Assembly: GCF_000682775.1 (NCBI RefSeq)
Contig: NZ_AWFI01000018.1
Coordinates: 62,001 to 126,000 of the forward strand
Source of the DNA: Hyphomonas sp. L-53-1-40
GTDB lineage: Bacteria > Pseudomonadota > Alphaproteobacteria > Caulobacterales > Hyphomonadaceae
DNA length: 64,000 nucleotides
Direction of reading: 5' to 3'
Part shown: in pieces, positions 1 through 64,000 of the stretch
Position numbering within the stretch: position 1 is the stretch's first letter
Layout: the number at the start of each line of letters is the position of its first letter
Made by a program: the position numbers and the translations under genes
The notes under the pieces: model-generated
Databases searched by the model: none
Told to the model about the DNA's origin: nothing
The model's input: the letters and a program-made list of their open reading frames with translations, nothing else

Positions 1-319
1 GGAAGTAATAGTGCCAGAGGCCCGCAAAGATGCCGAAGCCCAGCACATAGCCGGAGATATTGCCCGCGCGGCGCAGCACCTGCTTGTCGCGCTCATCCTC
101 GGCATCATTGGCCTCTTCCGGGCTGCTGGCCGCGATGATGATGTGGCTGATGATGGCGCCGAAGACCAGCATGCCGGTCGCCACGGCGATCAGCACGATG
201 TTCGGGCCAATGGTCTCGCCCAGCGCCTCTGACCGGCTCCAGACCTGAGAGATGTACCAGAAGCCGGTAAGCGAAAGCAGCACGCCCATGATCCAGGCCG
301 ATTTTTCGTGAAAGGACAT
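1..319 (-). CDS. Small inner-membrane protein, truncated by the window edge
   Basis: Reading leftward from the ATG at 317-319 gives MSFHEKSAWIMGVLLSLTGF and continues through at least three hydrophobic segments separated by a short charged stretch (EEANDAEDERDKQ). The 3' end lies outside the window. A GGAG lies 8-10 bases upstream of the ATG, which supports this start. I do not recognise a catalytic motif. Proteins of this shape are often encoded next to a small helix-turn-helix regulator; whether one follows cannot be seen here. The three-copy operator-like repeat directly upstream (334-396) suggests tight transcriptional control. Confidence 0.7.
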   Translation of the reverse strand, partial: MSFHEKSAWIMGVLLSLTGFWYISQVWSRSEALGETIGPNIVLIAVATGMLVFGAIISHIIIAASSPEEANDAEDERDKQVLRRAGNISGYVLGFGIFAGLWHYYF

Positions 320-333
320 TCCAATGTCTCCAT

Positions 334-396
334 GTCAAAAATTTCTTACACGACCCATATGGTCAAAGATTTTTTACATGTCAAATATTTTATACA
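334..396 (-). promoter_or_regulatory. Three-copy operator-like direct repeat
   Basis: Three 17-base copies fit GTCAAANATTTYWTACA: 334-350, 362-378 and 380-396. Each differs from the others at only a few positions, in an AT-rich stretch between the membrane-protein gene (leftward) and lysK (rightward). Start-to-start spacing is 28 then 18 bases. Each copy has weak dyad symmetry (TGT..AAA/TTT..ACA). The arrangement looks like a multi-site binding region for a repressor or activator. The regulator is not identified. Confidence 0.6.
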
Positions 397-481
397 AGAA
401 AGTTCGCGTCGCTTGACCGGAACCCCTGTGGCCTCTAGGTCCGGCGGACCTGTTTTCACTCAAGCATGACTGACATTCCCG

Positions 482-2074
482 ATGACCGATCTCTCCACGC
501 TCGCCCATTCCGCAAAGGCCTGGCCGTTCGAGCTTGCCCGCAAGCTGGAACAGCGCGTGGAGCAGCAGATCAAGGCCGGCCAACGCACGGCAGATGACCC
601 GGTCACGTTCGAGACCGGCTATGGCCCGTCGGGCCTGCCGCATATCGGCACGTTCGGCGAAGTCGTGCGCACGACGATGGTGCGCCACGCCTTTGAAGTG
701 CTGACCGGCGGCAAGTACACAACGCGCCTGATCTGTGTGTCCGATGACATGGACGGGATGCGCAAAGTGCCGCCGACCGTGCCGAACCCGGAAAAGCTGG
801 AGCCGTACCTGCAACAGCCGCTGACGGCTGTGCCGGACCCGTTCGGCACCCATGCCTCCTATGGCGCGCACATGAATGCGCGGCTCTGTGCCTTCCTCGA
901 CCAGTTCGGGTTCGAGTATGAATTCCTGTCGGCGACGGAATGTTACAAGTCCGGCCGGTTCGACGCCATGCTGCTGGAGGCTGCGCGGAGATATCAGGAC
1001 ATCATGGATGTGATGCTGCCCACGCTGGGCGAAGAACGCCAGGCGACCTACAGCCCGTTCCTGCCAATCCATCCGGACACGGGCGAAGTGCTCTATGTGC
1101 CGATGAAGGCCGTGGACGGAGAGAAGGGGACCATCACGTTCGAGGATGCGTCCGGCAAGGAATTCACGCTGCCGGTGACCGGCGGCCATGTAAAGATGCA
1201 GTGGAAGCCCGATTTCGGCATGCGCTGGGCCGCGCTCGGCGTGGACTTCGAAATGTTCGGCAAGGACCATCAGGCGAATGCGCCGATCTATTCCAAGATC
1301 ACCCGCATCCTGGGCGTGCGGCCGCCGGAGCAATATGTCTATGAGATGTTCCTGGACGAGAAGGGCGAGAAAATCTCCAAGACCAAGGGCAATGGCATCT
1401 CGGTCGAGGACTGGTTGAAATATGCGCCGGACGAAAGCCTCAGCCTGTTCCAGTTCCAGAAGCCGCGCGTGGCGAAGAAGCTTTATTTCGACGTCATTCC
1501 GAAAGCTGTGGACGAATACCTGACCTTCCTTGAGAAGTATCCGGACGAGGAGCCTGCACGCCAATTGGAAAACCCGGTCTGGCACATCCATTCCGGCAAT
1601 CCGCCAGCCGAGACCACACCGGTCAGTTTTGCGCTGCTGCTGAACCTCGTCGCCGTGGCAAACCCGGAAGACAAGAGCCAGCTCTGGGGCTTCATCTCGC
1701 AATATGCGCCAGAGGCCTCACCGGAGAAGAACCGTCTGCTCGACGAGCTCGCCGGCTATGCGATGAGTTATTATCAGGACTTCGTCCTGCCGCAGAAGAC
1801 GTATCGTGCGCCCACGGCCAAGGAACGCGCAGCAATGGAAGACCTGTCAGCGCGTCTCAAGGCGTTCGATGGCGAGCCGACCTCGGAGAACCTGCAGACG
1901 CTAACCTTCTCGGTCGGCAAGGAGCATGAATTCGAGAATCTCCGCGAATGGTTCCAGGCGCTGTATGAAGTGCTGCTCGGCCAGAGCCAGGGCCCACGCT
2001 TCGGCAGCTTCGCGGCGCTATACGGCGTCGCCAATACGGCCCGCCTGATGGATGAGGCGCTGGCGCGGGACTAG
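482..2074 (+). CDS. lysK: Lysyl-tRNA synthetase, class I
   Basis: Cytoplasmic enzyme that charges tRNA-Lys with lysine using ATP. The 530-residue product has the usual length for class I LysRS. It shows the two class I signatures: HIGT at about residues 54-57 (the HIGH motif) and KISKTKGNG at about 297-305 (the KMSKS loop). Class I LysRS is common in Alphaproteobacteria and unrelated to the class II enzyme of Escherichia coli. No strong Shine-Dalgarno precedes the ATG at 482, so the start rests on the fit of the N-terminus ([20 protein letters not shown]). It stands alone, followed by a lipoprotein gene after 71 bases. Confidence 0.95.
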
Positions 2075-2145
2075 TCTGCACGTTTCGTAACATGGCTTAA
2101 ACATTCATCTGCTCTAGTCTGGCCAGAGCCAGAGGAGCCTTTGCC

Positions 2146-2484
2146 ATGCCTGCCATTCGCCTAGTCCTGATCGCCGGCATGCTTGCCACGCTGCCCGCCT
2201 GTCTAGCCACCAAGATCGTGACTGTTCCCGTCAGCGTGGCGGGCGACGTGGTCGAGGGCACGGCGAAGGGCGCCTATGCGGTCGGTTCAGGTGTGGTGCA
2301 CGTGACCGGGGATGCGCTCGACGGCCCTGAGGAAGACGTGAAGCTGAAGGTAAAGGTCAAGAAATTCGGCGGTGGCACCAAGACCTATACGCGCACCGTC
2401 GAGTCCGACGATATCGAGAAGACGCTCGAAAAAATCGGCAAGAAGGGCACCATTATCGACGTGCAGGTCGAGGCAGCAGAGTAG
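2146..2484 (+). CDS. Small lipoprotein, unknown role
   Basis: A 112-residue product with a lipoprotein signal peptide: hydrophobic stretch VLIAGMLATLPAC with the lipidated Cys at 19. The mature part has a Gly/Val-rich hydrophobic stretch (VAGDVVEGTAKGAYAVGSGV), then a Lys/Thr-rich beta-like C-terminus. An AGAGGAG ribosome binding site sits about 8 bases before the ATG. It is predicted to be anchored in the outer or inner membrane. Function unknown. Its stop lies 4 bases from the convergent ior gene. Confidence 0.8.
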   Translation: MPAIRLVLIAGMLATLPACLATKIVTVPVSVAGDVVEGTAKGAYAVGSGVVHVTGDALDGPEEDVKLKVKVKKFGGGTKTYTRTVESDDIEKTLEKIGKKGTIIDVQVEAAE

Positions 2485-2488
2485 GGGC

Positions 2489-5400
2489 CTACTCCGCCGC
2501 CGCGATCAGCGTGGTCTTTGCCTTGGGCAGCTTGCCTTCCGGCCAGCCAGCCCAGAGCTCTGCCTCTTTCGCCTTGGCGACTTCGGCGGCGGCTTCCTTT
2601 ACGTGGCCGTATCCCCGGATCTCGTCCGGTATTTCGGCGAGCGCGATCGCGAGACCATGGTTCTTCGCCTTCAGTTCCTGCGCAATGCGGGCGAGGCCGG
2701 CGAGATAGTCATCGCGTAGCTTGCGCTCCATGCGGCGCTCTTCGGTATAGCCGAACAAGTCGAGCTTCGTGCCGCGCAGGCCCTTGAACTTCGCCATCAG
2801 CTTGAAGACCTGGAACATCCACGGGCCGAAATGCTTCTTCTTGGCGTGCCCGTTTACATCCGTCTTTGACAGGATGGGCGGGGCCAGCATCAGGCGGAGT
2901 TTGCCGCCCTTGAACTGGCTGGCAATGTATTCGGCGAATTTCCCATCCGTGTAGAGACGGGCGACTTCGTATTCGTCCTTGTAGGCCATGACCTTGTAGG
3001 CATAGGTGGCGGCTGCGCGAGTCAGCTTCTCGCCGAGGCCAGCGCCGTGTTCTGCGGCGCGCACCTGAGCGACGATGTTGCGATAGGTCTCCGCATAGTC
3101 GGCATCCTGATAGGCAGTGAGACGCGCTGCCCGGTCATCTATCAGCTCGTCCAGCGTCTTCTCTTCGATGTGACCGCGTGGATCATGCTGGGGCAGGAGG
3201 CGCTCGGGACTTGCGGCCGCAATCCGACCGATATTGAAGGCGGACATGTTGTCTTCCACCTTGGTGCCGTTCAGGCGGATCGCACGGTACAGCGCGCGCA
3301 GGCTGATCGGGACCTGGCCCTTCTGCCAGGCAAAACCGACCATGATCATGTTCGTATAGATCGCATCATGCAGATAACCGACCGCAAGGGCCTCGGCATC
3401 GAAGGCAGCGAAGTCGCGGGCCTGCCGTTTCACGCGCGCGGCGAGGAGATCGCTTTCAAACCGTTTTGACCGGTCCCGGATGAATTCACTGGTCGGCGTC
3501 ACGTCGGAGTTGGCGTAAGCGGCCGTGCGGCCGACATCCATCAGGTTAAGCGCGTCGCCCCCAGCCGCCACGACGAGGTCGCAGGCGATGATGAGGTCAG
3601 CGCTGGCAGGCGGAACCTTGCCGGTCGAGATCAGTTCCGGCTCTCGCGCGAACCGGATATGGCTGAGCACCGGGCCACCCTTCTGGGCAAGGCCGGTCAT
3701 GTCGAGGCTGGAGGCCGCATGGCCGTCCACATGTGCAGCCATCGCCAGTACGGCGGCGACCGTGGTGACGCCTGTCCCGCCAACGCCGGTGAACAATACG
3801 TTCCACGGCTCAGAGAGGCTGGGGGTTTCCGGCATTGGCAGGCCAGCATCGTCGAATTCCGGACGCGGCTGGTCTTCCCATGCGGGTTCACCATCCTGGA
3901 TGGTCACGAAGCTCGGGCAGAAGCCGCGCAGACAGGAGAGATCGGTATTGCAGGTTGACTGGTTGATGCGCCGCTTGCGGCCGAGTTCGGTTTCGACAGG
4001 CTCCACTGACAGGCAGTTGGATTTGATTGAGCAGTCACCGCAGCCTTCACAGACTTCGGTGTTGATCACGACGCGCGTACGGTCCGGGGCGCGCAGGCCG
4101 CGCTTGGATCGGCGGCGCTTTTCGGTTGCGCAGATCTGATCGTAGATCATAACAGAGACGCCCGGCGTTGCGCGCAGCATCACCTGGACCTCGTCCAGTT
4201 CTTCGCGATCAAAGATCTTCACGCGGCGCGGCAGGTCTTTCACATTGGCATAGCGGGTCGGGTCTTCGGTGACGATCACGATCGTCTCGACGCCTTCGGC
4301 TTCGACCTGCTGCGCGATCTGGGCAGGGGTCTGGCCAGACTCGACCGTCTGGCCGCCGGTCATGGCGACGGCGTCATTATACAGGATCTTGTAGGTCATG
4401 TTCGCGTCGGAAGTCACCGCCGCGCGGATGGCGAGGCTGCCCGAGTGGGAATAGGTGCCGTCGCCAAGATTGACGAAGACGTGGCCTTCGTCAGTGGCCC
4501 AGTGCTGACCGACCCAGGCAATACCTTCGCCGCCCATCTGGCTGGTCATGTCGGTTTTGCGGTCCGGCATGAAGTTCGCCATATAGTGACAGCCGATCCC
4601 GGCCAGCGCGCGCGAGCCTTCCGGCACAACGGTGGAGGAATTGTGCGGGCAGCCGGAGCAATAATGCGGGGTGCGAATGGTTTCGGAGGCATTGATGCGC
4701 GCCGCTTCGCCAGTCCGGCCAATCCGATCAAAATAGGCGTTGGCGCGGCTGGTATCCCAACCTTCAGGAAGGATCTTCATCAGCGCGGTTGCCATTTCCG
4801 GAATGGAGATGGACGCGATGTCGGAAAGCAGGGGACGGCCGTCGCGATCGCGCTTGCCTTCTACAGTCGGGCGCTGGCCATCTGGCAGGTCGTAGAGCAC
4901 CGAGCGCAGCTGGTCCTCGATTAGGGGGCGTTTGTGCTCGATCACGACCACGCGTTCCAGACCTTTGCAGAACGCCCGGATCCCTTCGGGTTCAAGCGGC
5001 CACGGCATGGCCACTTTGTACACGGAGAGACCCAGGCGTCCTGCATCCTGCGGTGACAGGCCGAGCGCCGCGAGCGCCTCGAACACGTCGCGGGCAGCCT
5101 GGCCCGTCACGACAACACCGACACGGGGTTTCGGCGAAGGCAGGATGACATTATCCAGCTTGTTGGCGCGCACATAGGCCTGTGCAGCCGGCAGCTTCAC
5201 CTGACGCAGGCGCCGCTCCTTATCGAGCGGGCTGTCGCCACGGCGCATATGAACGCCGTCTTCAGGCAGCTGGAAATCAGGAGAGACAAAACTGAACCGG
5301 TCAAGATCGACGCTTACCACAGCGCCGGAATCCATTGTGTCTGCGAGAGCGACCAGTCCGGCCCATGCTCCGGAGAAGCGGCTCATGGCCCAGCCATGGA

Positions 5401-5950
5401 TGCCGTAGTCCAGCACGTCCTGGATGGAGGCGGGGTTCAGTACCGGGATCTCCGCATCGGCCATCGCGAACTCTGATTGCGAGGGCAGGGTGGAGGACTT
5501 GCAATTATGGTCGTCGCCGATGATGGCGAGTACGCCGCCATGGTCGGAGGCGCCAGCGGCGTTGGCGTGTTTGAACACATCGCCCGTCCGGTCTACGCCA
5601 GGGGCCTTGCCGTACCACACGCCGAACAGGCCATCATATTTCGCGCCGGGGAACAGGCCGAGCTGCTGGCTGCCCCACACAGCGGTGGCGCCGAGGTCTT
5701 CATTCAGACCTTCCCAGAATTTGATGTCATGGGAATCCAGCCATTTTTGAGCGGCGCGAAGCTGTTGATCGTAACCGCCCAGCGGCGATCCGCGGTATCC
5801 AGAGATGAAGCCGGCTGTGTTGAGGCCCATGCCCAGATCAAGGCGTTTTCGATCAAGTGGCAGGCGAACAAGCGCCTGAATCCCTGTCATGAAGGCTTTT
5901 CCCTCGACAAGCTCGTATTTGTCGTCCAGCGTAACTTCGCGGTGTTGCAT
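2489..5950 (-). CDS. Indolepyruvate ferredoxin oxidoreductase, fused alpha-beta type
   Basis: A 1153-residue cytoplasmic enzyme fusing the two subunits of indolepyruvate:ferredoxin oxidoreductase (IorA + IorB). It oxidatively decarboxylates aryl or branched 2-oxo acids to acyl-CoA with thiamine diphosphate and iron-sulfur clusters. Seen: an N-terminal 2-oxoacid oxidoreductase/ThDP region (GFISGYRGSPLGGYD at about 48-62), a central ThDP core (GEGIAWVGQHW, LGDGTYSHSGSLA), a Cys-rich 4Fe-4S segment (CEGCGDCSIKSNC) and further cysteines (CNTDLSCLRGFC), then an IorB-like gamma domain (FTGVGGTGVTTVAAVL). The length fits the fused proteobacterial family. A divergent Lrp-type gene 125 bases away is the likely regulator (inference). 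It probably serves aromatic or branched-chain amino acid breakdown. Confidence 0.93.
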   Translation of the reverse strand: MQHREVTLDDKYELVEGKAFMTGIQALVRLPLDRKRLDLGMGLNTAGFISGYRGSPLGGYDQQLRAAQKWLDSHDIKFWEGLNEDLGATAVWGSQQLGLFPGAKYDGLFGVWYGKAPGVDRTGDVFKHANAAGASDHGGVLAIIGDDHNCKSSTLPSQSEFAMADAEIPVLNPASIQDVLDYGIHGWAMSRFSGAWAGLVALADTMDSGAVVSVDLDRFSFVSPDFQLPEDGVHMRRGDSPLDKERRLRQVKLPAAQAYVRANKLDNVILPSPKPRVGVVVTGQAARDVFEALAALGLSPQDAGRLGLSVYKVAMPWPLEPEGIRAFCKGLERVVVIEHKRPLIEDQLRSVLYDLPDGQRPTVEGKRDRDGRPLLSDIASISIPEMATALMKILPEGWDTSRANAYFDRIGRTGEAARINASETIRTPHYCSGCPHNSSTVVPEGSRALAGIGCHYMANFMPDRKTDMTSQMGGEGIAWVGQHWATDEGHVFVNLGDGTYSHSGSLAIRAAVTSDANMTYKILYNDAVAMTGGQTVESGQTPAQIAQQVEAEGVETIVIVTEDPTRYANVKDLPRRVKIFDREELDEVQVMLRATPGVSVMIYDQICATEKRRRSKRGLRAPDRTRVVINTEVCEGCGDCSIKSNCLSVEPVETELGRKRRINQSTCNTDLSCLRGFCPSFVTIQDGEPAWEDQPRPEFDDAGLPMPETPSLSEPWNVLFTGVGGTGVTTVAAVLAMAAHVDGHAASSLDMTGLAQKGGPVLSHIRFAREPELISTGKVPPASADLIIACDLVVAAGGDALNLMDVGRTAAYANSDVTPTSEFIRDRSKRFESDLLAARVKRQARDFAAFDAEALAVGYLHDAIYTNMIMVGFAWQKGQVPISLRALYRAIRLNGTKVEDNMSAFNIGRIAAASPERLLPQHDPRGHIEEKTLDELIDDRAARLTAYQDADYAETYRNIVAQVRAAEHGAGLGEKLTRAAATYAYKVMAYKDEYEVARLYTDGKFAEYIASQFKGGKLRLMLAPPILSKTDVNGHAKKKHFGPWMFQVFKLMAKFKGLRGTKLDLFGYTEERRMERKLRDDYLAGLARIAQELKAKNHGLAIALAEIPDEIRGYGHVKEAAAEVAKAKEAELWAGWPEGKLPKAKTTLIAAAE

Positions 5951-6014
5951 AGCATGCCTATCTGATGGGTTTAGGCAGATTATTGGTCAAATCGCGTGAA
6001 ATTGCTTGCCTATC

Positions 6015-6050
6015 TTGCGCAAATTTTGCTATTCCGGGGTAAAATTTACC
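6015..6050. promoter_or_regulatory. Palindromes in the ior/Lrp divergent promoter region
   Basis: The 125-base gap between the divergent ior and Lrp-type genes is AT-rich compared with the coding DNA. It contains TTGCGCAA (6015-6022) and GGTAAAATTTACC (6038-6050), an odd-length dyad with perfect 6-base arms. The second lies 25 bases before the regulator's TTG start. Lrp/AsnC proteins bind short AT-centred dyads and usually control their own gene and a neighbour, so these are candidate sites. No binding evidence is available. Confidence 0.4.
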
Positions 6051-6075
6051 GGATAAACTGAGAGAGCGAGCAAAA

Positions 6076-6576
6076 TTGGCCCAAGAATTAGATGCTGTAG
6101 ATGCGCGAATACTGGACATCATCCAGCATGATGCCGGCTTGTCAGTCGCCGAAATTGCCGACCGGGTCGGCTTGTCCTCATCGCCTTGTTGGCGGCGCAT
6201 CAAGCGCATGGAAGAGGCCGGCTTCATTACAGGCCGGGTGACCCTGCTGGACAATAACTCACTCGGGCTGAATTTCGAAGTCATGGCGAGCGTCAAACTG
6301 GCGCTTCCGAGCCGGGAAAATCTCGATGCTTTCGAACAGATGGTTCAGGCTTGGCCGGAAGTCATCGAATGCATGACGGTCACAGGTGCGGTCGACTACA
6401 TGATCCACATCATCACGACCGACATGCACGCTTATGACAATTTCCTGCGGGACAATCTGCTAGGCTCAGCCCTCGTGTCGGATGTGCAATCACGTATCGT
6501 GATCCGGGTCGCAAAGCGTACGACTGCCCTGCCGCTTGATCTGGTTGAAGATATCAAGAAGCCTGCCTCTGCTTGA
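6076..6576 (+). CDS. Lrp/AsnC family transcriptional regulator
   Basis: A 166-residue regulator with the Lrp layout. The N-terminal winged helix-turn-helix (LDAVDARILDIIQHDAGLSV, then DRVGLSSSPCWRRIKRMEEAG) is followed by a RAM/AsnC effector domain at about 65-150 (FEQMVQAWPEVIECMTVTG, DYMIHIITTD). It starts with TTG at 6076, preceded by GAGAGAGCGAG as a weak binding site; no in-frame ATG lies nearby at the N-terminus. It is divergent from the indolepyruvate oxidoreductase gene, so control of that gene by an amino acid or 2-oxo acid is a reasonable inference. The next gene begins almost immediately and may be co-transcribed. Confidence 0.92.
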   Translation: MAQELDAVDARILDIIQHDAGLSVAEIADRVGLSSSPCWRRIKRMEEAGFITGRVTLLDNNSLGLNFEVMASVKLALPSRENLDAFEQMVQAWPEVIECMTVTGAVDYMIHIITTDMHAYDNFLRDNLLGSALVSDVQSRIVIRVAKRTTALPLDLVEDIKKPASA

Positions 6577-6599
6577 CCGATGACGCTAGCGCCTGGACT

Positions 6600-7700
6600 A
6601 TGGATGCCATGATCCGCGCCGCGATATCCCTCTCACTTCTTGCCGTACTGGTGCTGCCATCATCGGCCGCACCGCTATCGCCAGAGGAGTTACAACAGAA
6701 GGTCGAAACGGTTCGGGAAGATGCCGGGCTGGTGGCTCTTGGGGCTGTCATCGCAGACGCAGATGGGGACATTGTTGGTCTCGCGGTCGATGGAGAACGC
6801 GTGAAGGGCAGCCGGGATGCTGTCGAGCAGGGCGACGCCTGGCATATCGGCTCCAACACGAAGATGCTGACAGCGCTGCTTTATGGTCGGCTCGTGGAGC
6901 AGGGTGAAGCGAGCTGGGGTGCGACCCTGCCAGAGTTGTTGCCAGATCTTGCCGACGAGATGGATCCGGCCTGGGGCGATGTGACGATTGAGCATCTGCT
7001 TTCTCACACGAGCGGACTTGCTGCCAATCCTGGTATGATGTGGTTCCTGACCAGCCGCGGCTCCAATGATCCTGTCGACACTCAGCGCACTGTCCTGGCG
7101 CGAGATTTTTTGTCAAAGCCGCCTGCCGGCGAAACGGGAACATTTGTCTATTCCAATCTTGGTTACATGATTGCGGGGGCGGCACTGGACCGGATAGCCT
7201 TGTGGCTGGGGCATGAGAGTTACGAGGCATTGTTCCTGTCCACGCTTGTACCCCAGAATGAAGGTTGGGGGTTCGGACCACCGCCGACGGGGATTGAAGG
7301 CCACGCCAAAGGCCTGTTTGGGAGGGTGAAAGGCCAGGGCACAGGCAGCGGAGCTGATAACCCGGCCGCGCTGGCACCCGCTGGCACGTTACATGTGCCA
7401 TTGGCCGCGCATGCGCGCTTTGTCAGCGGCTTTCTGGACGCAGATGAGACTGAGCGGAAACTGCTTACGCCATATCCAACCGCAGGATCCGACTATGCGT
7501 TGGGGTGGGGCGTTTCAGGGCCGGTGCCACATGGACGCCTCTTCGCCCATAATGGATCGAACACGATGTGGTTGTCGTCGGTTTACCTACTACCAGACGC
7601 GGGGCTCGTCGTGATTGTGAATACGAACAGTTTCAGTGATGAGGGCGTTGCGGCGGTCAATAAGCTCGCTCAGGAATTGGCAGACGCATTTGCCGAATAG
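6600..7700 (+). CDS. Serine hydrolase, beta-lactamase class C family
   Basis: About 366 residues, exported. The signal peptide (MIRAAISLSLLAVLVLPSSA, cleavage near APLS) is followed by a penicillin-binding/class C beta-lactamase fold. The nucleophile motif is SNTK (Ser85-Lys88, in WHIGSNTKMLTALLYGRL) and the YSN motif is at about 183 (FVYSNLGYMIAG). HNGSNTMW near the C-terminus fits the third, His-containing motif of this fold. Likely a periplasmic esterase or peptidase; the substrate cannot be told. An open frame extends to a TTG at 6573, but the ATGs at 6600 and 6609 place the signal peptide properly. The gene begins 24-33 bases after the Lrp-type gene. Confidence 0.85.
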   Translation: MDAMIRAAISLSLLAVLVLPSSAAPLSPEELQQKVETVREDAGLVALGAVIADADGDIVGLAVDGERVKGSRDAVEQGDAWHIGSNTKMLTALLYGRLVEQGEASWGATLPELLPDLADEMDPAWGDVTIEHLLSHTSGLAANPGMMWFLTSRGSNDPVDTQRTVLARDFLSKPPAGETGTFVYSNLGYMIAGAALDRIALWLGHESYEALFLSTLVPQNEGWGFGPPPTGIEGHAKGLFGRVKGQGTGSGADNPAALAPAGTLHVPLAAHARFVSGFLDADETERKLLTPYPTAGSDYALGWGVSGPVPHGRLFAHNGSNTMWLSSVYLLPDAGLVVIVNTNSFSDEGVAAVNKLAQELADAFAE

Positions 7701-7702
7701 TC

Positions 7703-8767
7703 CTACGGCATGTCCACATAGGTGACGTGTCCATCAGACTCATTCAGTATGCGGGGTTCGCCACCCGGCCAGACTTGCAGTCGGGTCTGCATGCGCGGAG
7801 ATGCGCGGTCTCCTCCAAACAGGGACTCCGGTTCAAAGCAAAGCCAGGCGAGGGGGGCAGTCTCGGTGGCAGCTGCGCCAGCTTCTTCGATCAGTCGCTT
7901 CATGCGTGCAATATCTTCCTTTGACGGATAAACAAGGAAGACTGAGTGATAAATGACAGTCAGGCCTTCTGACGGGCGTTTGGTCAATTTCTGGGCGAGC
8001 CAGTCAACCGCATCCGCCTGTTCCACGCGAACGCCCATATGTCGGGCCAATTCTGCCGCTGCATCCAGACGGGCCAGTCGTCCGGCTTGGTCTGGCCAGG
8101 TGTAGGACTTCAGCCTCAGGAAGGCGGCCTCATTTGTCAGATCAATCGGGTTCAGGTCGCAGGCGGCGCGTGAAGCGATGACTGGAGCGGCGTCGAGATG
8201 TGCGGGCTCGGGCCCTTTCCAGATTGTGGAGATCGTGACGTCGCTCGCGCCCGGGCGTTGCCAGGTTCCGCCATCATATGTGAACCGATCCCAATTCTGG
8301 TTAAGGCCCGCGCTGGCGCCGAGCTCAAGCAGGTGCATGGGCATACGGTAGGTCGCGGCAAGTTCGAGAAAACCTGGCAGGAGCGCAATCGACCGGCGGG
8401 TCTCATTGGTCTGCGGGGCGCTCATGATGAAGCTGCGGACGTCGGGGATGTGAGCCGCAAGCCAGGGCTGGGCCTCGGCCCAGACAGCCTCCATCTTCCA
8501 CTCCGCCACATAGCCGGGATAGGTCGCGGCAAGAGCAGGGGCTGCGCCGGTCAGGACGGCATGGTGCAGGACACCGGCCAGTCTGAGGCCAAGGGCATCC
8601 TTGCGGGGATTGCCGGTCCAGTCGCTACAGATGTCTGCGACCGGGCCACCGGCCGTGAAATCATCCGCAAACTGCCGGAGCAGGGCGGCTGTGAAGGGAG
8701 AGCCAAGATCCTCGCACCATCCCGCCTGTTCGGCGAAATGGTCGAGGATCCGGGTTTCATCCAGCAT
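7703..8767 (-). CDS. DUF2332 family protein
   Basis: A 354-residue soluble protein with the pattern of the DUF2332 family: N-terminal helical FAEQAGWCEDLGSPFTAALL, central LLELGASAGLNQNWDRFTYD, and C-terminal YHSVFLVYPSKEDIARM. The ELGASAGL segment resembles the glycine loop of SAM-dependent methyltransferases, but no activity is established that I know of. It ends 2 bases past the serine hydrolase stop (convergent). The thiolase gene ends 9 bases upstream of its start on the same strand, so the two are probably co-transcribed. Confidence 0.8.
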   Translation of the reverse strand: MLDETRILDHFAEQAGWCEDLGSPFTAALLRQFADDFTAGGPVADICSDWTGNPRKDALGLRLAGVLHHAVLTGAAPALAATYPGYVAEWKMEAVWAEAQPWLAAHIPDVRSFIMSAPQTNETRRSIALLPGFLELAATYRMPMHLLELGASAGLNQNWDRFTYDGGTWQRPGASDVTISTIWKGPEPAHLDAAPVIASRAACDLNPIDLTNEAAFLRLKSYTWPDQAGRLARLDAAAELARHMGVRVEQADAVDWLAQKLTKRPSEGLTVIYHSVFLVYPSKEDIARMKRLIEEAGAAATETAPLAWLCFEPESLFGGDRASPRMQTRLQVWPGGEPRILNESDGHVTYVDMP

Positions 8768-8776
8768 GCCGGACCC

Positions 8777-9958
8777 CTAGTAGCGTTCGAGCGCCATCGC
8801 GATGCCTTCGCCGCCACCAATACAGAGACTGGCCATGCCCTTCTTGAGACCGCGGTCTTCCATGGCCGCGAGCAGGGTAACGATCAGACGGGCGCCGGAA
8901 GCGCCGATTGGGTGACCCATGGCGCAGGCGCCACCATTCACGTTCAGCTTGTCGTGCGAGATGCCCATTTCCTTCATGGCGATCATTGGAACGACCGCGA
9001 AGGCTTCGTTGACTTCCCAAAGCTCGACATCGTCGACGCTCCAGCCAGCCTTTTCCAAGGCTTTCTTCATGGCAGGCACTGGCGCGGTCGTGAAGTATTC
9101 AGGCTCGTGCGCGTGGCTGGACGAAGACACGATCTTGGCCAGCGGATTGAGACCGCGCTTCTTGGCTTCAGATTCGCGCATCAGGACGAGCGCAGCTGCG
9201 CCATCTGAAATAGCTGAGGCATTGGCTGCGGTAACGGTGCCGTCCTTGGAGAAGGCGGGGCGCAGCGACGGGATTTTTTCCGGCATCGCAGTGCGAGGCA
9301 GTTCATCAGTGTCGACGACCGTTTCGCCCTTGCGGGTCTTGATGGTGACCGGGGCAATCTCGCGCTTGAACTTGCCTTCTTTCGTTGCGTTCTGTGCGCG
9401 CGACAGCGTTTCCAGCGCGTAGGCATCCTGTTGCTCGCGTGTGAACTGGTACTCACCCGCGATCATGTCGGCGAATTCGCCCATAGGGCCGCCCTTGTAG
9501 GCGTCGGACAAGCCGTCGAGCGCCATATGGTCCTGAGCGTTCATGGTGCCGTATTTATGGCCCTTGCGGACGTTCAGCAGGTGCGGTGCGTTGGTCATGG
9601 ATTCCATGCCGCCAGCGATCACGATATTGGCGTCGCCTGCCAGAATGGCGTTGCGGCCCATGACGGCAGCTTGCATGCCGGAGCCGCACATCTTGTTGAT
9701 CGTTGTGGCTTCAAGGCCCTTGTCCTGACCGGATTTGAAACCTGCCTGACGGGCAGGAGCTTGGCCCTGTCCAGCGGGAAGGCAGTTGCCCATGATGATT
9801 TCATTCGCCTCGCCGGGGGCCAGCTTTGCTTCGCTGACAGCTTTCTCGATGGCAATGGCGCCCAGCTCGCTGGCAGTCAGGCTGGCAAGGTCGCCGAGCA
9901 GGCCACCCATGGGCGTGCGGCCCATACCGACGATGACGACGGGATCTTGTTCAGACAT
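8777..9958 (-). CDS. Acetyl-CoA acetyltransferase (thiolase)
   Basis: A 393-residue cytoplasmic thiolase joining or splitting acetyl-CoA and acyl-CoA. Seen: N-terminal MSEQDPVVIVGMGRTPMGG; the acylated cysteine motif NKMCGSGMQA at about 85-94; the catalytic His loop GACAMGHPIGASGAR near 345; and the second Cys loop CIGGGEGIAMALERY at the end. The ATG at 9958 is preceded by GGAAGGAA and fits the family N-terminus better than a longer open frame reaching 10021. Biosynthetic versus degradative thiolase cannot be settled from sequence alone; no phaB or other partner adjoins it. Confidence 0.93.
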   Translation of the reverse strand: MSEQDPVVIVGMGRTPMGGLLGDLASLTASELGAIAIEKAVSEAKLAPGEANEIIMGNCLPAGQGQAPARQAGFKSGQDKGLEATTINKMCGSGMQAAVMGRNAILAGDANIVIAGGMESMTNAPHLLNVRKGHKYGTMNAQDHMALDGLSDAYKGGPMGEFADMIAGEYQFTREQQDAYALETLSRAQNATKEGKFKREIAPVTIKTRKGETVVDTDELPRTAMPEKIPSLRPAFSKDGTVTAANASAISDGAAALVLMRESEAKKRGLNPLAKIVSSSSHAHEPEYFTTAPVPAMKKALEKAGWSVDDVELWEVNEAFAVVPMIAMKEMGISHDKLNVNGGACAMGHPIGASGARLIVTLLAAMEDRGLKKGMASLCIGGGEGIAMALERY

Positions 9959-10184
9959 GGAGTTTCCTTCCGCTATGGATTTTTTTTGCAGGTGCGAACA
10001 CAAAGCGCGTCCGGGCCTCACTCGTCAAGAGTTCACGAAACGGGATCGGCGGCGAATTCTTCATCGAGCGGGGCGCGCAATCGAGAAGTTGTCGCCGTTC
10101 TATTGTAATGCCAGTGCATTTTCGGCTTCAATGAAAGCCACAAGAACAATCTGGTGAAAATGTCGCTGGGGATGGGTACCTTAA

Positions 10185-10739
10185 ATGGCAAGTTCGACTT
10201 ATGCCTTGGCGCGCAGAATGCTTCCATCTCGGGTGTTCTATGCTGGCCGGCAATTGTCCCGGCGTCTCCGCAGGTTCCGTCTCCACGAACGTTATACTGC
10301 GAAATTTCCGAGCCGACGCGATCTGAAAGTATTCTCGATATCACCAGAGGCAGAGCTGCATGTGTTCTGGAAAGTCCTGCCCATTGGGCGCGGGCCCGCG
10401 TTTTCGCTTTTCATCCATGAAGACGAAGCCCTCCGCTTCGATTGTTTCGGCGAGGATGAGGGCCATTATCACGCGCATTTCGAGCGGGGCTGGAGCGCGG
10501 CCCAAACTCGAATGTATTTCTTTGAAGCAAGCGAAAGCGAACAGATAGACCGAGTTGAATTCGAGCTCTTGAACAATCTCGACTACTATCTCCAACGACA
10601 CCCGTGGGCACGTATTCGCGCAGTGCGCCTGGATAGAGGGCAGCTTGAAACAGCGTGTACTGCAGCCGGTGAGCAGGCGCGGGCCTTTCTGCAAACCATT
10701 CCCGAACTTGCCGTACCGGCAGGATCACTCCGGTCGTGA
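10185..10739 (+). CDS. Hypothetical protein
   Basis: A 184-residue protein I do not recognise. The N-terminus is basic (LARRMLPSRVFYAGRQLSRR), and the rest is soluble, rich in aromatic and acidic residues (FDCFGEDEGHYHAHFERGWS, EFELLNNLDYYLQRHPW). No signal peptide or transmembrane helix is seen. The ATG at 10185 follows GGGGATGGG at reasonable spacing. It is divergent from the thiolase across a 226-base gap and converges on the glutathione peroxidase gene 20 bases away. Codon use looks like its neighbours. Confidence 0.65.
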   Translation: MASSTYALARRMLPSRVFYAGRQLSRRLRRFRLHERYTAKFPSRRDLKVFSISPEAELHVFWKVLPIGRGPAFSLFIHEDEALRFDCFGEDEGHYHAHFERGWSAAQTRMYFFEASESEQIDRVEFELLNNLDYYLQRHPWARIRAVRLDRGQLETACTAAGEQARAFLQTIPELAVPAGSLRS

Positions 10740-10759
10740 CGTGGCGCGCCTGATAGGCG

Positions 10760-11335
10760 TCATCCGCCGAGGGCCGCCTCGATATCTGCCACGAGTTCCG
10801 GATCCGATGGGGTAGTGGCAGAGGGGTAGGCCTTGAGCGGTGTGCCGTCGCCATCGACGAGAATTTTATGGAAATTCCATTTCGGTTGCGCGGCCTCGCC
10901 AAGCATGTCCACGGCATTCAAATAGAATGGGTGCTCATCAGCGCCCGTCACAGCGTATTTCTTTGTTAGCGGGAATGTCACGCCGAAATTCAGCTGGCAG
11001 AACGTCTGGACCTCTTCCTCGGTCCCGGGTTCCTGCCCGCCGAAATCATTTGAAGGGATGCCGAGAATGACGAGCCCTTCCGCTCGCTTCGCTTCATACA
11101 GTGCCTGAAGGCCCTCATACTGTTTGGTGTAGCCGCATTTGGAGGCTGTATTCACGACGAGGATCGCCTTTGCATCAAGTGCTTCAAGGTCGACTGGCTT
11201 TCCATCAATGCTCGTAAATTGCGTTGCCGTCATTGAAGGGGTTTCCGAATTGCTAGGGGATTGTGCCTGGCTTCCTGTCGAGACTGCCAGGACCAGGCAA
11301 ACGACGGCGAGGGCTGGGACAAGGAATTGGCGCAT
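10760..11335 (-). CDS. Glutathione peroxidase family protein, exported
   Basis: A 191-residue thiol peroxidase that reduces peroxides with glutathione or thioredoxin. The catalytic tetrad of the family is complete: Cys67 (NTASKCGYTKQY), Gln101 (PSNDFGGQEPG), Trp153 and Asn154 (KWNFHKILVDGDG). A signal peptide (MRQFLVPALAVVCLVLAVST, cleavage near SQAQ) indicates a periplasmic location, less usual than the cytoplasmic BtuE type. The ATG at 11335 was chosen over an upstream in-frame TTG because it gives the signal peptide. A perfect 16-base palindrome (11353-11368) lies just upstream. Confidence 0.92.
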   Translation of the reverse strand: MRQFLVPALAVVCLVLAVSTGSQAQSPSNSETPSMTATQFTSIDGKPVDLEALDAKAILVVNTASKCGYTKQYEGLQALYEAKRAEGLVILGIPSNDFGGQEPGTEEEVQTFCQLNFGVTFPLTKKYAVTGADEHPFYLNAVDMLGEAAQPKWNFHKILVDGDGTPLKAYPSATTPSDPELVADIEAALGG

Positions 11336-11352
11336 GGGGGCAGGTTCCTGTG

Positions 11353-11368
11353 CATCTGACGTCAGATG
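11353..11368 (-). promoter_or_regulatory. 16-base perfect palindrome upstream of the peroxidase gene
   Basis: CATCTGACGTCAGATG is a perfect even-length palindrome whose near edge is 17 bases from the glutathione peroxidase ATG. It contains an ACGT core. The position fits an operator overlapping the transcript start or 5' leader. Which regulator would bind is not evident; no adjacent regulator gene exists. Confidence 0.45.
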
Positions 11369-11399
11369 ATAGGGCAAACCACGCAGCTGTCACGTCTTC

Positions 11400-11762
11400 C
11401 TATCGAACAGGCCGTGGATCGATTGCATCCAGCCGGATGGCCGCCTCAATGATTTGATCCAGTTGGGCGTCGACCTGATTGACTGAATGGACTTTTACAT
11501 GGCGCAGAGCCTTGCCGGTGCCTTCGATCCGGCTCGGAAAGGATGGCGCAAGTTCGGCGCCATAGAAGATCTGGAGATTGCAGCGGTCCTTGAGAGCCGC
11601 AATCGAGAATATCCGCTCAGTCCCACTCCAACACGGAAAGCCCCAAGCGAGCTTGCAGGTCAGGCCGGGGCCTGCCTGCTCAATGCGCGCACGAAGGCTT
11701 TCCGCAATCTCGTATTGGGCCGGATCGAGTTCCGAAAACCAGGTTTCCGTCGTCTTGGCCAC
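11400..11762 (-). CDS. DUF1801 family protein
   Basis: A 120-residue cytoplasmic protein with the DUF1801 pattern: N-terminal helix (WFSELDPAQYEIAESLRARI), core LTCKLAWGFPCWSGTERIFSI, and NLQIFYGAEL followed by LRHVKVHSVNQVD. The family has a compact YdhG-like fold and no firmly established function. The dodecin gene upstream ends 9 bases before this start, so the two are likely co-transcribed. Confidence 0.8.
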   Translation of the reverse strand: MAKTTETWFSELDPAQYEIAESLRARIEQAGPGLTCKLAWGFPCWSGTERIFSIAALKDRCNLQIFYGAELAPSFPSRIEGTGKALRHVKVHSVNQVDAQLDQIIEAAIRLDAIDPRPVR

Positions 11763-11771
11763 GAATGGGCT

Positions 11772-12014
11772 CTACTTCTTCTTCGTGCGCTTGGCTTTGT
11801 CGTCTGCCTTGGGCGGCATCACTTCAAACGTCATCTGGAGGTTTACGCGATACTTCTCGATCTTGCCGTTCTTGATTGTGGTGTACATCTCGTTGACGTA
11901 GGCCGATGCGAGACCTTTGACGGTGGCGTCAAAGCGTGTGACCGCTGTCTGAATCGCATCCTCGAAGGATTTGGTCGATTCCGACATGATCTGTTCTGAT
12001 TTCATGATGGCCAT
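11772..12014 (-). CDS. Dodecin family protein
   Basis: An 80-residue protein matching the small dodecamer-forming flavin-binding dodecins: STKSFEDAIQTAVTRFDATV for the single helix, then ASAYVNEMYTTIKNGKIEKYRVNLQMTFEV in two stretches for the beta strands. It runs slightly longer than usual (about 70) because of a basic tail (DDKAKRTKKK). The ATG at 12014 is preceded by AAAGGGA; an upstream frame adding ten residues lacks such a site. The canonical flavin-stacking Trp (archaeal) is absent, so flavin binding is not assured. Likely role: flavin storage or buffering. Confidence 0.82.
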   Translation of the reverse strand: MAIMKSEQIMSESTKSFEDAIQTAVTRFDATVKGLASAYVNEMYTTIKNGKIEKYRVNLQMTFEVMPPKADDKAKRTKKK

Positions 12015-12100
12015 GGTGCGTCCCTTTCGCGTTGAAAGGGCCATTCAAGACCTTTTAGGCTCAAAAGCCAAATGAACATTGGGAAGGGACGGGTGCGACC

Positions 12101-12436
12101 CTAGATGGTCGTGAGTTGAAAACCCGCTTCAGAACCTTTTTGCCAGACAACGCGTGCGGGGCCCTGCAGGCCCACTCCCTTGGCATGAAGGGTCACGAAT
12201 TCAGGCATGCCCTCATTGGTCGGAAACCGGAGGCGAACGCCTGTGTCAGAATAGTCCAGAACGATACCGCGACGCTTGTAGCCGGATTCGTAAACGACAT
12301 TTGCTTCCCGATAGACCGATGCACGGACGGGACGTGGCCGTTCTTTTACGGGCGTCACCATCTGTTCTACGCGCGCAGAGGCGGGAGCCTCGGAATCGGA
12401 ACTTGATGTCTTGAACAGGCGGTTTAGCAATTTCAT
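12101..12436 (-). CDS. PilZ domain protein
   Basis: A 111-residue protein with a single PilZ-like domain at the C-terminus. The basic element before the domain (RPRPVRASVYREANVVY) and the DYSDTGVRLRF strand match the RxxxR and (D/N)xSxxG cyclic-di-GMP binding signatures of PilZ. The N-terminal 40 residues look disordered (SSSDSEAPASARVEQM). A frame to a TTG at 12523 exists, but the ATG at 12436 is more likely. It is probably a c-di-GMP-responsive adaptor; the partner is unknown. Short PilZ-only proteins are abundant in Caulobacterales. Confidence 0.78.
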   Translation of the reverse strand: MKLLNRLFKTSSSDSEAPASARVEQMVTPVKERPRPVRASVYREANVVYESGYKRRGIVLDYSDTGVRLRFPTNEGMPEFVTLHAKGVGLQGPARVVWQKGSEAGFQLTTI

Positions 12437-12532
12437 TTTGGGCGGAATCCTTATCCGAAGATTTTCTTGCAACCGCCATGCCAAATCAGGCTGCTCGGTC
12501 AGAATATACCCAAACTTCTTCAAGACAAGTAA

Positions 12533-12560
12533 AGAAGCAGCACTCTAAAGCGCTGCTTCT
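12533..12560 (-). terminator. Probable terminator of the M13 peptidase gene
   Basis: AGAAGCAGC (12533-12541) and GCTGCTTCT (12552-12560) form a perfect 9-bp stem with a 10-base loop, 27 bases past the M13 peptidase stop on the minus strand. The following minus-strand bases are only moderately T-rich (TTACTTGTCTT), so strength is uncertain. Confidence 0.6.
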
Positions 12561-12587
12561 GTAGTGTATGCTACGGTTTATAACCGT

Positions 12588-14810
12588 TTACCAAATCCGG
12601 ATGCGCTGCTCAGGCGGCAGGTACATCTCATCATCTTCCGTTACGTCAAAGGCTTCGTACCATTCTGCCATGTTCTGAACGACGCCGTTCACCCGGTAAA
12701 CGGGTGGGGAATGTGGGTCTGTCAGCAGCTGGCGACGGGTTGCCTCTTCGCGGTACTTGGACCGCCAGACCTGGGCCCAGGCCAGGAAGAAGCGCTGATC
12801 ACCGCTCAGTCCGTCCAGCACAGGCGCTTCCTCATCCGGGCTGATCGTGCCGTTGCCATCTGTGTCGAGGCTGAGCTTGTAGGCCTTGTACGCCATCGAA
12901 AGACCGCCGAGATCGCCGATATTCTCGCCGAGTGTCAGCGCGCCATTCACACAGGTTTCCCCGTCATCCAGCGGACAGAAAGCATTGTATTGCTCCACCA
13001 ACGCGCCCGTCTTGGCCTTGAAATTGGTTTCGTCTTCAGCGGTCCACCAGTTCCGGAGCGTGCCATCGCCGTCGGATTTGGCGCCCTGATCATCGAAGCC
13101 GTGACCCATTTCGTGGCCAATAACGCCGCCGATGGCGCCATAATTGACGGCTGGATCTGCCGTCAGATTGAAGAAAGGCGGCTGCAGGATGGCGGCGGGA
13201 AACACGATTTCGTTCCGGTTGGGTGAATAATAGGCGTTCACCGTCTGGGGCAGCATGAACCATTCGGTCTTGTCGATTGGCTGGCCGAGTTGGGAGATCA
13301 TGTCCTTCCAGGCCCAATCATTCACAGCCATGGAATTTGCGAAGGCGTCAGGGCCCACATTCAGGTCCGCATAGGTCTCGAAGTTTTCCGGATACCCGAT
13401 TTTGGGGGTGAATTTGGCGAGCTTGTCATGCGCTTCGGTCTTCGTGTCGCCGCCCATCCAGTCGATTTCATCGAGATTGCTGGCCATGGCCGTTCGTAAA
13501 TTCTCTACAAGATCGTCCATGGCCGCCTTGTTCTCGCTTGGGAAGAAGCGCTCGGCATAGACTTTGCCGACAGCTTCTCCAACGGAGCCTTCGACGGTTG
13601 AGACTGCGCGCTTCCAGCGCTCGCGCTGTTCTTCGGCACCACCCAATGTCTTGCCATAAAATTCGAAGGACGCCTCGTCCAGGCGGCGAGGCAGGACATC
13701 GGCGTGATCGATCAGGAAGTGGGCCGCTAGATAAGCCTTCCAGTCATCAAGGGAGGCGGTTTGCATGATCTCGAACAGGCCGCCGATGCCGCCGCCCGAG
13801 ACTTTTTCGATTTGTTCCGGGGTGAGCCCGTTTTCTGCGATCTCTTCAGCTGTCGGAGTGACTTGGCGCACGACAAAGGATTCTTCACCGTTCAGGCCGA
13901 GGTCCATAAGCATGGTCGCCACCGGGAAGTCTCCGGCGAGCTGCTCCAGCTCTGCGCGGCTCATCTTGTTGTAGGTGAGGTTGCGATTCCGGCCTGCTGC
14001 GCGGTCCCAATGGGCGCGAGCGATGCGGGTTTCCAGCGCGATCACGCGGTCTGCAGCCGCCTCGGCATCCTCATAGCCTGCCTCTGTCAGCAGGGTGGTC
14101 AGCATGCCCTTGTAGGCAGCGCGGATTTCAAGGTTTTTCTCTGTATCATCGAGATAATAGTCACGGTCGCCAATGCCGAGCCCGGCCTGGGTCACATAGA
14201 AGATGTACTGGTCGGTCTGCTTGGAATCGACATCGACCCAGCCCGCGATAGGGGAGGCATAGCCTGTTGCCGCAAACAGCTTGGCGAGGTCTTCCCGGCT
14301 GTCGATGTTCTTGATCTTGCTGAGATAGGGCGTGGCGGGAGCGAGGCCGGCGGTATCGATGCCTGCTGTGTCCATATAGGCGTTGTAGACAGAGGCGACC
14401 TTGCCTTCGAGTGTGGCTGGATCAGGTTCGGCTTCGGCAAGCTCCTGAATGATATTGAGTACGCGCTGCTCTGACTTTTCAGCCAGCAGAGTGAAGGCGC
14501 CATAACGTGTGCGATCACTCGGGATAACGAAACTGTCGAGCCATTTACCATTGGCATAAGCATAAAAATTGTCGCCGGGAGCGACGGAGTCGTCGCGCAA
14601 TGTAAGGTCAACACCCCAGTCGCCCCAATAGTCAGCAGCAGACAGCTCCAAGCCTTCTGCGGTGACATATTTGCCTGCTTCGTTCGGCGTGTTCGAGGAT
14701 GTTGATGTTACTGTCGCAGCCTCTGCTGACTGACCAGTGTCTTCCGTGGATGCCGGCGAACAGGCGGTGAGAAGGGCAATGGTCGCTGCCCCGAGCATGA
14801 GGTGTTTCAT
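12588..14810 (-). CDS. M13 family (neprilysin-like) zinc metallopeptidase, lipoprotein
   Basis: A 740-residue exported zinc endopeptidase. The signal peptide carries a lipobox (ALLTAC, Cys17). The M13_N domain covers about 70-460, and the C-terminal peptidase domain has HEMGH at about 565 (GVIGHEMGHGFDDQGAKSD) and the downstream glutamate motif ENIGDLGGLSMAYKAYKL (ENxxD). NAYYSPNRNEIVFPA is the substrate-binding NAYY motif. The C-terminus includes PPEQRIRIW, typical of the family. All catalytic elements are present. GGAGAGACC precedes the ATG. It acts in the periplasm on small peptides, substrate unknown; monocistronic. Confidence 0.95.
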   Translation of the reverse strand: MKHLMLGAATIALLTACSPASTEDTGQSAEAATVTSTSSNTPNEAGKYVTAEGLELSAADYWGDWGVDLTLRDDSVAPGDNFYAYANGKWLDSFVIPSDRTRYGAFTLLAEKSEQRVLNIIQELAEAEPDPATLEGKVASVYNAYMDTAGIDTAGLAPATPYLSKIKNIDSREDLAKLFAATGYASPIAGWVDVDSKQTDQYIFYVTQAGLGIGDRDYYLDDTEKNLEIRAAYKGMLTTLLTEAGYEDAEAAADRVIALETRIARAHWDRAAGRNRNLTYNKMSRAELEQLAGDFPVATMLMDLGLNGEESFVVRQVTPTAEEIAENGLTPEQIEKVSGGGIGGLFEIMQTASLDDWKAYLAAHFLIDHADVLPRRLDEASFEFYGKTLGGAEEQRERWKRAVSTVEGSVGEAVGKVYAERFFPSENKAAMDDLVENLRTAMASNLDEIDWMGGDTKTEAHDKLAKFTPKIGYPENFETYADLNVGPDAFANSMAVNDWAWKDMISQLGQPIDKTEWFMLPQTVNAYYSPNRNEIVFPAAILQPPFFNLTADPAVNYGAIGGVIGHEMGHGFDDQGAKSDGDGTLRNWWTAEDETNFKAKTGALVEQYNAFCPLDDGETCVNGALTLGENIGDLGGLSMAYKAYKLSLDTDGNGTISPDEEAPVLDGLSGDQRFFLAWAQVWRSKYREEATRRQLLTDPHSPPVYRVNGVVQNMAEWYEAFDVTEDDEMYLPPEQRIRIW

Positions 14811-14834
14811 TTAAGGTCTCTCCAGTAATATGGA

Positions 14835-14868
14835 TAAAGGCCCGACGCCTGATCTGGGCGGGCCTTTA
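14835..14868 (-). terminator. Terminator of the RND efflux operon
   Basis: TAAAGGCCCG (14835-14844) and CGGGCCTTTA (14859-14868) form a perfect 10-bp GC-rich stem with a 14-base loop, 16 bases beyond the permease stop. On the minus strand it is followed by TCCATATT. It lies between the operon and the M13 peptidase gene start. Confidence 0.7.
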
Positions 14869-14884
14869 CCGTGTTGCGTACATT

Positions 14885-17800
14885 TTATTCGGCGGGAGCC
14901 ATTGGACCAAGTCCGCCATCTTTGCTCGTGCCAATCAATTCATCCTCGTCGATTGTCACTTCTCCGCTATAGGTCTCACCGATCTGGCGGAAAGGCTTGC
15001 CGCCCCAGGTCCAGCGGAAGATCCGGCCAATCTCGACACCGACTGCATAAAGGGCAGGGACCATCAACAATGAGACAAAAAGCGCGAATGCAACAGCTGC
15101 GCCCAATGACACAACCATCGGTTTGAGGAATTGTGCCTGAACGGATTTTTCTGCAATCAGTGGCAGGATGCCGACAAAGGTGGTGACGGAAGTCAACAGG
15201 ATGGGCCGGAAGCGGGATACGCCCCCATCGACCAGCGCCTGAACGGCACCTGCGCCTTCATCCCGCCGTCGATTCACATAATCGATCAGGACGAGATTGT
15301 CGTTGATCACGACCCCTGCGGCTGCAGCAATGCCGAAGAACGAGAACATGGCCATCGGTGTATCAAATATCCAGAGCCCGAAGACTGCTCCGCAATAAGC
15401 AAAGGGCAGGGCCATCATCAGCAGCAGTGGCTGAGCGTAGGACCGGAAAGCCACTGCCAACAAGATGTACATCGCGCCGATGGCAATCAGGATCAATCGA
15501 CCAACTTCTTCCATGAACTTCTGTTCTTCTTCGATGCCGCCCGCCACGCCGCGCTCGACATCCGGGAAGGTCTTCTCGAAGTCTGGCCAGAAATTTTCGT
15601 CCATTGAGGCCATGATCTGGTTTCGCCCACCGTCGCCCAGCACTTCAGAATACACTGAGACTGACCGGGTGCGATTGCGACGAACGATGCGGTTGATCCC
15701 TGGTGCGTAATCGAAGTTTGCGACCTGGGTAACCGGAATTTCGCGACCATCGGAAGTGCGAACACGAAGAGAATTCAGGCTGTCCAGATTTTCCCGGGCC
15801 GATTCCGGCAAGCGGACCATGACGCGGACATCCTCGCCATCTCTCGGCAGGCGTTGGGCTTCTTCGCCATAATATGCCTGCCGGACCTGGTCGGTGACGC
15901 TGGCCAGCGTGATGCCGAGCGTTTCCGCGCCCGGTTTCAGCGAGATACGAATCTCTTCAGCGGCTGAGGAGAGGTTGTCTCCAATATCGTAGGCGTTGGC
16001 ATAAGTTGCCAGGTGCTCTTTAACTGCGGCAGCCGCTTCACGCAGACGGTCCAGGTCTTGATGGTTGAGGGCAAAGCGCACGCCGCTCTGTTCATCATTG
16101 AAGGTGAAATCGAAATTGATTTCTTCAGCATCCTGAATATCACCGACATTCAGGCGTAATTGTTCGGCTATATCCTTGGACCGCAATCCGACAGGCCGGT
16201 CTTCGGGTGGCAAGACCCCAATCCAGGCATTGACGCGCGTCCCGGACGCAACGACAGCGGCATCCTTGATCAGGCCACCCTCTATGTTCGGATATTGTTT
16301 GATCGATTCCGCCATCGTAACGTCGATACCGGCTTGCAGCTGGTCGCGGATCTGTTCGAGGCGGGTGTATGGCGTACCGTCTGGCATATCGATTTCGACC
16401 CGAACAAGGTCTGCTTCGATTTCCGGCATGAATTTGAAGGGTACGATGCCCATACCTGTGATCCGTGTCGCCAGGAAAAACAGGCAGAAGAAGAACATGA
16501 CGGTGGCATAGCGGTAGCGGATCGCCAGTTCGAGGAAGGGTTTGTAGAGGTTGTTGGCAAACCAGAGCAGGCTGTCTGCAATCGAGTGCTGCAGCTTCAG
16601 CAATTTGCCAGACGGGCCGTCGAAGGACTGGCGCTTCATATGTGACAGATGGCTCGGCAGGATCAGCATGCACTCGATGATCGAGAAGATCAGGGCCGCG
16701 ACCACGACGAATGTGATTTGCTGGGTAAACATCCGGGTCGGGCCGCTAATGAATGCCCACGGCAGGAAGGCGATGATCGTGGTCAGAACGCCGAACACGA
16801 CCGGTTTGAGCACGAGTTGCGTGCCGACAATGGCAGCGTCCAGGCCTTCGCGCCGTCCGCTTTCGATCTCGCGGTGAATATTCTCGCCGACTATGATGGC
16901 GTCATCCACGATCACCCCGATCACCAGCAAGACAGCGAACGTGGAAAGGATGTTCCAGGAAACCCCGAAATAGGGGAGGAGCAAAATCCCGCCCGCAAAA
17001 GCGGTGATAATTCCGATCGTGACCCATAGGGCCACAGTTGGACGCAGGAACAGCAGCAGGACCAGCATGACGAGAACGGCCCCGGTCAATGCAGATTGCT
17101 GGATCAAATCCATACGGGCATTGAAAGCCACGGAATCGTCAAACAGAATGTCGATCTTCACGGCTTCCGGGAGGATGCCGTTGGAAGGGTCATTGGCGCG
17201 GTCCACATATGCCTTGATGTCGTCAGTATATTCGACAATGTGCATCGTGTTCGGCTGGGGAACCTGCACGAAGACGGTTGGCTCGTTATTGTATGTGGCC
17301 TTGAACTTGTCTGTTGCGAAGCCGTCATCGATCGTGGCGACGTCGGCCACGCGGATAGTGCCCTGTTCGGTCGATTGGCGGATGATGATGTTACCAAATT
17401 GATCCGCTGTGTCGGCCAATTGCCGAGCCGTGATGGCAACGTCGCCGGTTGAAGATTCAATTCGGCCGCCTGACGAGTTCAGCGAGGATTGGCGAATAGC
17501 GCTGGCCACATCACTGAAGCTCAGCCCGTATCGGCGCAATTGCTCTTCCGATACTTCGATGTTGACTTGTTCGTCGATAACGCCGCCCAGCTGCGCCAGC
17601 TCACCCCCGTTAATGTTGGCAATGTCATCACGAACCCGGTCGCCGACGCGCCGCAGCGTGCGCGCGTCCACATTGCCGTGGACGGACAGGCCAATATAGT
17701 TGTTGCGCTGTTCCCAACGTGTCACCTGCGGCTGGAACGCCGCTTGGGGCATATTATTGATCTGATCGACGCGAATTTTCACATCATCCAGAAACTTGTC

Positions 17801-18106
17801 CATGTCGACATCGTCGCGACCCTTGATGTTGACGACACCAAGGCCTTCATTCGCGATCGAGGTGATCCGGTCGAGGCCGTCAATGTCCGCGACAGCCTCT
17901 TCAATACGTGTAACGATCTGGTCTTCGACATCCTGTGGCGAAGCGCCATTCCAGGTAACCGCTACCGAGGCACCCGTGATGTTCACCACAGGGAACATCT
18001 CCTGTTCCATCTTGGTGTAGCCGAAGACACCGCCCGTGAAGGCGACAATCATCAGAAGGTTCGCGGCAACGGCGTTACGGGCGAACCAGGCGACAATCCC
18101 GCTCAT
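14885..18106 (-). CDS. RND efflux permease
   Basis: A 1073-residue proton-driven inner-membrane pump, the inner component of a tripartite efflux system. The layout is of the AcrB/HAE1 type: TM1 at the N-terminus (NAVAANLLMIVAFTGGVFG), a large periplasmic loop, a TM2-6 bundle including the proton-relay pair in LLVIGVIVDDAIIVGENIHR, a second periplasmic loop, and TM8-12 (INDNLVLIDYVNRRRDEGAG). The length agrees with the family. Sequence style suggests the divergent alphaproteobacterial AcrB-like group rather than a metal pump. Its ATG overlaps the adaptor stop (ATGA), so it is translated with the adaptor. The last gene of the operon; substrate unknown. Confidence 0.94.
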   Translation of the reverse strand: MSGIVAWFARNAVAANLLMIVAFTGGVFGYTKMEQEMFPVVNITGASVAVTWNGASPQDVEDQIVTRIEEAVADIDGLDRITSIANEGLGVVNIKGRDDVDMDKFLDDVKIRVDQINNMPQAAFQPQVTRWEQRNNYIGLSVHGNVDARTLRRVGDRVRDDIANINGGELAQLGGVIDEQVNIEVSEEQLRRYGLSFSDVASAIRQSSLNSSGGRIESSTGDVAITARQLADTADQFGNIIIRQSTEQGTIRVADVATIDDGFATDKFKATYNNEPTVFVQVPQPNTMHIVEYTDDIKAYVDRANDPSNGILPEAVKIDILFDDSVAFNARMDLIQQSALTGAVLVMLVLLLFLRPTVALWVTIGIITAFAGGILLLPYFGVSWNILSTFAVLLVIGVIVDDAIIVGENIHREIESGRREGLDAAIVGTQLVLKPVVFGVLTTIIAFLPWAFISGPTRMFTQQITFVVVAALIFSIIECMLILPSHLSHMKRQSFDGPSGKLLKLQHSIADSLLWFANNLYKPFLELAIRYRYATVMFFFCLFFLATRITGMGIVPFKFMPEIEADLVRVEIDMPDGTPYTRLEQIRDQLQAGIDVTMAESIKQYPNIEGGLIKDAAVVASGTRVNAWIGVLPPEDRPVGLRSKDIAEQLRLNVGDIQDAEEINFDFTFNDEQSGVRFALNHQDLDRLREAAAAVKEHLATYANAYDIGDNLSSAAEEIRISLKPGAETLGITLASVTDQVRQAYYGEEAQRLPRDGEDVRVMVRLPESARENLDSLNSLRVRTSDGREIPVTQVANFDYAPGINRIVRRNRTRSVSVYSEVLGDGGRNQIMASMDENFWPDFEKTFPDVERGVAGGIEEEQKFMEEVGRLILIAIGAMYILLAVAFRSYAQPLLLMMALPFAYCGAVFGLWIFDTPMAMFSFFGIAAAAGVVINDNLVLIDYVNRRRDEGAGAVQALVDGGVSRFRPILLTSVTTFVGILPLIAEKSVQAQFLKPMVVSLGAAVAFALFVSLLMVPALYAVGVEIGRIFRWTWGGKPFRQIGETYSGEVTIDEDELIGTSKDGGLGPMAPAE

Positions 18107-19374
18107 TGGGCTGCTCCATCACCTGTGGTCGACGCGATTGCTGCAGGCTCGCCGGTGCTGGATGATTCCTCGGTCCGCTTGGGCTCGTAAACCTTGATGG
18201 AACCATCTTCCATCCGTTGCATGACGGTGATGCTCATACCTTCGAAAGGGGCCTGGATCGGGCTGGTAATGGCCAGTTCACCGGGCTCGACGCCCGAGGC
18301 AAGATAGGCTCCATCAGGATCGGAGTAGATCAGCTTCACCTGGCGGATCGCCAGCTTGCCTTCGTCCGGCAGGCCGACAAACAGGCGATCATCTCCGCGC
18401 AGAGCGCCGCGTGGTGCGATCAGCACGTTTTCGACTGTTTCCCCCTGAATGATGGCGGTAACGAAAAGGCCGGGTGCCATGGGTGCGTCGCCATCGGCGC
18501 CAGCGCCGTAAGGATCCTGAAGCTCGGCTATGACATTGATCTGGCGGGTTTGCGAATTCACAGCAGCGGCTGTCCGGACGACCTGTCCCTGCCATTCGCG
18601 CTCAACGCCGCCAACCGTGGCGCGGAAGGTCACATCCGGACCTGGCTGCGCCTCGCTGGAACTGAAGGCGAGGGGAAGACCCAGACGTCCCATTTCGGCG
18701 TCCTTGAGCGGTAGGGCGACTTCAACAACATCATTGGCAAAGATCTGGCCAAGTGATTGGCCGACAGAGACGACTTGACCAATATCGACATTGCGTTCGC
18801 GCACGCGGCCGGCAAAAGGTGCGTAGACGGCCGTTCGGTCAAGCGCCAATTGGGCGTCTTTCAGTTGGGCTCTGGCGGATTCCAGCGCTGCCCGGGCGCC
18901 CGCCAGCTGAGGTTCGCGGCGGGCGAGGGGAGAGGCATCGGAAATACCGAGGTCCTCGATGTCCTGCCGCGCCAGATCGGCTTCGGCCTCTTCGAGGGCA
19001 AGGGCCTGCTGGGCGCTGGCCACGGTAGACTGGGCGCGTACAACTGCCAGTTCATAGTCAGCCGCCTCGACACGGACGAGCAGCTGACCCTTATTGATGA
19101 AGCCGCCATCGATGAAGTCAGGAGACACGTAGGAAATCCGGCCGGAAATTTGCGGAGCCACGATGATCTCGCGCCGCGGTTTTACCTCGCCTTGCGATTC
19201 CACGACGAGCGTCAGGTCGCCCTGACGAACGGGTTCTGCAAATACATTCAGGCCGGCGCGGGCTTCCTCGGCCTTTTCAGGTTTGGGTTTGATCGCAGAC
19301 AGAGCGACCACGCCGCCGATACCAACCACGGCGAGGATCCCGATCGGAATCAAAACTGAAATGAGGCGTCCCAT
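18103..19374 (-). CDS. RND efflux periplasmic adaptor (membrane fusion protein)
   Basis: A 423-residue HlyD/AcrA-type adaptor linking the permease to the outer-membrane channel. Seen: an N-terminal membrane anchor (MGRLISVLIPIGILAVVGIG), a lipoyl/barrel-sandwich half (GEVKPRREIIVAPQISGRIS), a central coiled hairpin rich in Ala and Glu at about 105-170 (AQQALALEEAEADLARQDIE), the second lipoyl half (VYAPFAGRVRERNVDIGQVV), then beta-barrel and membrane-proximal domains. It sits between the channel gene (17-base gap) and the permease gene (4-base overlap). Confidence 0.93.
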   Translation of the reverse strand: MGRLISVLIPIGILAVVGIGGVVALSAIKPKPEKAEEARAGLNVFAEPVRQGDLTLVVESQGEVKPRREIIVAPQISGRISYVSPDFIDGGFINKGQLLVRVEAADYELAVVRAQSTVASAQQALALEEAEADLARQDIEDLGISDASPLARREPQLAGARAALESARAQLKDAQLALDRTAVYAPFAGRVRERNVDIGQVVSVGQSLGQIFANDVVEVALPLKDAEMGRLGLPLAFSSSEAQPGPDVTFRATVGGVEREWQGQVVRTAAAVNSQTRQINVIAELQDPYGAGADGDAPMAPGLFVTAIIQGETVENVLIAPRGALRGDDRLFVGLPDEGKLAIRQVKLIYSDPDGAYLASGVEPGELAITSPIQAPFEGMSITVMQRMEDGSIKVYEPKRTEESSSTGEPAAIASTTGDGAAQ

Positions 19375-19391
19375 GACTTATTCTCCTGCCG

Positions 19392-20846
19392 CTATTCTGC
19401 GGCGCTTTCTTGCGGGGCTTGAACGGTGGTCGAGGCAGTCTGTACGGGCAGGCCACCCCCAAGGGCTAGATGGTAGGAAATCCGGTTCGAAGCGCGCGAT
19501 GCACGCGCGGAAACCAACTGGCTCTCAGAAGTGAGACGCCGGGTCTGGGCATCGATCAGATTGAACACGGTGATCGTACCACTTGTGTACTGGCGCTCGG
19601 CCAATTCTTCGGCAAGGCGAGCTTCTTCCAAGGCGCGCAATTGCGCATCTTCTTGCAGGGCGAGATACGTGTCGGCTGCGATAGCGTCCTCGACTTCTCC
19701 CCACGCCGTCAGAGCGATGCCAGCATAGCTCGCAATCGCTGATTCTGCTTGCGCGACGGCGGCATCACGCTGGGCGTCCAGGCGTCCACCCGTGAACAGC
19801 GGCTGGATCAAGCTTGCCACAAGTCGGGCGGCGATCCGCTCTGGATCGACCATGTCGGCAAATTCGGACTCGCTGGTAGAGATAGAGCCGGTGAGGCGCA
19901 GAGCGGGCAGCATGGCGAGGCGCGCTTGTTCCGCGCGCAGGCCTGCGGCTACGATACTCGCTTCGGCGCTGGCCACATCCGGGCGACGCGATAGCAGCAG
20001 CATTGGATTGCCTTCTACGACCAGCGTTTCCAGCACCGGCAATTCAGCCGTGGCTTCGATTTCGGTTGCCGGATAGCGGCCTAGCAGGATTTCCAGTCGA
20101 CGTGCAGCCTCACCTGATTGCTGACGGCGTTGCGCAATACTGGCTTCTGCGCCAGCAAGTGCGCTGCGTGCGGTGCGCACATCCAATGCTTGGGCCAGTC
20201 CGCGCTGGAATCGGCGCTCTGTCAGAATGCGAACCCGGTCGCGTGCTTCGTAAGTCAGTACCGCCACGCGCTCCTGCGCCAGGGCGGCGTTCAGATTGAT
20301 CCAGGCGATGGCAGTTTGAGCGGCAACAGACAGCTCGGCGGCGGCAAAGTCGGCTTCGCTTGCGGCTAGGTCTGCTTCTGCTGCGGCGACACCGCGTCCG
20401 AGCCGGTTCCAAAGGTCGGCTTCCCAACTCGCATCGAGGCCCAAACCGTAAATGCCGTCCGTCGCGCGATCAAGATCACCGCCGACTTCAAAGGAATTGG
20501 ATGTGACGCCGGTGCTGATGGTGCCGTCAACATTGACGGAACGTTGTGAACGGGCAGTGCGGATTGAAGCAGCAGCTGCCCGGACAAGTGCGGCGCGTGA
20601 TTCAAGCGTGGGGCTATTGGCCAAAGCCTCCCGCACCAGACTTTCCATGACCGGATCGCTGAACTGGCTTAGCCAGTCGCCGGTGGTCGCCTGACCAGCA
20701 ACTCCCGAAGCCGCCCAATCCACCGGAGCATCAGGCGCGATTGCAAAAATTTCCTCGCGATTTCCATCAATGCCGGGAAAATTTGCCTGCGATGTTGCGC
20801 AGGCCGCAAGAATTGCCGGGGCTAGTAGTAGAATTGATCGTGTCAT
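19392..20846 (-). CDS. RND efflux outer-membrane channel lipoprotein (TolC/OprM type)
   Basis: A 484-residue outer-membrane factor of the NodT/OprM family. The signal peptide has a lipobox (AILAAC, Cys16), followed by two repeated OEP domains. The signature stretches are SPTLESRAALVRAAAASIRT, the alpha-barrel repeats, and in the second half LRLTGSISTSESEFADM and RQYTSGTITVFNLIDAQTRR. First gene of the OMF-MFP-RND operon, with its own promoter (20877-20905). Placing the channel gene first is a common alphaproteobacterial layout. Confidence 0.93.
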   Translation of the reverse strand: MTRSILLLAPAILAACATSQANFPGIDGNREEIFAIAPDAPVDWAASGVAGQATTGDWLSQFSDPVMESLVREALANSPTLESRAALVRAAAASIRTARSQRSVNVDGTISTGVTSNSFEVGGDLDRATDGIYGLGLDASWEADLWNRLGRGVAAAEADLAASEADFAAAELSVAAQTAIAWINLNAALAQERVAVLTYEARDRVRILTERRFQRGLAQALDVRTARSALAGAEASIAQRRQQSGEAARRLEILLGRYPATEIEATAELPVLETLVVEGNPMLLLSRRPDVASAEASIVAAGLRAEQARLAMLPALRLTGSISTSESEFADMVDPERIAARLVASLIQPLFTGGRLDAQRDAAVAQAESAIASYAGIALTAWGEVEDAIAADTYLALQEDAQLRALEEARLAEELAERQYTSGTITVFNLIDAQTRRLTSESQLVSARASRASNRISYHLALGGGLPVQTASTTVQAPQESAAE

Positions 20847-20876
20847 GCCGTCGGCAACGCTCCCTTTTCCAGACGT

Positions 20877-20917
20877 CGGATACGCCCGCTCTAGTCGACT
20901 GTCAATGATAAATTATC
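20877..20917 (-). promoter_or_regulatory. Sigma70-type promoter and dyad of the RND efflux operon
   Basis: On the minus strand TTGACA (20900-20905) is followed by exactly 17 bases and TATCCG (20877-20882), a good -35 with a weak -10. The -10 lies about 30 bases upstream of the channel-gene ATG. Just upstream of the -35 is GATAAATTATC (20907-20917), an 11-base dyad placed where a regulator could block or recruit polymerase. No TetR or MarR gene adjoins. Confidence 0.5.
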
Positions 20918-21055
20918 GTTTTTCAATAATTACATTTAGTTGCACAAATGCCGCTTGTGGTAGTGATACGTCGTGAAGGGCTTGGCAGATGTCTGGTTGC
21001 GTATTAGCGGCTTCGAGACCTGAAGTCTTTGAGTAGTTAGTTAACAGGAGCATGA

Positions 21056-22441
21056 ATGAGCGAAGGCATGTCAGCCGACGCAAAACAGTCCGCTCGTAGC
21101 GCCCTTTCGCGGCGCGCGAGAGACTTTATCACGCTTGTGTGCTGCTTCGGTTCTATCCTGCTTTTGATGTGGATTACAGGCGCAATTGGCCTGATTGAGG
21201 CGATTGCCGCCCTGCTGGTGGCCATGTCCGTCGCCACAGCCATCTTCGTCGGAACCGCCACTATCCTTCCCATCAGTCCGCGGCTCTCGGTTGAACCAGC
21301 GCTCGTTCAGCCGAATATTCAGGAATCGGCCATTCTTCTGGATGCTCTTCCGTTGCCAGCTTTCGAGATTGATGACGAGCAACGAATTGTCACGATGAAC
21401 GAAGAGGCGGAGTTCATTCTGCGGCTCGATGGGCGTGTAAACCCTCGCGCCAGTACTGTCATCCGGTCGCCGGGGCTGCTTTCCGCGATCGAGAATGCGA
21501 TCCATACTGGCACGGTCGAGCCGATGGCTGTGGAGGTTGAGAGCGGGCCGGACGAGACGTGGCGGGCCCACGTATCACGGCCCGGTCGGGCGCGGCGGAC
21601 ACTCGTCGTTCTGGAAGATCTCACTCCTGTGCGCCGCGCCGCGCGGGCGCGATCGGACTTTCTGGCCAATGCGAGTCATGAATTGCGCACACCGCTGACC
21701 GCGTTGTCAGGCTTTATCGAGACGATGCGGGGCCCTGCCAAGGATGACAAGGATTCCTGGGACCGATTTCTGGCCATCATGGCCGGTGAGACCGAGCGCA
21801 TGTCGCGATTGATCGCGGATTTGCTCTCCCTGTCGCGGATTGAGTCTTCTGAGCATGTATCGCCGCGCGAACGCGAGGAATTTCGGGACATTGTCTCCGA
21901 TGCCACACATGCTTTCAGTGCTATTGCAGCGGAGAAGGGGGTACGGCTGGTGGTTCAGTCGGATGATGGGCCCATGCCGGTGATCGCCCACCGCGACGAA
22001 ATGATTCAGGTCGCGGAGAATCTCGTTTCAAACGCCCTGAAATATTCAAAGGAAGGCGGACAGGTAACCCTGAGCTTTGGTATGGCGTCCGGTATGGCCG
22101 AAGCACGCTTGAAAGCGGGGCAGACCTGGGCCAGCAGCGAGCGCATGACCTTGTTGCCCGCGTCAAGCCGGCCAGGCACGCAGGAGCGCGCCATCTGGAT
22201 GCGCGTAGAAGATCAGGGACCGGGGATCGAGCGTGAACACTTGCCGCGTTTGGGCGAACGCTTTTACCGCGCCGATCAGAGCCGGGGGGGCAAGATCACC
22301 GGCACAGGGCTCGGCCTGGCCATTGTGAAGCATATCATGGCCCATCATCGCGGCGGATTCTCGGTAGAGACGCGCATTGGCGAGGGGACGGCTTTCGGAG
22401 TCTGGTTGCCTGCTGCGCGCGAGGATGGTTTGTCCGACTAG
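21056..22441 (+). CDS. Sensor histidine kinase, PhoR-like
   Basis: A 461-residue membrane kinase. Two transmembrane helices lie near the N-terminus (about 21-65), followed by a PAS-like sensor (LLDALPLPAFEIDDEQRIVT at about 97-116). The HisKA helix carries the phospho-acceptor His208 (FLANASHELRTPLTALSGFI), and the ATPase domain has an N box (ENLVSNALKYS), G1 (VEDQGPGIE) and G2 (GTGLGLAIVKHI). Between N box and G1 there is an extra loop of about 30 residues (FGMASGMAEARLKAGQTW and on). AGGAG precedes the ATG. The architecture matches PhoR of phosphate sensing, but no response regulator follows, so PhoR identity is inference. Confidence 0.9.
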   Translation: MSEGMSADAKQSARSALSRRARDFITLVCCFGSILLLMWITGAIGLIEAIAALLVAMSVATAIFVGTATILPISPRLSVEPALVQPNIQESAILLDALPLPAFEIDDEQRIVTMNEEAEFILRLDGRVNPRASTVIRSPGLLSAIENAIHTGTVEPMAVEVESGPDETWRAHVSRPGRARRTLVVLEDLTPVRRAARARSDFLANASHELRTPLTALSGFIETMRGPAKDDKDSWDRFLAIMAGETERMSRLIADLLSLSRIESSEHVSPREREEFRDIVSDATHAFSAIAAEKGVRLVVQSDDGPMPVIAHRDEMIQVAENLVSNALKYSKEGGQVTLSFGMASGMAEARLKAGQTWASSERMTLLPASSRPGTQERAIWMRVEDQGPGIEREHLPRLGERFYRADQSRGGKITGTGLGLAIVKHIMAHHRGGFSVETRIGEGTAFGVWLPAAREDGLSD

Positions 22442-22737
22442 TCGCGTGCGCGGCGCGCCGCATCAAACCAGTCGGTCACCATATTGCCTGGCAAGGCGTG
22501 CAGATCATGCAACCAGTTTGGCAGATTCTGCAGGGCGCCTGCAGTGTCTTCCCAGCGACGCAAATTTACGTCAGCGGCAATCTGAAATGCATCGCGCAAT
22601 TTGTCTTCGGTCATCGGAGTCGCCATGCCTTTGGGCGCCATGACCGACATGCTTTTCTGAGTGGCAATCAGGGTTTCGAGCGTCGCAGCTGTCATGGACA
22701 GGCCCGCGCGCCACGGAGTTAGCCAGAGTTCAAGCAT
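22438..22737 (-). CDS. Hypothetical protein, small and helical
   Basis: A 99-residue protein I do not recognise. It has an amphipathic first half (TAATLETLIATQKSMSVMAP) and a helical second half (MTEDKLRDAFQIAADVNLRR) ending in basic residues. No transmembrane helix is confident. The general look, helical with a Met/Ala-rich start, recalls phasin-like or granule-associated small proteins, but this is only an impression. GAGG lies 8 bases before the ATG. It overlaps the kinase gene tail-to-tail by 4 bases. Confidence 0.6.
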   Translation of the reverse strand: MLELWLTPWRAGLSMTAATLETLIATQKSMSVMAPKGMATPMTEDKLRDAFQIAADVNLRRWEDTAGALQNLPNWLHDLHALPGNMVTDWFDAARRARD

Positions 22738-22860
22738 TGCAATACCTCACATTCTTACAACAGACATAGGGCTTAATGCTGCGCTGCACAACAAATCCCG
22801 TGCCATTGCGTAATTCATGCCCTGTTTCCGCCACAGCGGAATGCGACTAGGATTTGCATA

Positions 22861-23733
22861 ATGCCTGCCGATACGCTCCCGCCGAATTTCGTGCCATCCC
22901 CCGCCCGGGGCAGGGTGTTGGTATTCGATTCGGGCATGGGCGGTCTGACCGTTGTGGAAGAAATACGCGCCTTGGGACCGGCGCTTGGCATCCATTACGC
23001 TGCAGACTCTGCCTTTTTCCCCTATGGTGAGAAGTCCGATGAAGCCTTGCAGGCGCGTTTGCCGGCCGTTGCCAAGGCGCTGTGCGATAAAGTCAAGCCG
23101 GATGTCTTTGTGATTGCCTGCAACACAGCGTCGACTCTGGCTCTGCAGGACGTGCGGGCTGCTCTGGATGTTCCGGTTGTTGGAACAGTACCGGCTATCA
23201 AGCCAGCGGCTCAATTGACCCAGACCGGCACTATCGGTTTGCTGGCAACGCCCGGAACGGTCCGGCGTGCCTATACGGCTGAACTCATTTCCAATTTTGC
23301 GCGAGATGTCGACGTTGTGATGCATGGCAGTATCGAGCTGGTGAAACTCGCAGAGGCGCATGCGCGCGGCGAGGATCTGCCGATCGAAGCCTTCGAGGCA
23401 GCCCAGAAGCCTCTGTTCGACGCTCCGGGTGGGGACCGGATCGATACGGTCGTATTGGCGTGCACGCATTTCCCGCTCGTGCGGGCGCAATTGGTGGCCA
23501 GTGCCCCGCGGCCTGTCAGCTATATTGACTCAGGAGCGGCGATCGCGCGCCAGACCATCCGTGTGCTTCCGCCAGAGACTGAAGCGCAGGGAATTGGGGG
23601 CCATGCGTGGCTGACCTCGTTGCCTGAAGACGTGCCAGATCTGGCGCTTGTCCTCAGGCGGTACGGGTTTCCTAACGTTCAGCGTGTGCCGGACGCACCT
23701 ATAGAGATCACTTCTGCGCCGACCGCATTGTAG
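22861..23733 (+). CDS. murI: Glutamate racemase
   Basis: A 290-residue cytoplasmic enzyme making D-glutamate for peptidoglycan. Both catalytic cysteines are present: VIACNTAST and VLACTHFPL. The substrate-binding loop VFDSGMGGLTVVEEI is at about 21-35 and YFPYGEK-like AFFPYGEKSDEAL at about 58-70. An extra N-terminal 18 residues precede the domain. The 3' end overlaps the frameshifted decarboxylase reading frame on the opposite strand by 55 bases (23679-23733). Confidence 0.94.
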   Translation: MPADTLPPNFVPSPARGRVLVFDSGMGGLTVVEEIRALGPALGIHYAADSAFFPYGEKSDEALQARLPAVAKALCDKVKPDVFVIACNTASTLALQDVRAALDVPVVGTVPAIKPAAQLTQTGTIGLLATPGTVRRAYTAELISNFARDVDVVMHGSIELVKLAEAHARGEDLPIEAFEAAQKPLFDAPGGDRIDTVVLACTHFPLVRAQLVASAPRPVSYIDSGAAIARQTIRVLPPETEAQGIGGHAWLTSLPEDVPDLALVLRRYGFPNVQRVPDAPIEITSAPTAL

Positions 23734-24846
23734 AGGCTTGGCCAAGGCGCGTCGTGAACGCGGGCGACCAGAGTTTCCCCGAAGCCATTGAAGCGACTGG
23801 ACATGGCCCGGCCATAGGCTCCCAGATTTCCGAACTCCAGATAGTCACCTTCCGCGAGACCGGCGGGCGGTGGAATCGCAAGTCGGGCCGTACACGGTGT
23901 ACTCAACCAGGCGGCCGAGCGCGCGCCCGTTGCTTGGCAGCGCCCGCATCGGGAACGACCAGCGCTCGTGAACCGCATCATAGAGGGCACCATAGGAGCC
24001 GTCATTGATATAGATCGCGTCATCCTTCACCAGCTCAATTCGGGCGAGCAGGCTTTCCGATTCGGCAACCAGCGCGCGGCCGGGCTCACACCACAACTCA
24101 GCGTTTTCAAGAACGAACATGTTCTCGAAGGCCTGCTCCACCATCGCCGCATAGTCTTCCAGCGATGGCGGAGGATTGTCCGCATAGATCGAAGGGAAGC
24201 CACCACCGACATCCACGATATCAACCGTGACCGAAGCCGCGATGATGATGCGGGACACATCGGCCATAGCTGTCCACCAGGCGGTGGGCTTCATCGCCTG
24301 ACTGCCGACATGGAAGGATACACCCAGCTCATCCGCATAGCGGCGGGCTTCGCGCAGGATCTCGGTCGCGTCTTCTGCACTGGCGCCGAATTTACCTGCC
24401 AGCGGCAGAGCGGCGCCGTCACAGGATACAGCGATCCGTACGATGATCGTGAGGTCCTTGGCGTAGCCGGTTTCCTCGAGGATCTTGTGCAGCTCCTGCA
24501 TCGTGTCGGTGACGAAGATTCGTACACCAAACTCATGATAGGCGCGCTGGATGGCGCGGCGGTTTTTCACAGGGTGCAGGAAGGCCATGCGGGCGCCCGG
24601 GAATTTGCGATGGATCAGTTCGATCTCTGGCAGCGATGCCGTATCGAAACTGCGTACGCCAGCTTCCCAGAGGGCTTCGAGCACATGCTCGCCGGGGTTT
24701 GCCTTTACGGCATAGAATGGCTCGCCAGGAAACTTTTCCTTGAACCATTTTGCGGCTGCAGTGACCCGCTCAGGGCGGAAACACCATACCGGCAGATCGG
24801 GCTGCACATCGGCAACAATATTATAGGGGGTAGCATAGGAGTGCAT
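23679..24846 (-). pseudogene. Ornithine decarboxylase-type PLP enzyme, frameshifted near the C-terminus
   Basis: Group IV (alanine-racemase-fold) decarboxylase of the ornithine/lysine type, for putrescine or cadaverine synthesis. The N-terminal barrel is intact: PLP lysine Lys48 in FYAVKANPGEHVLEAL, Gly-rich phosphate loop DVGGGFPSIY, and GRALVAESE. The frame reads through YTVYGPTCDS, which holds the catalytic Cys of the partner-subunit loop, and then goes out of frame at about 23875-23890. The conserved end (PPPAGLAEGDYLEFGNLGAY, then GRAMSSRFNGFGE) continues in another frame to a stop at 23679. Two or more bases are missing, or one is extra. The CDSxD aspartate is lost. Could be a real mutation or an assembly error. 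GGAGG precedes the ATG at 24846. Confidence 0.85.
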
Positions 24847-24855
24847 GACACCTAA

Positions 24856-24955
24856 CCTCCAAAGGGCTTTTAACCAGCTTTGGGCGTTAGTACAGGGGGC
24901 CCCCAGTTTAAGGGTTGGCCCAGATGTCCGCCACATCGATTTCGAGGGGCGATGT
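24856..24955 (-). promoter_or_regulatory. Structured 5' leader of the decarboxylase gene, speF-like candidate
   Basis: On the minus strand the leader forms ACATCG/CGATGT (24950-24955 with 24933-24938), a GGGGGCCCCC self-complement (24895-24904), and CCAAAG/CTTTGG (24878-24883 with 24859-24864). The last stem includes the first two G of the GGAGG ribosome binding site (24856-24860), so it could hide it. Alphaproteobacterial ornithine decarboxylase genes are known to carry a conserved speF leader RNA; assignment to that family is inference from position and structure, not from a covariance search. Confidence 0.45.
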
Positions 24956-25112
24956 AGGGGACTCTTTTCGGGCATGCAAGCAAAAATTTCGGGCAGTCTG
25001 ATATTTTTGTCACCCACACATCACATTGAACGGGTAGGGACCTTGCTTTATGGGCATCAGGCCGGGTGCCAACGCCCCACAGCCAGATGTCGTTCGCCGG
25101 AGCCATGATCGC

Positions 25113-26213
25113 ATGACAGCCAGAATTGGCAGTATTCTTTTCACCCTCGTGCTTGTGTTCTCGGCTGGGTGCGGTCGGACTGACCTGTCTGATCTGGACA
25201 CGGGGGACACCATCCCGCCGCCGCCTGTCAGTGCAGATGGCACGCACAAAATTCGCATTGTCGGTTCCTCCACGGTCGCGCCGTTTGCAACAACCGTTGC
25301 GGAACGTTTCGGAGCGACCACGCGCTATCCGACGCCCATAGTGGAAACCACAGGGACGGGCGGGGGCTTCAAGACATTCTGTCAGAAAATCGGACCGGAT
25401 CGTCCGTCGATCTCGGACGCCTCACGCATCATCACTGAAAGCGAACAGGCGCTGTGTGCCGAGAATGGCATAACCGAAATAACGGCCTTGTCGGTCGGGT
25501 TCGATGGGATCGTACTGGCCAATGCTCGTCAGGCTCCGACGCTCGACCTGACGAAGGAGGGAGTGTTCCTCGCGCTTGCGGCTCACATTCCGGATGGGCA
25601 GGGCGGTTTCCGGCCCAATCCCTACAAGAACTGGTCCGAAATCAGCCCTGACTTGCCTGACGAGCCAATCATGGTGCTCGGCCCGCCGCCTACATCTGGT
25701 ACGCGGGACGCCTTCACTGAGCTCGGCATGGAACAGGGCGCGCTCGCCTTGCCGGAATTGGTGGCGTTGAAGCAGGCTGACCCGGCAGCCTTCCGGCTGC
25801 GCACGCATACGATCCGTACCGATGGTGCTTGGATTGACCTTGGTGAAAACGATACGGCGATCATCCAGTCGCTGATCAAGACACCTACTGCTGTGGGCGT
25901 GTTGGGTTATTCTTTTCTTGAGCAGAATGGTGATCGCGTGAAGGCGGCACATCTGGATGGCGTACCGGTGACCTTCGAGGCCATTGCGTCCGGCGAGTAT
26001 GGCTTATCGCGCAGCATGTACATCTATGTGAAGAACCAGAATATCCCGCTCGTACCGGGCCTGACCGAATTTGTTCAGGAATTCGTATCAGACCGCGCAA
26101 TGGGACCGGATGGCTATCTGCTCGAAAAGGGCCTGATCCCGTTGCCGGATGATTTGCGCATTGCCGAGCAAGAGGTGGCCCGACAGCTCGCGACAAGGGT
26201 TGTCCGCGATTAG
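25113..26213 (+). CDS. PstS-like phosphate-binding lipoprotein
   Basis: A 366-residue periplasmic binding protein of the phosphate ABC-transporter family. The lipoprotein signal (TLVLVFSAGC, Cys20) is followed by the phosphate-loop motif IVGSSTVAPFATTVAERF at about 48-65, the second-domain motif PPTSGTRDAFTELG, and YVKNQNIPLVPGL near the end. The family N-terminus and lipobox favour the ATG at 25113 over a longer open frame from 25050; GGAG sits 10 bases upstream. No pstC, pstA or pstB is present, so it may deliver phosphate to a transporter elsewhere or act as a sensor. The convergent glycosyltransferase stop abuts its stop with no gap. Confidence 0.88.
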   Translation: MTARIGSILFTLVLVFSAGCGRTDLSDLDTGDTIPPPPVSADGTHKIRIVGSSTVAPFATTVAERFGATTRYPTPIVETTGTGGGFKTFCQKIGPDRPSISDASRIITESEQALCAENGITEITALSVGFDGIVLANARQAPTLDLTKEGVFLALAAHIPDGQGGFRPNPYKNWSEISPDLPDEPIMVLGPPPTSGTRDAFTELGMEQGALALPELVALKQADPAAFRLRTHTIRTDGAWIDLGENDTAIIQSLIKTPTAVGVLGYSFLEQNGDRVKAAHLDGVPVTFEAIASGEYGLSRSMYIYVKNQNIPLVPGLTEFVQEFVSDRAMGPDGYLLEKGLIPLPDDLRIAEQEVARQLATRVVRD

Positions 26214-27320
26214 CTATAGGCTGGGCAAGGTCGGCTTCTTCCGGCGGCGCAGCCTGATCTTTTGCCAGAAGCGCTTGCGGGCAGGGGCTGGCAGCGGCTG
26301 CAAATTCTCGATGAAGGCTTCGGCGCAGGCGCGCCAGCTGTATGTCTCGGCATAAGCGCGGCACGTGTCGCGGCTGAGCGATAGGCAGGCGACAGCACCT
26401 TCGGCAAGATTGCCGCCAGCAGGTGTAATCGTCCCGGCATCGGAACCCGGGATAACATCGCGCGGACCGGTCGCATCATAAGCCGCAACTGGTGTACCAG
26501 ACGCCATCGCTTCCAGCACGACAAGTCCGAATGTGTCTGTCATGCTCGGAAAGACAAAGACATCTGCGCCAGCATAGCAGGTCGCGAGTTCTTCATTGAA
26601 CTTTGCGCCCAAGAAGACGACGTCTTTATAGCGTTTCTGCAATTCCTCGCGCTGCGGGCCATCGCCAATGATCACTTTCGTGCCCGGCACGTCCAGCTCG
26701 GCGAAGGCTTCGATGTTCTTCTCCACGGCGACGCGGCCAACATTCAGGAAAATCGGGCGCGGCAGGCCTTCAAAAGGGTCGCCCGGCTGACCTTCCTCGA
26801 TGCGGCGCTCCGGGTTGAACAAGTTTGTGTCCACGCCCCGGGTCCATGCGACGAGATTGATAAAGCGCTGGGCCTCCAACTCCTTCACCATGGAGGGGGT
26901 CGGCACCATGACCTTGCCGGAATACTTGTGAAACCAGCGCACGAAGGAGTATCCAGCCCGGGCCGGGACCGGCAGTCGCGCCGATACATATTCCGGAAAT
27001 CGCGTGTGATAGGCGGTCGAAAAGGGGTGTTTGACCATGAGGCACATGGCGCGGCCGGCCATGCCGAGTGTGCCTTCGGTCGCGATATGGATGGCATCCG
27101 GTTCGAATTCGTGGAACCGGTCCTCGATCCGGCGCCGGGCGAACAGGGCCAGTTTGATCTCCGGATAGGTTGGCAGTGGCATTGTCCGGAAACCCTGGCC
27201 GGGATGAACGATCTCCCAGACATGGCCCATAGCCTCGGTTTCTTCGATCACGCGCTTCATTGTGCGCACGACGCCATTAACCTGAGGATCCCAGGCGTCC
27301 GTAACGAGCATGATGCGCAT
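26214..27320 (-). CDS. Glycosyltransferase family 4/GT-B type
   Basis: A 368-residue glycosyltransferase with a GT-B fold. The N-terminal acceptor domain begins MRIMLVTDAWDPQVNGVVRT. The donor domain carries the strand IFLNVGRVAVEKNIEAFAEL, VIIGDGPQREELQ, and the EX7E-type motif in FPSMTDTFGLVVLEAMASG. These match the MgtA/PimB-like group that transfers mannose or glucose to lipids. The ATG at 27320 follows GGAG; an in-frame extension to 27416 has no binding site. The basic tail (KRFWQKIRLRRRKKP) suggests peripheral membrane attachment. Confidence 0.88.
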   Translation of the reverse strand: MRIMLVTDAWDPQVNGVVRTMKRVIEETEAMGHVWEIVHPGQGFRTMPLPTYPEIKLALFARRRIEDRFHEFEPDAIHIATEGTLGMAGRAMCLMVKHPFSTAYHTRFPEYVSARLPVPARAGYSFVRWFHKYSGKVMVPTPSMVKELEAQRFINLVAWTRGVDTNLFNPERRIEEGQPGDPFEGLPRPIFLNVGRVAVEKNIEAFAELDVPGTKVIIGDGPQREELQKRYKDVVFLGAKFNEELATCYAGADVFVFPSMTDTFGLVVLEAMASGTPVAAYDATGPRDVIPGSDAGTITPAGGNLAEGAVACLSLSRDTCRAYAETYSWRACAEAFIENLQPLPAPARKRFWQKIRLRRRKKPTLPSL

Positions 27321-27547
27321 GTGCGCTCCTTCAACAGCCTCAGCCAGTCCCGCGCCAATGTGGCCGTGTTGGTGCACTGCGTAAAGAGGCCGGGATGCGT
27401 TGAACTTCTCTCGCATCGGGTCATGTGAAAAGATATAGATAATTCGGAATTGGTGCAGATCGGGGCAGGACTAACCCGTTTTCACCACATTCAGGCTGAT
27501 AATTGCTCCTACGCCTACAGGCTCACACTTACCGGACCAGTACCCAT

Positions 27548-30500
27548 ATGGCTGACACGCTCGCGCTTGAAAAAATTGACTGGCATGCACTCGACCAGAT
27601 TAAGTTTGCGGATGAGGAGGCCTTGCTGGAGGATCTGCTCAAACAGACTCCTCTATCCGATGATTTGCGCCAGGCAACCATGCGTCGAGCGCTGGAACTG
27701 GTCGAGACCGCCCGTGCGCGTGGCCGCGATAAGGGCATGATGGAAAGCTTCCTTGAGGAGTTTGGCCTGTCGAATGCCGAAGGTCTGGCCTTGATGTGTC
27801 TGGCCGAGGCGCTGCTGAGGGTGCCCGACGCCGAAACGCGTGATGAGTTGATTGCAGAGAAAATCCGCTCCGGCGACTGGAGCGCGCATCAGGGGCAGTC
27901 TGAATCCTGGCTGGTAAATGCCTCCACCTGGGGGTTGATGCTGACCGGGCAAGTAATTGGTGTGCCCGCAAGTCTGAAGAAAGGACCTGCGAAGTTTATT
28001 CAGGGCCTGATCCGCGAAAGCGGTGAACCGGTCATCCGCGCTGCCATGATGCAGGCCATGCGTATCATGGGTGAGCAGTTTGTTCTCGGACGGACCGTCA
28101 AGGACGCTCAAAAACGCGGACGCAGAATGGTCAAAGCAGGGGATGCAGCGCATTTCAGCTTCGACATGCTCGGGGAAGGTGCCCGCACTGCCGAGGATGC
28201 CGCGCGCTACCTGAAAGCTTACCAGCACGCGATTGACGGTGTTGCCGCCGAAAAGGATAAATCCACCGCGCCGGAACAAGGTAATGGCGTGTCGGTGAAA
28301 ATGTCAGCGCTTCACCCGCGCTACGAAGCGGTAAACCGGGCGCGTATTATGGATGAAATGTATCCGTCCGTACTGGAGCTATGTGAACGCGCAGCGAAAG
28401 CCAATATCAATCTCTGTCTTGATGCGGAGGAAGCTGACCGGCTGGTGCTCAGCTTGCAGATTCTTGATCGGCTTGCGCGGGAACCTTCGCTCAGGAACTG
28501 GAACGGGCTGGGGCTGGCTGTTCAAGCTTACCAGAAGCGCGCAGGTGACGTGATCGAGCGGCTGAAAGATCTCGCCGAGCAGACAGGACATCGTTTCATG
28601 GTGCGGCTCGTCAAGGGCGCATACTGGGACAGCGAAATCAAGCATGCCCACGTCGAGGGCTATCCGAACTTCCCGGTCTTCACCACAAAGGCCGGGACGG
28701 ACTTCAACTATCTGGCCTGCGCGCGCAAGATGCTGGAAGCGAAGGATGCCATCTACCCGCAATTTGCTACGCACAATGCGCACTCGGTCGCCGCAATCGA
28801 GATGCTTGCGGAAGAAATCGGAAACTCGTCATTCGAGTTCCAGCGCTTGCATGGTATGGGAGAGGCGCTCTATGGGGCTGCCGGTCTAGGCCGCCGCGTA
28901 CGGGTCTATGCACCTGTCGGTGCGCACAAAGACTTGCTTCCATATCTGGTGCGACGCCTGCTGGAGAATGGCGCGAATACAAGCTTTGTACACTCCTTCC
29001 TTGATCCGGACGTGCCACCTGAACAAGTTGTGGCGGACCCCATTGTCAAGGTTGAAGTCGGCCCCCGACGGCACCCGCGCATCCCGACGCCGCCACGCTT
29101 GTATGGCGCTGAACGCCGCAACTCCAGCGGTCTCGATCTCAGCCAGCGCAGCGTGCGCGATGAGATGGCTGCCGCGATCAAGAGCTTCCGGGATAGCCCT
29201 GCTATTGCGGCTGGACCTATCGTGTCTGGCAAAGCGGTCGCAGGTGGTGGAGAGATGATCCGTGTGCCGTTTGATACCGAAACTGTCCTTGGAAGCTGCC
29301 GGGACGCGCAGGATGACGATATCGACAAGGCTCTGACGGCGGCGACCCGGTTCCAGCCCGGCTGGGATGAACTCGGAGGCGCGGAGCGGGCCAAACATCT
29401 GCGTGCCATGGGCGACGCCCTGGAAGAAAATGCCGAACGGCTGATCGCGCTGATGGCCCGCGAAGCCGGCAAGACGTTGGCGGATGGTATCGCGGAGGTC
29501 CGTGAAGCGGTCGATTTCTGTCGCTACTACGCCATGCAGGCAGAAGCGGAATTCACGACACTGCAGAAATTACCCGGGCCGACTGGCGAAACCAATCACA
29601 TCTCCCTGCACGGCCGCGGTGTATTTTGTTGCATCAGTCCATGGAACTTCCCGCTGGCTATTTTCACGGGTCAAATCTCTGCCGCCTTGGCTGCGGGCAA
29701 CACGGTGGTGGCCAAGCCGGCAGAGCAGACGCCCCTGATCGCGTTCGAGGCGGTGAAATTATTCCAGAAGGTCGGATTGCCGGGTGACGCCTTGCATCTG
29801 TTGCCGGGCGGGGGAGAATCTGTTGGCGCCAAGCTGATCGGCGATCTTCGCGTATCCGGCGTGTGCTTCACGGGTGGCACGATGACGGCCCGGATCATCA
29901 ACAAGACACTGGCGGACCGCGACGGCCCCATCACACCGCTGATCGCCGAAACAGGCGGTTTGAATAGTATGTTCGTCGATACAACGGCGCTTAGAGAGCA
30001 AGTCATTGACGATGTTATCGACTCTGCCTTTGGCTCAGCGGGCCAGCGTTGTTCCGCGCTTCGGATCGTGTTCCTGCCGAACGAAACCGCAGACCATCTG
30101 ATCGGAGGCTTGATCGGTGCGATGGACGAGCTCAAGATCGGTGACCCCGGCCAGCCAGACACCGATATGGGCCCCGTGATCGATGCAGAGTCCCGCGCCT
30201 CTCTTCAGGCCTATGTCCAGATGATGAAGGAAGAGGCGAAGGTGTTGCACCAGTTGTCGCCCGGGCGGATCGGCGAAACGGGCTATGGGTTTGGTCCGGC
30301 GCTGATCGAGCTGAGTTCCATCGACCAGATAACGGAGGAGAAGTTCGGCCCGATCCTTCACGTATTACGCTACGATCCGGATGACATTGCAGAAGTTGGC
30401 GCAATGATGAGAGGCAAGGGCTACGGCCTGACACTGGGTGTTCATTCGCGGCTCGAAAGCTTTCAGCGAGAGGTGCGTGACGCCTATCCTGTCGGCAATA

Positions 30501-30682
30501 CGTATGTGAACCGGTCAATGACGGGGGCTGTTGTGGGTGTACAGCCCTTTGGGGGAGACGGCTTGTCTGGTACCGGCCCGAAGGCCGGTGGTCCGCACTA
30601 CTTGCATCGTTTTGCGACTGAGCGCACCCTGACGGTGAACATTACGGCACAGGGCGGGGACGCTGAGTTGCTCAGCCTATAA
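27548..30682 (+). CDS. putA: Bifunctional proline dehydrogenase / glutamate-semialdehyde dehydrogenase
   Basis: A 1044-residue PutA that oxidises proline to glutamate in two steps (FAD-linked, then NAD-linked). The proline dehydrogenase barrel spans about 150-470 (MSALHPRYEAVNRARIMDEM, LVKGAYWDSEIKHA, ARKMLEAKDAIYPQFATHNA). The aldehyde dehydrogenase domain spans about 520-1000, with the catalytic Cys in FGSAGQRCSALRIVFL, the general-base Glu in IAETGGLNSMF, and the cofactor loop FTGGTMTARIINK. The length fits the short PutA class without the N-terminal ribbon-helix-helix, so it probably does not repress its own gene. The stop overlaps the next reading frame (TAATG). Confidence 0.96.
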   Translation: MADTLALEKIDWHALDQIKFADEEALLEDLLKQTPLSDDLRQATMRRALELVETARARGRDKGMMESFLEEFGLSNAEGLALMCLAEALLRVPDAETRDELIAEKIRSGDWSAHQGQSESWLVNASTWGLMLTGQVIGVPASLKKGPAKFIQGLIRESGEPVIRAAMMQAMRIMGEQFVLGRTVKDAQKRGRRMVKAGDAAHFSFDMLGEGARTAEDAARYLKAYQHAIDGVAAEKDKSTAPEQGNGVSVKMSALHPRYEAVNRARIMDEMYPSVLELCERAAKANINLCLDAEEADRLVLSLQILDRLAREPSLRNWNGLGLAVQAYQKRAGDVIERLKDLAEQTGHRFMVRLVKGAYWDSEIKHAHVEGYPNFPVFTTKAGTDFNYLACARKMLEAKDAIYPQFATHNAHSVAAIEMLAEEIGNSSFEFQRLHGMGEALYGAAGLGRRVRVYAPVGAHKDLLPYLVRRLLENGANTSFVHSFLDPDVPPEQVVADPIVKVEVGPRRHPRIPTPPRLYGAERRNSSGLDLSQRSVRDEMAAAIKSFRDSPAIAAGPIVSGKAVAGGGEMIRVPFDTETVLGSCRDAQDDDIDKALTAATRFQPGWDELGGAERAKHLRAMGDALEENAERLIALMAREAGKTLADGIAEVREAVDFCRYYAMQAEAEFTTLQKLPGPTGETNHISLHGRGVFCCISPWNFPLAIFTGQISAALAAGNTVVAKPAEQTPLIAFEAVKLFQKVGLPGDALHLLPGGGESVGAKLIGDLRVSGVCFTGGTMTARIINKTLADRDGPITPLIAETGGLNSMFVDTTALREQVIDDVIDSAFGSAGQRCSALRIVFLPNETADHLIGGLIGAMDELKIGDPGQPDTDMGPVIDAESRASLQAYVQMMKEEAKVLHQLSPGRIGETGYGFGPALIELSSIDQITEEKFGPILHVLRYDPDDIAEVGAMMRGKGYGLTLGVHSRLESFQREVRDAYPVGNTYVNRSMTGAVVGVQPFGGDGLSGTGPKAGGPHYLHRFATERTLTVNITAQGGDAELLSL

Positions 30683-30693
30683 TGGAGTTTTGC

Positions 30694-31563
30694 ATGAAGA
30701 GACTTGCCTTGGTTGCGTTGGCGGGGGCGCTATTGCTGACGGTTGGCTGCCAGAAACAGGTTCGGGATTTGTCGGACGTGAGTGAAACGTCAGGTGAGGT
30801 TGACGAGGCAGGTGGAGAAGACACCTCGATTGATGTTGCGACTATTGCTTCGGTAGACGAACTTCCCCGCGAAATCATCGTCGATGATGAGTTTCTCAAG
30901 GCTGAGGTCACAATTGATGAGGCCGTGTTCTCCGAGGCGCCGGCCATTGGCATGGATCTGGTAGAGAATGCTCAAATCCGGATCGAGGCAATGTCGGAAG
31001 ATGCCCAAGCCTACAAAGCGGCTGATCCGGAATACTTCCGAGCCTATGGTCTGCGGATCAATTGGGGCATCGTGGCGGAGAGTGGAAATGTGGTGAGTCT
31101 TGAAGGCTTCCATTATACATTTACTGGCGGTGCACATGGAAATTACTTCACCGCTGGACGAATCTACAACGGGGCGACTGGCGAACCGATGCGGCTCAGT
31201 AGTTTTCTGCGTGAACCGCAGGCTGCCATAAAGACGCACATGAATGAGGTGTGGACAGAAATAGCCAGGCAGAAAGTCAAGAAAAGTGGAAATGTATCTG
31301 ACTTTGAGCGTTTCAAAAGTGAGGCGATGGAGCTGGTCAGCGCTGACATGGTTCTGGCGGGGGATGTGAACTTCGTGCCATCGACTTTGCCGGGTAGGTT
31401 CGGTGGGTATACGGTCCATTTTGCCCCCTATGACATTGGCTCATATGCGGAAGGAGCCTATCATGTCACAATTCCTCAATCAGTGTTCCGTGAGTCCGTG
31501 AAGCAGCAATATGTATCTTTGTTCGATGGAGAACCTGCCGCCGTTGAACGATTGGGCGAATAG
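30694..31563 (+). CDS. DUF4163/DUF3298 lipoprotein
   Basis: A 289-residue lipoprotein (LLLTVGC, Cys19). A Glu/Asp-rich linker is followed by a domain with the DUF4163 and DUF3298 patterns also seen in the anti-sigma factor RsiV: LEGFHYTFTGGAHGNYFTAG, then SSFLREPQAAIKTHM and the end YDIGSYAEGAYHVTIPQSVF. RsiV binds lysozyme through this domain, but here no sigma factor is adjacent, so a generic envelope role is all that can be said. The ATG at 30694 has GGAG 7 bases upstream; an earlier in-frame ATG (30682) overlaps the putA stop. Confidence 0.8.
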   Translation: MKRLALVALAGALLLTVGCQKQVRDLSDVSETSGEVDEAGGEDTSIDVATIASVDELPREIIVDDEFLKAEVTIDEAVFSEAPAIGMDLVENAQIRIEAMSEDAQAYKAADPEYFRAYGLRINWGIVAESGNVVSLEGFHYTFTGGAHGNYFTAGRIYNGATGEPMRLSSFLREPQAAIKTHMNEVWTEIARQKVKKSGNVSDFERFKSEAMELVSADMVLAGDVNFVPSTLPGRFGGYTVHFAPYDIGSYAEGAYHVTIPQSVFRESVKQQYVSLFDGEPAAVERLGE

Positions 31564-31570
31564 CGCGATA

Positions 31571-33352
31571 TTATTCGACCGTATCGTGATCAATCTCGAA
31601 AAGTCTCAGACGTGCCCCGGCTTTTGGTGAGACTTCTACAAGACCCGGCCAGTCGTGGCTGGAACTCAGGGTCGCAAAGAGAAGCGCCGTGCTCGGATCA
31701 GCGCTCGTCTCAGGCAGGGTGCAAATCGCCACATAGCTATAAGGTGCAAGCGCTTGCTTGCGCAGCTCCGGGTTTGTCGACGCAAAGGTTTGGAAGACGC
31801 GTTCGATGCCTGGGGAGGCTCTGTGAAACGGCATCGCGGCAATCTTGTGTGCGGAGCCTGTGTCGGAGATATATTCCGCCAGCGTGAGAGACAGGCCGAG
31901 CGGTGCCATGATCCTAGAGGCCGGTAACGTCTCCAGGCTGGAGAGATCGGCATCCCGGCATGCATCGCCCTCCATGTAATCGATCAAGGTGAGCGTCCGG
32001 CCTGTTGGTTTGACGAGCAGGGCGAAGCTGGCCAGCAGGAGCACGGGCGGCAACAAGACCGCGATGGCTCTTCGTGCGCCCCCATCCTCCCTTACCCTCT
32101 CGATGAACAGGGGGACGAAGAGGGGCAGGAGCACGGCGGGAAATTTGAAGTTTCGCATTTGCCAGGCTGTGAGCAGTGTGCCCAGCGTAGCTATCAGCAG
32201 TAGGATCAGAACGGGAGACCGGTAAGTCTTGGGGTTCATCCATGCGCCGAGTGTGAGCGCCAGTAGAGCCATGAAGATGAGCACGAGTAGGTTCTCGCCA
32301 CGTGCGAAGGCACCTGCAGGTCCCTTTTCCTGGATGACATTCGAGATCCAGTAAGTATGGGCAGTCTCATTGATCATGGTGTAGGGGCCCGCATGGCATT
32401 CGGGAAACGCCGTCCACAGAACGCCCAGAACAACAAGCGCACCTGCCACGAGCACTCCTAGTCGCGCGGTCGGGCTGTGCAGGCCAAGACGTTTCCAGAT
32501 GATAGGCGCGCCCGCAGCTACGACTCCAGCCGCTATCAAGGCGCTGGCCCAAGGGGCTGAGAGGGCATCGCACTGCGTCTGGAAAAGTGTCCCGCCGGTC
32601 AGGAGCAGCCCGGCGGGCAGGGTGAATGCCAACAATGACCATCCAGTGAGGCTCAACCTCGCTACCATGGTCGAATTTGGTGCGAGGGCCGCGTGGATAG
32701 CTACTCCTGCAAGGGCGAGAGCAATGTAGGGTGCGCACTCGAGGCCGACAGCGATGGAGAGGACGCTTGCGACGCCGACGAGAATGCCTGCAAACCGATG
32801 TTTCGACACGATCCCGAGGCAGAGCGCGAGCAGCAGGACGATCTGGACATTGTGATGGTCGACCCGGTTTGGCATGAACTCGATTACGGCAAACAGGGAG
32901 GCGACCGCCGCAGCGCCAATCTGCGGCAGGCTTGGCTGCTCCCCAAGGATCTCCCGGATCAGCCGCACGGCCAGCCACGCATATGCGATGAGCCAGAGCA
33001 GTGGAACGACAAAACGAGCTATCTCGAACGCCGCATCCTGTCCAAGAGCGGGCTGGAATAGCCAAGTGACCAGCACATAGGGTAGATCAACCAGACGCGA
33101 CCAAGGTGAGACGTACGGCTCCGGCATGGCCAGAAAGGGCCACGTCAAATCATGCCACTCACCATCGCGCAGCAGGTCGGCGATTTGCAGCCGCCGGGCG
33201 ATGTCGTCAATATCCTGAACCGTGCTGCCATTAACGGCGTCGCCAGCCAGCAGACCGATGGCAATGAGCAGAAAAGTCCCTATCGGCAGCAGTGACGAGA
33301 GCCGAGAGCGTAGCGATGTATTTTCAGGTTGCACCGCGTGCTGACTCCCCAT
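31571..33352 (-). CDS. Polytopic membrane protein, GT-C glycosyltransferase-like
   Basis: A 593-residue protein with about 11-13 hydrophobic helices and a C-terminal soluble part of about 130 residues. Near the N-terminus it has DIDDIARRLQIADLLRDGEW, WSRLVDLPYVLVTWLF and, further on, EFMPNRVDHHNVQIVLLLAL. This is the pattern of an alphaproteobacterial family resembling GT-C transferases, with an acidic loop after TM1 and a periplasmic HH pair. I would expect a polyprenyl-phosphate-sugar-dependent transferase, but the activity is inference. The ATG at 33352 was chosen; a TTG 45 bases earlier is possible. Convergent with the DUF3298 gene, 7 bases apart. Confidence 0.7.
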   Translation of the reverse strand: MGSQHAVQPENTSLRSRLSSLLPIGTFLLIAIGLLAGDAVNGSTVQDIDDIARRLQIADLLRDGEWHDLTWPFLAMPEPYVSPWSRLVDLPYVLVTWLFQPALGQDAAFEIARFVVPLLWLIAYAWLAVRLIREILGEQPSLPQIGAAAVASLFAVIEFMPNRVDHHNVQIVLLLALCLGIVSKHRFAGILVGVASVLSIAVGLECAPYIALALAGVAIHAALAPNSTMVARLSLTGWSLLAFTLPAGLLLTGGTLFQTQCDALSAPWASALIAAGVVAAGAPIIWKRLGLHSPTARLGVLVAGALVVLGVLWTAFPECHAGPYTMINETAHTYWISNVIQEKGPAGAFARGENLLVLIFMALLALTLGAWMNPKTYRSPVLILLLIATLGTLLTAWQMRNFKFPAVLLPLFVPLFIERVREDGGARRAIAVLLPPVLLLASFALLVKPTGRTLTLIDYMEGDACRDADLSSLETLPASRIMAPLGLSLTLAEYISDTGSAHKIAAMPFHRASPGIERVFQTFASTNPELRKQALAPYSYVAICTLPETSADPSTALLFATLSSSHDWPGLVEVSPKAGARLRLFEIDHDTVE

Positions 33353-33417
33353 CGTCCAGGAGTGCACACTAGGCTGAAAACATGAAGAAAAGCCCAAACA
33401 GGCGCTGAGGGCCGGTG

Positions 33418-33858
33418 TCAGTCGTTGCAGGCCTGATAGGAAAAGTCTCGCCGGTTGGACCCGTCTTCCAGCGCAATATGCGCTTTCAGAGTGTCGCCCT
33501 CGCGTTGGTAGTGAATTAGCTGCGGATAGTCGTGTGCACTGTTGATGAAAGTAACCGACTGGTCCCCCTGCAGGCTTTCCACGAATTTCGACGGGCCAAC
33601 GCCCGCCGGATAGACATTGAGCACGTAGAGCGGGCCGGGTTTGATGCGCATCTGCTCAAAAAAGCTCACGCCGCCATCACCCAGTGTCACCGCATAGCCG
33701 AAAAGGTAGCCCGCTTCCGGCATTGACCAGACTTCCTTTGATGTTCCGCTTTCGCTGATCCAACAGCCTGTAATCCACGCCAAAGGGTGCGCGGGCGGTT
33801 CTGGTTCGACTGATGCGCACCCTGCCAGCGCAAGGAGTCCAAGCAAACTTCGTTTCAT
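33418..33858 (-). CDS. DUF6265-like lipoprotein
   Basis: A 146-residue lipoprotein (LALAGC, Cys14) with a small calycin-like beta-barrel: LAWITGCWISESGTSKEVWS, MPEAGYLFGYAVT, FVESLQGDQSVTFINSAHDY, and LKAHIALEDGSNRRDFSYQA. The GCW..EVW start and HDYPQ element match proteins annotated as DUF6265. Function unknown; possibly binding a small hydrophobic ligand. It lies between the thioesterase pair and the GT-C-like gene on the same strand. Confidence 0.75.
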   Translation of the reverse strand: MKRSLLGLLALAGCASVEPEPPAHPLAWITGCWISESGTSKEVWSMPEAGYLFGYAVTLGDGGVSFFEQMRIKPGPLYVLNVYPAGVGPSKFVESLQGDQSVTFINSAHDYPQLIHYQREGDTLKAHIALEDGSNRRDFSYQACND

Positions 33859-33884
33859 GTGATCACCTGCATCCAGTCAGGGCT

Positions 33885-34325
33885 CTAGTCCCCTGATACC
33901 ATGAAATGCGCCATCAGAGTCGTAACGGGCTTGGCGCGTTCGTCCTGCCACGCCTCTGCGCGGACCGAACACATGCGCCGCCCCATCTTGGTAATTTCTG
34001 CGCGGGCGTAGAGGTCTTTGGCGTGGCCCTGGCGGAGATAGTCGATCGTCAGATTGATAGGTCGCGGCGGTCGTTCAAGATGCTCGGTTACAAGGAAGAC
34101 CTGTGCTTGGGAAGTCAGCTCCAGAAAGGCGGCGATGGCGCCGCCGTGAATGGCCTTGATCATGAAATTGCCGATCAGCTTTTCCTGATACGGCATGATC
34201 ATCGTCATCTCGTCGCCCATGACTTCGCATCTCAAGCCCATTTCCTGAGCGAGGGGGGTGCGAGCAATGAAGGCGCGGACTTCATCGGCGCGCGTCTGTT
34301 TAGTAGTATCAATGTCATTCACCAC
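33885..34325 (-). CDS. PaaI-type hotdog thioesterase, second of a pair
   Basis: A 146-residue hotdog-fold protein. The active-site helix region IHGGAIAAFLELTSQAQVFL at about 60-78 has the HGG motif of the PaaI/4HBT group, and LTIDYLRQGHAKDLYARAEI forms the strand that lines the acyl pocket. It starts with GTG at 34325, overlapping the stop of the upstream thioesterase by one base (TAGTG), so the two are translationally coupled. They may form a hetero-oligomer acting on an acyl-CoA; the substrate is unknown. Confidence 0.82.
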   Translation of the reverse strand: MVNDIDTTKQTRADEVRAFIARTPLAQEMGLRCEVMGDEMTMIMPYQEKLIGNFMIKAIHGGAIAAFLELTSQAQVFLVTEHLERPPRPINLTIDYLRQGHAKDLYARAEITKMGRRMCSVRAEAWQDERAKPVTTLMAHFMVSGD

Positions 34326-34804
34326 TACATCGTCCTCATGCTGTCAACCGAGCGCGGTTTGTTGATGGCAAATGCACCTGCGGCGGTGGCAATCACCTTG
34401 TCGCGGCTCTCATGATAGGCCCAGGCGCGGGTGAAGCAGATGTTTCGCGTCACGTGATAGCATTCGGCTTCGCCAATGATGTCGCGTCCCTTGTCGGCCG
34501 GGCGCATATAGTCGAGACGCAAGTCCAGCGTCGCCACGAAACGCGGCTTGGGCAGGGCAGAGCTGGCGGCTGTACCACACAAATTGTCAAGGAATGCGGT
34601 CAGGACGCCGCCATGAATGACGCCGGTGTCCGGATCACCCACCAGGCGTTCTTTCCAGGGCTGCAGGCCCCAGACATGGCCCTTCTCAATGCGGGTAAAA
34701 CGGAACGCCATGCGGCGGCCCCACGGGATACCCCCACTGATCATGTCTATGTTTTCGTTCATGACCTCCCACGGTGCGGGAGATGACGCGGCGTCATCAC
34801 TCAT
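34325..34804 (-). CDS. PaaI-type hotdog thioesterase, first of a pair
   Basis: A 159-residue hotdog-fold thioesterase: VIHGGVLTAFLDNLCGTAAS is the HGG active-site region and LRLDYMRPADKGRDIIGEAE the following strands. The ATG at 34804 has GAGG upstream; a much longer open frame to 35083 runs antisense to the monooxygenase gene and is not credible. Paired with the gene at 33885. Divergent from the monooxygenase across 90 bases. Confidence 0.82.
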   Translation of the reverse strand: MSDDAASSPAPWEVMNENIDMISGGIPWGRRMAFRFTRIEKGHVWGLQPWKERLVGDPDTGVIHGGVLTAFLDNLCGTAASSALPKPRFVATLDLRLDYMRPADKGRDIIGEAECYHVTRNICFTRAWAYHESRDKVIATAAGAFAINKPRSVDSMRTM

Positions 34805-34894
34805 AATGGTCCTCATTCGTTTGACGAGTCGTTCTGCCCGGATAACATCATTGGCGATAGAGCAAAACAAAGAGCTCATGTGGAGGAAGATGAG

Positions 34895-36226
34895 ATGGCA
34901 TTTGACGGCGCGACGAAGCCCAAGGTTTGTATCATTGGGGCAGGGTGCTCCGGCTTCACGATGGCCAAGCGTCTTAAGGATTATGACATCCCGTATGATT
35001 GTTTCGAGATGTCGGACAATATCGGCGGCAATTGGTATTATAAAAACCCGAACGGCGCCTCGTCTTGCTACCAGTCTCTCCATATAGATACGTCCAAGTG
35101 GCGCTTAGCCTTTGAGGATTATCCGGTTCCTGAGGATTGGCCGGATTTCCCCCACCATGCTCAACTGCTTCAATATTTCCACGACTATGTCGATCATTTT
35201 GGCCTGCGTGATACCATCACGTTCAACACGGCGGTGACCGATGTCGCAGACCTGCCGGGCAATCGATGGAAAGTGACACTATCAACCGGCGAAAGCCGCG
35301 AATATGACGCCGTTATCGTGGCGAACGGACATCACTGGGATCCGCGCATGCCGGAATATCCGGGGTCGTTTGATGGCTATCAGGTACATTCGCACAATTA
35401 TACGGATCCGTTCGAGCCATATGACTTTCGGGACAAGCGCGCCATGGTTGTAGGCGGCGGGAATTCGGCCATGGACATTTCGTCGGAGCTTTCCCAGCGT
35501 CCCCTGACCGAACGCCTGTTTATATCCATGCGTCGAGGCGTCTGGGTCTTGCCGAAATACATGGATGGACAGCCGGCCGACAAGGCCGTGTTGCCGGGAT
35601 GGTTGCCATCGGGGATTGGGCGTGCGTTGGCGCGTAAGAAGATCAAGAAGACTATCGGCATGATGGAGGATTATGGCCTGCCAAAGCCAGACCATGAGCC
35701 CCTCGATGGACACCCCTCCGTATCCGGTGAATTCCTGACGCGCGTTGGCTGTGGGGACATATGCCCCAAGCCGGGTATCGAACGTCTTGATGGGGATGGC
35801 GTGGTCTTCACGGATGGGACAAGGGAAAAGATCGACGCGATTGTCTGGGCGACCGGCTACAATGTGACGTTCCCTTTCCTGAAACAGGACGATCTGACTC
35901 CAAAGGAAAACGTGTTCCCGCTTTACAAGCGTATGGTGAAACCGGGACGTGAAACCATCTTTTTCCTCGGCCTGGCGCAGCCTTTGCCCACGCTCGTGAA
36001 CTTCGCCGAGCAACAATCCAAACTGGTCGGCGCTGCGCTGAATGGCGATTATGCGTTTCCTGAAATCCAGGAGATGGAGCGGATTACAAAAGAAGATGAA
36101 CAGCAACATCTTGGTCATTTCTATGACAGTCCGCGTCATCGGATGCAGGTCGATTTCAATCTTTATTGCAAAGACCTGAAGAAAGAGATTGAACAGGGGG
36201 CGAAGCGCGCGCGCGTGGTTGCCTGA
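34895..36226 (+). CDS. FAD-dependent monooxygenase, FMO type
   Basis: A 443-residue flavin-containing monooxygenase. The FAD loop is GAGCSG (CIIGAGCSGFTMAKRL, near 13-28), and the NADPH loop is GGGNSAMD (MVVGGGNSAMDISSEL). The FMO identifying sequence FxGxxxHxxxY appears as FDGYQVHSHNY at about 166-176, separating it from Baeyer-Villiger enzymes with the FxGxxxHxxxW/P form. Late motif VWATGYNVTFPFL. The ATG at 34895 follows GGAGG by 8 bases; a GTG five codons earlier would remove that spacing. Probably oxidises N- or S-containing compounds in the cytoplasm; substrate unknown. Confidence 0.9.
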   Translation: MAFDGATKPKVCIIGAGCSGFTMAKRLKDYDIPYDCFEMSDNIGGNWYYKNPNGASSCYQSLHIDTSKWRLAFEDYPVPEDWPDFPHHAQLLQYFHDYVDHFGLRDTITFNTAVTDVADLPGNRWKVTLSTGESREYDAVIVANGHHWDPRMPEYPGSFDGYQVHSHNYTDPFEPYDFRDKRAMVVGGGNSAMDISSELSQRPLTERLFISMRRGVWVLPKYMDGQPADKAVLPGWLPSGIGRALARKKIKKTIGMMEDYGLPKPDHEPLDGHPSVSGEFLTRVGCGDICPKPGIERLDGDGVVFTDGTREKIDAIVWATGYNVTFPFLKQDDLTPKENVFPLYKRMVKPGRETIFFLGLAQPLPTLVNFAEQQSKLVGAALNGDYAFPEIQEMERITKEDEQQHLGHFYDSPRHRMQVDFNLYCKDLKKEIEQGAKRARVVA

Positions 36227-36258
36227 TGTTAACCGGTCGTGGGGTATAAACAGGACCC

Positions 36259-36948
36259 ATGACCCGATTGCCTTTCTTGTCTGCCGCCTTGTTGCTGGCT
36301 GCTTGTGCGTCGCCAGCGCCGGTGAAGATACACTATCCGCCGGCAGAAACCCCTGATGCGTCTGTCGGTGCGGCGCCCGTGGGCGCTGTGGCAGAGCAGG
36401 GACCCTTCGCTCCGAACGCCTATTTGCGAGCTTGTTACGGGATCCGGGTCTCCAATTCGCCGATCGTGGACAAGGATGGCTGGGTCGTGAACTACAAGCC
36501 GATTGTGGTGGTGAACGGCATACCGCTTGCCGCCGCGCCGGCAAATGATGTCTGTCTCACGTCAGGCTTTGGCCAGCGCTTTGGCAGGCGACACGATGGT
36601 ATCGACCTGCAGTCGCGCCCGGCGGGGACGATTTACGCCAGTGCACCGGGCAAAATCATCGAGTCCCGTGTCTCGACAGGGTATGGCAACATGGTGCTGA
36701 TCGATCACGGCAAGGGAGTGTACACGCGCTACGCTCACCTCGCCTATATCCAGCCGGGCGTTACCAAGGGCGCAACAATTGGTTTCGGCCAGCCCGTTGG
36801 CTTCATGGGGGCCAGCGGCAATGCGACCGCCATTCATATCCACTTTGAAATCCTGACAGGTGACTACAGGAACCCGCGCGGTTCCAAGGGCCTCATGCCG
36901 CGTGACCCTTTTTCATTTCCCCCTTATGAGTATGCGCAAGCCTATTAG
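36259..36948 (+). CDS. M23 (LytM) family peptidase-like lipoprotein
   Basis: A 229-residue lipoprotein (LLLAAC, Cys16). A short linker and a Cys-containing beta region precede a LytM domain at about 90-210. The zinc ligands are visible: His and Asp in RRHDGIDLQSR, and the HxH motif in TAIHIHFEIL. The complete ligand set suggests an active peptidoglycan endopeptidase in the periplasm rather than an EnvC-like activator. Followed 16 bases later by another lipoprotein gene, likely the same operon. Confidence 0.9.
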   Translation: MTRLPFLSAALLLAACASPAPVKIHYPPAETPDASVGAAPVGAVAEQGPFAPNAYLRACYGIRVSNSPIVDKDGWVVNYKPIVVVNGIPLAAAPANDVCLTSGFGQRFGRRHDGIDLQSRPAGTIYASAPGKIIESRVSTGYGNMVLIDHGKGVYTRYAHLAYIQPGVTKGATIGFGQPVGFMGASGNATAIHIHFEILTGDYRNPRGSKGLMPRDPFSFPPYEYAQAY

Positions 36949-36964
36949 GGACTGGGAGGACGAT

Positions 36965-37564
36965 ATGAGGGGGTTTTGGATCGCGGGCATAGTATCGACG
37001 GTCATGCTCGCGGCATGTGCGACAGGGCCTATGCCAGACGCCGAGCCGGTTTCGACCAGCGTACCAATCAGTGAGGAAAGCGCTTTCGCGGCGGATTTCG
37101 GTATGCTGGCAGATCTGGTGGGTACGCGCTGGTACGGTGAACCAAGCCAGGCAGACGCAGAGCACGGCCAGCCGGCTGATTACTCCGAATGGAACTGGGA
37201 CCTGGGCGGGTCGGTTCTGGTCAATCGACACGTGCTGGCGGATGGCTCTTATGGCGGTTTGACATATGTCCAGAAGAACCAGAATTCGGGGACGCTCGAC
37301 TATGTCTACATTACCAGTGCCGGCTTCAGGACATCGGGCAGCTTCACACTCAATGAAGATAACAGCTGGACCGCGTATGAAGAGGTGACTGGCCTGAGCG
37401 ATATCATTGGCGTGCGCTCGACCGGTCACATGACTGAAGATGGCGCGCTGGTGTCGGAATCAGAGTTCGAGACTCGTGATGGCTGGGTACCCGGTCACAC
37501 CTTTCGCTACGAGCCAACCAGTAAGCCCATGCCGAAACTGGTACCCAGTCTGGAGATCGAGTGA
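36965..37564 (+). CDS. Lipoprotein with lipocalin-like domain, unknown
   Basis: A 199-residue lipoprotein (STVMLAAC, Cys18). The mature part appears all-beta: FGMLADLVGTRWYGEPSQ, YSEWNWDLGGSVLVNRHVLA, GTLDYVYITSAGFRTSGSFT. The pattern recalls DUF1579-like or lipocalin-like envelope proteins but I cannot assign a family. GGGAGGACGAT precedes the ATG. The stop overlaps the GTG start of the next gene (GTGA), which indicates coupled translation. Confidence 0.75.
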   Translation: MRGFWIAGIVSTVMLAACATGPMPDAEPVSTSVPISEESAFAADFGMLADLVGTRWYGEPSQADAEHGQPADYSEWNWDLGGSVLVNRHVLADGSYGGLTYVQKNQNSGTLDYVYITSAGFRTSGSFTLNEDNSWTAYEEVTGLSDIIGVRSTGHMTEDGALVSESEFETRDGWVPGHTFRYEPTSKPMPKLVPSLEIE

Positions 37565-38250
37565 AGTCTTTCCTTGATCCTGACCTGATTGCGCGAACCT
37601 ATCGCGACCCCATTGCGGTGGCCGTTCTTCTGGTGGACTTGTTGCCGATCGTTGCGGTGCTCGTTTTTGGTTGGGGCGCAACGCCGCTTGTGGCGCTCTA
37701 CTGGCTGGAAAACCTTGTCATTGGCATGTTCACCGTGTTGCGTATGGTTGCAACGCTCGCCGGGAACATTGTGAACCTATTTACCGTGCTCTTCATCGTG
37801 CCATTCTTTACACTCCATTATGGCATGTTCTGTTTTGGTCACGGCGTTTTCATCCAGGCACTCGCGACGAACGGGTCGACCGTTGGCGGCTCCGGTATGC
37901 CGGGATTGGTGAATTGGGCGTTGAGTTCGGGGGAGGGGATGATCTGGTTTGTTGCTGCGATCATTGCGATCAATCTGGTGATCTACTTCACAGACTTTCT
38001 CATGAAAGGCGAGTTCCGGGAAACCCAGCCGATCGTTGAAATGTTCGCACCCTATGGCCGGATTGTGACCCTGCACGTTGCCATCATCCTTGGGGCCGTA
38101 TTCGCGATTGCGACGAGCGAGCCGCTCCTGGGCGTTGTCTTCTTGATCTTTCTGCGCGTCGTGTTCGGCGTGATCGTGTCGGCCATGCGCCAACGCAAGT
38201 TGGATGGAACAAGCCAAGCGCCTGCGAAAGAATTCCCGTCAACAGCGTAA
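37561..38250 (+). CDS. DUF6498-type integral membrane protein
   Basis: A 229-residue inner-membrane protein with about six helices. Signature stretches: TPLVALYWLENLVIGMFTVL at about 40-60 and PFFTLHYGMFCFGHGVFIQA at about 80-100 match proteins carrying the DUF6498 name. Starts with GTG inside the previous gene's stop. Function unknown. The 3' end lies inside a perfect inverted repeat (38235-38262). Confidence 0.78.
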   Translation: MKSFLDPDLIARTYRDPIAVAVLLVDLLPIVAVLVFGWGATPLVALYWLENLVIGMFTVLRMVATLAGNIVNLFTVLFIVPFFTLHYGMFCFGHGVFIQALATNGSTVGGSGMPGLVNWALSSGEGMIWFVAAIIAINLVIYFTDFLMKGEFRETQPIVEMFAPYGRIVTLHVAIILGAVFAIATSEPLLGVVFLIFLRVVFGVIVSAMRQRKLDGTSQAPAKEFPSTA

Positions 38251-38262
38251 AAAGTTGACGGG
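38235..38262. promoter_or_regulatory. Inverted repeat before the TetR gene
   Basis: CCCGTCAAC (38235-38243) and GTTGACGGG (38254-38262) are perfect 9-base arms around 10 bases. The repeat overlaps the stop of the DUF6498 gene and ends 47 bases before the TetR-type ATG. It lacks a T-run, so a simple terminator is less likely than a TetR-type operator. Autoregulation is inference. Confidence 0.5.
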
Positions 38263-38309
38263 TGATGACGCCTTGGTCATGATGCGGGGTTCCCCAAGGA
38301 AATGCCTGT

Positions 38310-38936
38310 ATGAGTTCCATCGTCAAGACACTGTCCGGGTCAACCGGCAAGCGTGCCAAATCAAAGGCCGCGAACCGAAGAGCAATCCTGGAGGCTGGCC
38401 GCAGGGTGTTTGCGCGGATTGGCTTTGAGGCGACGACGGTAAGAGATATCATTCGGGAAACCGAACTCGCAGCGGGAACATTCTACAACTACTTCAAGTC
38501 CAAGGAGGAAGTGTTCGAAGCGATTGCCGAAGATTCCACGCATCGCTTCCGTTCGCGCCTGCAGGATGTTCGCGCCTATGCCACGGACTTCGAAACCTAT
38601 GTCCACGATGCCTATCGGGCCTATTTCGGTTTCATCGCGACCGAGAATGAAGAACCGATCCGCAATGGTGCACCGCATCTGGCACTGATCGGTGTGCGAG
38701 TAGATACGCCGGAAATGCTGGCCGTGGCCGAGGAAATACGCGCAGACCTGGAACATGTCCTGTCTGGCGATGAAGGCCCCAAGATCGACACAGCCTATCT
38801 GACGGCGGCGGCCATCGGGATTGCCCGTGAAATGGGGGAGCATATGTTGCTCCGCAGGCCGGTAGACGTTGATGGTGCCACCGAATTTGCTACCAACCTG
38901 TTACTGGCCGGCGTGCGCGAGATTGCCGCGAAGTAA
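38310..38936 (+). CDS. TetR family transcriptional regulator
   Basis: A 208-residue regulator. The N-terminal helix-turn-helix is clear: RRAILEAGRRVFARIGFEAT, VRDIIRETELAAGTFYNYFK and SKEEVFEAI at about 23-75. The C-terminal ligand domain is helical. AAGGA lies about 10 bases before the ATG. It precedes an esterase and two oxidoreductases on the same strand and probably controls them, perhaps in response to a lipophilic substrate (inference). Confidence 0.92.
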   Translation: MSSIVKTLSGSTGKRAKSKAANRRAILEAGRRVFARIGFEATTVRDIIRETELAAGTFYNYFKSKEEVFEAIAEDSTHRFRSRLQDVRAYATDFETYVHDAYRAYFGFIATENEEPIRNGAPHLALIGVRVDTPEMLAVAEEIRADLEHVLSGDEGPKIDTAYLTAAAIGIAREMGEHMLLRRPVDVDGATEFATNLLLAGVREIAAK

Positions 38937-39010
38937 GGATAAACGCCCCTTGGCGTTGATGCGCTTGCAGGGCTAAGCTTTCCGCCAACAAGAGAGGATG
39001 GGAGGCGACC

Positions 39011-40045
39011 ATGAGCCTGCAGCAACTGATCACGAAATTCATCTTCAAGCTGCCGGACGGTTTGTTGGTACGCATGGCGGGCGGCAAGCCGGTTGAAGCG
39101 CGGGGACGCGTCCTGGAGCCCCAGTTGCAACTGGTTGCCTGGAACGGCCGCAACGCGCCGCCGATGTCTTCCCTGGAACCGGACCTCGTGCAGGCGGCTG
39201 TGAAAGAGCAACTTGCCATGCTGGAAGCTCCGCTAGAGCCGGGCGTTACCACAGAAGACTTCACCATCCCCGGTCCGGACCGCAATAATATCCCTGTCCG
39301 CCTCTACACGCCGACCGGACAGGATTCCTCCGTACCGCTATTGGTCTATTACCATATGGGTGGCGGCGTGGTCGGTGACCTCGAGACCTGCAACGCCTGG
39401 TGCTCAATCCTCGCTTCCATCACCAAGGGCCCGGTCTTGTCGGTCGATTATCGGCTGGCTCCGCAGAACAAGTTCCCGGCTGGTATCGATGACTGTATTG
39501 CCGCGTATGAATGGGGCGTACGCAACGCTGGCAAGTATGGTGCGCCCGAGGGTATGGCGGCCGTGGGCGGGGATAGTATGGGCGGTAATTTTTCCGCCAT
39601 TATCTCACAGGAGATGCAGCGCGAGCACAAGCCGCTGCCGGTCTATCAACTGCTGATCTACCCAGCTGTGGACATGGTAGAGGAATTTCCTTCACGGACG
39701 GAATTTGGGGAGACCTTTTCGCTTAGCACGGACACGATGAACTGGTTCATGGAACAGTACCTGCCGGCTGACTTCAACATGGCCGATCCGTTGCTGTCGC
39801 CGGGGCAGACCGCTGAGCTGGACAGTTTACCACCTGCCATCGTCATTACAGCCGGACATGACCCGTTATGTGATGAGGGAGATGACTATGCCAAGCGCCT
39901 GGACAAGGCTGGCGTGAAAACCATCCACAAGCGGTATGACACGCTTCCCCACGCCTTCACGGCCTTCACGGGCTTCTCGCCTGGGTCTCGCAAGGCGTGT
40001 CTCGAGATCGCCAATATGGTGAAAGACCTCGTTTCAAAACTATGA
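39011..40045 (+). CDS. Alpha/beta hydrolase, hormone-sensitive-lipase family
   Basis: A 344-residue esterase. The oxyanion motif HGGG appears as YYHMGGGVVGDLET at about 114-127. The nucleophile elbow is GGDSMGGNFSA near 187-197 (GDSxG), with the acid in ITAGHDPLCDEGDDY and the catalytic His in LPHAFTAFTG. These fit the HSL family (bacterial family IV). GGGAGGCGACC precedes the ATG. The stop overlaps the next start (ATGA), so it is made with the quinone oxidoreductase. Substrate unknown. Confidence 0.92.
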   Translation: MSLQQLITKFIFKLPDGLLVRMAGGKPVEARGRVLEPQLQLVAWNGRNAPPMSSLEPDLVQAAVKEQLAMLEAPLEPGVTTEDFTIPGPDRNNIPVRLYTPTGQDSSVPLLVYYHMGGGVVGDLETCNAWCSILASITKGPVLSVDYRLAPQNKFPAGIDDCIAAYEWGVRNAGKYGAPEGMAAVGGDSMGGNFSAIISQEMQREHKPLPVYQLLIYPAVDMVEEFPSRTEFGETFSLSTDTMNWFMEQYLPADFNMADPLLSPGQTAELDSLPPAIVITAGHDPLCDEGDDYAKRLDKAGVKTIHKRYDTLPHAFTAFTGFSPGSRKACLEIANMVKDLVSKL

Positions 40046-41016
40046 GAGCGCTGGTCTGTGATACGTTAACGGACGACTTTTCGGGATTGTCGGTACGCGA
40101 CATTCCGGTGCCCGATCTGGGGAAGGGGGAGGTGCTGCTGCGCGTCGAGGCCGCCAGCGTGAATTTCCCCGATCTTCTGATGAGCCAGGGCACGTACCAG
40201 ATGAAGCCCGAATTACCCTTTACCCAGGGCATGGAATGCGCGGGAACCGTTGCTGCGATAGGCGTGGGTGTTGTTGGGTTTGCTCCCGGCGACCGTGTTG
40301 TTGGTGGGAACAAGACCGGGGCTTTTGCCGAATATGCGGCTCTGCCCGCGTCCGGCCTCACCCGCATTCCAGAGAACATGGGCTTTGCCGAGGCAGCTGC
40401 CTATCCGGCCGCTTACCTGACGGCTTATGTGGCGCTGGTGCGGCGCGCCAATCTCCAGCCCGGTGAAACATTGCTCGTGCATGGTGCAAGTGGCGGTGTG
40501 GGCATGGCGGCCGTCGATGTCGGCAAGCTATTGGGGGCGACAGTGATCGCCACGTCTGCATCAGACTCAAAACTGGATGTCGTCATTGCCCACGGCGCGG
40601 ACTATGCCATCAACGTGACGCAAGGCTTCCGCGACAAGGTAAAGACGCTAACAGGCGGGCGTGGAGCCGATGTCATTTTCGACCCGGTTGGCGGCGATGT
40701 GTTTGACGAAGGCGTTCGCTGCATCGCATTTGACGGACGCTTGCTCGTGGTCGGGTTCACGTCGGGGCGCATCCCGGAAGTCAAAGCGAACATGCCCTTG
40801 ATAAAGGGCTTTTCTGTCGTCGGTGTGCGCGCCGGAGAATATGGTCGTCGTTTTCCGGAGCGCGGCAAGGAGAATATGGAAGCAATCTGGAAATGGGCAG
40901 CAGAGGGTAAGACCCGGCCGCGTATCCATGCTGAGCTTCCATTGGAAAACTGGCGAGAAGCCTACCGCTTGCTCACTGATCGTGAGGTTGTGGGCAAAGT
41001 GGTCATCAAGCCCTGA
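40042..41016 (+). CDS. NADPH:quinone oxidoreductase family protein
   Basis: A 324-residue zinc-free medium-chain dehydrogenase/reductase. Seen: the GroES-like half (VEAASVNFPDLLMSQGTYQM, QGMECAGTVAAIG) and the Rossmann half with GASGGVGMAAVDVGKLLGAT (AxxGxxG cofactor loop). No catalytic-zinc Cys/His set is present. It may reduce quinones or 2-enoyl thioesters with NADPH. Coupled by a 4-base overlap to the esterase upstream. Chosen start ATG 40042. Confidence 0.9.
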   Translation: MRALVCDTLTDDFSGLSVRDIPVPDLGKGEVLLRVEAASVNFPDLLMSQGTYQMKPELPFTQGMECAGTVAAIGVGVVGFAPGDRVVGGNKTGAFAEYAALPASGLTRIPENMGFAEAAAYPAAYLTAYVALVRRANLQPGETLLVHGASGGVGMAAVDVGKLLGATVIATSASDSKLDVVIAHGADYAINVTQGFRDKVKTLTGGRGADVIFDPVGGDVFDEGVRCIAFDGRLLVVGFTSGRIPEVKANMPLIKGFSVVGVRAGEYGRRFPERGKENMEAIWKWAAEGKTRPRIHAELPLENWREAYRLLTDREVVGKVVIKP

Positions 41017-41043
41017 ATAGAAAATAGAAGAGGAAACGAAGAT

Positions 41044-42177
41044 ATGTCGACACTCCCTGAAAAAGGCCTGCAACTACGCTCGCTAATCAAGCCAGAAGGC
41101 GAACTTGAACTGTCCCTGGTTGAGGTAGACCTTCCTACGCCGGGGCCGGGCGATGTGATCATCAAGGTCGAGGCAACGCCGATCAATCCGTCCGATCTCG
41201 GCTTGCTGATTGGTGCAGGAGACATTCGCACGGCCGTGCAGACTGGCACGGCGGATCGTCCGGTCATCACGGCAAAAGTGCCCGAGGCTGGCCTGCGCGC
41301 GATGCAGGCCCGCATTGGTCAGTCACTGGGTGTCGGAAATGAAGGTGCCGGTACGGTTGTCGCCGCAGGCGAGTCCGAAGCGGCACAAGCCTTGCTCGGC
41401 AAGCGCGTTACGGGCCTTGGTGGTGAATTCTATTCCGAATACCGTATGCTGAATGTCGGTCAGGTTATGGAGTTGCCGGAAGGTGCCACGGCAGAGCAGG
41501 GTGCGTCCTGCTATGTGAATCCGCTTACGGCACTGTCTTTCGTCGAGACCATGCGCGAAATGGGTCATGAGTCCCTCGTGCATACGGCCGCTGCATCCAA
41601 CCTCGGCCAGATGTTGAACAAGATCTGTATCAAGGATGGCGTGCCGCTGGTGAACATCGTCCGCAAGGAAGAGCAGGCCGAAATCCTGCGTGGTATCGGC
41701 GCCAAACATATCGTCAATTCTACGTCGCCAACCTTTATGGAAGACCTGATCGCGGCGCTGATGGAAACAGGTGCAACGCTCGGCTTTGATGCGATTGGCG
41801 GCGGACCGCTTGCCGGACAATTGCTCATTGCGATGGAGGCGGCCGCCAGCCGCAAGATGAAAGAATACTCGCGTTATGGCTCCGGCCAGCAAACGCAGGT
41901 CTTTATCTATGGCCGGCTCGACATGTCACCGACCCAAGTGCCTCCGGGCGTAGGGTTTGCGTGGAACCTTAGCGGATATCTGCTGACGCCATTCCTGCAA
42001 AAGGCCGGCAAGGAAGTCCGCGCCCGCATGTACAAGCGTGTGATGGATGAGCTGACGACCACGTTCGCCAGCCATTACACCAAGCGCATCTCGCTCGCTG
42101 AGGCGCTTAACCTTGAAACGCTGAAAGCCTATGACGCCAAGGCGACTGGCGAGAAATACCTGATCACGCCGAACTGA
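41044..42177 (+). CDS. Zinc-binding-dehydrogenase superfamily protein (MDR)
   Basis: A 377-residue medium-chain dehydrogenase/reductase, unusual in some details. It has a GroES-like N-terminal half (LPTPGPGDVIIKVEATPINP) and a Rossmann half in which the usual AxxGxxG is replaced by VHTAAASNLGQMLNKICIKD. This is the pattern of quinone-oxidoreductase-like subfamilies. The C-terminus (FLQKAGKEVRARMYKRVMDE, then ISLAEALNLETL) is helical. Ribosome site AGAGGAAACGA. The last gene of the TetR-esterase-QOR group. Substrate unknown. Confidence 0.85.
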   Translation: MSTLPEKGLQLRSLIKPEGELELSLVEVDLPTPGPGDVIIKVEATPINPSDLGLLIGAGDIRTAVQTGTADRPVITAKVPEAGLRAMQARIGQSLGVGNEGAGTVVAAGESEAAQALLGKRVTGLGGEFYSEYRMLNVGQVMELPEGATAEQGASCYVNPLTALSFVETMREMGHESLVHTAAASNLGQMLNKICIKDGVPLVNIVRKEEQAEILRGIGAKHIVNSTSPTFMEDLIAALMETGATLGFDAIGGGPLAGQLLIAMEAAASRKMKEYSRYGSGQQTQVFIYGRLDMSPTQVPPGVGFAWNLSGYLLTPFLQKAGKEVRARMYKRVMDELTTTFASHYTKRISLAEALNLETLKAYDAKATGEKYLITPN

Positions 42178-42204
42178 TAATATCCCAATGGTTGTATAAC
42201 TCAT

Positions 42205-42242
42205 CCCCCTTTGGTAGTTTGTAATAGTATTACCAAAGGGGG
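42205..42242 (+). promoter_or_regulatory. Hairpin enclosing the ribosome binding site of the thioredoxin-like gene
   Basis: CCCCCTTTGGTA (42205-42216) and TACCAAAGGGGG (42231-42242) form a perfect 12-bp stem with a 14-base loop. The 3' arm contains AAAGGGGG, the only purine-rich Shine-Dalgarno candidate for the ATG at 42248. No U-run follows, so a Rho-independent terminator is unlikely. A translation switch (thermometer, protein- or sRNA-opened) is possible. Confidence 0.6.
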
Positions 42243-42247
42243 GTAGC

Positions 42248-43021
42248 ATGGGTCAAAGAGTCTGGGTAACTGTTGCGGTCGCACTGACAGTAGGATTTGG
42301 AACGGGTTTATATGCCGGGCCATACTTTGTCTCGTCATCTGAGACTGACGGCAATTCATTCGATCTGTCCTCCTTGCCTGACGAACTCCGGCAGAAGCAT
42401 CGCGATCCAGACTATTTGCTATCCGAGATCAAGAATTACGAGCTCATGAAGGAAGCTTTGGCTCGTCTGGAGGCTGAGCAGTCGAGTCAGGAAAGTCTTG
42501 TTCTACCAGAAGGGATGACATCGGTTCCACTTGGGCAGCTCTACCTGCCCGACGACGAGGTTCATTGGCCGGAAGACGTCAGCGGAGACGTGGGCGCAGC
42601 ACTGGACGCTGCCAAAAATGGGTGGGTCATCCTGAACTATTGGGCGAGTTGGTGCGCGCCCTGTGTACATGAGTTACCGGAAATGGGAGAGGCAGCGCCC
42701 TTGTATGCTGAGAGGGGCGTCACTCTGATTGCTGTGAATACTGACCCGACTCTGACAGATTCAAGGGAATCTATCCGCGCCCTCTTTAGTGACCGCAATG
42801 TCTATAATCTTGAGCCGCTGATTGCAGAGGGTGAGGGTCTGGAGTCACTTCTGGCTGCGAGCGGCCAATCGAAATCGAAGCTTGGTCTGCCTACAAATAT
42901 TGTGTTCGCGCCGGGCGGAATTCCCTACGCCATGTTTCAGGGCGGAGATACGAAAGCAACCGAAGTCTGGACAGCACCGGAAACTTTGGAATTCTTGGAG
43001 ATTATAGTCAGGGCAGACTAG
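42248..43021 (+). CDS. TlpA/thioredoxin-like protein, membrane anchored
   Basis: A 257-residue periplasm-facing thiol protein. Signal-anchor helix at about 5-27 (VWVTVAVALTVGFGTGLYAG), a charged helical spacer (45-85), then a thioredoxin fold with WCAPC (Trp135-Cys139) in ILNYWASWCAPCVHEL and a cis-Pro region (KLGLPTNIVFAPGG). The layout fits TlpA/ResA proteins that reduce cytochrome c or other disulfides. No cytochrome maturation genes adjoin, so the partner is unknown. Its ribosome site is inside a hairpin. Overlaps the kinase gene tail-to-tail by 4 bases. Confidence 0.87.
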   Translation: MGQRVWVTVAVALTVGFGTGLYAGPYFVSSSETDGNSFDLSSLPDELRQKHRDPDYLLSEIKNYELMKEALARLEAEQSSQESLVLPEGMTSVPLGQLYLPDDEVHWPEDVSGDVGAALDAAKNGWVILNYWASWCAPCVHELPEMGEAAPLYAERGVTLIAVNTDPTLTDSRESIRALFSDRNVYNLEPLIAEGEGLESLLAASGQSKSKLGLPTNIVFAPGGIPYAMFQGGDTKATEVWTAPETLEFLEIIVRAD

Positions 43022-43755
43022 CCGATCCTGTCATGCGTGATGCGTATGGCATGATCGGCATCTTTCAGGACGACAATGTCGGCTGTTTGCTTCAGCGGTG
43101 CGATATGGTCGCGCAAATTGGGCAGATTGATGCGGTCCCAGACGGATTTTGCAAAGTCGAGAAGCTCCGGTTCCGTCATGTGAAGAAAGTTTGCATAAAA
43201 AGAACTCGGGTCAGTCTCTGCCGCGCGCCAGAGGCGATGGAAGCGTTCCGTATACCAAGTCAGCAAGTCGTCTTCTGATGCATCAAGGTACACAAGGTAG
43301 TCCGGCTCCCGCGCAGGACGCGGAGGCGGCGACAATGGCTGGAAGCCAAGGCCTTCGAGGATCAGTATATCGGGCTGTGCAATGGTTCGCGTCATGCCCG
43401 GGTCGACGTCGTAGGTGACATGGCTATAGCCGGGAAAGTCGGCTGTGCCGGTTGAGAGGGCGGCGATTGCGTCACCCAATGCCTCGGCATTGTAAGTTTC
43501 TGGAAAGCCCTTGCGGAGTGTCAGGCCGCGTTTTTCCAGGATTGTGTTCGGATAGAGAAACCCGTCCGTCGACACGGTTTCCACCGTATGTGCCCTGGCC
43601 AGGACTGCAGCAACCTGGTTGGCCAGAGTCGTCTTGCCCGAGGCAACCGAGCCAGTCAGGCCAATGACGACGCCCTCATGGCGACCCGAAACTCCGGACA
43701 GGCGTTCCCCCAATGCGGTAATGCCGAGGGCATGTTCTTTAGATTGGGTCGTCAT
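43018..43755 (-). CDS. P-loop kinase, pantothenate-kinase/uridine-kinase type
   Basis: A 245-residue P-loop kinase. Walker A GSVASGKT at 35-42 (VIGLTGSVASGKTTLANQV), then VETVSTDGFLYPNTILEKRG, RKGFPETYNAEAL, SHVTYDVDPG and PDILILEGLGFQPL, all characteristic of the CoaA (type I pantothenate kinase) fold. At 245 residues it is shorter than CoaA (about 310), so CoaA or a related kinase remains open. The N-terminal helical cap is reduced. Downstream of the SDR gene on the same strand. Confidence 0.8.
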   Translation of the reverse strand: MTTQSKEHALGITALGERLSGVSGRHEGVVIGLTGSVASGKTTLANQVAAVLARAHTVETVSTDGFLYPNTILEKRGLTLRKGFPETYNAEALGDAIAALSTGTADFPGYSHVTYDVDPGMTRTIAQPDILILEGLGFQPLSPPPRPAREPDYLVYLDASEDDLLTWYTERFHRLWRAAETDPSSFYANFLHMTEPELLDFAKSVWDRINLPNLRDHIAPLKQTADIVVLKDADHAIRITHDRIG

Positions 43756-43831
43756 GAGGCGTGAGGCTCCGGGCGGCGATTGCGTGCCCGAAGCCTAGTG
43801 GTGCTTGCGCGACTGTCCAGCCTGAAAGGCG

Positions 43832-44734
43832 TCAAACGGTGCGCTTGGCCTTGTCTTGTGCATTGGTGGCTTCAATCGCGTCTCGGGCGGCTTGCCATTC
43901 GGCGTCGCCCCATGCGGTCAGCTGAGCGAAGTTTCCGCCGGATGCATTGTACATCGCTCCGTCGATCGCGATGGTTTGTCCATTCACATACTCCGCGCCA
44001 GACGCCATCAGGAACACGGCCAAATTCACCAGTTCATGCATCTCGCCGACGCGGCCCATCGGATTGGCGGCGCCGGAATCCATGCGCTTGGCGCCTTCGG
44101 CATCCGGAGCCAGCCGCTTCGACATACCTTCTGTTGGGAAGGGGCCCGGCGCAATGGCGTTGAAGCGGAGGCCGTAGCGCCCCCATTCCACGGCGAGGCT
44201 CTGCGTCATCGTGTTGACGGCTGCCTTTGACATGGCCGACGGCACCACGAACGGACCGCCATTCCAGACCCAAGTCGTCAGGATCGAACAGACACTGCCC
44301 TTTTGACCCTCTTTGATCCAGCGTCTGCCGATGTCATGAGTCATGTAGAAGGTGCCGCGGAACACGATATTGGAAATCGCATCGAAGCCCCGGATTGAGA
44401 GATCTTCGGTCCGGCTGATGAAATTGCCAGCGGCATTGTTGATGAGGCCGGTCAGCGCGCCGTGCTTGGCCCAGATATGATCATTCATGTCGGTGATGGC
44501 TTCCGCCACGCGGATGTCGCAGGCATGCGGCACGACCTTGCCGCCATGCTTGTCCATCAGCTCACCTGCGGTGTCTTCGCAGACCTGTCCACGCCGTCCG
44601 CAGATATGCACTTCTGCGCCAAGCTTCAGGAAGCCTTCGGCCATTTCCTTGCCGAGTCCCGTGCCGCCGCCTGTTACCAGAATGCGTTCCCCGGCCATCA
44701 GGCCGTCGCGAAACATAAGTTTTGTCATGTCCAT
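43832..44734 (-). CDS. SDR oxidoreductase, 2,4-dienoyl-CoA-reductase-like
   Basis: A 300-residue short-chain dehydrogenase. The NAD(P) loop is TGGGTGLG (21-28), followed by GRR after the second strand (NADP preference) and NNAAGNF. The classical catalytic Tyr of YxxxK is replaced: the Lys (K170) sits in VVPSAMSKAAV with Ser at the Tyr position (S166). This matches the 2,4-dienoyl-CoA reductase group, as does LRFNAIAPGPFPTEG. So probable role: reduction of unsaturated acyl-CoA in fatty-acid oxidation. GGGAGG precedes the ATG at 44734; longer frames upstream are antisense noise. Divergent from DUF2147, 61 bases. Confidence 0.87.
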   Translation of the reverse strand: MDMTKLMFRDGLMAGERILVTGGGTGLGKEMAEGFLKLGAEVHICGRRGQVCEDTAGELMDKHGGKVVPHACDIRVAEAITDMNDHIWAKHGALTGLINNAAGNFISRTEDLSIRGFDAISNIVFRGTFYMTHDIGRRWIKEGQKGSVCSILTTWVWNGGPFVVPSAMSKAAVNTMTQSLAVEWGRYGLRFNAIAPGPFPTEGMSKRLAPDAEGAKRMDSGAANPMGRVGEMHELVNLAVFLMASGAEYVNGQTIAIDGAMYNASGGNFAQLTAWGDAEWQAARDAIEATNAQDKAKRTV

Positions 44735-44795
44735 TGAATTCCTCCCGGTTTGTTTTTCTGATATGAGTATAAGTCGGTTGAGCGGGGAGGCACCC

Positions 44796-45233
44796 ATGAA
44801 TCGTGCATTGGCTATCGTTGCCGTCGCGGCATTTGCTGCGGGTACAGCCCAGGCGGGGCCGCTCGACGTTTTCGGCACCTTTGTGACGCAGGAAGAAAAT
44901 TCCCACATCCGGATTTCCGATTGCGGGGACGGAACGCCTTGTGGCGTCATCGTCTGGATCGATCCGGCAAGCGTGTCTGGCGACGCGACCCCTGAAACGG
45001 CTACCGACGCCAAGGGCGCAAAAATCCTTGGCCTGACTATGCTTGAAGGGTTCAAGCAAAAAGCCAAGGGCTGGACAGGCGGCACGATATACAATCCGAA
45101 GGAAGGCAAGACCTACGGGTCCAAGATCAAATTGCTGGCCGATGGTGTGCTGGAAGTGAAGGGCTGCATCGGCCCGATCTGCCAGACGCAGCATTGGGCG
45201 CCGGTTGAATCTACTTCCGGAATGGCAGACTGA
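44796..45233 (+). CDS. DUF2147 family exported protein
   Basis: A 145-residue periplasmic protein. The signal peptide (MNRALAIVAVAAFAAGTAQA) cleaves before GPLDVFGTF. DUF2147 signatures: GDGTPCGVIVWIDPAS, AKILGLTMLEGFKQKAKGWT, GGTIYNPKEGKTYGSKIKL and LEVKGCIGPICQTQHWAPVE. GGGGAGG lies 5 bases before the ATG. Function of DUF2147 is not established. The 3' end overlaps the opposing gene (45211-45582) by 23 bases. Confidence 0.88.
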   Translation: MNRALAIVAVAAFAAGTAQAGPLDVFGTFVTQEENSHIRISDCGDGTPCGVIVWIDPASVSGDATPETATDAKGAKILGLTMLEGFKQKAKGWTGGTIYNPKEGKTYGSKIKLLADGVLEVKGCIGPICQTQHWAPVESTSGMAD

Positions 45234-45582
45234 CGAGTCGCCACAGGACCCAAATAGGGATCACCACCGCTGCACCCGCCAGGGCTGGTTTCCAGAAATT
45301 GCGCACCGCCCAGCCAAGCGCGGCCATGGTCGTGCTCGCAACATTTGCGATGGCCGCGCCCATGTCGACATCCGGATTGGAAGGATTGAACTGGGACGCC
45401 AGCACAAAGAAGCCGACCAGAATGCAAAGACCGAGCAGCTTCAGCGATCCCCATACCGAGATGCCGAATAATCTCGCGAGCAAGGAGCGCGGGGGCGCTT
45501 TGGTCGGCGCGCGGGGCGGCAGAGGCTCCGGCACCGGCTCAACTTTCACTTCCGGTAGTTCTGAGTTGGGATCTGTCGACAT
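45211..45582 (-). CDS. DUF6460-like small membrane protein
   Basis: A 123-residue protein. A disordered Pro/Glu-rich N-terminus (EVKVEPVPEPLPPRAPTKAP) is followed by two transmembrane helices (WGSLKLLGLCILVGFFVLAS, then KPALAGAAVVIPIWVLWRLV). It resembles alphaproteobacterial proteins named DUF6460; this family call is moderate. It starts 17 bases after the upstream MscS gene, so it belongs to the MscS operon. Overlaps DUF2147 by 23 bases at its end. Confidence 0.7.
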   Translation of the reverse strand: MSTDPNSELPEVKVEPVPEPLPPRAPTKAPPRSLLARLFGISVWGSLKLLGLCILVGFFVLASQFNPSNPDVDMGAAIANVASTTMAALGWAVRNFWKPALAGAAVVIPIWVLWRLVSLPFRK

Positions 45583-45599
45583 TGTGTATGGTGGGCCTG

Positions 45600-46436
45600 T
45601 CAGTCGTTGGCCGCCTGCTTCTGGATTTCAACCTGGTGCGGATAGGGTATCGAGATGCCTTCCCGGTCAAAGGCTTCCTTCACTGCCTTCATGAGGTGGA
45701 ATTTGACGTCCCACACATCGGCTGCTTTCACCCAGCTGCGTGTGGCGATGTCAACCGAACTGTCTCCAAGATTGACGACCTTCACGAAAGGTTCCGGATC
45801 CCGGAAGATACGGTCATCTGCTTCAATCACCTGTTTGATGACGGCGATGGCCTTGTCCATGTCGTCATCATAGTCGATGCCAAAGGTCACATCGGCGCGG
45901 CGGGTGTCGTATCCGGAATAGTTCTCGATGACGCCATCAATGGCCTGACTGTTTGGCACGAGGACTTTCACATTGTCGACTGTGGCCAGCACGGTCTGGA
46001 ACAGATTGATGTCTTTGACGGTGCCGGCAATGCCAGCGGCCTCGATATAGTCGCCGAGCTTGTAGGGGCGAAACAACATGATCATGACGCCCGACGCAAT
46101 ATTGCCGAGGGCGCCCTGCATGGACAGGCCAATGGCAAGGGTCAGCGCGCCGAGTACGGCGACGAAGCTGGTGGCCTGTACCCCGAAGACCTGCAGCACG
46201 GCAATCAGCACAGCAGCCGTGATGGCCCACCGGACAAGAGAGGCAAAGAAATTGCCGAGCGTATCGTCAATGCCTTCGCGCTTCAGCGCTGCGCTACGAA
46301 CGAGGCCCGCCAACCAGCCGGCGATGCGCAGACCGATAATCAGGACCAGCAAAGCGCCAAGTACTTTCACGCCGAATGAAATGATGAAGGGGCTGTATTC
46401 GCTCCAGAGCGCGGCTGCAGTCAGCTCTTCAGGCAT
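45600..46436 (-). CDS. Small-conductance mechanosensitive channel MscS (second copy)
   Basis: A 278-residue MscS-family channel of the canonical E. coli size (286). Three TM helices, with the pore helix rich in Gly/Ala in VAVLGALTLAIGLSMQGALG, then NIASGVMIMLFRPYKLGDYI and a beta-rich vestibule (AGIAGTVKDINLFQTVLATV, VFGIDYDDDMDKAI-like FGIDYDDDMDKAIAVI). Gated by membrane tension to release solutes during hypo-osmotic shock. Second in an operon with a longer MscS-type protein 29 bases upstream. Confidence 0.92.
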   Translation of the reverse strand: MPEELTAAALWSEYSPFIISFGVKVLGALLVLIIGLRIAGWLAGLVRSAALKREGIDDTLGNFFASLVRWAITAAVLIAVLQVFGVQATSFVAVLGALTLAIGLSMQGALGNIASGVMIMLFRPYKLGDYIEAAGIAGTVKDINLFQTVLATVDNVKVLVPNSQAIDGVIENYSGYDTRRADVTFGIDYDDDMDKAIAVIKQVIEADDRIFRDPEPFVKVVNLGDSSVDIATRSWVKAADVWDVKFHLMKAVKEAFDREGISIPYPHQVEIQKQAAND

Positions 46437-46465
46437 GGAGGTCTCCTTTTTATTGTCAGGGCAGT

Positions 46466-47608
46466 CTAGTCTTCAGTCTCTGTAATGTCTGATTGTGACG
46501 CGTGTTCCGGTCTCGACTCAGCAGGTGGCCGGTAAGCCATGTTGACCTGATGCGGGAAGGGGATGGTGATCCCTTCGCGATCAAAGGCTTCCTTGACGGC
46601 CTTTGTGATGTCGGCGCGGACCTGAACGAACTCGGGCGTCGCCACAAAAGCGCGCAGGCGCAGCCGCACGCTCCAGTCGGCAAGCGTATGCACGCCGACC
46701 CAGGTTTCATCCTTGGCCAGAATACGCGGATGCCCATTCGTCGTGTCCAGCAGGGTTTTGAGCGCATGATCCATATTGTCGTCATAGGAAATGTCAAAGT
46801 AGAGATCGAAGCGACGACGTGTCTGGCGTGTGTGATTGACCAGCGGATCGCCCCAAACCTTGTCATTGGTGACCGAGACGATCTTGTTGTCGATTTGCTT
46901 GAACGTCGTTCGGAAGGGCGTGATGTCTGTGATTTCGCCGTCCATGCCCGCCAGGGTGACGAAGTCACCAATTCGGAACGGCCTGAAAATGGCCAACATG
47001 ACTCCGGCCGCAACCGCCTTCAGCGTGTCCTGAAGCGCGAGGCCAATGGCCAACGCTGCGCCGCCCAGCAGCGCCGCCAGCGATGCCGTCGGGAAGCCGA
47101 GTTGGGTCAGCGCCAATACGATCGCAACTGCGAAGATCAGATATTTCAGGAGCGAAGCGGAGAAGGCAAACAGCGTATCATCGGCCCCGTGACGCATATG
47201 AGCCTGATTGCCCATTTTCCGCATTGATCGGGCAACCCAGTTCGCGAAGGTCACCGCAATGATCAGGATCGCGACCGCAGCGAAGGCGCCTGGTCCGCGC
47301 TTGTCTATGATCGCTTCCCAATCATAGCCCGCGAGCCCAAGAGGCAGGGGAGACATGAAAATCAACGCGAAAACGCGAGAGACTGAACTGGCAATATCCC
47401 AACTCGATCCCTCGAATGATTTGTCCTTCGCGGTCACACGCTTCCCAAAGGCGGTAACGATGCGTTTGACCATGCCCGAAAGAAACCAGATCAGGATACA
47501 GGCCAGGACAACCGAGCCCCACTTCTCCATGAACGGCCAAGAACTTGCCAGCCAGACAGGCCAGTCTGTGGTATCGATATCGGGCAGGGCGATTGTGGTG
47601 AAATCCAT
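46466..47608 (-). CDS. MscS family mechanosensitive ion channel (longer copy)
   Basis: A 380-residue MscS-superfamily protein with an extra N-terminal TM part compared with the 278-residue copy. Pore and vestibule: ALLGGAALAIGLALQDTLKA, VAAGVMLAIFRPFRIGDFVT, GEITDITPFRTTFKQIDNKI, VFDISYDDNMDHAL-like YFDISYDDNMDHALKTL. First gene of the operon. The two channels likely have different tension thresholds or ion preference (inference). Confidence 0.9.
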   Translation of the reverse strand: MDFTTIALPDIDTTDWPVWLASSWPFMEKWGSVVLACILIWFLSGMVKRIVTAFGKRVTAKDKSFEGSSWDIASSVSRVFALIFMSPLPLGLAGYDWEAIIDKRGPGAFAAVAILIIAVTFANWVARSMRKMGNQAHMRHGADDTLFAFSASLLKYLIFAVAIVLALTQLGFPTASLAALLGGAALAIGLALQDTLKAVAAGVMLAIFRPFRIGDFVTLAGMDGEITDITPFRTTFKQIDNKIVSVTNDKVWGDPLVNHTRQTRRRFDLYFDISYDDNMDHALKTLLDTTNGHPRILAKDETWVGVHTLADWSVRLRLRAFVATPEFVQVRADITKAVKEAFDREGITIPFPHQVNMAYRPPAESRPEHASQSDITETED

Positions 47609-47674
47609 AAAGTGGCCGGGCTTGTTGCTTCTATGGGCAAAAGAGCGTCAGTTTGCGCCGCTTGTCCAGTTTGC

Positions 47675-48442
47675 TCAGGCGGGTATGACTGATCCGTCGG
47701 CACCCCGAAAGAGGCGCAAGCAGAGAATGAGGGTAAGCACCCCTGCGCTGATAATGGCGAGCCAGTTCATCTCCGTCACATACCAATTGTTCAGGACGAT
47801 CCCGATCATGCCCCAGCCCAGAGCAATGAAGTACCACCAACTGCGGCTGATATAGCGGGCGAACATCCACGCCGGAAGGCTGGCGGTCACCAGCGTGATC
47901 CAGAGCATTTGCCACGGAAAATCGGTCGCCCCGAGGCTCGAAAAGCTGCGCAGGGTCAGCGGAACCGAGATCGCGATGGCGACGGTAATCCAGCCAGACA
48001 GCATGGCGGCGGTAAGATCTGCGAGAGCTTTCTTGGGGCTCCAGCCAGTTTCACGCAAACGGTCCATGCGAAATGCTGCCGTCCATGCGGCAATGGCGAT
48101 TGGAAAAAGGAGCAGGAAATCCAGGGGTTGAGACGCGATCAACTGCGCACTGATCATCCAGACGATGTTGAACACACCAGCCCAGGCAAGGGGTGCCGCG
48201 ATTCGCTCCATCCAGGGCTCGTGGGCACGCCAGTAGGAAATGCCGAACAGAAAATAGGCGAGGAAAATCACGCTCCAGATTGAAAAGAACGCCGGCAAGG
48301 GCTGTTCCGGAAGCGTCATGTCACGAGTGGCGTTTCCAATCGGTGTGCCAATGCCCAGTGCAGGCGCGAGCGCGCCGGACAGGGGCTGAAGCACGCCGAG
48401 AAGAATCACGATCAGGGGCAAATATGTTTTCATGTTTTCCAT
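47675..48442 (-). CDS. TspO/MBR-like membrane protein
   Basis: A 255-residue protein with about seven hydrophobic helices rich in Trp. It resembles the TspO/MBR-related tryptophan-rich sensory proteins: PLPAFFSIWSVIFLAYFLFG, WAGVFNIVWMISAQLIASQP, WYFIALGWGMIGIVLNNWYV. Classic TspO is about 160 residues with five helices, so this is a longer cousin. Possible role in porphyrin or lipid handling; unproved. An alternative ATG three codons in (48433) has a better-spaced GGAA. It ends 66 bases before the MscS operon start. Confidence 0.7.
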   Translation of the reverse strand: MENMKTYLPLIVILLGVLQPLSGALAPALGIGTPIGNATRDMTLPEQPLPAFFSIWSVIFLAYFLFGISYWRAHEPWMERIAAPLAWAGVFNIVWMISAQLIASQPLDFLLLFPIAIAAWTAAFRMDRLRETGWSPKKALADLTAAMLSGWITVAIAISVPLTLRSFSSLGATDFPWQMLWITLVTASLPAWMFARYISRSWWYFIALGWGMIGIVLNNWYVTEMNWLAIISAGVLTLILCLRLFRGADGSVIPA

Positions 48443-48558
48443 ATGAGCTGAATTTCAAATGGGGCAAATCCGCGGCGTGTGAAAAAAGTGGGATGCAGGC
48501 TGGCGTTTTCACGTTATACGCCCCGATCTCTGCGGAGACTCACAAGAGGAATTTGCTT

Positions 48559-49017
48559 ATGGCAAGGACACCTGCGGCCAAGAAGGCCCCTGCAAAACCG
48601 GCCGCCAAGAAGGCGACCACCACGGCCAAGACGGCCGCCAAGAAGCCTGCTGCTGCCAAGACGGCTGCTGCGAAGAAGCCAGTTGCCCGAAAGGCAGCTG
48701 CGCCGAAAGCCGCCCCAAAGGCGACGGCTGCAAAGACACCAACCACGGTGACGATGCGCCAGCTGTCGGCTGAAATGGCTGAGGCTCATGGTCTGACCAA
48801 GAAGCAGTCGGAAGAAATCTTCTCCGACCTGGCTGATCGGATCACCAAGCGCCTGAAGAAAGGCGAACGTTTCCGTCTGAACGGTCTCGGCACGCTGGAA
48901 GTGCGCAAGCGTCCGGCCCGCATGGGCCGCAACCCGGCAACGGGTGAATCCATCAAGATCAAGGCGTCGAAGAAAGTTGCTTTCCGCGTCTCCAAGGAAC
49001 TGAAAGAGTCCGTTTAA
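48559..49017 (+). CDS. HU family DNA-binding protein with Lys/Ala-rich N-terminal tail
   Basis: A 152-residue nucleoid protein. Residues 1-62 are a repeated Ala/Lys/Pro tail (AAKKAPAKPAAKKA style) resembling eukaryotic histone H1. Residues 63-152 are an HU domain: TMRQLSAEMAEAHGLTKKQS, FSDLADRITKRLKKGERFRL, GLGTLEVRKRPARMGRNPAT and KASKKVAFRVSKELKESV, with the DNA-intercalating RNP. Mycobacterial HupB has the tail at the other end. AGAGGA precedes the ATG. A strong terminator follows. Confidence 0.93.
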   Translation: MARTPAAKKAPAKPAAKKATTTAKTAAKKPAAAKTAAAKKPVARKAAAPKAAPKATAAKTPTTVTMRQLSAEMAEAHGLTKKQSEEIFSDLADRITKRLKKGERFRLNGLGTLEVRKRPARMGRNPATGESIKIKASKKVAFRVSKELKESV

Positions 49018-49042
49018 GGACTTCCGGTTTCAAAATGTTTCG

Positions 49043-49075
49043 AAAGGGCCGGATGCATGTCATCCGGCCTTTTTT
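49043..49075. terminator. Rho-independent terminator after the HU gene
   Basis: GGCCGGAT (49047-49054) and ATCCGGCC (49062-49069) form an 8-bp stem with a 7-base loop, followed by TTTTTT (49070-49075). On the plus strand it is a textbook terminator for the HU gene. A-rich bases on the left (AAAG) may let it work weakly in the other direction for the convergent ligase gene. Confidence 0.9.
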
Positions 49076-50688
49076 CATTCTTGCAGCATTGCCTCTAGAG
49101 TCTCCAAACGGTCCGCCTCGTTCGCGGGCTTGTCCCAGCGGATGCGGTTGATACGCGGAAAGCGCATGGCGATGCCGGATTTGTGACGGGCCGAGCGCTG
49201 CAGGCCTTCAAAGGCAACTTCCAGCACAAGTGATGGCGTCACGGAGCGCACAGGTCCGAAACGCTCGACCGTGTTGTCACGGACGAATTTGTCGAGCTGT
49301 TTCAGCTCCTCGTCGGTAAAGCCGAAATAGGCCTTGCCAACGGGCGTCAGCCGATCCTCGCCGTCTTCATCGCGCCAGACGGCGAAGGTGAAATCGGAAT
49401 AGAAACTGGAGCGGCGGCCGTGGCCGCGTTGCGCATACAGCAAGACCGCATCGACGAGCCAGGGGTCTCGCTTCCATTTATACCAATGCCCCTTGACGCG
49501 GCCGGGCACATAGGGGCTGTCCCAGCGTTTCAGCATCAGGCCTTCGATCTCCGGGGCAGGGGGCTCCATGCGGTGCGCGTCCAGCGCCGTCAGGTCGGTG
49601 ACGGGCACGAGCGGGGACAGGTCAAAACGCGGGCTCGCCGTTTTCGCGATGAAGTCTTCCAGCCGCTCCCGGCGCTCGCGAAAGCTCAGCGGGCGGATAT
49701 CCTCGCTTCCGGCCTGCAATAGGTCATAAGCGCGGATGAAGGCGGGATGGGTGTCCATCTGCTTTTTCGAGACGGTCTTGCGGTTCAGCCTCTGTTGCAG
49801 CGCGTTGAACGGCGCAACGCTTTGGCCATCCTCCCCGCGCACGAGCAATTCGCCATCCAGCGTGCCTTCAAAACTCATCGCGGCCAGCACGTCCGGGAAA
49901 GTGTGGGAGATGTCGTCCCCCGTCCGCGTATAGATGCGCCGCACGCCGCCTTCGCTGCTGGCCTGCACACGGATGCCGTCATATTTCCATTCGGCGGCAA
50001 AGGCGTCGGCTGTGATCAGGGCCGGGTCCACCGCATCGGGATTATCGCGCTCGGCTTTCGGTACCAGCGGGTGGGCCAGCATGACCGGCCGGAAAGGGGC
50101 CTTGATGTCCGGCTCGGGGCGGCCGGTCTTGCCTTCGAGCCAGGCGAACAGGCTCTCATAGGGCGGGGCGAGGCCGTGCCAGATCTCTTCGATCTCGGTC
50201 ACGTCCACGCCGCCAAAATCCGCGAGCGCCAGTTTGGCAAGCCGCGCGGAGACGCCGATGCGCAGGCCGCCCGTGATCAGTTTGAGCAGCGCCCAGCGGC
50301 CGGTCGGGTCCAGCCCGTCGAGCCAGTTGGCGACCAGTCTCTGCGCCTCGGGCCGTGTCACGCCGTCCAGCGCTTCGACAATCTCGGCCAGCGGCGGTGG
50401 GCGGTTCGCGCGCCGCTCGCCCGGCCAGACGAGGCTGACGGTTTCGGCCATGTCGCCGACATAGTCATAGGACAGGCGGAACAGTTCGGGGTCCATCCGG
50501 TCGGTGACCAGTTCGCGGATCGCGGCGGGCTTGATGCTCTTCAGGTCGAGATCGCCGGTCAGCGCGCCGAGGGCATAGCCGCGGTCGGGGTCTGGGGCGC
50601 TGCGAAAATAGGATACGATCAGGCGTAGCTTGCCGTTACGCGAAGGCGTTAGGACTAGTCGGTCAAGAAGCTCTGCGAAGGCCTGCAT
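49075..50688 (-). CDS. ATP-dependent DNA ligase of the ligase-associated DNA damage response set
   Basis: A 537-residue ATP-dependent ligase sealing nicks. Layout: N-terminal helical DNA-binding domain (1-200), adenylation domain with catalytic Lys235 in the motif KYDG (AEWKYDGIRVQAS), TRTGDDISHTFPDVL, DGELLV (motif III), and EGLMLKRWDSPYVPGRVKGH, then the OB domain ending in SGIAMRFPRINRIRWDKPAN. This size and layout match the bacterial ligase of the set (TIGR04120 type), encoded with exonuclease, helicase and PdeM in many bacteria. All four occur here but not contiguously. The ATG at 50688 was chosen; an in-frame TTG lies 27 bases upstream. Confidence 0.93.
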   Translation of the reverse strand: MQAFAELLDRLVLTPSRNGKLRLIVSYFRSAPDPDRGYALGALTGDLDLKSIKPAAIRELVTDRMDPELFRLSYDYVGDMAETVSLVWPGERRANRPPPLAEIVEALDGVTRPEAQRLVANWLDGLDPTGRWALLKLITGGLRIGVSARLAKLALADFGGVDVTEIEEIWHGLAPPYESLFAWLEGKTGRPEPDIKAPFRPVMLAHPLVPKAERDNPDAVDPALITADAFAAEWKYDGIRVQASSEGGVRRIYTRTGDDISHTFPDVLAAMSFEGTLDGELLVRGEDGQSVAPFNALQQRLNRKTVSKKQMDTHPAFIRAYDLLQAGSEDIRPLSFRERRERLEDFIAKTASPRFDLSPLVPVTDLTALDAHRMEPPAPEIEGLMLKRWDSPYVPGRVKGHWYKWKRDPWLVDAVLLYAQRGHGRRSSFYSDFTFAVWRDEDGEDRLTPVGKAYFGFTDEELKQLDKFVRDNTVERFGPVRSVTPSLVLEVAFEGLQRSARHKSGIAMRFPRINRIRWDKPANEADRLETLEAMLQE

Positions 50689-50738
50689 GCGCCTAAGATA
50701 GAGCCGCCGCGCCAAGAATCCATCTAGGGGAGTCCTCC

Positions 50739-51353
50739 ATGAGCCTGAAACTGCACCACCTCAACGCCTCGCGCTCGCAGCGCATTGTCTGGCTGCTGCT
50801 CGAACTCGGCGTGCCGCACGAGATTGTCCACCATAGCCGCGACCCGGAAACCCGGCTGGCCCCGGCGGCGCTGCTCGCCATTCACCCGATGGGCAAGTCG
50901 CCCCTGCTGGAAGATGGCGATACGGTGATCGCAGAGACCGGCGCGATTGCCGAATACCTGCTGGCGAAACACGACCCGGACCATGCCCTTCACCCGCGCG
51001 CGGACTCGGCTGATTTCCCGCGCTACCTGGAATGGGTCCATGCCGCTGAGGGGGCGATCTTCCTGCCGGGCCTGTTTCGCTTCTACCTGATGAATGCGGG
51101 CCTGCTGGACACGCCGCTGGCCGCCTCCATGGAGGCCGAACAGGCCAAGGCGATGAAGACGATCGAGGGGCACCTGGCCAAACATGCCTATTTCGCGGGC
51201 GAGGCCTTCACGGCCGCCGATTGCCTGATGGCGTTCCAGGTCCAGTCCGCCGCGGCCATGGGCGCGCTGGAGGCATTGCCCGCGACCAGGGCCTGGCTGG
51301 AAAAAGTGCAGGCGCGCCCGGCCTACAAGGCGATGCTGGACGTGGGGGTCTAG
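50739..51353 (+). CDS. Glutathione S-transferase family protein
   Basis: A 204-residue GST. N-terminal thioredoxin-like domain: LKLHHLNASRSQRIVWLLLE and NPMGKSPLLE-type IHPMGKSPLLEDGDTVIAET (cis-Pro loop and glutathione-binding acidic/Ser residues). C-terminal helical domain: AYFAGEAFTAADCLMAFQVQ. Adds glutathione to electrophiles or acts on a specialised substrate. GAGTCCTCC before the ATG is a poor binding site. Divergent from the ligase gene, 50 bases. Confidence 0.9.
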   Translation: MSLKLHHLNASRSQRIVWLLLELGVPHEIVHHSRDPETRLAPAALLAIHPMGKSPLLEDGDTVIAETGAIAEYLLAKHDPDHALHPRADSADFPRYLEWVHAAEGAIFLPGLFRFYLMNAGLLDTPLAASMEAEQAKAMKTIEGHLAKHAYFAGEAFTAADCLMAFQVQSAAAMGALEALPATRAWLEKVQARPAYKAMLDVGV

Positions 51354-51432
51354 GGACCCACGGCCGACATGTCCGCCGCTCCGGTGGAGGCTGGGGGTTC
51401 TTGCCGTTAGACCGCGGAGCCCCGCGCCTGTG

Positions 51433-51503
51433 CTTCGACTTCGCTCAGCATGAGCGCGTCAGGATTTCCGCACAAAGCCAACTCATCCTGAGCGAAGTCG
51501 AAG
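51433..51503. repeat. REP-like inverted repeat
   Basis: CTTCGACTTCGCTCAGCATGAG (51433-51454; one mismatch at position 17) pairs with the complementary segment at 51482-51503 across 27 bases. Motifs of this kind (TTCGACTTCGCTCAG family) are widespread dispersed repeats in alphaproteobacterial genomes. Confidence 0.7.
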
Positions 51504-52067
51504 GATGATGGGGGCGGGGGCAGCAGTCAAAGCCGGACTGGCCTGCGCCATCCGGGTATCTCGTGTTCCAGCTCCATCTGGCGAAGCCGTCGGCGCGGCA
51601 GGCGCCGTGGCGCTCCGCCTGATGATTTGGAATGGCTACGGAATGGAGCGTTACCGCCCGCCGCGCCGGACAGGAATTTCAGCGAGCACCCTCATGGGGG
51701 CCCATGGTCCCGGGTCTTCGTTACCGGCGCCGCGCGAACGGATCCATCGTGCTTTCCCACGCATGGCTCATCCGGGAGCATAATGCTCCGTGCGACCGGA
51801 CGAGGCGGTTTCCCAACTTGCCTTCGCAAGCTCACCCTGGCCTGACCTGCCTAGGCGCGCATCGGACCGTATCTCCGACCCGCACCATCCTGACCCTGCC
51901 CCCCACAACCAGAACGGTACCTGATCCGGCTCCTGTGAGAGCAGATGCTTAGTATGGGGCGGGGAGTTCTCAGACGGATTGAGAGCGCAAATCCCCAACT
52001 CCGAAGATATCTGCGAAAGCAGGTATCCATCTTCCGCTATCGCCTGAAGCGCTTGAGGATACAGCCA

Positions 52068-52095
52068 GAGATGGGCCCCTGCCTTCGCAGGGGCC
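52068..52095. repeat. Hairpin repeat, copy 1 of a 24-base dispersed element
   Basis: GGCCCCTGC (52074-52082) and GCAGGGGCC (52087-52095) form a 9-bp stem with loop CTTC. The 24-base segment 52068-52091 is identical at 53660-53683. Related shorter sequence lies at about 52008-52022 (CTGCGAAAGCAGG) in opposite orientation. Confidence 0.7.
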
Positions 52096-52140
52096 TGCGG
52101 GAGGAGAGGGCAGACCTTTATCCTCCCGAACGGTTGTCAC

Positions 52141-52167
52141 CCCCCGATGGCCAAAGGCCATCCGGGG
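52141..52167. repeat. Strong hairpin in the non-coding stretch
   Basis: CCCCCGATGGCC (52141-52152) pairs with GGCCATCCGGGG (52156-52167), 11 of 12 bases, around an AAA loop. Not followed by T-run in either direction. Likely part of the repeat cluster. Confidence 0.6.
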
Positions 52168-52286
52168 GCCCATCTCTGAACGGTGCGGCAGAGGACAAAG
52201 GGACGGTGGAAAATCAATCCCATGAACCGCGCAGGACGCCTTGGCAGCTCTGTTCCGCGGTATTATGGAGCAAACTCACCATATGT

Positions 52287-52302
52287 GGTGATTTTAATCA
52301 CC
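52287..52302 (-). terminator. Hairpin directly after the 45-residue ORF
   Basis: GGTGATT and AATCACC (52287-52293 and 52296-52302) form a 7-bp stem with a 2-base spacer, abutting the stop codon at 52303 on the minus strand. The same GGTG/CACC element recurs at about 52279-52290 (CACCATATGTGGTG), so alternative pairings are possible. No long T-run, so terminator function is tentative. Confidence 0.35.
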
Positions 52303-52440
52303 CTATGTGTCGTTTTTTGATTCCGCATCCATGGCGTTGAGGACCAACTGCGCTAATTCGTGGTCGGCCTCATTCCACTCTTCATAGGGAATTTCCCACG
52401 GGTCCGGTTTGGGCTTCGGAGGTTTGGGTTTTTCTGTCAT
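52303..52440 (-). CDS. Tiny proline/lysine-rich protein (45 residues), last gene of a coupled trio
   Basis: The frame reads MTEKPKPPKPKPDPWEIPYE, then EWNEADHELAQLVLNAMDAE and SKNDT. The N-terminal (KP)n-like tail is followed by an acidic helix. Its ATG overlaps the stop of the 40-residue membrane protein by 4 bases (ATGA, 52437-52440), which suggests coupled translation. No homologue known to me. Coding status rests on coupling and on the sensible, non-random composition. Confidence 0.5.
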   Translation of the reverse strand: MTEKPKPPKPKPDPWEIPYEEWNEADHELAQLVLNAMDAESKNDT

Positions 52441-52559
52441 CCGAACAGAAGATACAGGATCAGAGGCGAAAAGAGAAACCCTGCAATCCCGGCCCTTATC
52501 AACAGGGCGGGTTGGGCGGGGTGTAGTTTGGGTCGCGGTCCCAGCCGGACATTAGTCAT
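52437..52559 (-). CDS. Tiny membrane protein (40 residues), middle gene of a coupled trio
   Basis: MTNVRLGPRPKLHPAQPALL followed by IRAGIAGFLFSPLILYLLFG: a basic N-terminus and one C-terminal transmembrane helix. Start ATG 52559 lies 8 bases inside the end of the 261-residue gene (ATGACTAA). Its stop overlaps the next start. Single-helix small proteins next to a large soluble protein can be regulators, toxins or antitoxins; nothing here fixes which. No homologue known to me. Confidence 0.5.
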   Translation of the reverse strand: MTNVRLGPRPKLHPAQPALLIRAGIAGFLFSPLILYLLFG

Positions 52560-53337
52560 GATATGCGGCACGAGCCGGATCGAAAGTCGATGGTGGCTGG
52601 ATATTGCCCCATGCTTCAGCTGCGGTCTCACCACAGGCAACTACATCAGCGAGCTTAGTTTTATAACTCTTCGGGGCGTGCCAAATTTTCTTATGGCGCA
52701 CATAGTAATGCATGCAGTCTGCAGGGAATGGATTCCTTCCTGAAGAGAAATTATCGGCAACGGTCTTGAGAACGAGTAGCGCGACTGAATTTCCGGCGCG
52801 GTCACGTCGATCAATCGTGTCAGGCTTGGATCCAAGCCCCTCACCCTTTTGGGTATTTAGAAACAGGCCCCCCACCCGTTTTTCGCCAGTTTTGCTTTCA
52901 CTATGAATAAGGCAGTCAAGATCGATCCGTACGCTTACCCCACCAACATTTAATGGCTCTTGTTGAGAGTTGATGGGCAATAAGAGTTTCCCATCCTGAT
53001 TGCCATCGTCCCAATCATGAATGAAGCGGTGCATGTTTTCAGCGTTCGCATCATCATTCTCGTGCTGCTCATCAGAGCGTGAATCGTCCGTTAACCTTTT
53101 CTTGTAATCGTCCAGGTGGGCATCTAGAATGCCCTTGTTCGGAAAGGCGCTTGTCAGGTACTGACGCATTGCTCCCCTAGCATCTGAGGCAGACGCACGA
53201 TGACCACGGCGATTGTATTTCGCTCCCCTAAGGATTCCGGGTCTGCTCTTGTCGAGCGCGGCGTGGTACTTTCCGAATGTTACCGCATCCAGGCGGGGTG
53301 TTTCGTAAACATCCCAGATAATATCGGGCTCAGCCAT
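52552..53337 (-). CDS. Unknown 261-residue protein, first gene of a coupled trio
   Basis: I do not recognise this protein. It is soluble, charged, with no signal peptide. Blocks: MAEPDIIWDVYETPRLDAVT, LDKSRPGILRGAKYNRRGHR, an acidic/Asn stretch RSDEQHENDDANAENMHRFI (about 86-106), LLLPINSQQEPLNVGGVSVR, IDLDCLIHSESKTGEKRVGG, and DRRDRAGNSVALLVLKTVAD. The RIDLDCLIH element could hold metal-binding Asp residues, as in nucleases, but this is a guess. Its ATG overlaps a divergent ATG (CATG at 53335-53338) and lacks a clear ribosome site. GC is lower than neighbours (hand counts of two 60-base lines: 45% and 52%, against 67% in a line of the ligase gene), suggesting transfer. Confidence 0.65.
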   Translation of the reverse strand: MAEPDIIWDVYETPRLDAVTFGKYHAALDKSRPGILRGAKYNRRGHRASASDARGAMRQYLTSAFPNKGILDAHLDDYKKRLTDDSRSDEQHENDDANAENMHRFIHDWDDGNQDGKLLLPINSQQEPLNVGGVSVRIDLDCLIHSESKTGEKRVGGLFLNTQKGEGLGSKPDTIDRRDRAGNSVALLVLKTVADNFSSGRNPFPADCMHYYVRHKKIWHAPKSYKTKLADVVACGETAAEAWGNIQPPSTFDPARAAYHD

Positions 53338-53380
53338 GACTGATACTTTCTTTCGAATCGCTTTGGCGGAGAACCACTAT

Positions 53381-53587
53381 ATGTGCATTTCCCCACTAAA
53401 TGAAGACGTGCTAGACGAGGCGATGGTAGATGGCCTTGGTGATGATTTTGGATATTTTGTCTACGAGACAATCGGCCCGCGTAGCAAAGCGTGCATAGAG
53501 GTTCTGGCCAAGTGTCCAACTTACGAAGCGGCGGTTCGCCTTCTTGAATTTCTAGTCCCGCCCCTACACCGTCCGATAGCCGCCTAG
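53381..53587 (+). CDS. Small hypothetical protein, divergent from the coupled trio
   Basis: A 68-residue protein MCISPLNEDVLDEAMVDGLG followed by DDFGYFVYETIGPRSKACIE and VLAKCPTYEAAVRLLEFLVP. The ATG at 53381 has GGAG at 53368-53371, 9 bases away. The frame also extends to an ATG at 53336, but that has no ribosome site and sits on top of the trio's start. Small proteins with this FVYE..VLAKCPTYEAA pattern occur in Rhizobiales-like genomes, function unknown. Lower GC like the trio. Confidence 0.6.
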   Translation: MCISPLNEDVLDEAMVDGLGDDFGYFVYETIGPRSKACIEVLAKCPTYEAAVRLLEFLVPPLHRPIAA

Positions 53588-53659
53588 TCTAGGTTTGCAA
53601 CTGGAGCGTTCCGGCTCCTATTACGTCCATGCACATAAGGAAAAATGCCGGAGTTTTCC

Positions 53660-53683
53660 GAGATGGGCCCCTGCCTTCGCAGG
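53660..53683. repeat. Second copy of the 24-base dispersed element
   Basis: Identical over 24 bases to 52068-52091, in the same orientation. The two copies flank the lower-GC trio and its divergent gene, 1592 bases apart start to start. It continues AGGCATGCGCCGG where the other copy has AGGGGCCTGC, so the repeat boundary is near 53683. Confidence 0.7.
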
Positions 53684-53715
53684 CATGCGCCGGAGAAGCG
53701 AAATAACCTCTCAAC

Positions 53716-54744
53716 TCACCCCATCTCTTCCTCATAGCCCACAAGCCGGAGCGGTTTCGCGCGGCGGCCTTCGAGTTCGGCCCAGCGGACGAGGGCGTCT
53801 TCGCGGCCATAGGTGATCCAGAGTTCCTGCGGGTCGACTTCGCGGACCGTGTCGGTCAGCTCGTCCCAGTCGGCATGGTCTGAGATGACCAGCGGCAGTT
53901 CGACGCCGCGCTGCTTGGCGCGCTGTTTGACGCTCATCCAGCCGGACGCAAAGCCGATGACCGGATCGGGGAAGCGCTGGGCCCATTTGCCTTCAAAGGC
54001 GCCGGGCGGGGCGACAATGATCTCGCCCCGGAACACTTCGCGCGCCGATTTTGACATGTCGTCCAGCGTGGCCGGGCGCAGCTCGCCAAGGCTGACGCCC
54101 GCGGCCTCATAGACCTTGCAGAGCTTTTCCAGACTGCCATGAATATAGATCGGCCGGTCATGGCCCGCCATGCGCAGGTGCTTGATGACGCGCTGGGCCT
54201 TGCCGAGCGAATAGGCGCCGATGCAATGGGTGCGGTCCGGATTGTCGGCAACCGATCGCATCAGACGGTCAATCTCGTGTTCCGTGGGCGGATGGCGGAA
54301 GACGGGCAGGCCGAAGGTCGCCTCGGAAATGAAGACATGCGTGTTCTCGACCGGTTCGAACTGGGGGCAGGTCGGATCCCACCGGCGTTTGTAATCGCCG
54401 GTAAAGACCATGCGCAGGCCCTTGTGCTCGACCACGACCTGCGAGGAGCCGAGAATGTGGCCCGCCGGGGAGAGCCAGATGGTCACGCCATTGATCTCGG
54501 TCGCTTCGCCATATTCGACTGCTTGTGTCTGTTTGGCGAAGCTGTCGCCATAGCGCGCGGCCATGATGGACAGCGTGTGGGGATGGGCGAGCACTTTGCC
54601 ATGGCCGCCGCGCGCATGATCGGAATGGCCATGACTGATGACGGCCCGGTCCACCGCGCCGCGCACAGGGTCCAGATAGAAATCGCCCGGCGGGCAATAG
54701 AGGCCCTTGGGGGTGGGGTGGAGCAGGAGGTCTGGCCGCAGCAT
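53716..54744 (-). CDS. Ligase-associated DNA exonuclease (metallo-beta-lactamase/beta-CASP type)
   Basis: A 342-residue nuclease. The metallo-beta-lactamase motif 2 is HGHSDH (His38, His40, Asp42, His43 in VISHGHSDHARGG). Further metal ligands are in SPAGHILGSSQVVVEHKG and FTGDYKRRWD. The beta-CASP-like second half has SDHADWDELTDTV near the end. This matches the exonuclease of the ligase set (TIGR04122 type, previously confused with mRNA 3'-end processing factors). The ATG at 54744 was chosen over an upstream frame reaching 54894. Usually adjacent to the ligase gene; here 3 kb away on the same strand. Confidence 0.92.
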   Translation of the reverse strand: MLRPDLLLHPTPKGLYCPPGDFYLDPVRGAVDRAVISHGHSDHARGGHGKVLAHPHTLSIMAARYGDSFAKQTQAVEYGEATEINGVTIWLSPAGHILGSSQVVVEHKGLRMVFTGDYKRRWDPTCPQFEPVENTHVFISEATFGLPVFRHPPTEHEIDRLMRSVADNPDRTHCIGAYSLGKAQRVIKHLRMAGHDRPIYIHGSLEKLCKVYEAAGVSLGELRPATLDDMSKSAREVFRGEIIVAPPGAFEGKWAQRFPDPVIGFASGWMSVKQRAKQRGVELPLVISDHADWDELTDTVREVDPQELWITYGREDALVRWAELEGRRAKPLRLVGYEEEMG

Positions 54745-54859
54745 GCCTGTAATGTAGGCGGTGTGGCCGAACGGGGAAGGGGCTGGGTGTGGCCTCTTCC
54801 GAAATGCCGGCAGCTGGGGTAGGCGACGGGGTCGTAATTCAGACGTCCGGGAGTCCCTC

Positions 54860-56095
54860 ATGCAAATCGGCATCGATTTCGGAACATCGAACACATCGAT
54901 TGGATATTCCGGGCCACAGGGCGTGCGCCTGATCGAGTTGGAGCCGGATGCGACGTCGATCCCGACAGCGGTGTTTTATGGGCTGGCCTCCGGAGAGTAT
55001 GCCATCGGGGCCGAAGCCGTGGCGGCCTATGAGACGGGCGAGGAAGGCCGGCTGATGCGGTCGATCAAGTCCGTGCTCGGCTCGTCCCTGATTGATGAGA
55101 CGACCGATGTTGGCCGCCGTCGCTTGCCGTTCCGGGACGTGATCGCGCATTTCCTGCGCCGGGTGATCGCCCGGGCGGAAGCCGAGACGGGCGCGCGGGT
55201 GGAGTCAGTCGTGCAGGGGCGACCGGTCTCGTTCAATGACCGGGACGCCGACCTTGACCGACGCGCGCAGGCGATCCTGGAATCCTGTCTGCGTGATGCT
55301 GGCGTGGCGCATGTGGAGTTCCTTGATGAGCCTGTGGCGGCGGCACGTTCGGTGAGCTTTCCGAGCGGTCGGGAAAAGCTGGTCTTCGTCGTGGATATCG
55401 GCGGCGGTACATCGGATTTCTCGGTCGTGCGCATCGCGCCGGACAATGACGGTTTTGATGTGTTGGGCAGTACCGGCCTTTATGTGGGCGGCAATGATTT
55501 CGACCAGAAGCTGAGCTTTTTCGAGCTGTCGCGGCTGCTCGGGCATGGCGAGACGCTGGAGCTGAACGGCTTGCCGGTGCCGTCTGCGCCGTATTCGATC
55601 CTGTCGGACTGGAAAAGCCTGAACAAGCTCTATGCCCGGGACGTGCAGAAGCGGATCGGCTGGATGGTGCAGAACAGCCCGAACAGCCGGGCGATCCGGG
55701 CCTTCGACCATCTTGTGCGCCACCATGAAGGCCACGCCTATGCGAAGCGGACCGAACAGATCAAGATTGACCTGAGCGACACCGACCAACAGGCTTTCGT
55801 CTATGACACTCCCGATTTGCGGCTGGAGCGCGTGGTAGAGCGTCAGGCGTTCGAGGGCCTGATTGACGAAGCCGTGTCACAGATGGATGCGGTGGCAGTG
55901 GATTGCCTGGACAAGGCGGGTGTGTCGCCGGACCAGATCACCGACATTGTCATGGTGGGCGGGTCGACCTTCATTCCGCTGGTGCAGGCCCGGTTGGCGG
56001 GGCGGTTTGGCAATGCTGTAGTCTCTGAGAGTGACCGCTTCGGCGCCGTCGCCAAGGGCCTGGCGGTGCATGGAATGGCCCAAGGGCGGGGCTGA
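54860..56095 (+). CDS. yegD: Hsp70/DnaK-like chaperone of YegD type
   Basis: A 411-residue Hsp70-family ATPase lacking the substrate-binding half of DnaK. Nucleotide-fold motifs: phosphate 1 IGIDFGTSNTSIGYSG (residues 3-18), phosphate 2 FVVDIGGGTSDFSVVRIAP, and the adenosine motif IVMVGGSTFIPLVQARLAG. The length (E. coli YegD is 450) and FLDEPVAAA support YegD. GGGAG lies before the ATG at 54860. Role unknown. Divergent from the exonuclease gene across 115 bases, and placed between genes of the repair set. Confidence 0.88.
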   Translation: MQIGIDFGTSNTSIGYSGPQGVRLIELEPDATSIPTAVFYGLASGEYAIGAEAVAAYETGEEGRLMRSIKSVLGSSLIDETTDVGRRRLPFRDVIAHFLRRVIARAEAETGARVESVVQGRPVSFNDRDADLDRRAQAILESCLRDAGVAHVEFLDEPVAAARSVSFPSGREKLVFVVDIGGGTSDFSVVRIAPDNDGFDVLGSTGLYVGGNDFDQKLSFFELSRLLGHGETLELNGLPVPSAPYSILSDWKSLNKLYARDVQKRIGWMVQNSPNSRAIRAFDHLVRHHEGHAYAKRTEQIKIDLSDTDQQAFVYDTPDLRLERVVERQAFEGLIDEAVSQMDAVAVDCLDKAGVSPDQITDIVMVGGSTFIPLVQARLAGRFGNAVVSESDRFGAVAKGLAVHGMAQGRG

Positions 56096-56240
56096 TCTAC
56101 GGAACTGTTCAAGACATGCGTGAAACGTTTGTGCGGTTTAGGCATTCGAAATGGGGCTGTGGGCGTTATTAACTGTCCCGCCATACTTGCGACACGGTTC
56201 TCAGCGCATAAAGTCAGGCCGACCCAGAGGAGAATCACGC

Positions 56241-57794
56241 ATGCGCGCAATCCGGAAATGTCTCGTATCCTTGTCTGCGCTGGCTGTGATGGCCACGCCT
56301 GCGCTGGCTGAAGAGGGCGGATCGACACAGGCGCTGGATGATGCGCTGGCGGCTGGCTACAAGGCCGGGTTCATCTGCTCGTCCACCTTCAATGCGGGAC
56401 AGACGCTGGAGGAAATCCGCCAGAACGAGTTGTCGGGCATTTATCCCGACTATCAGCGCAGCTTCGACAAGCTGCCGGATGCGATGATCGACCCTGTGCG
56501 CAAGCTGGTCTCGGTGACCTATTCCAACACGATGCCACCGCGCATGGCGGCCTGGCGTCCCGGTTTCGGCTGTACCCAGCTGCCAGTCGGCGCAGAGGAG
56601 GGCGCGCTCAACTTCCTGCCGCGCTTTGCCGCCTGGCCGGACTTCACCGGCGAAGACCGGGGCAGCGCCATAGGCTCCAATGTGAAGGTACAGTTGCGCA
56701 TCGAAGAAGCCGAACGCCTCGAAGCGCCGGTCTCGTTTGCCTTTGACGAGCGCAGCTATGGTAATGGCACGCGCACCAGCGCCGTGGTTGTCGTGAAGGA
56801 CGGACAGGTCGTGGCCGAGCGCTATGCTCGCGGCATTGATCATGAGACGCCGCAGCGGACCTGGTCGGTGGCGAAATCGATCAGCGCGACGATCCTCGGT
56901 GCGGCGCGCCGGAACGGGCATATCGATCTGGATTACCCGGCCGTGATCGCCGACTGGAACAATGGCGCTGATCCGCGCCGCGAGATCACGTTGCGTGACC
57001 TGTTGCAGATGGCGAGCGGTCTGGACAGTGGTGAAACCGGTTCGCGTACCGACCGTATCTATTTTGGCGGCGGACGCGTGGTCGATCAGGCAGGTTCCAA
57101 AATACTGGAAGTGAAGCCGGGTACCCGGTTCAAATACTCCAACAATGACACGCTGATTGCGATGCGTTCCTTCCGTGAGTCGCTGGGCGCGGATGATTCC
57201 TATCACCGCTTCCCGTATGAAAAGCTGCTGCACAAGATCGGCGCCGTGCATACGACGCTGGAAGTCGACTGGAATGGTGACTTCATTTCGTCGAGCCAGG
57301 TTTGGTCCACCGCACGGGACCTTGCCCGGATCGGCCAACTCTACCTGCAGGATGGTGTGTGGGGAAATGAACGCTTGTTGCCAGAAGGCTGGGCGCAATT
57401 TGTTTCGACCCCCGGACCAGCACAGCCGACCAGTGGACCCGGCTATGGTGCGCAATTCTGGCTGATGAATGATGCCGAGGGTATTCCGGCGGGCACCTAT
57501 TACATGGCGGGCAATCGCGGCCAGTATGTCGTGATCGTGCCAAGCATGAACGCGGTCATTGTACGACGCGGCTTCGATGTGATCGGCGGAGCGCGGTTCG
57601 ATATCAACAGCTTCACGCGCGACGTATTGCTGGGCCTTCAGGCCGCGCAGGATGTCCATGACGCCGAAGCGGCAGAGCGGGCACAGATCGAAGCCGAGAT
57701 CGAGGCCACGATCGAGGCGCGACGCGCGCGCAGTGACCGGGCCAAGGATGCCATCCGGGCAGAAATCCTCGAGAAGTACGGCCGCGAGGAATAA
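56241..57794 (+). CDS. Serine hydrolase, class C beta-lactamase-like, exported
   Basis: A 517-residue protein. The signal peptide (KCLVSLSALAVMATPALA) is followed by about 100 residues not typical of the family, then a beta-lactamase fold with SVAK (Ser209-Lys212 in RTWSVAKSISATILGAARRN) and YSN (Tyr299 in FKYSNNDTLIAMRSF). The C-terminus ends in a charged helix (AERAQIEAEIEATIEARRAR). AGAGGAG precedes the ATG at 56241. A second exported serine hydrolase lies at 6600; they are only distantly alike. Possible peptidase or esterase; substrate unknown. Confidence 0.88.
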   Translation: MRAIRKCLVSLSALAVMATPALAEEGGSTQALDDALAAGYKAGFICSSTFNAGQTLEEIRQNELSGIYPDYQRSFDKLPDAMIDPVRKLVSVTYSNTMPPRMAAWRPGFGCTQLPVGAEEGALNFLPRFAAWPDFTGEDRGSAIGSNVKVQLRIEEAERLEAPVSFAFDERSYGNGTRTSAVVVVKDGQVVAERYARGIDHETPQRTWSVAKSISATILGAARRNGHIDLDYPAVIADWNNGADPRREITLRDLLQMASGLDSGETGSRTDRIYFGGGRVVDQAGSKILEVKPGTRFKYSNNDTLIAMRSFRESLGADDSYHRFPYEKLLHKIGAVHTTLEVDWNGDFISSSQVWSTARDLARIGQLYLQDGVWGNERLLPEGWAQFVSTPGPAQPTSGPGYGAQFWLMNDAEGIPAGTYYMAGNRGQYVVIVPSMNAVIVRRGFDVIGGARFDINSFTRDVLLGLQAAQDVHDAEAAERAQIEAEIEATIEARRARSDRAKDAIRAEILEKYGREE

Positions 57795-57874
57795 GCCTGT
57801 CTGGTGCCGGTGCTGGCGCGTACCGTGAAAGCGTGAGGACATTCCTGACTCTTGCGATAGTTTGACCTCCATTC

Positions 57875-60358
57875 ATGGCTGACAGCGCACTTACCCCTTT
57901 TGTCCTGCCCGAGCCCTTCGAGGCCTGGTTTGCGGGGCGTGGGTGGCAGGCGCGGCCACACCAGCTGGCGCTGGCCGAGGAGTCGCTGAAGGGTGAAAGC
58001 GCGCTACTGATCGCGCCGACCGGTGGCGGCAAGACGCTGGCGGGTTTTCTTGGCAGCCTGATTGAATTGCGCGAACGCAGGCGCTCGGCAAATTCCGACC
58101 GGCCTGCGCTGCACACGCTTTACATCTCGCCGCTCAAGGCGCTGGCGACGGATGTACAGCGCAACCTGATGGGCCCGGTCGAGGAGATGGGGCTCGATAT
58201 CAGGATCGAGAGCCGGACCGGGGATACGCCCTCCCATGTCCGACAAAGGCAGAGACGCACACCGCCGGACATTCTGCTGACGACGCCGGAACAGTTGGCG
58301 CTTTTTCTCGCCTCGGATCATGCACGGGAATTTTTCGCAGACCTCAGATGCGTGATTGTAGACGAGGTGCACGCGATGGCGGCCTCGAAGCGCGGAGACC
58401 TGCTGGCACTGGGCCTTGCGACGCTGGCGAGTTGGGCTCCATCGTGTCGCTTCATTGGCTTGTCGGCGACTGTGCGTGAACCCGAAGCCCTTGCGTCATG
58501 GCTCGCGCCGGACGCGCGTGTGCTGATGGCAGAGGGCGGTGTCTCCGCTGATGTGGACATCCTGATCTCGAAGAACCGTATTCCGTGGTCAGGCCATTCC
58601 GGACGCTTCGCTGTGCCGGACGTATATGAGGCTATCAAACGGGCGACGATGACCCTGGTCTTCGTGAACACGCGCAGCCAGGCTGAACTCATGTTTCAGG
58701 AGCTGTGGCACGCCAATGAGGACGGCCTCCCGATTGCGTTGCATCATGGCTCCCTGGCGCGCGAACAGCGGACAAAGGTCGAGGCGGCAATGGCGGCGGG
58801 CGCCCTGAAGGCGGTGGTCTGTACGTCCACGCTCGATCTCGGCATCGACTGGGGCGAGGTGGACCTCGTGATCCAGATGGGCGCGCCCAAAGGGGCCGCG
58901 CGCCTGATCCAGCGCATCGGCCGGGCCAATCATCGGATGGATGAAGCCAGCCGGGCCGTCCTTGTGCCAACGAACCGGTTCGAAGTGCTGGAGTGCCGTG
59001 CGGCAGAGGCAGCGGTCGAGGCCGGCGAGATTGACGGGGAAGGGGTCCGCGAGGGCTCGCTGGACGTTCTGGCGCAGCATGTCATGGGCCGGGCGTGTGG
59101 CGACGGGTTCCGTCTGGAGGAACTCTATGATGATATTGTCCGCGCCGCACCCTATGCTTGGCTCGACTGGGAAACCTATGAGCGGATCGTCGATTTCGTG
59201 GCGAGCGGAGGTTATGCGCTGAAGACCTATGACCGGTTCCACCGCATTGTGCGTCGCCCGGACGGGGTGTGGGTGGCGCGCACGGCCCGAGACGCGCAGG
59301 CCCACCGGATGAATGTCGGCGCAATTGTGGAATCGCACATGCTGGCCGTGCGGCTGGCGCAATTCATCGGCAAGGAAAAGCCGGGCGAAAAGCGCAGCGT
59401 GCGGGCGGGGCTAAAGCTGGGCGAGATGGAGGAATATTTTCTCTCCACCCTGACGCCGGGCGACACATTTCTTTTCGCAGGCGAAGTGCTGCGACTTGTC
59501 GGCGTGGAGGGCATGGACGCTTTGGTCGTGCGCGCAGTGGGCGACCGTCCGGCGATCCCCTCCTATAATGGCGGCAAGTTTCCGCTGACGACCTTCCTCG
59601 CCGATCGCGTGCGAAAGATGATCCATGACCCCGCGCAATGGGACGGATTGCCCGATCCGGTGCGCGAATGGTTCGAGATCCAGAAGCAGAAATCCACCAT
59701 TCCGCCAGCGGACCATTTGCTGGTCGAGACCTTCCCACGCGCCGACCGGCATTACCTTGTCTGCTATCCGTTCGAGGGGCGATTGGCACACCAGACGCTG
59801 GGCATGTTGCTGACGCGGCGACTGGAGCGGATGGGCGCAAAACCCACCGGTTTCGTCGCCAGTGAGTATGCAATGGCGGTGTGGGGCATGGAGGACATCT
59901 CCGAAGTGGACATGGACGCACTGTTCCATCCGGAAATGATGGGCGACGATCTTGAAAGCTGGCTGGACGAGAGCGCGCTGATGAAGCGAACCTTCGGTCA
60001 TTGCGCCCAGATTTCCGGTCTGATCCACCGTAACCTTCCCGGCAAGGAAAAGAACTCACGGCAGGTGAGTTTCTCGTCCGACCTGATCTATGACGTGCTA
60101 CGCAGTCACGAGCCGGACCATATTCTGCTGCAGGCGGCCCGGCAGGATGCGGCGACGGGCCTGCTGGATGTGCGCCGCCTGTCAGATGCGCTGGTACGGA
60201 TCCGTGGCAAGATCGACCATCAGGCGCTCACCAAGATCAGCCCCTTCGCCGTGCCCGTCATGCTGGAGATCGGCAAGGAACCTGTTTCAGGCGCATCCGT
60301 GCAGGACGCAATCCTCGGCGAGGCGGAAGCCGAACTGGTCAGGGACGCGATGGGCTGA
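57875..60358 (+). CDS. Ligase-associated DEXH-box helicase, Lhr type
   Basis: An 827-residue superfamily 2 helicase. Walker A APTGGGKTLAGF (about 48-59), DEVH box in VIVDEVHAMAASKRGDLLAL, motif III SATVREPEALASW, C-terminal RecA lobe with STLDLGIDWGEVDLVIQMGA and the arginine motif RLIQRIGRANHRM. The remainder is a winged-helix/Lhr core. This is the Lhr-like helicase of the ligase set (TIGR04121 type); shorter than E. coli Lhr (1538). The PdeM gene follows after 54 bases on the same strand. Confidence 0.94.
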   Translation: MADSALTPFVLPEPFEAWFAGRGWQARPHQLALAEESLKGESALLIAPTGGGKTLAGFLGSLIELRERRRSANSDRPALHTLYISPLKALATDVQRNLMGPVEEMGLDIRIESRTGDTPSHVRQRQRRTPPDILLTTPEQLALFLASDHAREFFADLRCVIVDEVHAMAASKRGDLLALGLATLASWAPSCRFIGLSATVREPEALASWLAPDARVLMAEGGVSADVDILISKNRIPWSGHSGRFAVPDVYEAIKRATMTLVFVNTRSQAELMFQELWHANEDGLPIALHHGSLAREQRTKVEAAMAAGALKAVVCTSTLDLGIDWGEVDLVIQMGAPKGAARLIQRIGRANHRMDEASRAVLVPTNRFEVLECRAAEAAVEAGEIDGEGVREGSLDVLAQHVMGRACGDGFRLEELYDDIVRAAPYAWLDWETYERIVDFVASGGYALKTYDRFHRIVRRPDGVWVARTARDAQAHRMNVGAIVESHMLAVRLAQFIGKEKPGEKRSVRAGLKLGEMEEYFLSTLTPGDTFLFAGEVLRLVGVEGMDALVVRAVGDRPAIPSYNGGKFPLTTFLADRVRKMIHDPAQWDGLPDPVREWFEIQKQKSTIPPADHLLVETFPRADRHYLVCYPFEGRLAHQTLGMLLTRRLERMGAKPTGFVASEYAMAVWGMEDISEVDMDALFHPEMMGDDLESWLDESALMKRTFGHCAQISGLIHRNLPGKEKNSRQVSFSSDLIYDVLRSHEPDHILLQAARQDAATGLLDVRRLSDALVRIRGKIDHQALTKISPFAVPVMLEIGKEPVSGASVQDAILGEAEAELVRDAMG

Positions 60359-60415
60359 CAGATTACGGCAATCGTCATTTGACCCCCGGGCCATTGCGGG
60401 CCAGATTCCCGAGTG

Positions 60416-61138
60416 ATGACTGCCGCTGCCGTGAAACCCTCTGAAACCCACCTGCACCTTGCCGGGGAGCTGCTGACGCCGCTGCCGGAGGGGGCGTTGT
60501 GGTGGGCGGCCGAGCGGGTGTTGGTCGTGTCAGACCTGCATTTCGAGAAGGGCAGTGCCTTTGCGGCGCGGGGCCAGCTGTTGCCGCCCTATGATACGGC
60601 TGCGACGCTGTCGCTGGTCGAGCGGCTTTGCGCAATGCTCAAGCCGAAGACGGTGATCTCGCTCGGCGACAGTTTCCATGATCGGGCGGCCGAGCTGCGC
60701 CTGCCGGAAGAGTATGCCCGGCGCATTCAGGCGCTGACATCGGCGCATGACTGGGTCTGGGTGGAGGGGAACCACGATCCGGACCCGCCAGAGCATCTGG
60801 GGGGCCGCGCCAGCAAGGTGCTTAGCATCGGGCCGCTGGTGTTCCGACACGAGCCGACGGGGGAGGTGGGCGAGGTGTCCGGGCATTTGCATCCGGCGGC
60901 CAAGATCATCGGGCGGGGGCGTTCGGTACGGCGGCGGTGTTTCGCCAGCGATGGCGCGCGGCTGGTGATGCCGGCCATGGGTGCCTTTACGGGCGGACTG
61001 AACGTGCTGGATGAAGCGTTCGCATCGATCTTCCCGGAAGGGGCCATGGCCTTCGCATTGGGGCAGGAGCGGGTGTTCATGGTGGCCGCCAAAAGCCTTG
61101 TGGCCGATATGCCACGCGGCGCGCGCTGGAAATTCTGA
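60416..61138 (+). CDS. pdeM: Ligase-associated DNA damage response endonuclease PdeM
   Basis: A 240-residue metallophosphoesterase. Metal motifs: VVSDLHFEKGSAFAARG (DxH), SLGDSFHDRAAEL (GDxxxD variant), VEGNHDPDPPEHLGG (GNHD) and GEVSGHLHPAAKI (GHxH). These match the calcineurin-like fold of PdeM (TIGR04123 type), a phosphodiesterase accompanying the Lhr helicase. An in-frame GTG precedes the ATG by one codon (60413). It is 54 bases from the helicase gene, the only two genes of the set still in the typical tandem arrangement. Confidence 0.93.
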   Translation: MTAAAVKPSETHLHLAGELLTPLPEGALWWAAERVLVVSDLHFEKGSAFAARGQLLPPYDTAATLSLVERLCAMLKPKTVISLGDSFHDRAAELRLPEEYARRIQALTSAHDWVWVEGNHDPDPPEHLGGRASKVLSIGPLVFRHEPTGEVGEVSGHLHPAAKIIGRGRSVRRRCFASDGARLVMPAMGAFTGGLNVLDEAFASIFPEGAMAFALGQERVFMVAAKSLVADMPRGARWKF

Positions 61139-61151
61139 GCGGCTAATATCG

Positions 61152-61168
61152 TTTGTGCATTGCACAAA
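61152..61168. promoter_or_regulatory. 17-base palindrome downstream of pdeM
   Basis: TTTGTGCA, T, TGCACAAA form a perfect odd-centred dyad (61152-61168). It lies 13 bases after the pdeM stop and about 190 bases before the helicase start. A candidate operator or processing site for the helicase leader; no regulator is nearby. Confidence 0.4.
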
Positions 61169-61171
61169 AGC

Positions 61172-61297
61172 GTGCCATATGCCGCTGTAGCAGGGCGAAT
61201 AGCTGCTGCTCTCGCATTGATCGTTGCCTTTTCCGGGTTCGCGTCGAGTGCGCCAACAACCGGGATGCCGATCGAAAGCAGGCTTCCTAAAATTTAG
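61172..61297 (+). CDS. Possible small exported peptide (41 residues)
   Basis: From the GTG at 61172 the frame reads VPYAAVAGRIAAALALIVAF, then SGFASSAPTTGMPIESRLPK and I, with the shape of a signal peptide cleaved near ASSA. No Shine-Dalgarno precedes it, and the start codon is GTG, so it may be fortuitous. If translated it would be a short leader peptide upstream of the RNA helicase. Confidence 0.2.
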   Translation: MPYAAVAGRIAAALALIVAFSGFASSAPTTGMPIESRLPKI

Positions 61298-61306
61298 AGC
61301 CTAACA

Positions 61307-61360
61307 GGGCGCGCGGACTTTTGAGTCCGCTGGGCGCCCGCACATGAAAGTATTGATTTG
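61307..61360 (+). promoter_or_regulatory. Leader hairpin and five-codon ORF before the RNA helicase
   Basis: GGGCGC (61307-61312) with GCGCCC (61334-61339) and GCGGACT (61313-61319) with AGTCCGC (61324-61330) stack into a 13-bp stem with a 3-base bulge and loop TTTG. Five bases later ATG AAA GTA TTG ATT TGA (61344-61361) is a tiny ORF whose stop overlaps the helicase TTG start. The layout suggests leader-coupled translation or cold-responsive control of the helicase; this is inference. Confidence 0.45.
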
Positions 61361-62782
61361 ACACAGTTTACCGAACTCGGCCTCGCCGAGCCCGTCCTCA
61401 AGGCGATTGCTGCTGAGGGCTATACCAAGCCGACTCCGATTCAGGAGCAGGCGATCCCGACACTGCTGGAAGGCCGCGACCTTGTGGGCATTGCCCAGAC
61501 CGGCACTGGCAAGACCGCAGCTTTCGTGCTGCCGCTGCTCAGCCGTATGGCCTCCAATCCTGGCCGCCCTGTCTCCAAGGCGGCTCGCATCCTGATTCTG
61601 GCGCCGACGCGTGAGCTGGCCGCCCAGATTGCCGAAAGCGTGCGCGTTTATGGTAGCCAGATGAAGCTGACCACGGCGATTGTCGTGGGCGGCGTGAAGC
61701 CCGGCGGACAAGTCCGTGCGCTGGCACGCGGCGTGGATGTATTGGTGGCAACACCGGGACGCCTGCTTGACCATATGGAAACCGGCGCCGTGAATCTGAG
61801 CGGTACCGAAGCGGTCGTGCTGGATGAAGCCGATCAGATGATGGATATGGGCTTCCTGCCTGCGATCCGTAAAGTGATGAAGGCCATTCCGACGCGCCGC
61901 CAGACGCTGCTCTTCTCGGCGACTATGCCGAAGGAAATCCGCTCGCTTGCGAATGATTTCCTGCGCGATCCGGCCGAAGTGACCGTCGCCACCGTTTCCA
62001 AGCCTGCCGAAAAGATCGACCAAGCGGTCTATATGGTGAAAGGCACGGCCAAGCCGCGCCTGCTGGCCGAAATCCTGTCCGAGGACGACATGGACCGCGC
62101 CATCGTGTTCACCCGCACCAAGCATGGCGCTGACAAGGTGGTCCGCTACCTCGCCAATGAAGGCCTGTATGCCGAGGCGATCCACGGCAACAAGAGCCAG
62201 AACCAGCGCATTCGTGCATTGGACAATTTCAAGAAGGGCAAGGCCCCGATCCTGGTTGCGACCGACATTGCCGCGCGCGGCATTGACGTCGATGGCGTCA
62301 GCCATGTTGTGAACATGGACATGCCGAACCTGCCGGAATCCTATGTTCATCGCATCGGCCGGACAGCTCGCGCCGGGAAAAGCGGCATTGCACTGTCCTT
62401 CGTAGGCAATGATGAGCGCGGATATCTGCGTGACATCGAAAAACTGATTGGTCGCAAGATCGACCGGATCGATCTGGACGAAGACATGGCGCTCGACCTG
62501 TCCTTGCCGGAAGAGCCGGGTCCGCACACCAAGCAGAGCCGCGGCGGGGGTGGCAGAAGCCAGGGCGGCGGACGTCGTCAGGGCGGCCAATCGCAGAACC
62601 GTAACCGCTCCGGCGGTGGTGGTGGCAAAGGTGGGTACAAGGGCGGCAAGCCCGGTGGATCACGGGATGGCGGCGATAGAAGCGCCGCGCGTTCCGAATC
62701 CGGCGGGGGTGGCTCCCGTCAGGGTGGCAACGGTCAGAAGCGCCGGGGCAAACCGAACAAGTCCTGGTCGCCCGTCAGCTAG
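61358..62782 (+). CDS. rhlE: DEAD-box ATP-dependent RNA helicase, RhlE-like
   Basis: A 474-residue RNA helicase. Q motif (GYTKPTPIQEQAIP, 21-34), Walker A AQTGTGKT (46-53), PTRELAAQ, DEAD in VVLDEADQMMDMGFLPA, SAT motif LLFSATMPKEI, ATDIAARGIDV and HRIGRTARAG. From about 392 the tail is Gly/Arg/Ser-rich (GGGGRSQGGGRRQGGQSQNR), as in RhlE proteins, for RNA binding. It starts with TTG at 61358; no ATG fits. It remodels ribosomal or mRNA structure, often at low temperature. The unusual leader is described at 61307. Confidence 0.92.
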   Translation: MTQFTELGLAEPVLKAIAAEGYTKPTPIQEQAIPTLLEGRDLVGIAQTGTGKTAAFVLPLLSRMASNPGRPVSKAARILILAPTRELAAQIAESVRVYGSQMKLTTAIVVGGVKPGGQVRALARGVDVLVATPGRLLDHMETGAVNLSGTEAVVLDEADQMMDMGFLPAIRKVMKAIPTRRQTLLFSATMPKEIRSLANDFLRDPAEVTVATVSKPAEKIDQAVYMVKGTAKPRLLAEILSEDDMDRAIVFTRTKHGADKVVRYLANEGLYAEAIHGNKSQNQRIRALDNFKKGKAPILVATDIAARGIDVDGVSHVVNMDMPNLPESYVHRIGRTARAGKSGIALSFVGNDERGYLRDIEKLIGRKIDRIDLDEDMALDLSLPEEPGPHTKQSRGGGGRSQGGGRRQGGQSQNRNRSGGGGGKGGYKGGKPGGSRDGGDRSAARSESGGGGSRQGGNGQKRRGKPNKSWSPVS

Positions 62783-62812
62783 GGCCAGCCTGCACTCTTT
62801 ACCCAATGTCAG

Positions 62813-62859
62813 CCTTGTTTCCGCGCCGTCCTTCCGCCAAGGATAGGCCGGAAACAAGG
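62813..62859 (+). promoter_or_regulatory. Long hairpin touching the ribosome site of the nitronate monooxygenase gene
   Basis: CCTTGTTTCCG (62813-62823) and CGGAAACAAGG (62849-62859) are perfect 11-base arms. Inside them GCC/GGC (62825-62827 with 62846-62848) and TCCTT/AAGGA (62829-62833 with 62839-62843) add 8 pairs, so 19 pairs in 47 bases. The last four bases of the 3' arm are the AAGG of the AAGGAGG ribosome site (62856-62862), 7 bases before the ATG. No U-run follows, so it is not a normal terminator. Confidence 0.6.
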
Positions 62860-62869
62860 AGGATATGCC

Positions 62870-63859
62870 ATGAAGACTGCCATCACAGAAATGTTCGGAA
62901 TCGAGCATCCGATCATCCAGGGCGGTATGCACTATGTCGGGTTTGCCGAAATGGCTGCCGCCGTCTCGAATGCTGGCGGTCTCGGCATCATTACGGCCCT
63001 GACACAGAAAACCCCTGCAGACCTCGCGAACGAGATCGCGCGCTGTCGTGACATGACTGACAAGCCGATCGGCGTGAACCTTACGTTTCTGCCGGTCGTC
63101 AACGCACCGGACTATCCAGGCTATGTGAAAGCCATCATCGAAGGCGGTGTGAAAGTTGTTGAGACCGCCGGGAACAATCCTGTGCAGGTCCTGCCGATCC
63201 TGAAAGAGCACGGCATCAAGGTGATCCACAAATGTACCGCCGTACGCCACGCGCTGAAGGCGCAATCCATTGGCTGTGATGCGGTCTCCGTCGATGGTTT
63301 CGAGTGCGGCGGACACCCTGGCGAAGACGATATCCCGAACATGATCCTGTTGCCGCGTGCGGCGGATGAACTGGAAATTCCATTCGTTTCCTCAGGTGGT
63401 CAGGCGGATGGACGCAGCCTCGTGGCATCTCTCGCCATGGGCGCGTCGGGTATGAACATGGGCACACGCTTCATCGCGACGAAGGAAGCCCCCGTGCACC
63501 AGAATGTGAAGGATGCCATCGTTGCCGCGTCCGAACTCGATACCCGCCTTGTCATGCGTCCGCTGCGCAATACCGAGCGCGTGCTGACCAATGTTGCGGT
63601 TGAGCGCCTGTTGGAAAAAGAGCGCAAGCTGGGCGCAGACCTCAAATTCGAAGACATTATCGAAGAGGTTGCAGGCGTCTATCCGCGCATCATGAAAGAA
63701 GGCGAAATGGATGCGGGTGCCTGGTCCTGCGGCATGGTTGCCGGTCTGATTCACGACATTCCGACCTGTAAGGAACTGATCGACCGAATCATGAAAGAAG
63801 CTGAAGATATCATCACAAACCGTCTGGCAGGCATGCTGTCGGGCAAGGTTCCGGCCTGA
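62870..63859 (+). CDS. Nitronate monooxygenase family protein
   Basis: A 329-residue FMN enzyme oxidising nitronates (or a related 2-nitropropane dioxygenase/enoyl-reductase fold protein). TIM-barrel motifs: HPIIQGGMHYVGFAEMAAAV (N-terminus, FMN site), AGGLGIITALTQKT, CGGHPGEDDIPNM, and SSGGQADGRSLVASLAMGAS, then GMNMGTRFIAT. The FabK-like alternative cannot be excluded, but the length and motifs fit this family. AAGGAGG precedes the ATG at good spacing, partly within a hairpin. Followed after 22 bases by a lipoprotein gene. Confidence 0.9.
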   Translation: MKTAITEMFGIEHPIIQGGMHYVGFAEMAAAVSNAGGLGIITALTQKTPADLANEIARCRDMTDKPIGVNLTFLPVVNAPDYPGYVKAIIEGGVKVVETAGNNPVQVLPILKEHGIKVIHKCTAVRHALKAQSIGCDAVSVDGFECGGHPGEDDIPNMILLPRAADELEIPFVSSGGQADGRSLVASLAMGASGMNMGTRFIATKEAPVHQNVKDAIVAASELDTRLVMRPLRNTERVLTNVAVERLLEKERKLGADLKFEDIIEEVAGVYPRIMKEGEMDAGAWSCGMVAGLIHDIPTCKELIDRIMKEAEDIITNRLAGMLSGKVPA

Positions 63860-63881
63860 TCCATTCTGAAAGAACTTTCTC

Positions 63882-64000
63882 ATGATCCGTATCCCCCTTT
63901 TCGCCAGTGCCTGTCTCGCTCTCGCCGCCTGCGGTATGGGCGTCTCAAGCGACAATAACGCAGCATCTGTTTGCAATACCATGCTGGCGGGGGATCCGGA
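63882..64000 (+). CDS. Lipoprotein, truncated by the window edge
   Basis: The frame starts MIRIPLFASACLALAACGMG with a lipobox (LAAC, Cys17) and continues VSSDNNAASVCNTMLAGDP to the last base. The ATG at 63882 lies 22 bases after the nitronate monooxygenase stop; GAAAGAA is a weak ribosome site. The rest of the gene is outside the window, so the function cannot be told. Confidence 0.65.
   Translation, partial: MIRIPLFASACLALAACGMGVSSDNNAASVCNTMLAGDP

Follow-up and report, generated by a model that had tools for sequence, protein, structure and literature searches.

A conserved hairpin over the Shine-Dalgarno sequence of a TlpA-like gene in Hyphomonas and its possible role in silencing read-through RNA

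Background

In the fold-back inhibition of the IS10/Tn10 transposase, an inverted repeat masks the Shine-Dalgarno (SD) sequence in RNA that enters the element from outside. A related arrangement is described for late genes and homing endonucleases of phage T4 (I-TevI, segB, soc and e) and for mobE of phage Aeh1: in RNA that starts far upstream, the SD is sequestered in a stable stem, and the I-TevI RNA made from a late promoter closer to the gene is too short to fold in this way (PMC2988022). For the sigG gene of Bacillus subtilis, it has been proposed that a large hairpin keeps read-through RNA from being translated; this hairpin cannot form in the RNA made from the gene's own promoter (PMC5942855). 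Secondary structure in the 5' untranslated region is also reported to regulate expression of the ISPpu9 transposase (PMC8450116). A caution comes from the PvuII system, for which disruption of predicted hairpins at ribosome-binding sites (RBS), of -4.6 kcal/mol, is reported to have had no significant effect (PMC2997769). A search of the open-licence literature found no paper on SD-masking leaders in Hyphomonas.

Results

A perfect stem that encloses the SD

The window, i.e., the whole 64-kb stretch of DNA analysed here, contains a gene for a protein with a thioredoxin-like domain, which is referred to below as TlpA-like; its matches to the NCBIfam TlpA and ResA models score under the curated cut-offs. 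The earlier note described a perfect 12-bp hairpin in front of this gene, with the SD wholly in the 3' arm and no U-run, and the coordinates bear this description out (Table 1). RNAfold lengthens the stem to 16 bp, with a predicted free energy of -25.6 kcal/mol. The segment 42200-42247 folds with a z score of -6.3, and none of 200 dinucleotide shuffles equals its fold; for a wider piece of 121 nt around the hairpin, the z score is only -1.8 and 9 of the 200 shuffles equal it.

Table 1. Features of the hairpin locus (positions are those of the window)
Feature	Position	Strand	Basis or remark
5' arm of the stem, CCCCCTTTGGTA	42205-42216	+	stem geometry, fold, compensatory changes
Loop, 14 nt	42217-42230	+	RNAfold pairs 2 further bases on each side
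3' arm of the stem, TACCAAAGGGGG, which holds the SD	42231-42242	+	stem geometry, fold
SD, AAAGGGGG	42235-42242	+	entirely within the 3' arm; the G run extends to 42243
Outer pairs, A-U and U.G	42203-42204 with 42244 and 42243	+	both sides vary in relatives
-10-like TATAAC, immediately 5' of the stem	42195-42200	+	sequence; matching -35 not found
ATG start codon of the TlpA-like gene	42248-42250	+	
TlpA/thioredoxin-like gene (257 aa, WCAPC motif, hydrophobic N-terminus)	42248-43021	+	ORF, domain matches
Zinc-type dehydrogenase/quinone-reductase-like gene	41044-42177	+	co-directional, possible source of read-through
Kinase-like gene (PRK/uridine kinase family), convergent	43018-43755	-	bounds the gene-plus-hairpin cassette

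The stop codon of the upstream dehydrogenase gene ends 70 nt ahead of the TlpA-like start codon, and the stem begins 27 nt past this stop; the two genes are co-directional and no terminator-like site is recognised between them. The hairpin does not fit the pattern of an intrinsic terminator, a GC-rich stem followed by a U-run, and the region 42000-42400 holds no intrinsic-terminator-like site. The same region shows no sigma-70 promoter by consensus and no convincing -35 element for the TlpA-like gene. No Rfam model (riboswitch, thermometer or other known RNA) matches anywhere in the 64 kb at its gathering score, and the core palindrome has no second perfect copy elsewhere in the genome. The convergent kinase-like gene, with its start codon at 43755, carries an 11-bp stem of its own (one U.G pair) over an SD-like GGAGC at 43764-43796 on the minus strand, and this leader lies 76 nt past a co-directional gene.

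Conservation and covariation in relatives

Homologues of the TlpA-like protein are found in 10 of the 42 genomes of the genus at an E-value of 1e-20 or better. In six of these genomes (G000, G025, G031, G035, G064 and G027, with protein identities of 100, 91, 58, 55, 55 and 52%, respectively), the gene lies behind the same dehydrogenase, and all six orthologues place the SD in a strong stem. The five distinct hairpin sequences differ in their letters, with the arm pairs UCCCCCUUUGGUA/UACCAAAGGGGGG, UCACCCCUUU/AAAGGGGUGA, GUGUACCUUUCUUG/CAAGGGAGGUGCAC and AUCCCCCUUG/CAAGGGGGAU among the orthologues; the G064 hairpin is identical to that of G035 and was excluded from the covariation alignment. 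Compensatory changes in relatives had been set beforehand as a test, and they are there: across 11 pairs in the five sequences, 54 of 55 pair cells (98.2%) are paired and double changes occur in 5 of the 11 pairs. The covariation score is 0.636, with a shuffled mean of 0.266 (none of 500 shuffles reaches the observed value) and at most 0.255 for a slid alignment, although the alignment was registered by hand to the hairpin structure and is thus biased in its favour. MAFFT alignments, which shift the 3' arm of some rows by one position, were excluded from these counts; in the leaders aligned by MAFFT, the UUGGU that tops the 5' arm does not vary even where it is incompletely paired. Taken singly, the hairpins have z scores from -4.6 to -7.6. 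In G031 (locus L004, reverse strand), the inverted repeat runs 8 bases further out (TGTAATAT/ATATTACA) and reaches the start codon.

In the distant homologues from G004, G022, G020 and G011 (42-46% identity), no such stem is present and the predicted cost of opening is 0.3-6.1 kcal/mol at 37 C; for the first three of these, the SD was placed by an assumed fixed spacing. A homologous gene in Henriciella (L036/L113) has a hairpin just upstream of the SD that does not cover it. A covariance-model search over 105 genomes also gave six weak rows (E 0.0013-0.08), including a true match read on the opposite strand; they are within chance, given that about 10 matches are expected at E 0.1, and served as leads only.

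The hairpin goes with the TlpA-like gene and not with its neighbour. The dehydrogenase gene is present in all 42 genomes of the genus. Gene order was read at 30 of the 42 dehydrogenase loci (L157-L186), correctly in 29, with G005 as the exception; in 11 genomes only a few bases separate the dehydrogenase stop from the end of the convergent kinase gene, and both the TlpA-like gene and the hairpin are missing. Gene and hairpin thus occur together or not at all. Moreover, the end of the stem coincides with the SD in 6 of 6 leaders while the distance to the dehydrogenase stop varies. Preservation of the stem with compensated letters, together with its absence where the gene is absent, indicates a selected RNA structure on the mRNA strand. 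Thus, the hairpin is a real, conserved, SD-masking RNA structure under selection. The gene and its leader form a patchy cassette, present in six genomes and missing from the same site in at least 11 related ones.

Predicted access to the SD depends on where the RNA begins

For the five distinct leaders, predictions at 37 C put the cost of making six SD bases accessible at 16.8-21.4 kcal/mol. This cost falls to 10.2-17.6 kcal/mol for an RNA begun at base 1 of the 5' arm, to 3.2-7.1 at base 5 and to 1.6-4.6 at base 7; in G000 and G025, an RNA begun at base 3 still has predicted costs of 11.3 and 12.0 kcal/mol, respectively. By these predictions, an RNA that begins about five bases into the 5' arm or further downstream would escape the mask, and one begun upstream would contain both arms.

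Promoter-like sequences offer some guidance on the start, judged by the Caulobacter RpoD consensus (TTGACGS and GCTANAWC; PMC8144410). In G031, the promoter-like pair TTGTCAC-N14-GTTATATT places the expected start in the loop, and in G035 and G027 the pair TAGACAS-N11-RTTATAGT places it in the 5' arm. The promoter-like sequences of G000 and G025 are ambiguous in this respect: the -10-like TATAAC sits just ahead of the stem, and a start 6-8 nt downstream of it would keep most of the 5' arm.

Similar leaders in two lipoprotein families

SD sequences are masked by stems of differing sequence in many leaders of two further families, a beta-helix lipoprotein (TIGR03805) and a PhoD-like lipoprotein, each of which is found in 40 of the 42 genomes of the genus. 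For the beta-helix family (L126, L187-L216), 30 loci were available, of which L208 and L216, near contig ends, were left out and L190 gave no start, and 11 other matches had no locus; many of the 28 orthologues examined have an SD-masking leader. For the PhoD-like family (L139 at 4112, L217-L246), loci were obtained for 30 of the 40 matches, and 2 of the 30 have no recognisable -35. Here the masking stem occupies two different positions in different groups.

Both families have promoter-like elements with strict spacing, namely CTTGC followed by GACACT or a similar hexamer 17 nt after TTGCNN in the beta-helix leaders, and CCTTAC with CCGCTA in the PhoD-like leaders. The masking 5' arm sits between these elements in both families, except in the PhoD-like G062 group, where it directly follows the -10-like element, in the segment normally found ahead of a start. 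Given this placement in or next to the promoter-like pair, the promoter's own RNA should not form the full stem. Median opening costs for the full leader are 11.6 kcal/mol in the beta-helix family (n=27) and 11.2 in the PhoD-like family (n=30); from the inferred own start, they are 3.6 (n=27) and 2.5 (n=28), values that are low in part by construction. Both families encode exported proteins and show the layout more clearly than the TlpA-like leader does. By analogy, they suggest that a gene's own RNA starts downstream of such an arm and that only read-through RNA would fold.

The beta-helix leaders with a strong hairpin upstream of the promoter, which is often terminator-like, have weaker masks (median 10.9, n=13, vs 16.9, n=14; Mann-Whitney P=0.0005, uncorrected for kinship and with G001, probably misclassified through a missed upstream stop codon, retained). 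In 10 of the 30 PhoD-like leaders, the masking stem is weak or lost, with an opening cost of 6.0 or less, and the upstream stop, where found, is still adjacent, so that silencing is not universal. Covariation is weaker evidence in both families than in the TlpA-like leaders: the beta-helix tandem group has 2 double-change pairs (reached in 202 of 300 shuffles) and 6 double-change cells (0 of 300), the PhoD-like G000 group has 3 such pairs (13 of 300) and 7 cells (0 of 300), and the PhoD-like G062 group has a single pair (216 of 300).

Frequency of SD hairpins in the genome

The window and a further 396 kb of its genome hold 34 perfect stems of at least 10 bp with loops of at most 30 nt, and three of them touch a called gene start. 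Besides the TlpA-like hairpin, these are an 11-bp stem at 62813-62859 (CCTTGTTTCCG/CGGAAACAAGG), whose 3' arm covers only part of the SD of a gene that starts at 62870 and that we take to resemble nitronate monooxygenase, and a stem at C1:11702-11746, where the called start is probably wrong because the leader resembles coding sequence. Across 1.06 Mb of the genome, window included, hairpins that cover the SD at -20 kcal/mol or below precede 15 of 181 genes located behind co-directional neighbours; 8 shuffles average 6.8, with a maximum of 9. The excess is modest, the gene starts are those of a simple script, and terminator hairpins could inflate it. Divergent genes, which served as the control, also exceed their shuffles, but by less (13 of 217 vs a mean of 8.6, maximum 10, in 5 shuffles). 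A genome-wide trend among 367 called genes was considered and rejected (23 vs 19 hairpins at -20 kcal/mol or below, with one shuffle set). In G012 (L122, reverse strand, about 1501-1548), a 12-bp perfect stem lies over the SD of a TonB-receptor-like gene with a GTG start.

Discussion

Proposed role of the stem and alternatives

The structure, its compensated conservation, its tie to the TlpA-like gene rather than to the neighbour and the start-dependent predicted access to the SD are computed results. The most likely role of the stem, to which we assign a probability of about one half, is silencing of the TlpA-like gene in read-through RNA. RNA polymerase that runs on past the dehydrogenase gene would produce an RNA with both arms, the stem would fold before the SD becomes usable, and the TlpA-like gene would remain untranslated from this RNA; a promoter of its own, near or inside the hairpin, would yield an RNA without the 5' arm, or without its outer part, in which the SD is free. 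This scheme implies, as we infer, that read-through RNA from the dehydrogenase gene exists, that the gene's own RNA starts near or inside the hairpin and that the effect of the hairpin on translation in the cell is large; promoter-like sequences suggest such a start in G031, G035 and G027.

The main rival is repression within the gene's own mRNA, a tentative reading according to which transcription begins at the stem or before it, little or no protein is normally made, and the stem is opened by a factor acting in trans, such as a small RNA, an RNA-binding protein, a helicase or RNase cleavage within the loop. The TATAAC just 5' of the stem, with RTTATAGT at the matching place in G035 and G027, is compatible with such a start; the invariant UUGGU could be a contact site, and sigG of B. 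subtilis has a small RBS hairpin alongside the large one (PMC5942855). However, a cost of 17-21 kcal/mol would leave almost no translation without a dedicated opener, none was identified, and no Rfam family matched. The earlier proposal that the gene is translated only when the stem opens presupposes both arms in the gene's own mRNA. An RNA start inside the hairpin, which is a live possibility, would point to read-through silencing and would not make the hairpin a trivial finding.

It is improbable that the stem is a 3'-end hairpin of the dehydrogenase gene, either a terminator or a protector of the mRNA end, that overlaps the SD by chance. Its location shortly past the stop codon of that gene would suit this role, but the lack of a U-run, the absence of the hairpin from the 11 genomes without the TlpA-like gene and the registration of the stem with the SD rather than with the dehydrogenase stop all argue against it. 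Still less credible is a DNA palindrome bound by a repressor: the near-perfect dyad does overlap a possible promoter, but the arm letters change in a compensated manner, the core palindrome has no second perfect copy in the genome, and the aligned stems include six U.G wobbles and no A.C, which favours an RNA on the mRNA strand. An RNA thermometer, in which warming melts the stem, is the least probable of all: thermometers in general do have a leader hairpin whose 3' arm holds the SD, as here, but no Rfam thermometer matched, and the predicted opening cost of the five leaders falls only gradually over the growth range and is still 15.5-19.9 kcal/mol at 42 C and 13.6-17.5 at 50 C, so that the stem is not predicted to open within the growth temperature range. 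Thus, of the earlier suggestion that the SD is masked and that temperature might be the opener, the masking is supported by covariation and opening cost, and the role of temperature is not.

Read-through silencing might be an instance of something broader. It is conceivable, though we consider it doubtful, that promoter-embedded arms complementary to the SD act as a general translational insulator in Hyphomonas, for many genes behind co-directional neighbours that often encode exported proteins. Read-through RNA would then be silent and translation would proceed only from own-promoter RNA; the arm would arise anew at other positions and disappear from genes that a terminator already shields. 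If so, operon neighbours that are transcribed together could be uncoupled in translation through a short promoter-region arm, and co-expression predicted from gene order would fail for such genes. Masking elements of this kind are easy to miss, having no U-run and no Rfam match, and the gene's own mRNA may lack the hairpin altogether.

Comparison with known systems

The PvuII caution concerns RBS hairpins far weaker than the Hyphomonas stem. ISPpu9, according to its description, is additionally under the control of two small RNAs, and none was identified for the Hyphomonas leader; unlike the insertion sequence IS10/Tn10, the Hyphomonas locus shows no sign of a mobile element. The B. subtilis sigG gene is similar in being a chromosomal gene behind co-directional genes, an operon in that case, as the Hyphomonas gene is behind the dehydrogenase; it differs in encoding a developmental sigma factor of Firmicutes and in that its own mRNA carries another RBS hairpin, of 5 bp (PMC5942855). 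Like the T4 type, all five distinct Hyphomonas leaders have a stable stem whose 3' arm contains the SD, whereas the T4 cases are described as a phage timing system with tested transcripts (PMC2988022) and the Hyphomonas case is a chromosomal gene with covariation evidence and a putative start. Masking of the SD in read-through RNA is thus a known principle, described for T4 and proposed for sigG, which the TlpA-like leader of Hyphomonas probably follows.

Follow-up and report, generated by a model that had tools for sequence, protein, structure and literature searches.

The functional unit at the locus described here is almost certainly a divergent pair of genes, encoding proteins of 261 and 83 amino acids, and the pair is very probably carried as cargo by mobile DNA. 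The analysis supports its description as an undescribed, laterally moving cargo module. Our preferred explanation, to which we assign a probability of about 0.5, is a mobile two-gene cassette of paired addiction or defence proteins. In such a cassette a large protein of ~240-260 amino acids and a small one of ~80, encoded head to head with overlapping starts, would act as effector and as controller or antidote, respectively, and the cassette would have spread between replicons as a passenger of IS1595-superfamily transposons and of other mobile DNA.

The divergent pair and its relatives

The window, i.e. the whole stretch of 64,000 nucleotides that was analysed, derives from a Hyphomonas genome of 3.31 Mb. 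A first-pass annotation had described a unit of three minus-strand ORFs of 261, 40 and 45 residues at 52303-53337, the first two overlapping by 8 bases and the last two by 4 (ATGA). All three ORFs and both overlaps are present, and so is the divergent small gene that it had mentioned (53336-53587, plus strand, 83 aa). What had been overlooked is that the ATG of this gene overlaps the ATG of the 261-aa gene (52552-53337, minus strand) within one CATG at 53335-53338. The lower GC content claimed for the module was borne out as well (0.51-0.53, against 0.61-0.67 on both flanks).

The 261-residue protein is the first of its family, whose other members share 17-62% identity with it and come from ~20 loci. 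Profile searches found these ~20 relatives in Alphaproteobacteria, in a more distant proteobacterium, and on a Rhizobium and a planctomycete plasmid; within the samples of genomes searched, 11/398 from the order and 5/384 others from the class carry the gene. No relatives were found in viral collections and phage records, and one initial match (L010, genome G325) was dropped when the profile gave no confirmation. The nearest annotated relative of the gene comes from a Hyphomonadaceae metagenome bin. On the planctomycete plasmid (NZ_CP011275.1; L058/L033) an unannotated member of the family spans the start of the record and adjoins a DUF4417 gene.

The closest homologue of the large protein (locus L002, 62% identity) differs from it at 79, 52 and 166 first, second and third codon positions over 261 codons, a purifying pattern in which third positions dominate. 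Divergent from this homologue and abutting it, L002 encodes an 81-residue protein that is 74-75% identical to the 83-residue product from the window, and here too the differences (17/14/52) are mostly at third positions, indicating purifying selection. Synonymous change is saturated for both genes.

At 17 loci across Alphaproteobacteria a homologue of the small gene lies head to head with the large one, and the two genes are divergent in every case. The small partner was not detected beside the large gene at three loci (L020 in genome G251, genome G846, and the planctomycete plasmid), and when its profile was searched against 299 genomes it was present only where the large gene was also present. 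The two proteins have diverged in parallel (Mantel r 0.77 over 15 loci, p 2e-4; 0.63 without close relatives), a correlation to which shared host history could contribute. Taken together, these sequence comparisons suggest that the two proteins probably act together. In G163 and in Rhizobium gallicum, where the plasmid copy is frameshifted, the small gene is intact next to a disrupted large gene, although these are two cases only and the large gene offers a target three times as big. In the more distant proteobacterium (L064, genome G846) an IS30-like transposase gene interrupts the large gene, with a tyrosine integrase nearby.

The claim that the large protein is undescribed stood up to profile searches: in Pfam, NCBIfam, PADLOC, PHROGs and PDB no match to it or to the small protein was convincing, and PADLOC returned no family at E<=1 for the window proteins or for 11 large homologues. 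Weak matches to phrog_25405 (0.005), HTH_24 (0.007) and DUF4288 (0.08) were not trusted, and matches of the small protein to PPR-repeat PDB profiles were repeat artefacts with no passing stretch. A word search of the literature found no family name for the pair.

Structure prediction with AlphaFold2 on two-row alignments reached a pLDDT of 34 for the large and 62 for the small protein. The N-terminal part of the large protein carries a conserved stretch, LAxYxxAsxxxRRxIIRxaKFP. In a low-confidence model of the secondary structure only, this part is predicted to be helical and the C-terminal part to consist of alternating strands and helices. The order of these elements is reminiscent of a PD-(D/E)XK nuclease, but the D ... 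(D/E)xK set is not conserved, the lysine at 164 is not kept in all members, and this candidate was rejected. The family alignment has neither an acidic residue nor a histidine that is invariant, and so gives no indication of an enzyme.

The conserved polar residues are mostly basic (R32, K40), which would suit a DNA-binding regulator with a co-factor, in which nucleic acid would be bound through the LAxYxxAsxxxRRxIIRxaKFP segment under modulation by the small protein, and the benefit of the cargo is left unspecified. The match to HTH_24 points the same way, but it is weak (E 0.0068), confined to one member, and accompanied by the model with pLDDT 34. We consider a regulator of this kind unlikely, if the best placed of the alternatives to an addiction or defence cassette.

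Carriage by transposons

The first-pass annotation had proposed that the locus is mobile cargo, and relatives of the pair do lie inside transposons. In five loci (L066, L067, L068, L073 and L079) terminal inverted repeats of 17-27 bp enclose the pair together with a transposase. Exact target duplications of 8 bp flank L066 (GCCCGAAA), L067 (CGCTTGAT) and L073 (GTTTTTCG), and duplications of 6 bp flank L068 and L079. The transposases of L066 and L079 belong to DDE_Tnp_IS1595 (3e-28 and 1e-38), the one in L067 is homologous in sequence to that of L066, and those of L068 and L073 match DDE_Tnp_IS1 (9e-9 and 7e-7). The features by which IS1595-superfamily passengers are recognised (a transposase, terminal repeats and a target duplication) thus surround members of this family of pairs in five genomes. 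Most loci of the pair are without any transposase, and further copies are situated close to tyrosine integrases, recognised in the sequence by eye (L064 and L069), or on a conjugative plasmid.

The co-cargo varies from element to element, and includes DUF3800, DUF1828 (which matches a PADLOC candidate), a SocA/Panacea-type antitoxin beside the pair in L079, and small KRPRDP-type proteins. Elsewhere the neighbours include Fic and a restriction enzyme, and in some loci they match the PADLOC entries PDC-S05, PDC-M24B, SoFic-like and AlbA/helicase-like. Both L066 (10923-11135) and L067 (10043-10249), which are IS1595-type elements, encode a conserved two-helix membrane protein of 68-70 aa (WRWVRPSW...RTWFWYE), located on different sides of the pair in the two elements. 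The two IS1-type elements share a related basic protein of 78-80 aa (KRPRDPxxLAKxIxxIATG; L068:7286-7528, L073:7687-7923) and, at the opposite end, a convergent gene for a 153-166-aa protein. Small GIY-YIG-type genes lie 0.2-0.5 kb from the pair in two unrelated genomes (L065:11422-11721 and L070:9351-9653).

In the five elements the pair adjoins a terminal repeat, ~5-80 bp from the nearest end. Such a position would be expected of an accessory pair that aids or regulates transposition (target choice, immunity or control of the transposase) and has no effect on the host. The carriers, however, have unrelated transposases of IS1595 and IS1 type, and the pair is found with no transposase at all in most loci, and also on plasmids and beside tyrosine integrases, so that a role in transposition is rather improbable. 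The pair could also be of an ordinary kind, accessory genes for metabolism or stress that simply happen to reside on mobile DNA, in line with the fact that neither gene is functionally annotated and that the co-cargo is heterogeneous. On the other hand, a pairing with overlapping starts that is conserved at ~20-25% identity, combined with a patchy distribution, would be unusual for such genes, and we regard this explanation, too, as improbable.

The copy in the window and its surroundings

The module had been placed inside a repair gene set. This is correct in so far as a ligase (49075-50715) and an exonuclease (53716-54759) flank the site on either side, but they also have a GST gene between them, and several congeners have a trypsin-like protease gene in the slot beside the exonuclease. 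In these congeners (L037-L043) it is a conserved, lipoprotein-like gene of trypsin type that fills the slot of the module, and the window genome is without it there.

The 24-base direct repeat GAGATGGGCCCCTGCCTTCGCAGG reported on both flanks is exact, at 52068-52091 and 53660-53683 on the plus strand. Even with up to 2 mismatches allowed, the 3.3-Mb genome contains no further copies, which rules out a genome-wide dispersed repeat as the source. A 109-base palindromic repeat (GAGATGGGCCCC...GGGGGCCCATCTC, 52068-52176) begins with the left copy. The right copy runs on into another palindrome (CATGCGCCGG). In a congener whose exonuclease is 92% identical (G110) the sequence aligns on both sides of the site and measures 0.2 kb instead of 1.6 kb, i.e. 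the site is empty; at the place of the left copy, its ancestral-site equivalent reads GCGATGGATGCCTGCCTTCGCAGG. A degenerate form of the 109-base repeat is found at the equivalent place in this congener (L035:113). The empty site, like the transposons of its relatives, agrees with the mobile cargo claim.

No transposase ORF is present among the ORFs of 46-60 kb of the window, and a comparison of the sequence around the window copy (52303-53587) with the five known transposon ends gave no match to terminal repeats above shuffles. Because the site is empty in one congener and the slot is filled differently in others, the paired 24-base repeats fit arrival by recombination between palindromic repeats. 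As judged from the sequence, this is consistent with such a route and not proof of it; the window copy would then have come in between two palindromic repeats and been left stranded there without a transposase.

The two tiny ORFs behind the large gene appear to be local passengers or non-coding. The 40-aa ORF (52437-52559, minus strand), which contains a hydrophobic stretch and starts at an ATG inside ATGACTAA, and the KP-rich 45-aa ORF (52303-52440, minus strand) are not conserved: in L002 no counterpart of either follows the stop codon of the large gene, local searches across all homologous loci gave nothing beyond chance matches, and the 45-residue peptide had no match in 40 related genomes. 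The three-gene unit is unsupported, since the large protein has homologues that are not accompanied by the tiny ORFs. A three-gene micro-operon in which the membrane peptide and the KP-rich one serve as toxin, anchor or antidote, suggested by overlaps of 8 and 4 bases that could couple translation, is thus most improbable given that both ORFs are absent behind the large gene in the 62%-identical L002 and unmatched at the other homologous loci. Where the 45-aa ORF ends, a hairpin (CATATGTGGTGATTTTAATCACCCTATGTG; 52280-52318, z -1.4) with a run of six T behind it on the plus strand resembles a plus-strand terminator, for which there is no obvious plus-strand gene.

Overlapping starts, proposed function and known systems

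The two start codons overlap in one CATG at 10/17 loci, despite a mean identity of ~25%; the minus-strand ATG in the window is 53337-53335 and the plus-strand ATG 53336-53338. At five of the remaining loci the starts are 25-31 bases apart, and at two they are ambiguous. Where the starts overlap, each gene must have its ribosome site antisense inside its partner. Shine-Dalgarno-like tetramers were found upstream of the start, inside the opposite gene, in 8/10 cases for the large and 6/10 for the small gene, compared with 1.2 and 1.8 expected from shuffles, a control that is imperfect because codon constraints act on the opposite strand. With ribosome site and leader antisense to the first codons of the partner, the two mRNAs would pair at their 5' ends and the expression of one gene would limit the other. 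We infer the overlap of the transcripts from this geometry, and give antisense coupling of the two genes roughly even odds.

An addiction or defence function is suggested by the pairing, the small-plus-large layout, the patchy spread and the cargo status of the genes, and by neighbours of toxin-antitoxin and candidate-defence type, along with the two loci that retain an intact small gene next to a broken large one. In contrast, neither protein is homologous to any toxin, antitoxin, nuclease or defence protein in the databases searched, and this, the divergent layout and the solitary large genes argue against a textbook toxin-antitoxin pair. The large genes with no detectable partner (in G251, G846 and the planctomycete plasmid) in particular fit poorly with a lethal toxin that always needs its antidote. 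On balance, an addiction or defence function appears plausible, at odds a little below even. It is more tentative still that the pair represents a new class of mobile addiction or defence module, spread by IS1595-superfamily elements, with the shared CATG as a built-in sense/antisense switch.

These results turn an isolated oddity into a testable family of protein pairs: its boundaries are defined, its two members are aligned, and intact transposons are available for cloning. It is an unusual expression architecture for divergent start codons to overlap and for this overlap to be conserved, and as a source of genes for addiction and defence the small passenger modules of IS1595-type elements have been little explored.

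Type II toxin-antitoxin pairs are typically co-directional operons. The pair resembles them in combining a large and a small protein, in its patchy, plasmid- and transposon-borne occurrence, and in its position beside a Panacea-type antitoxin in L079. It differs in being divergent, not operonic, in 17/17 loci, in showing no toxin or antitoxin homology, and in that some of the large genes are solitary. The likeness to PADLOC candidate defence genes resides in the neighbours, which match entries in some loci, whereas the two members of the pair themselves match no PADLOC model.

The five transposon-borne relatives are like the 'transporter IS' of the IS1595 family with passenger genes, as these are referred to (Siguier, Gagnevin and Chandler 2009, cited in PMC3129680). 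Compared with that outline, the window copy and most loci of the pair differ in being without transposase and ends. In the excludon, the 5' leaders are mutually antisense (PMC7154746), and the leaders of the pair must likewise overlap if they carry the Shine-Dalgarno-like motifs; the sequence geometry is compatible with such an arrangement. The pair goes further than the excludon, however, in that the overlap extends even to the start codons (CATG) and this geometry is kept across the protein family.
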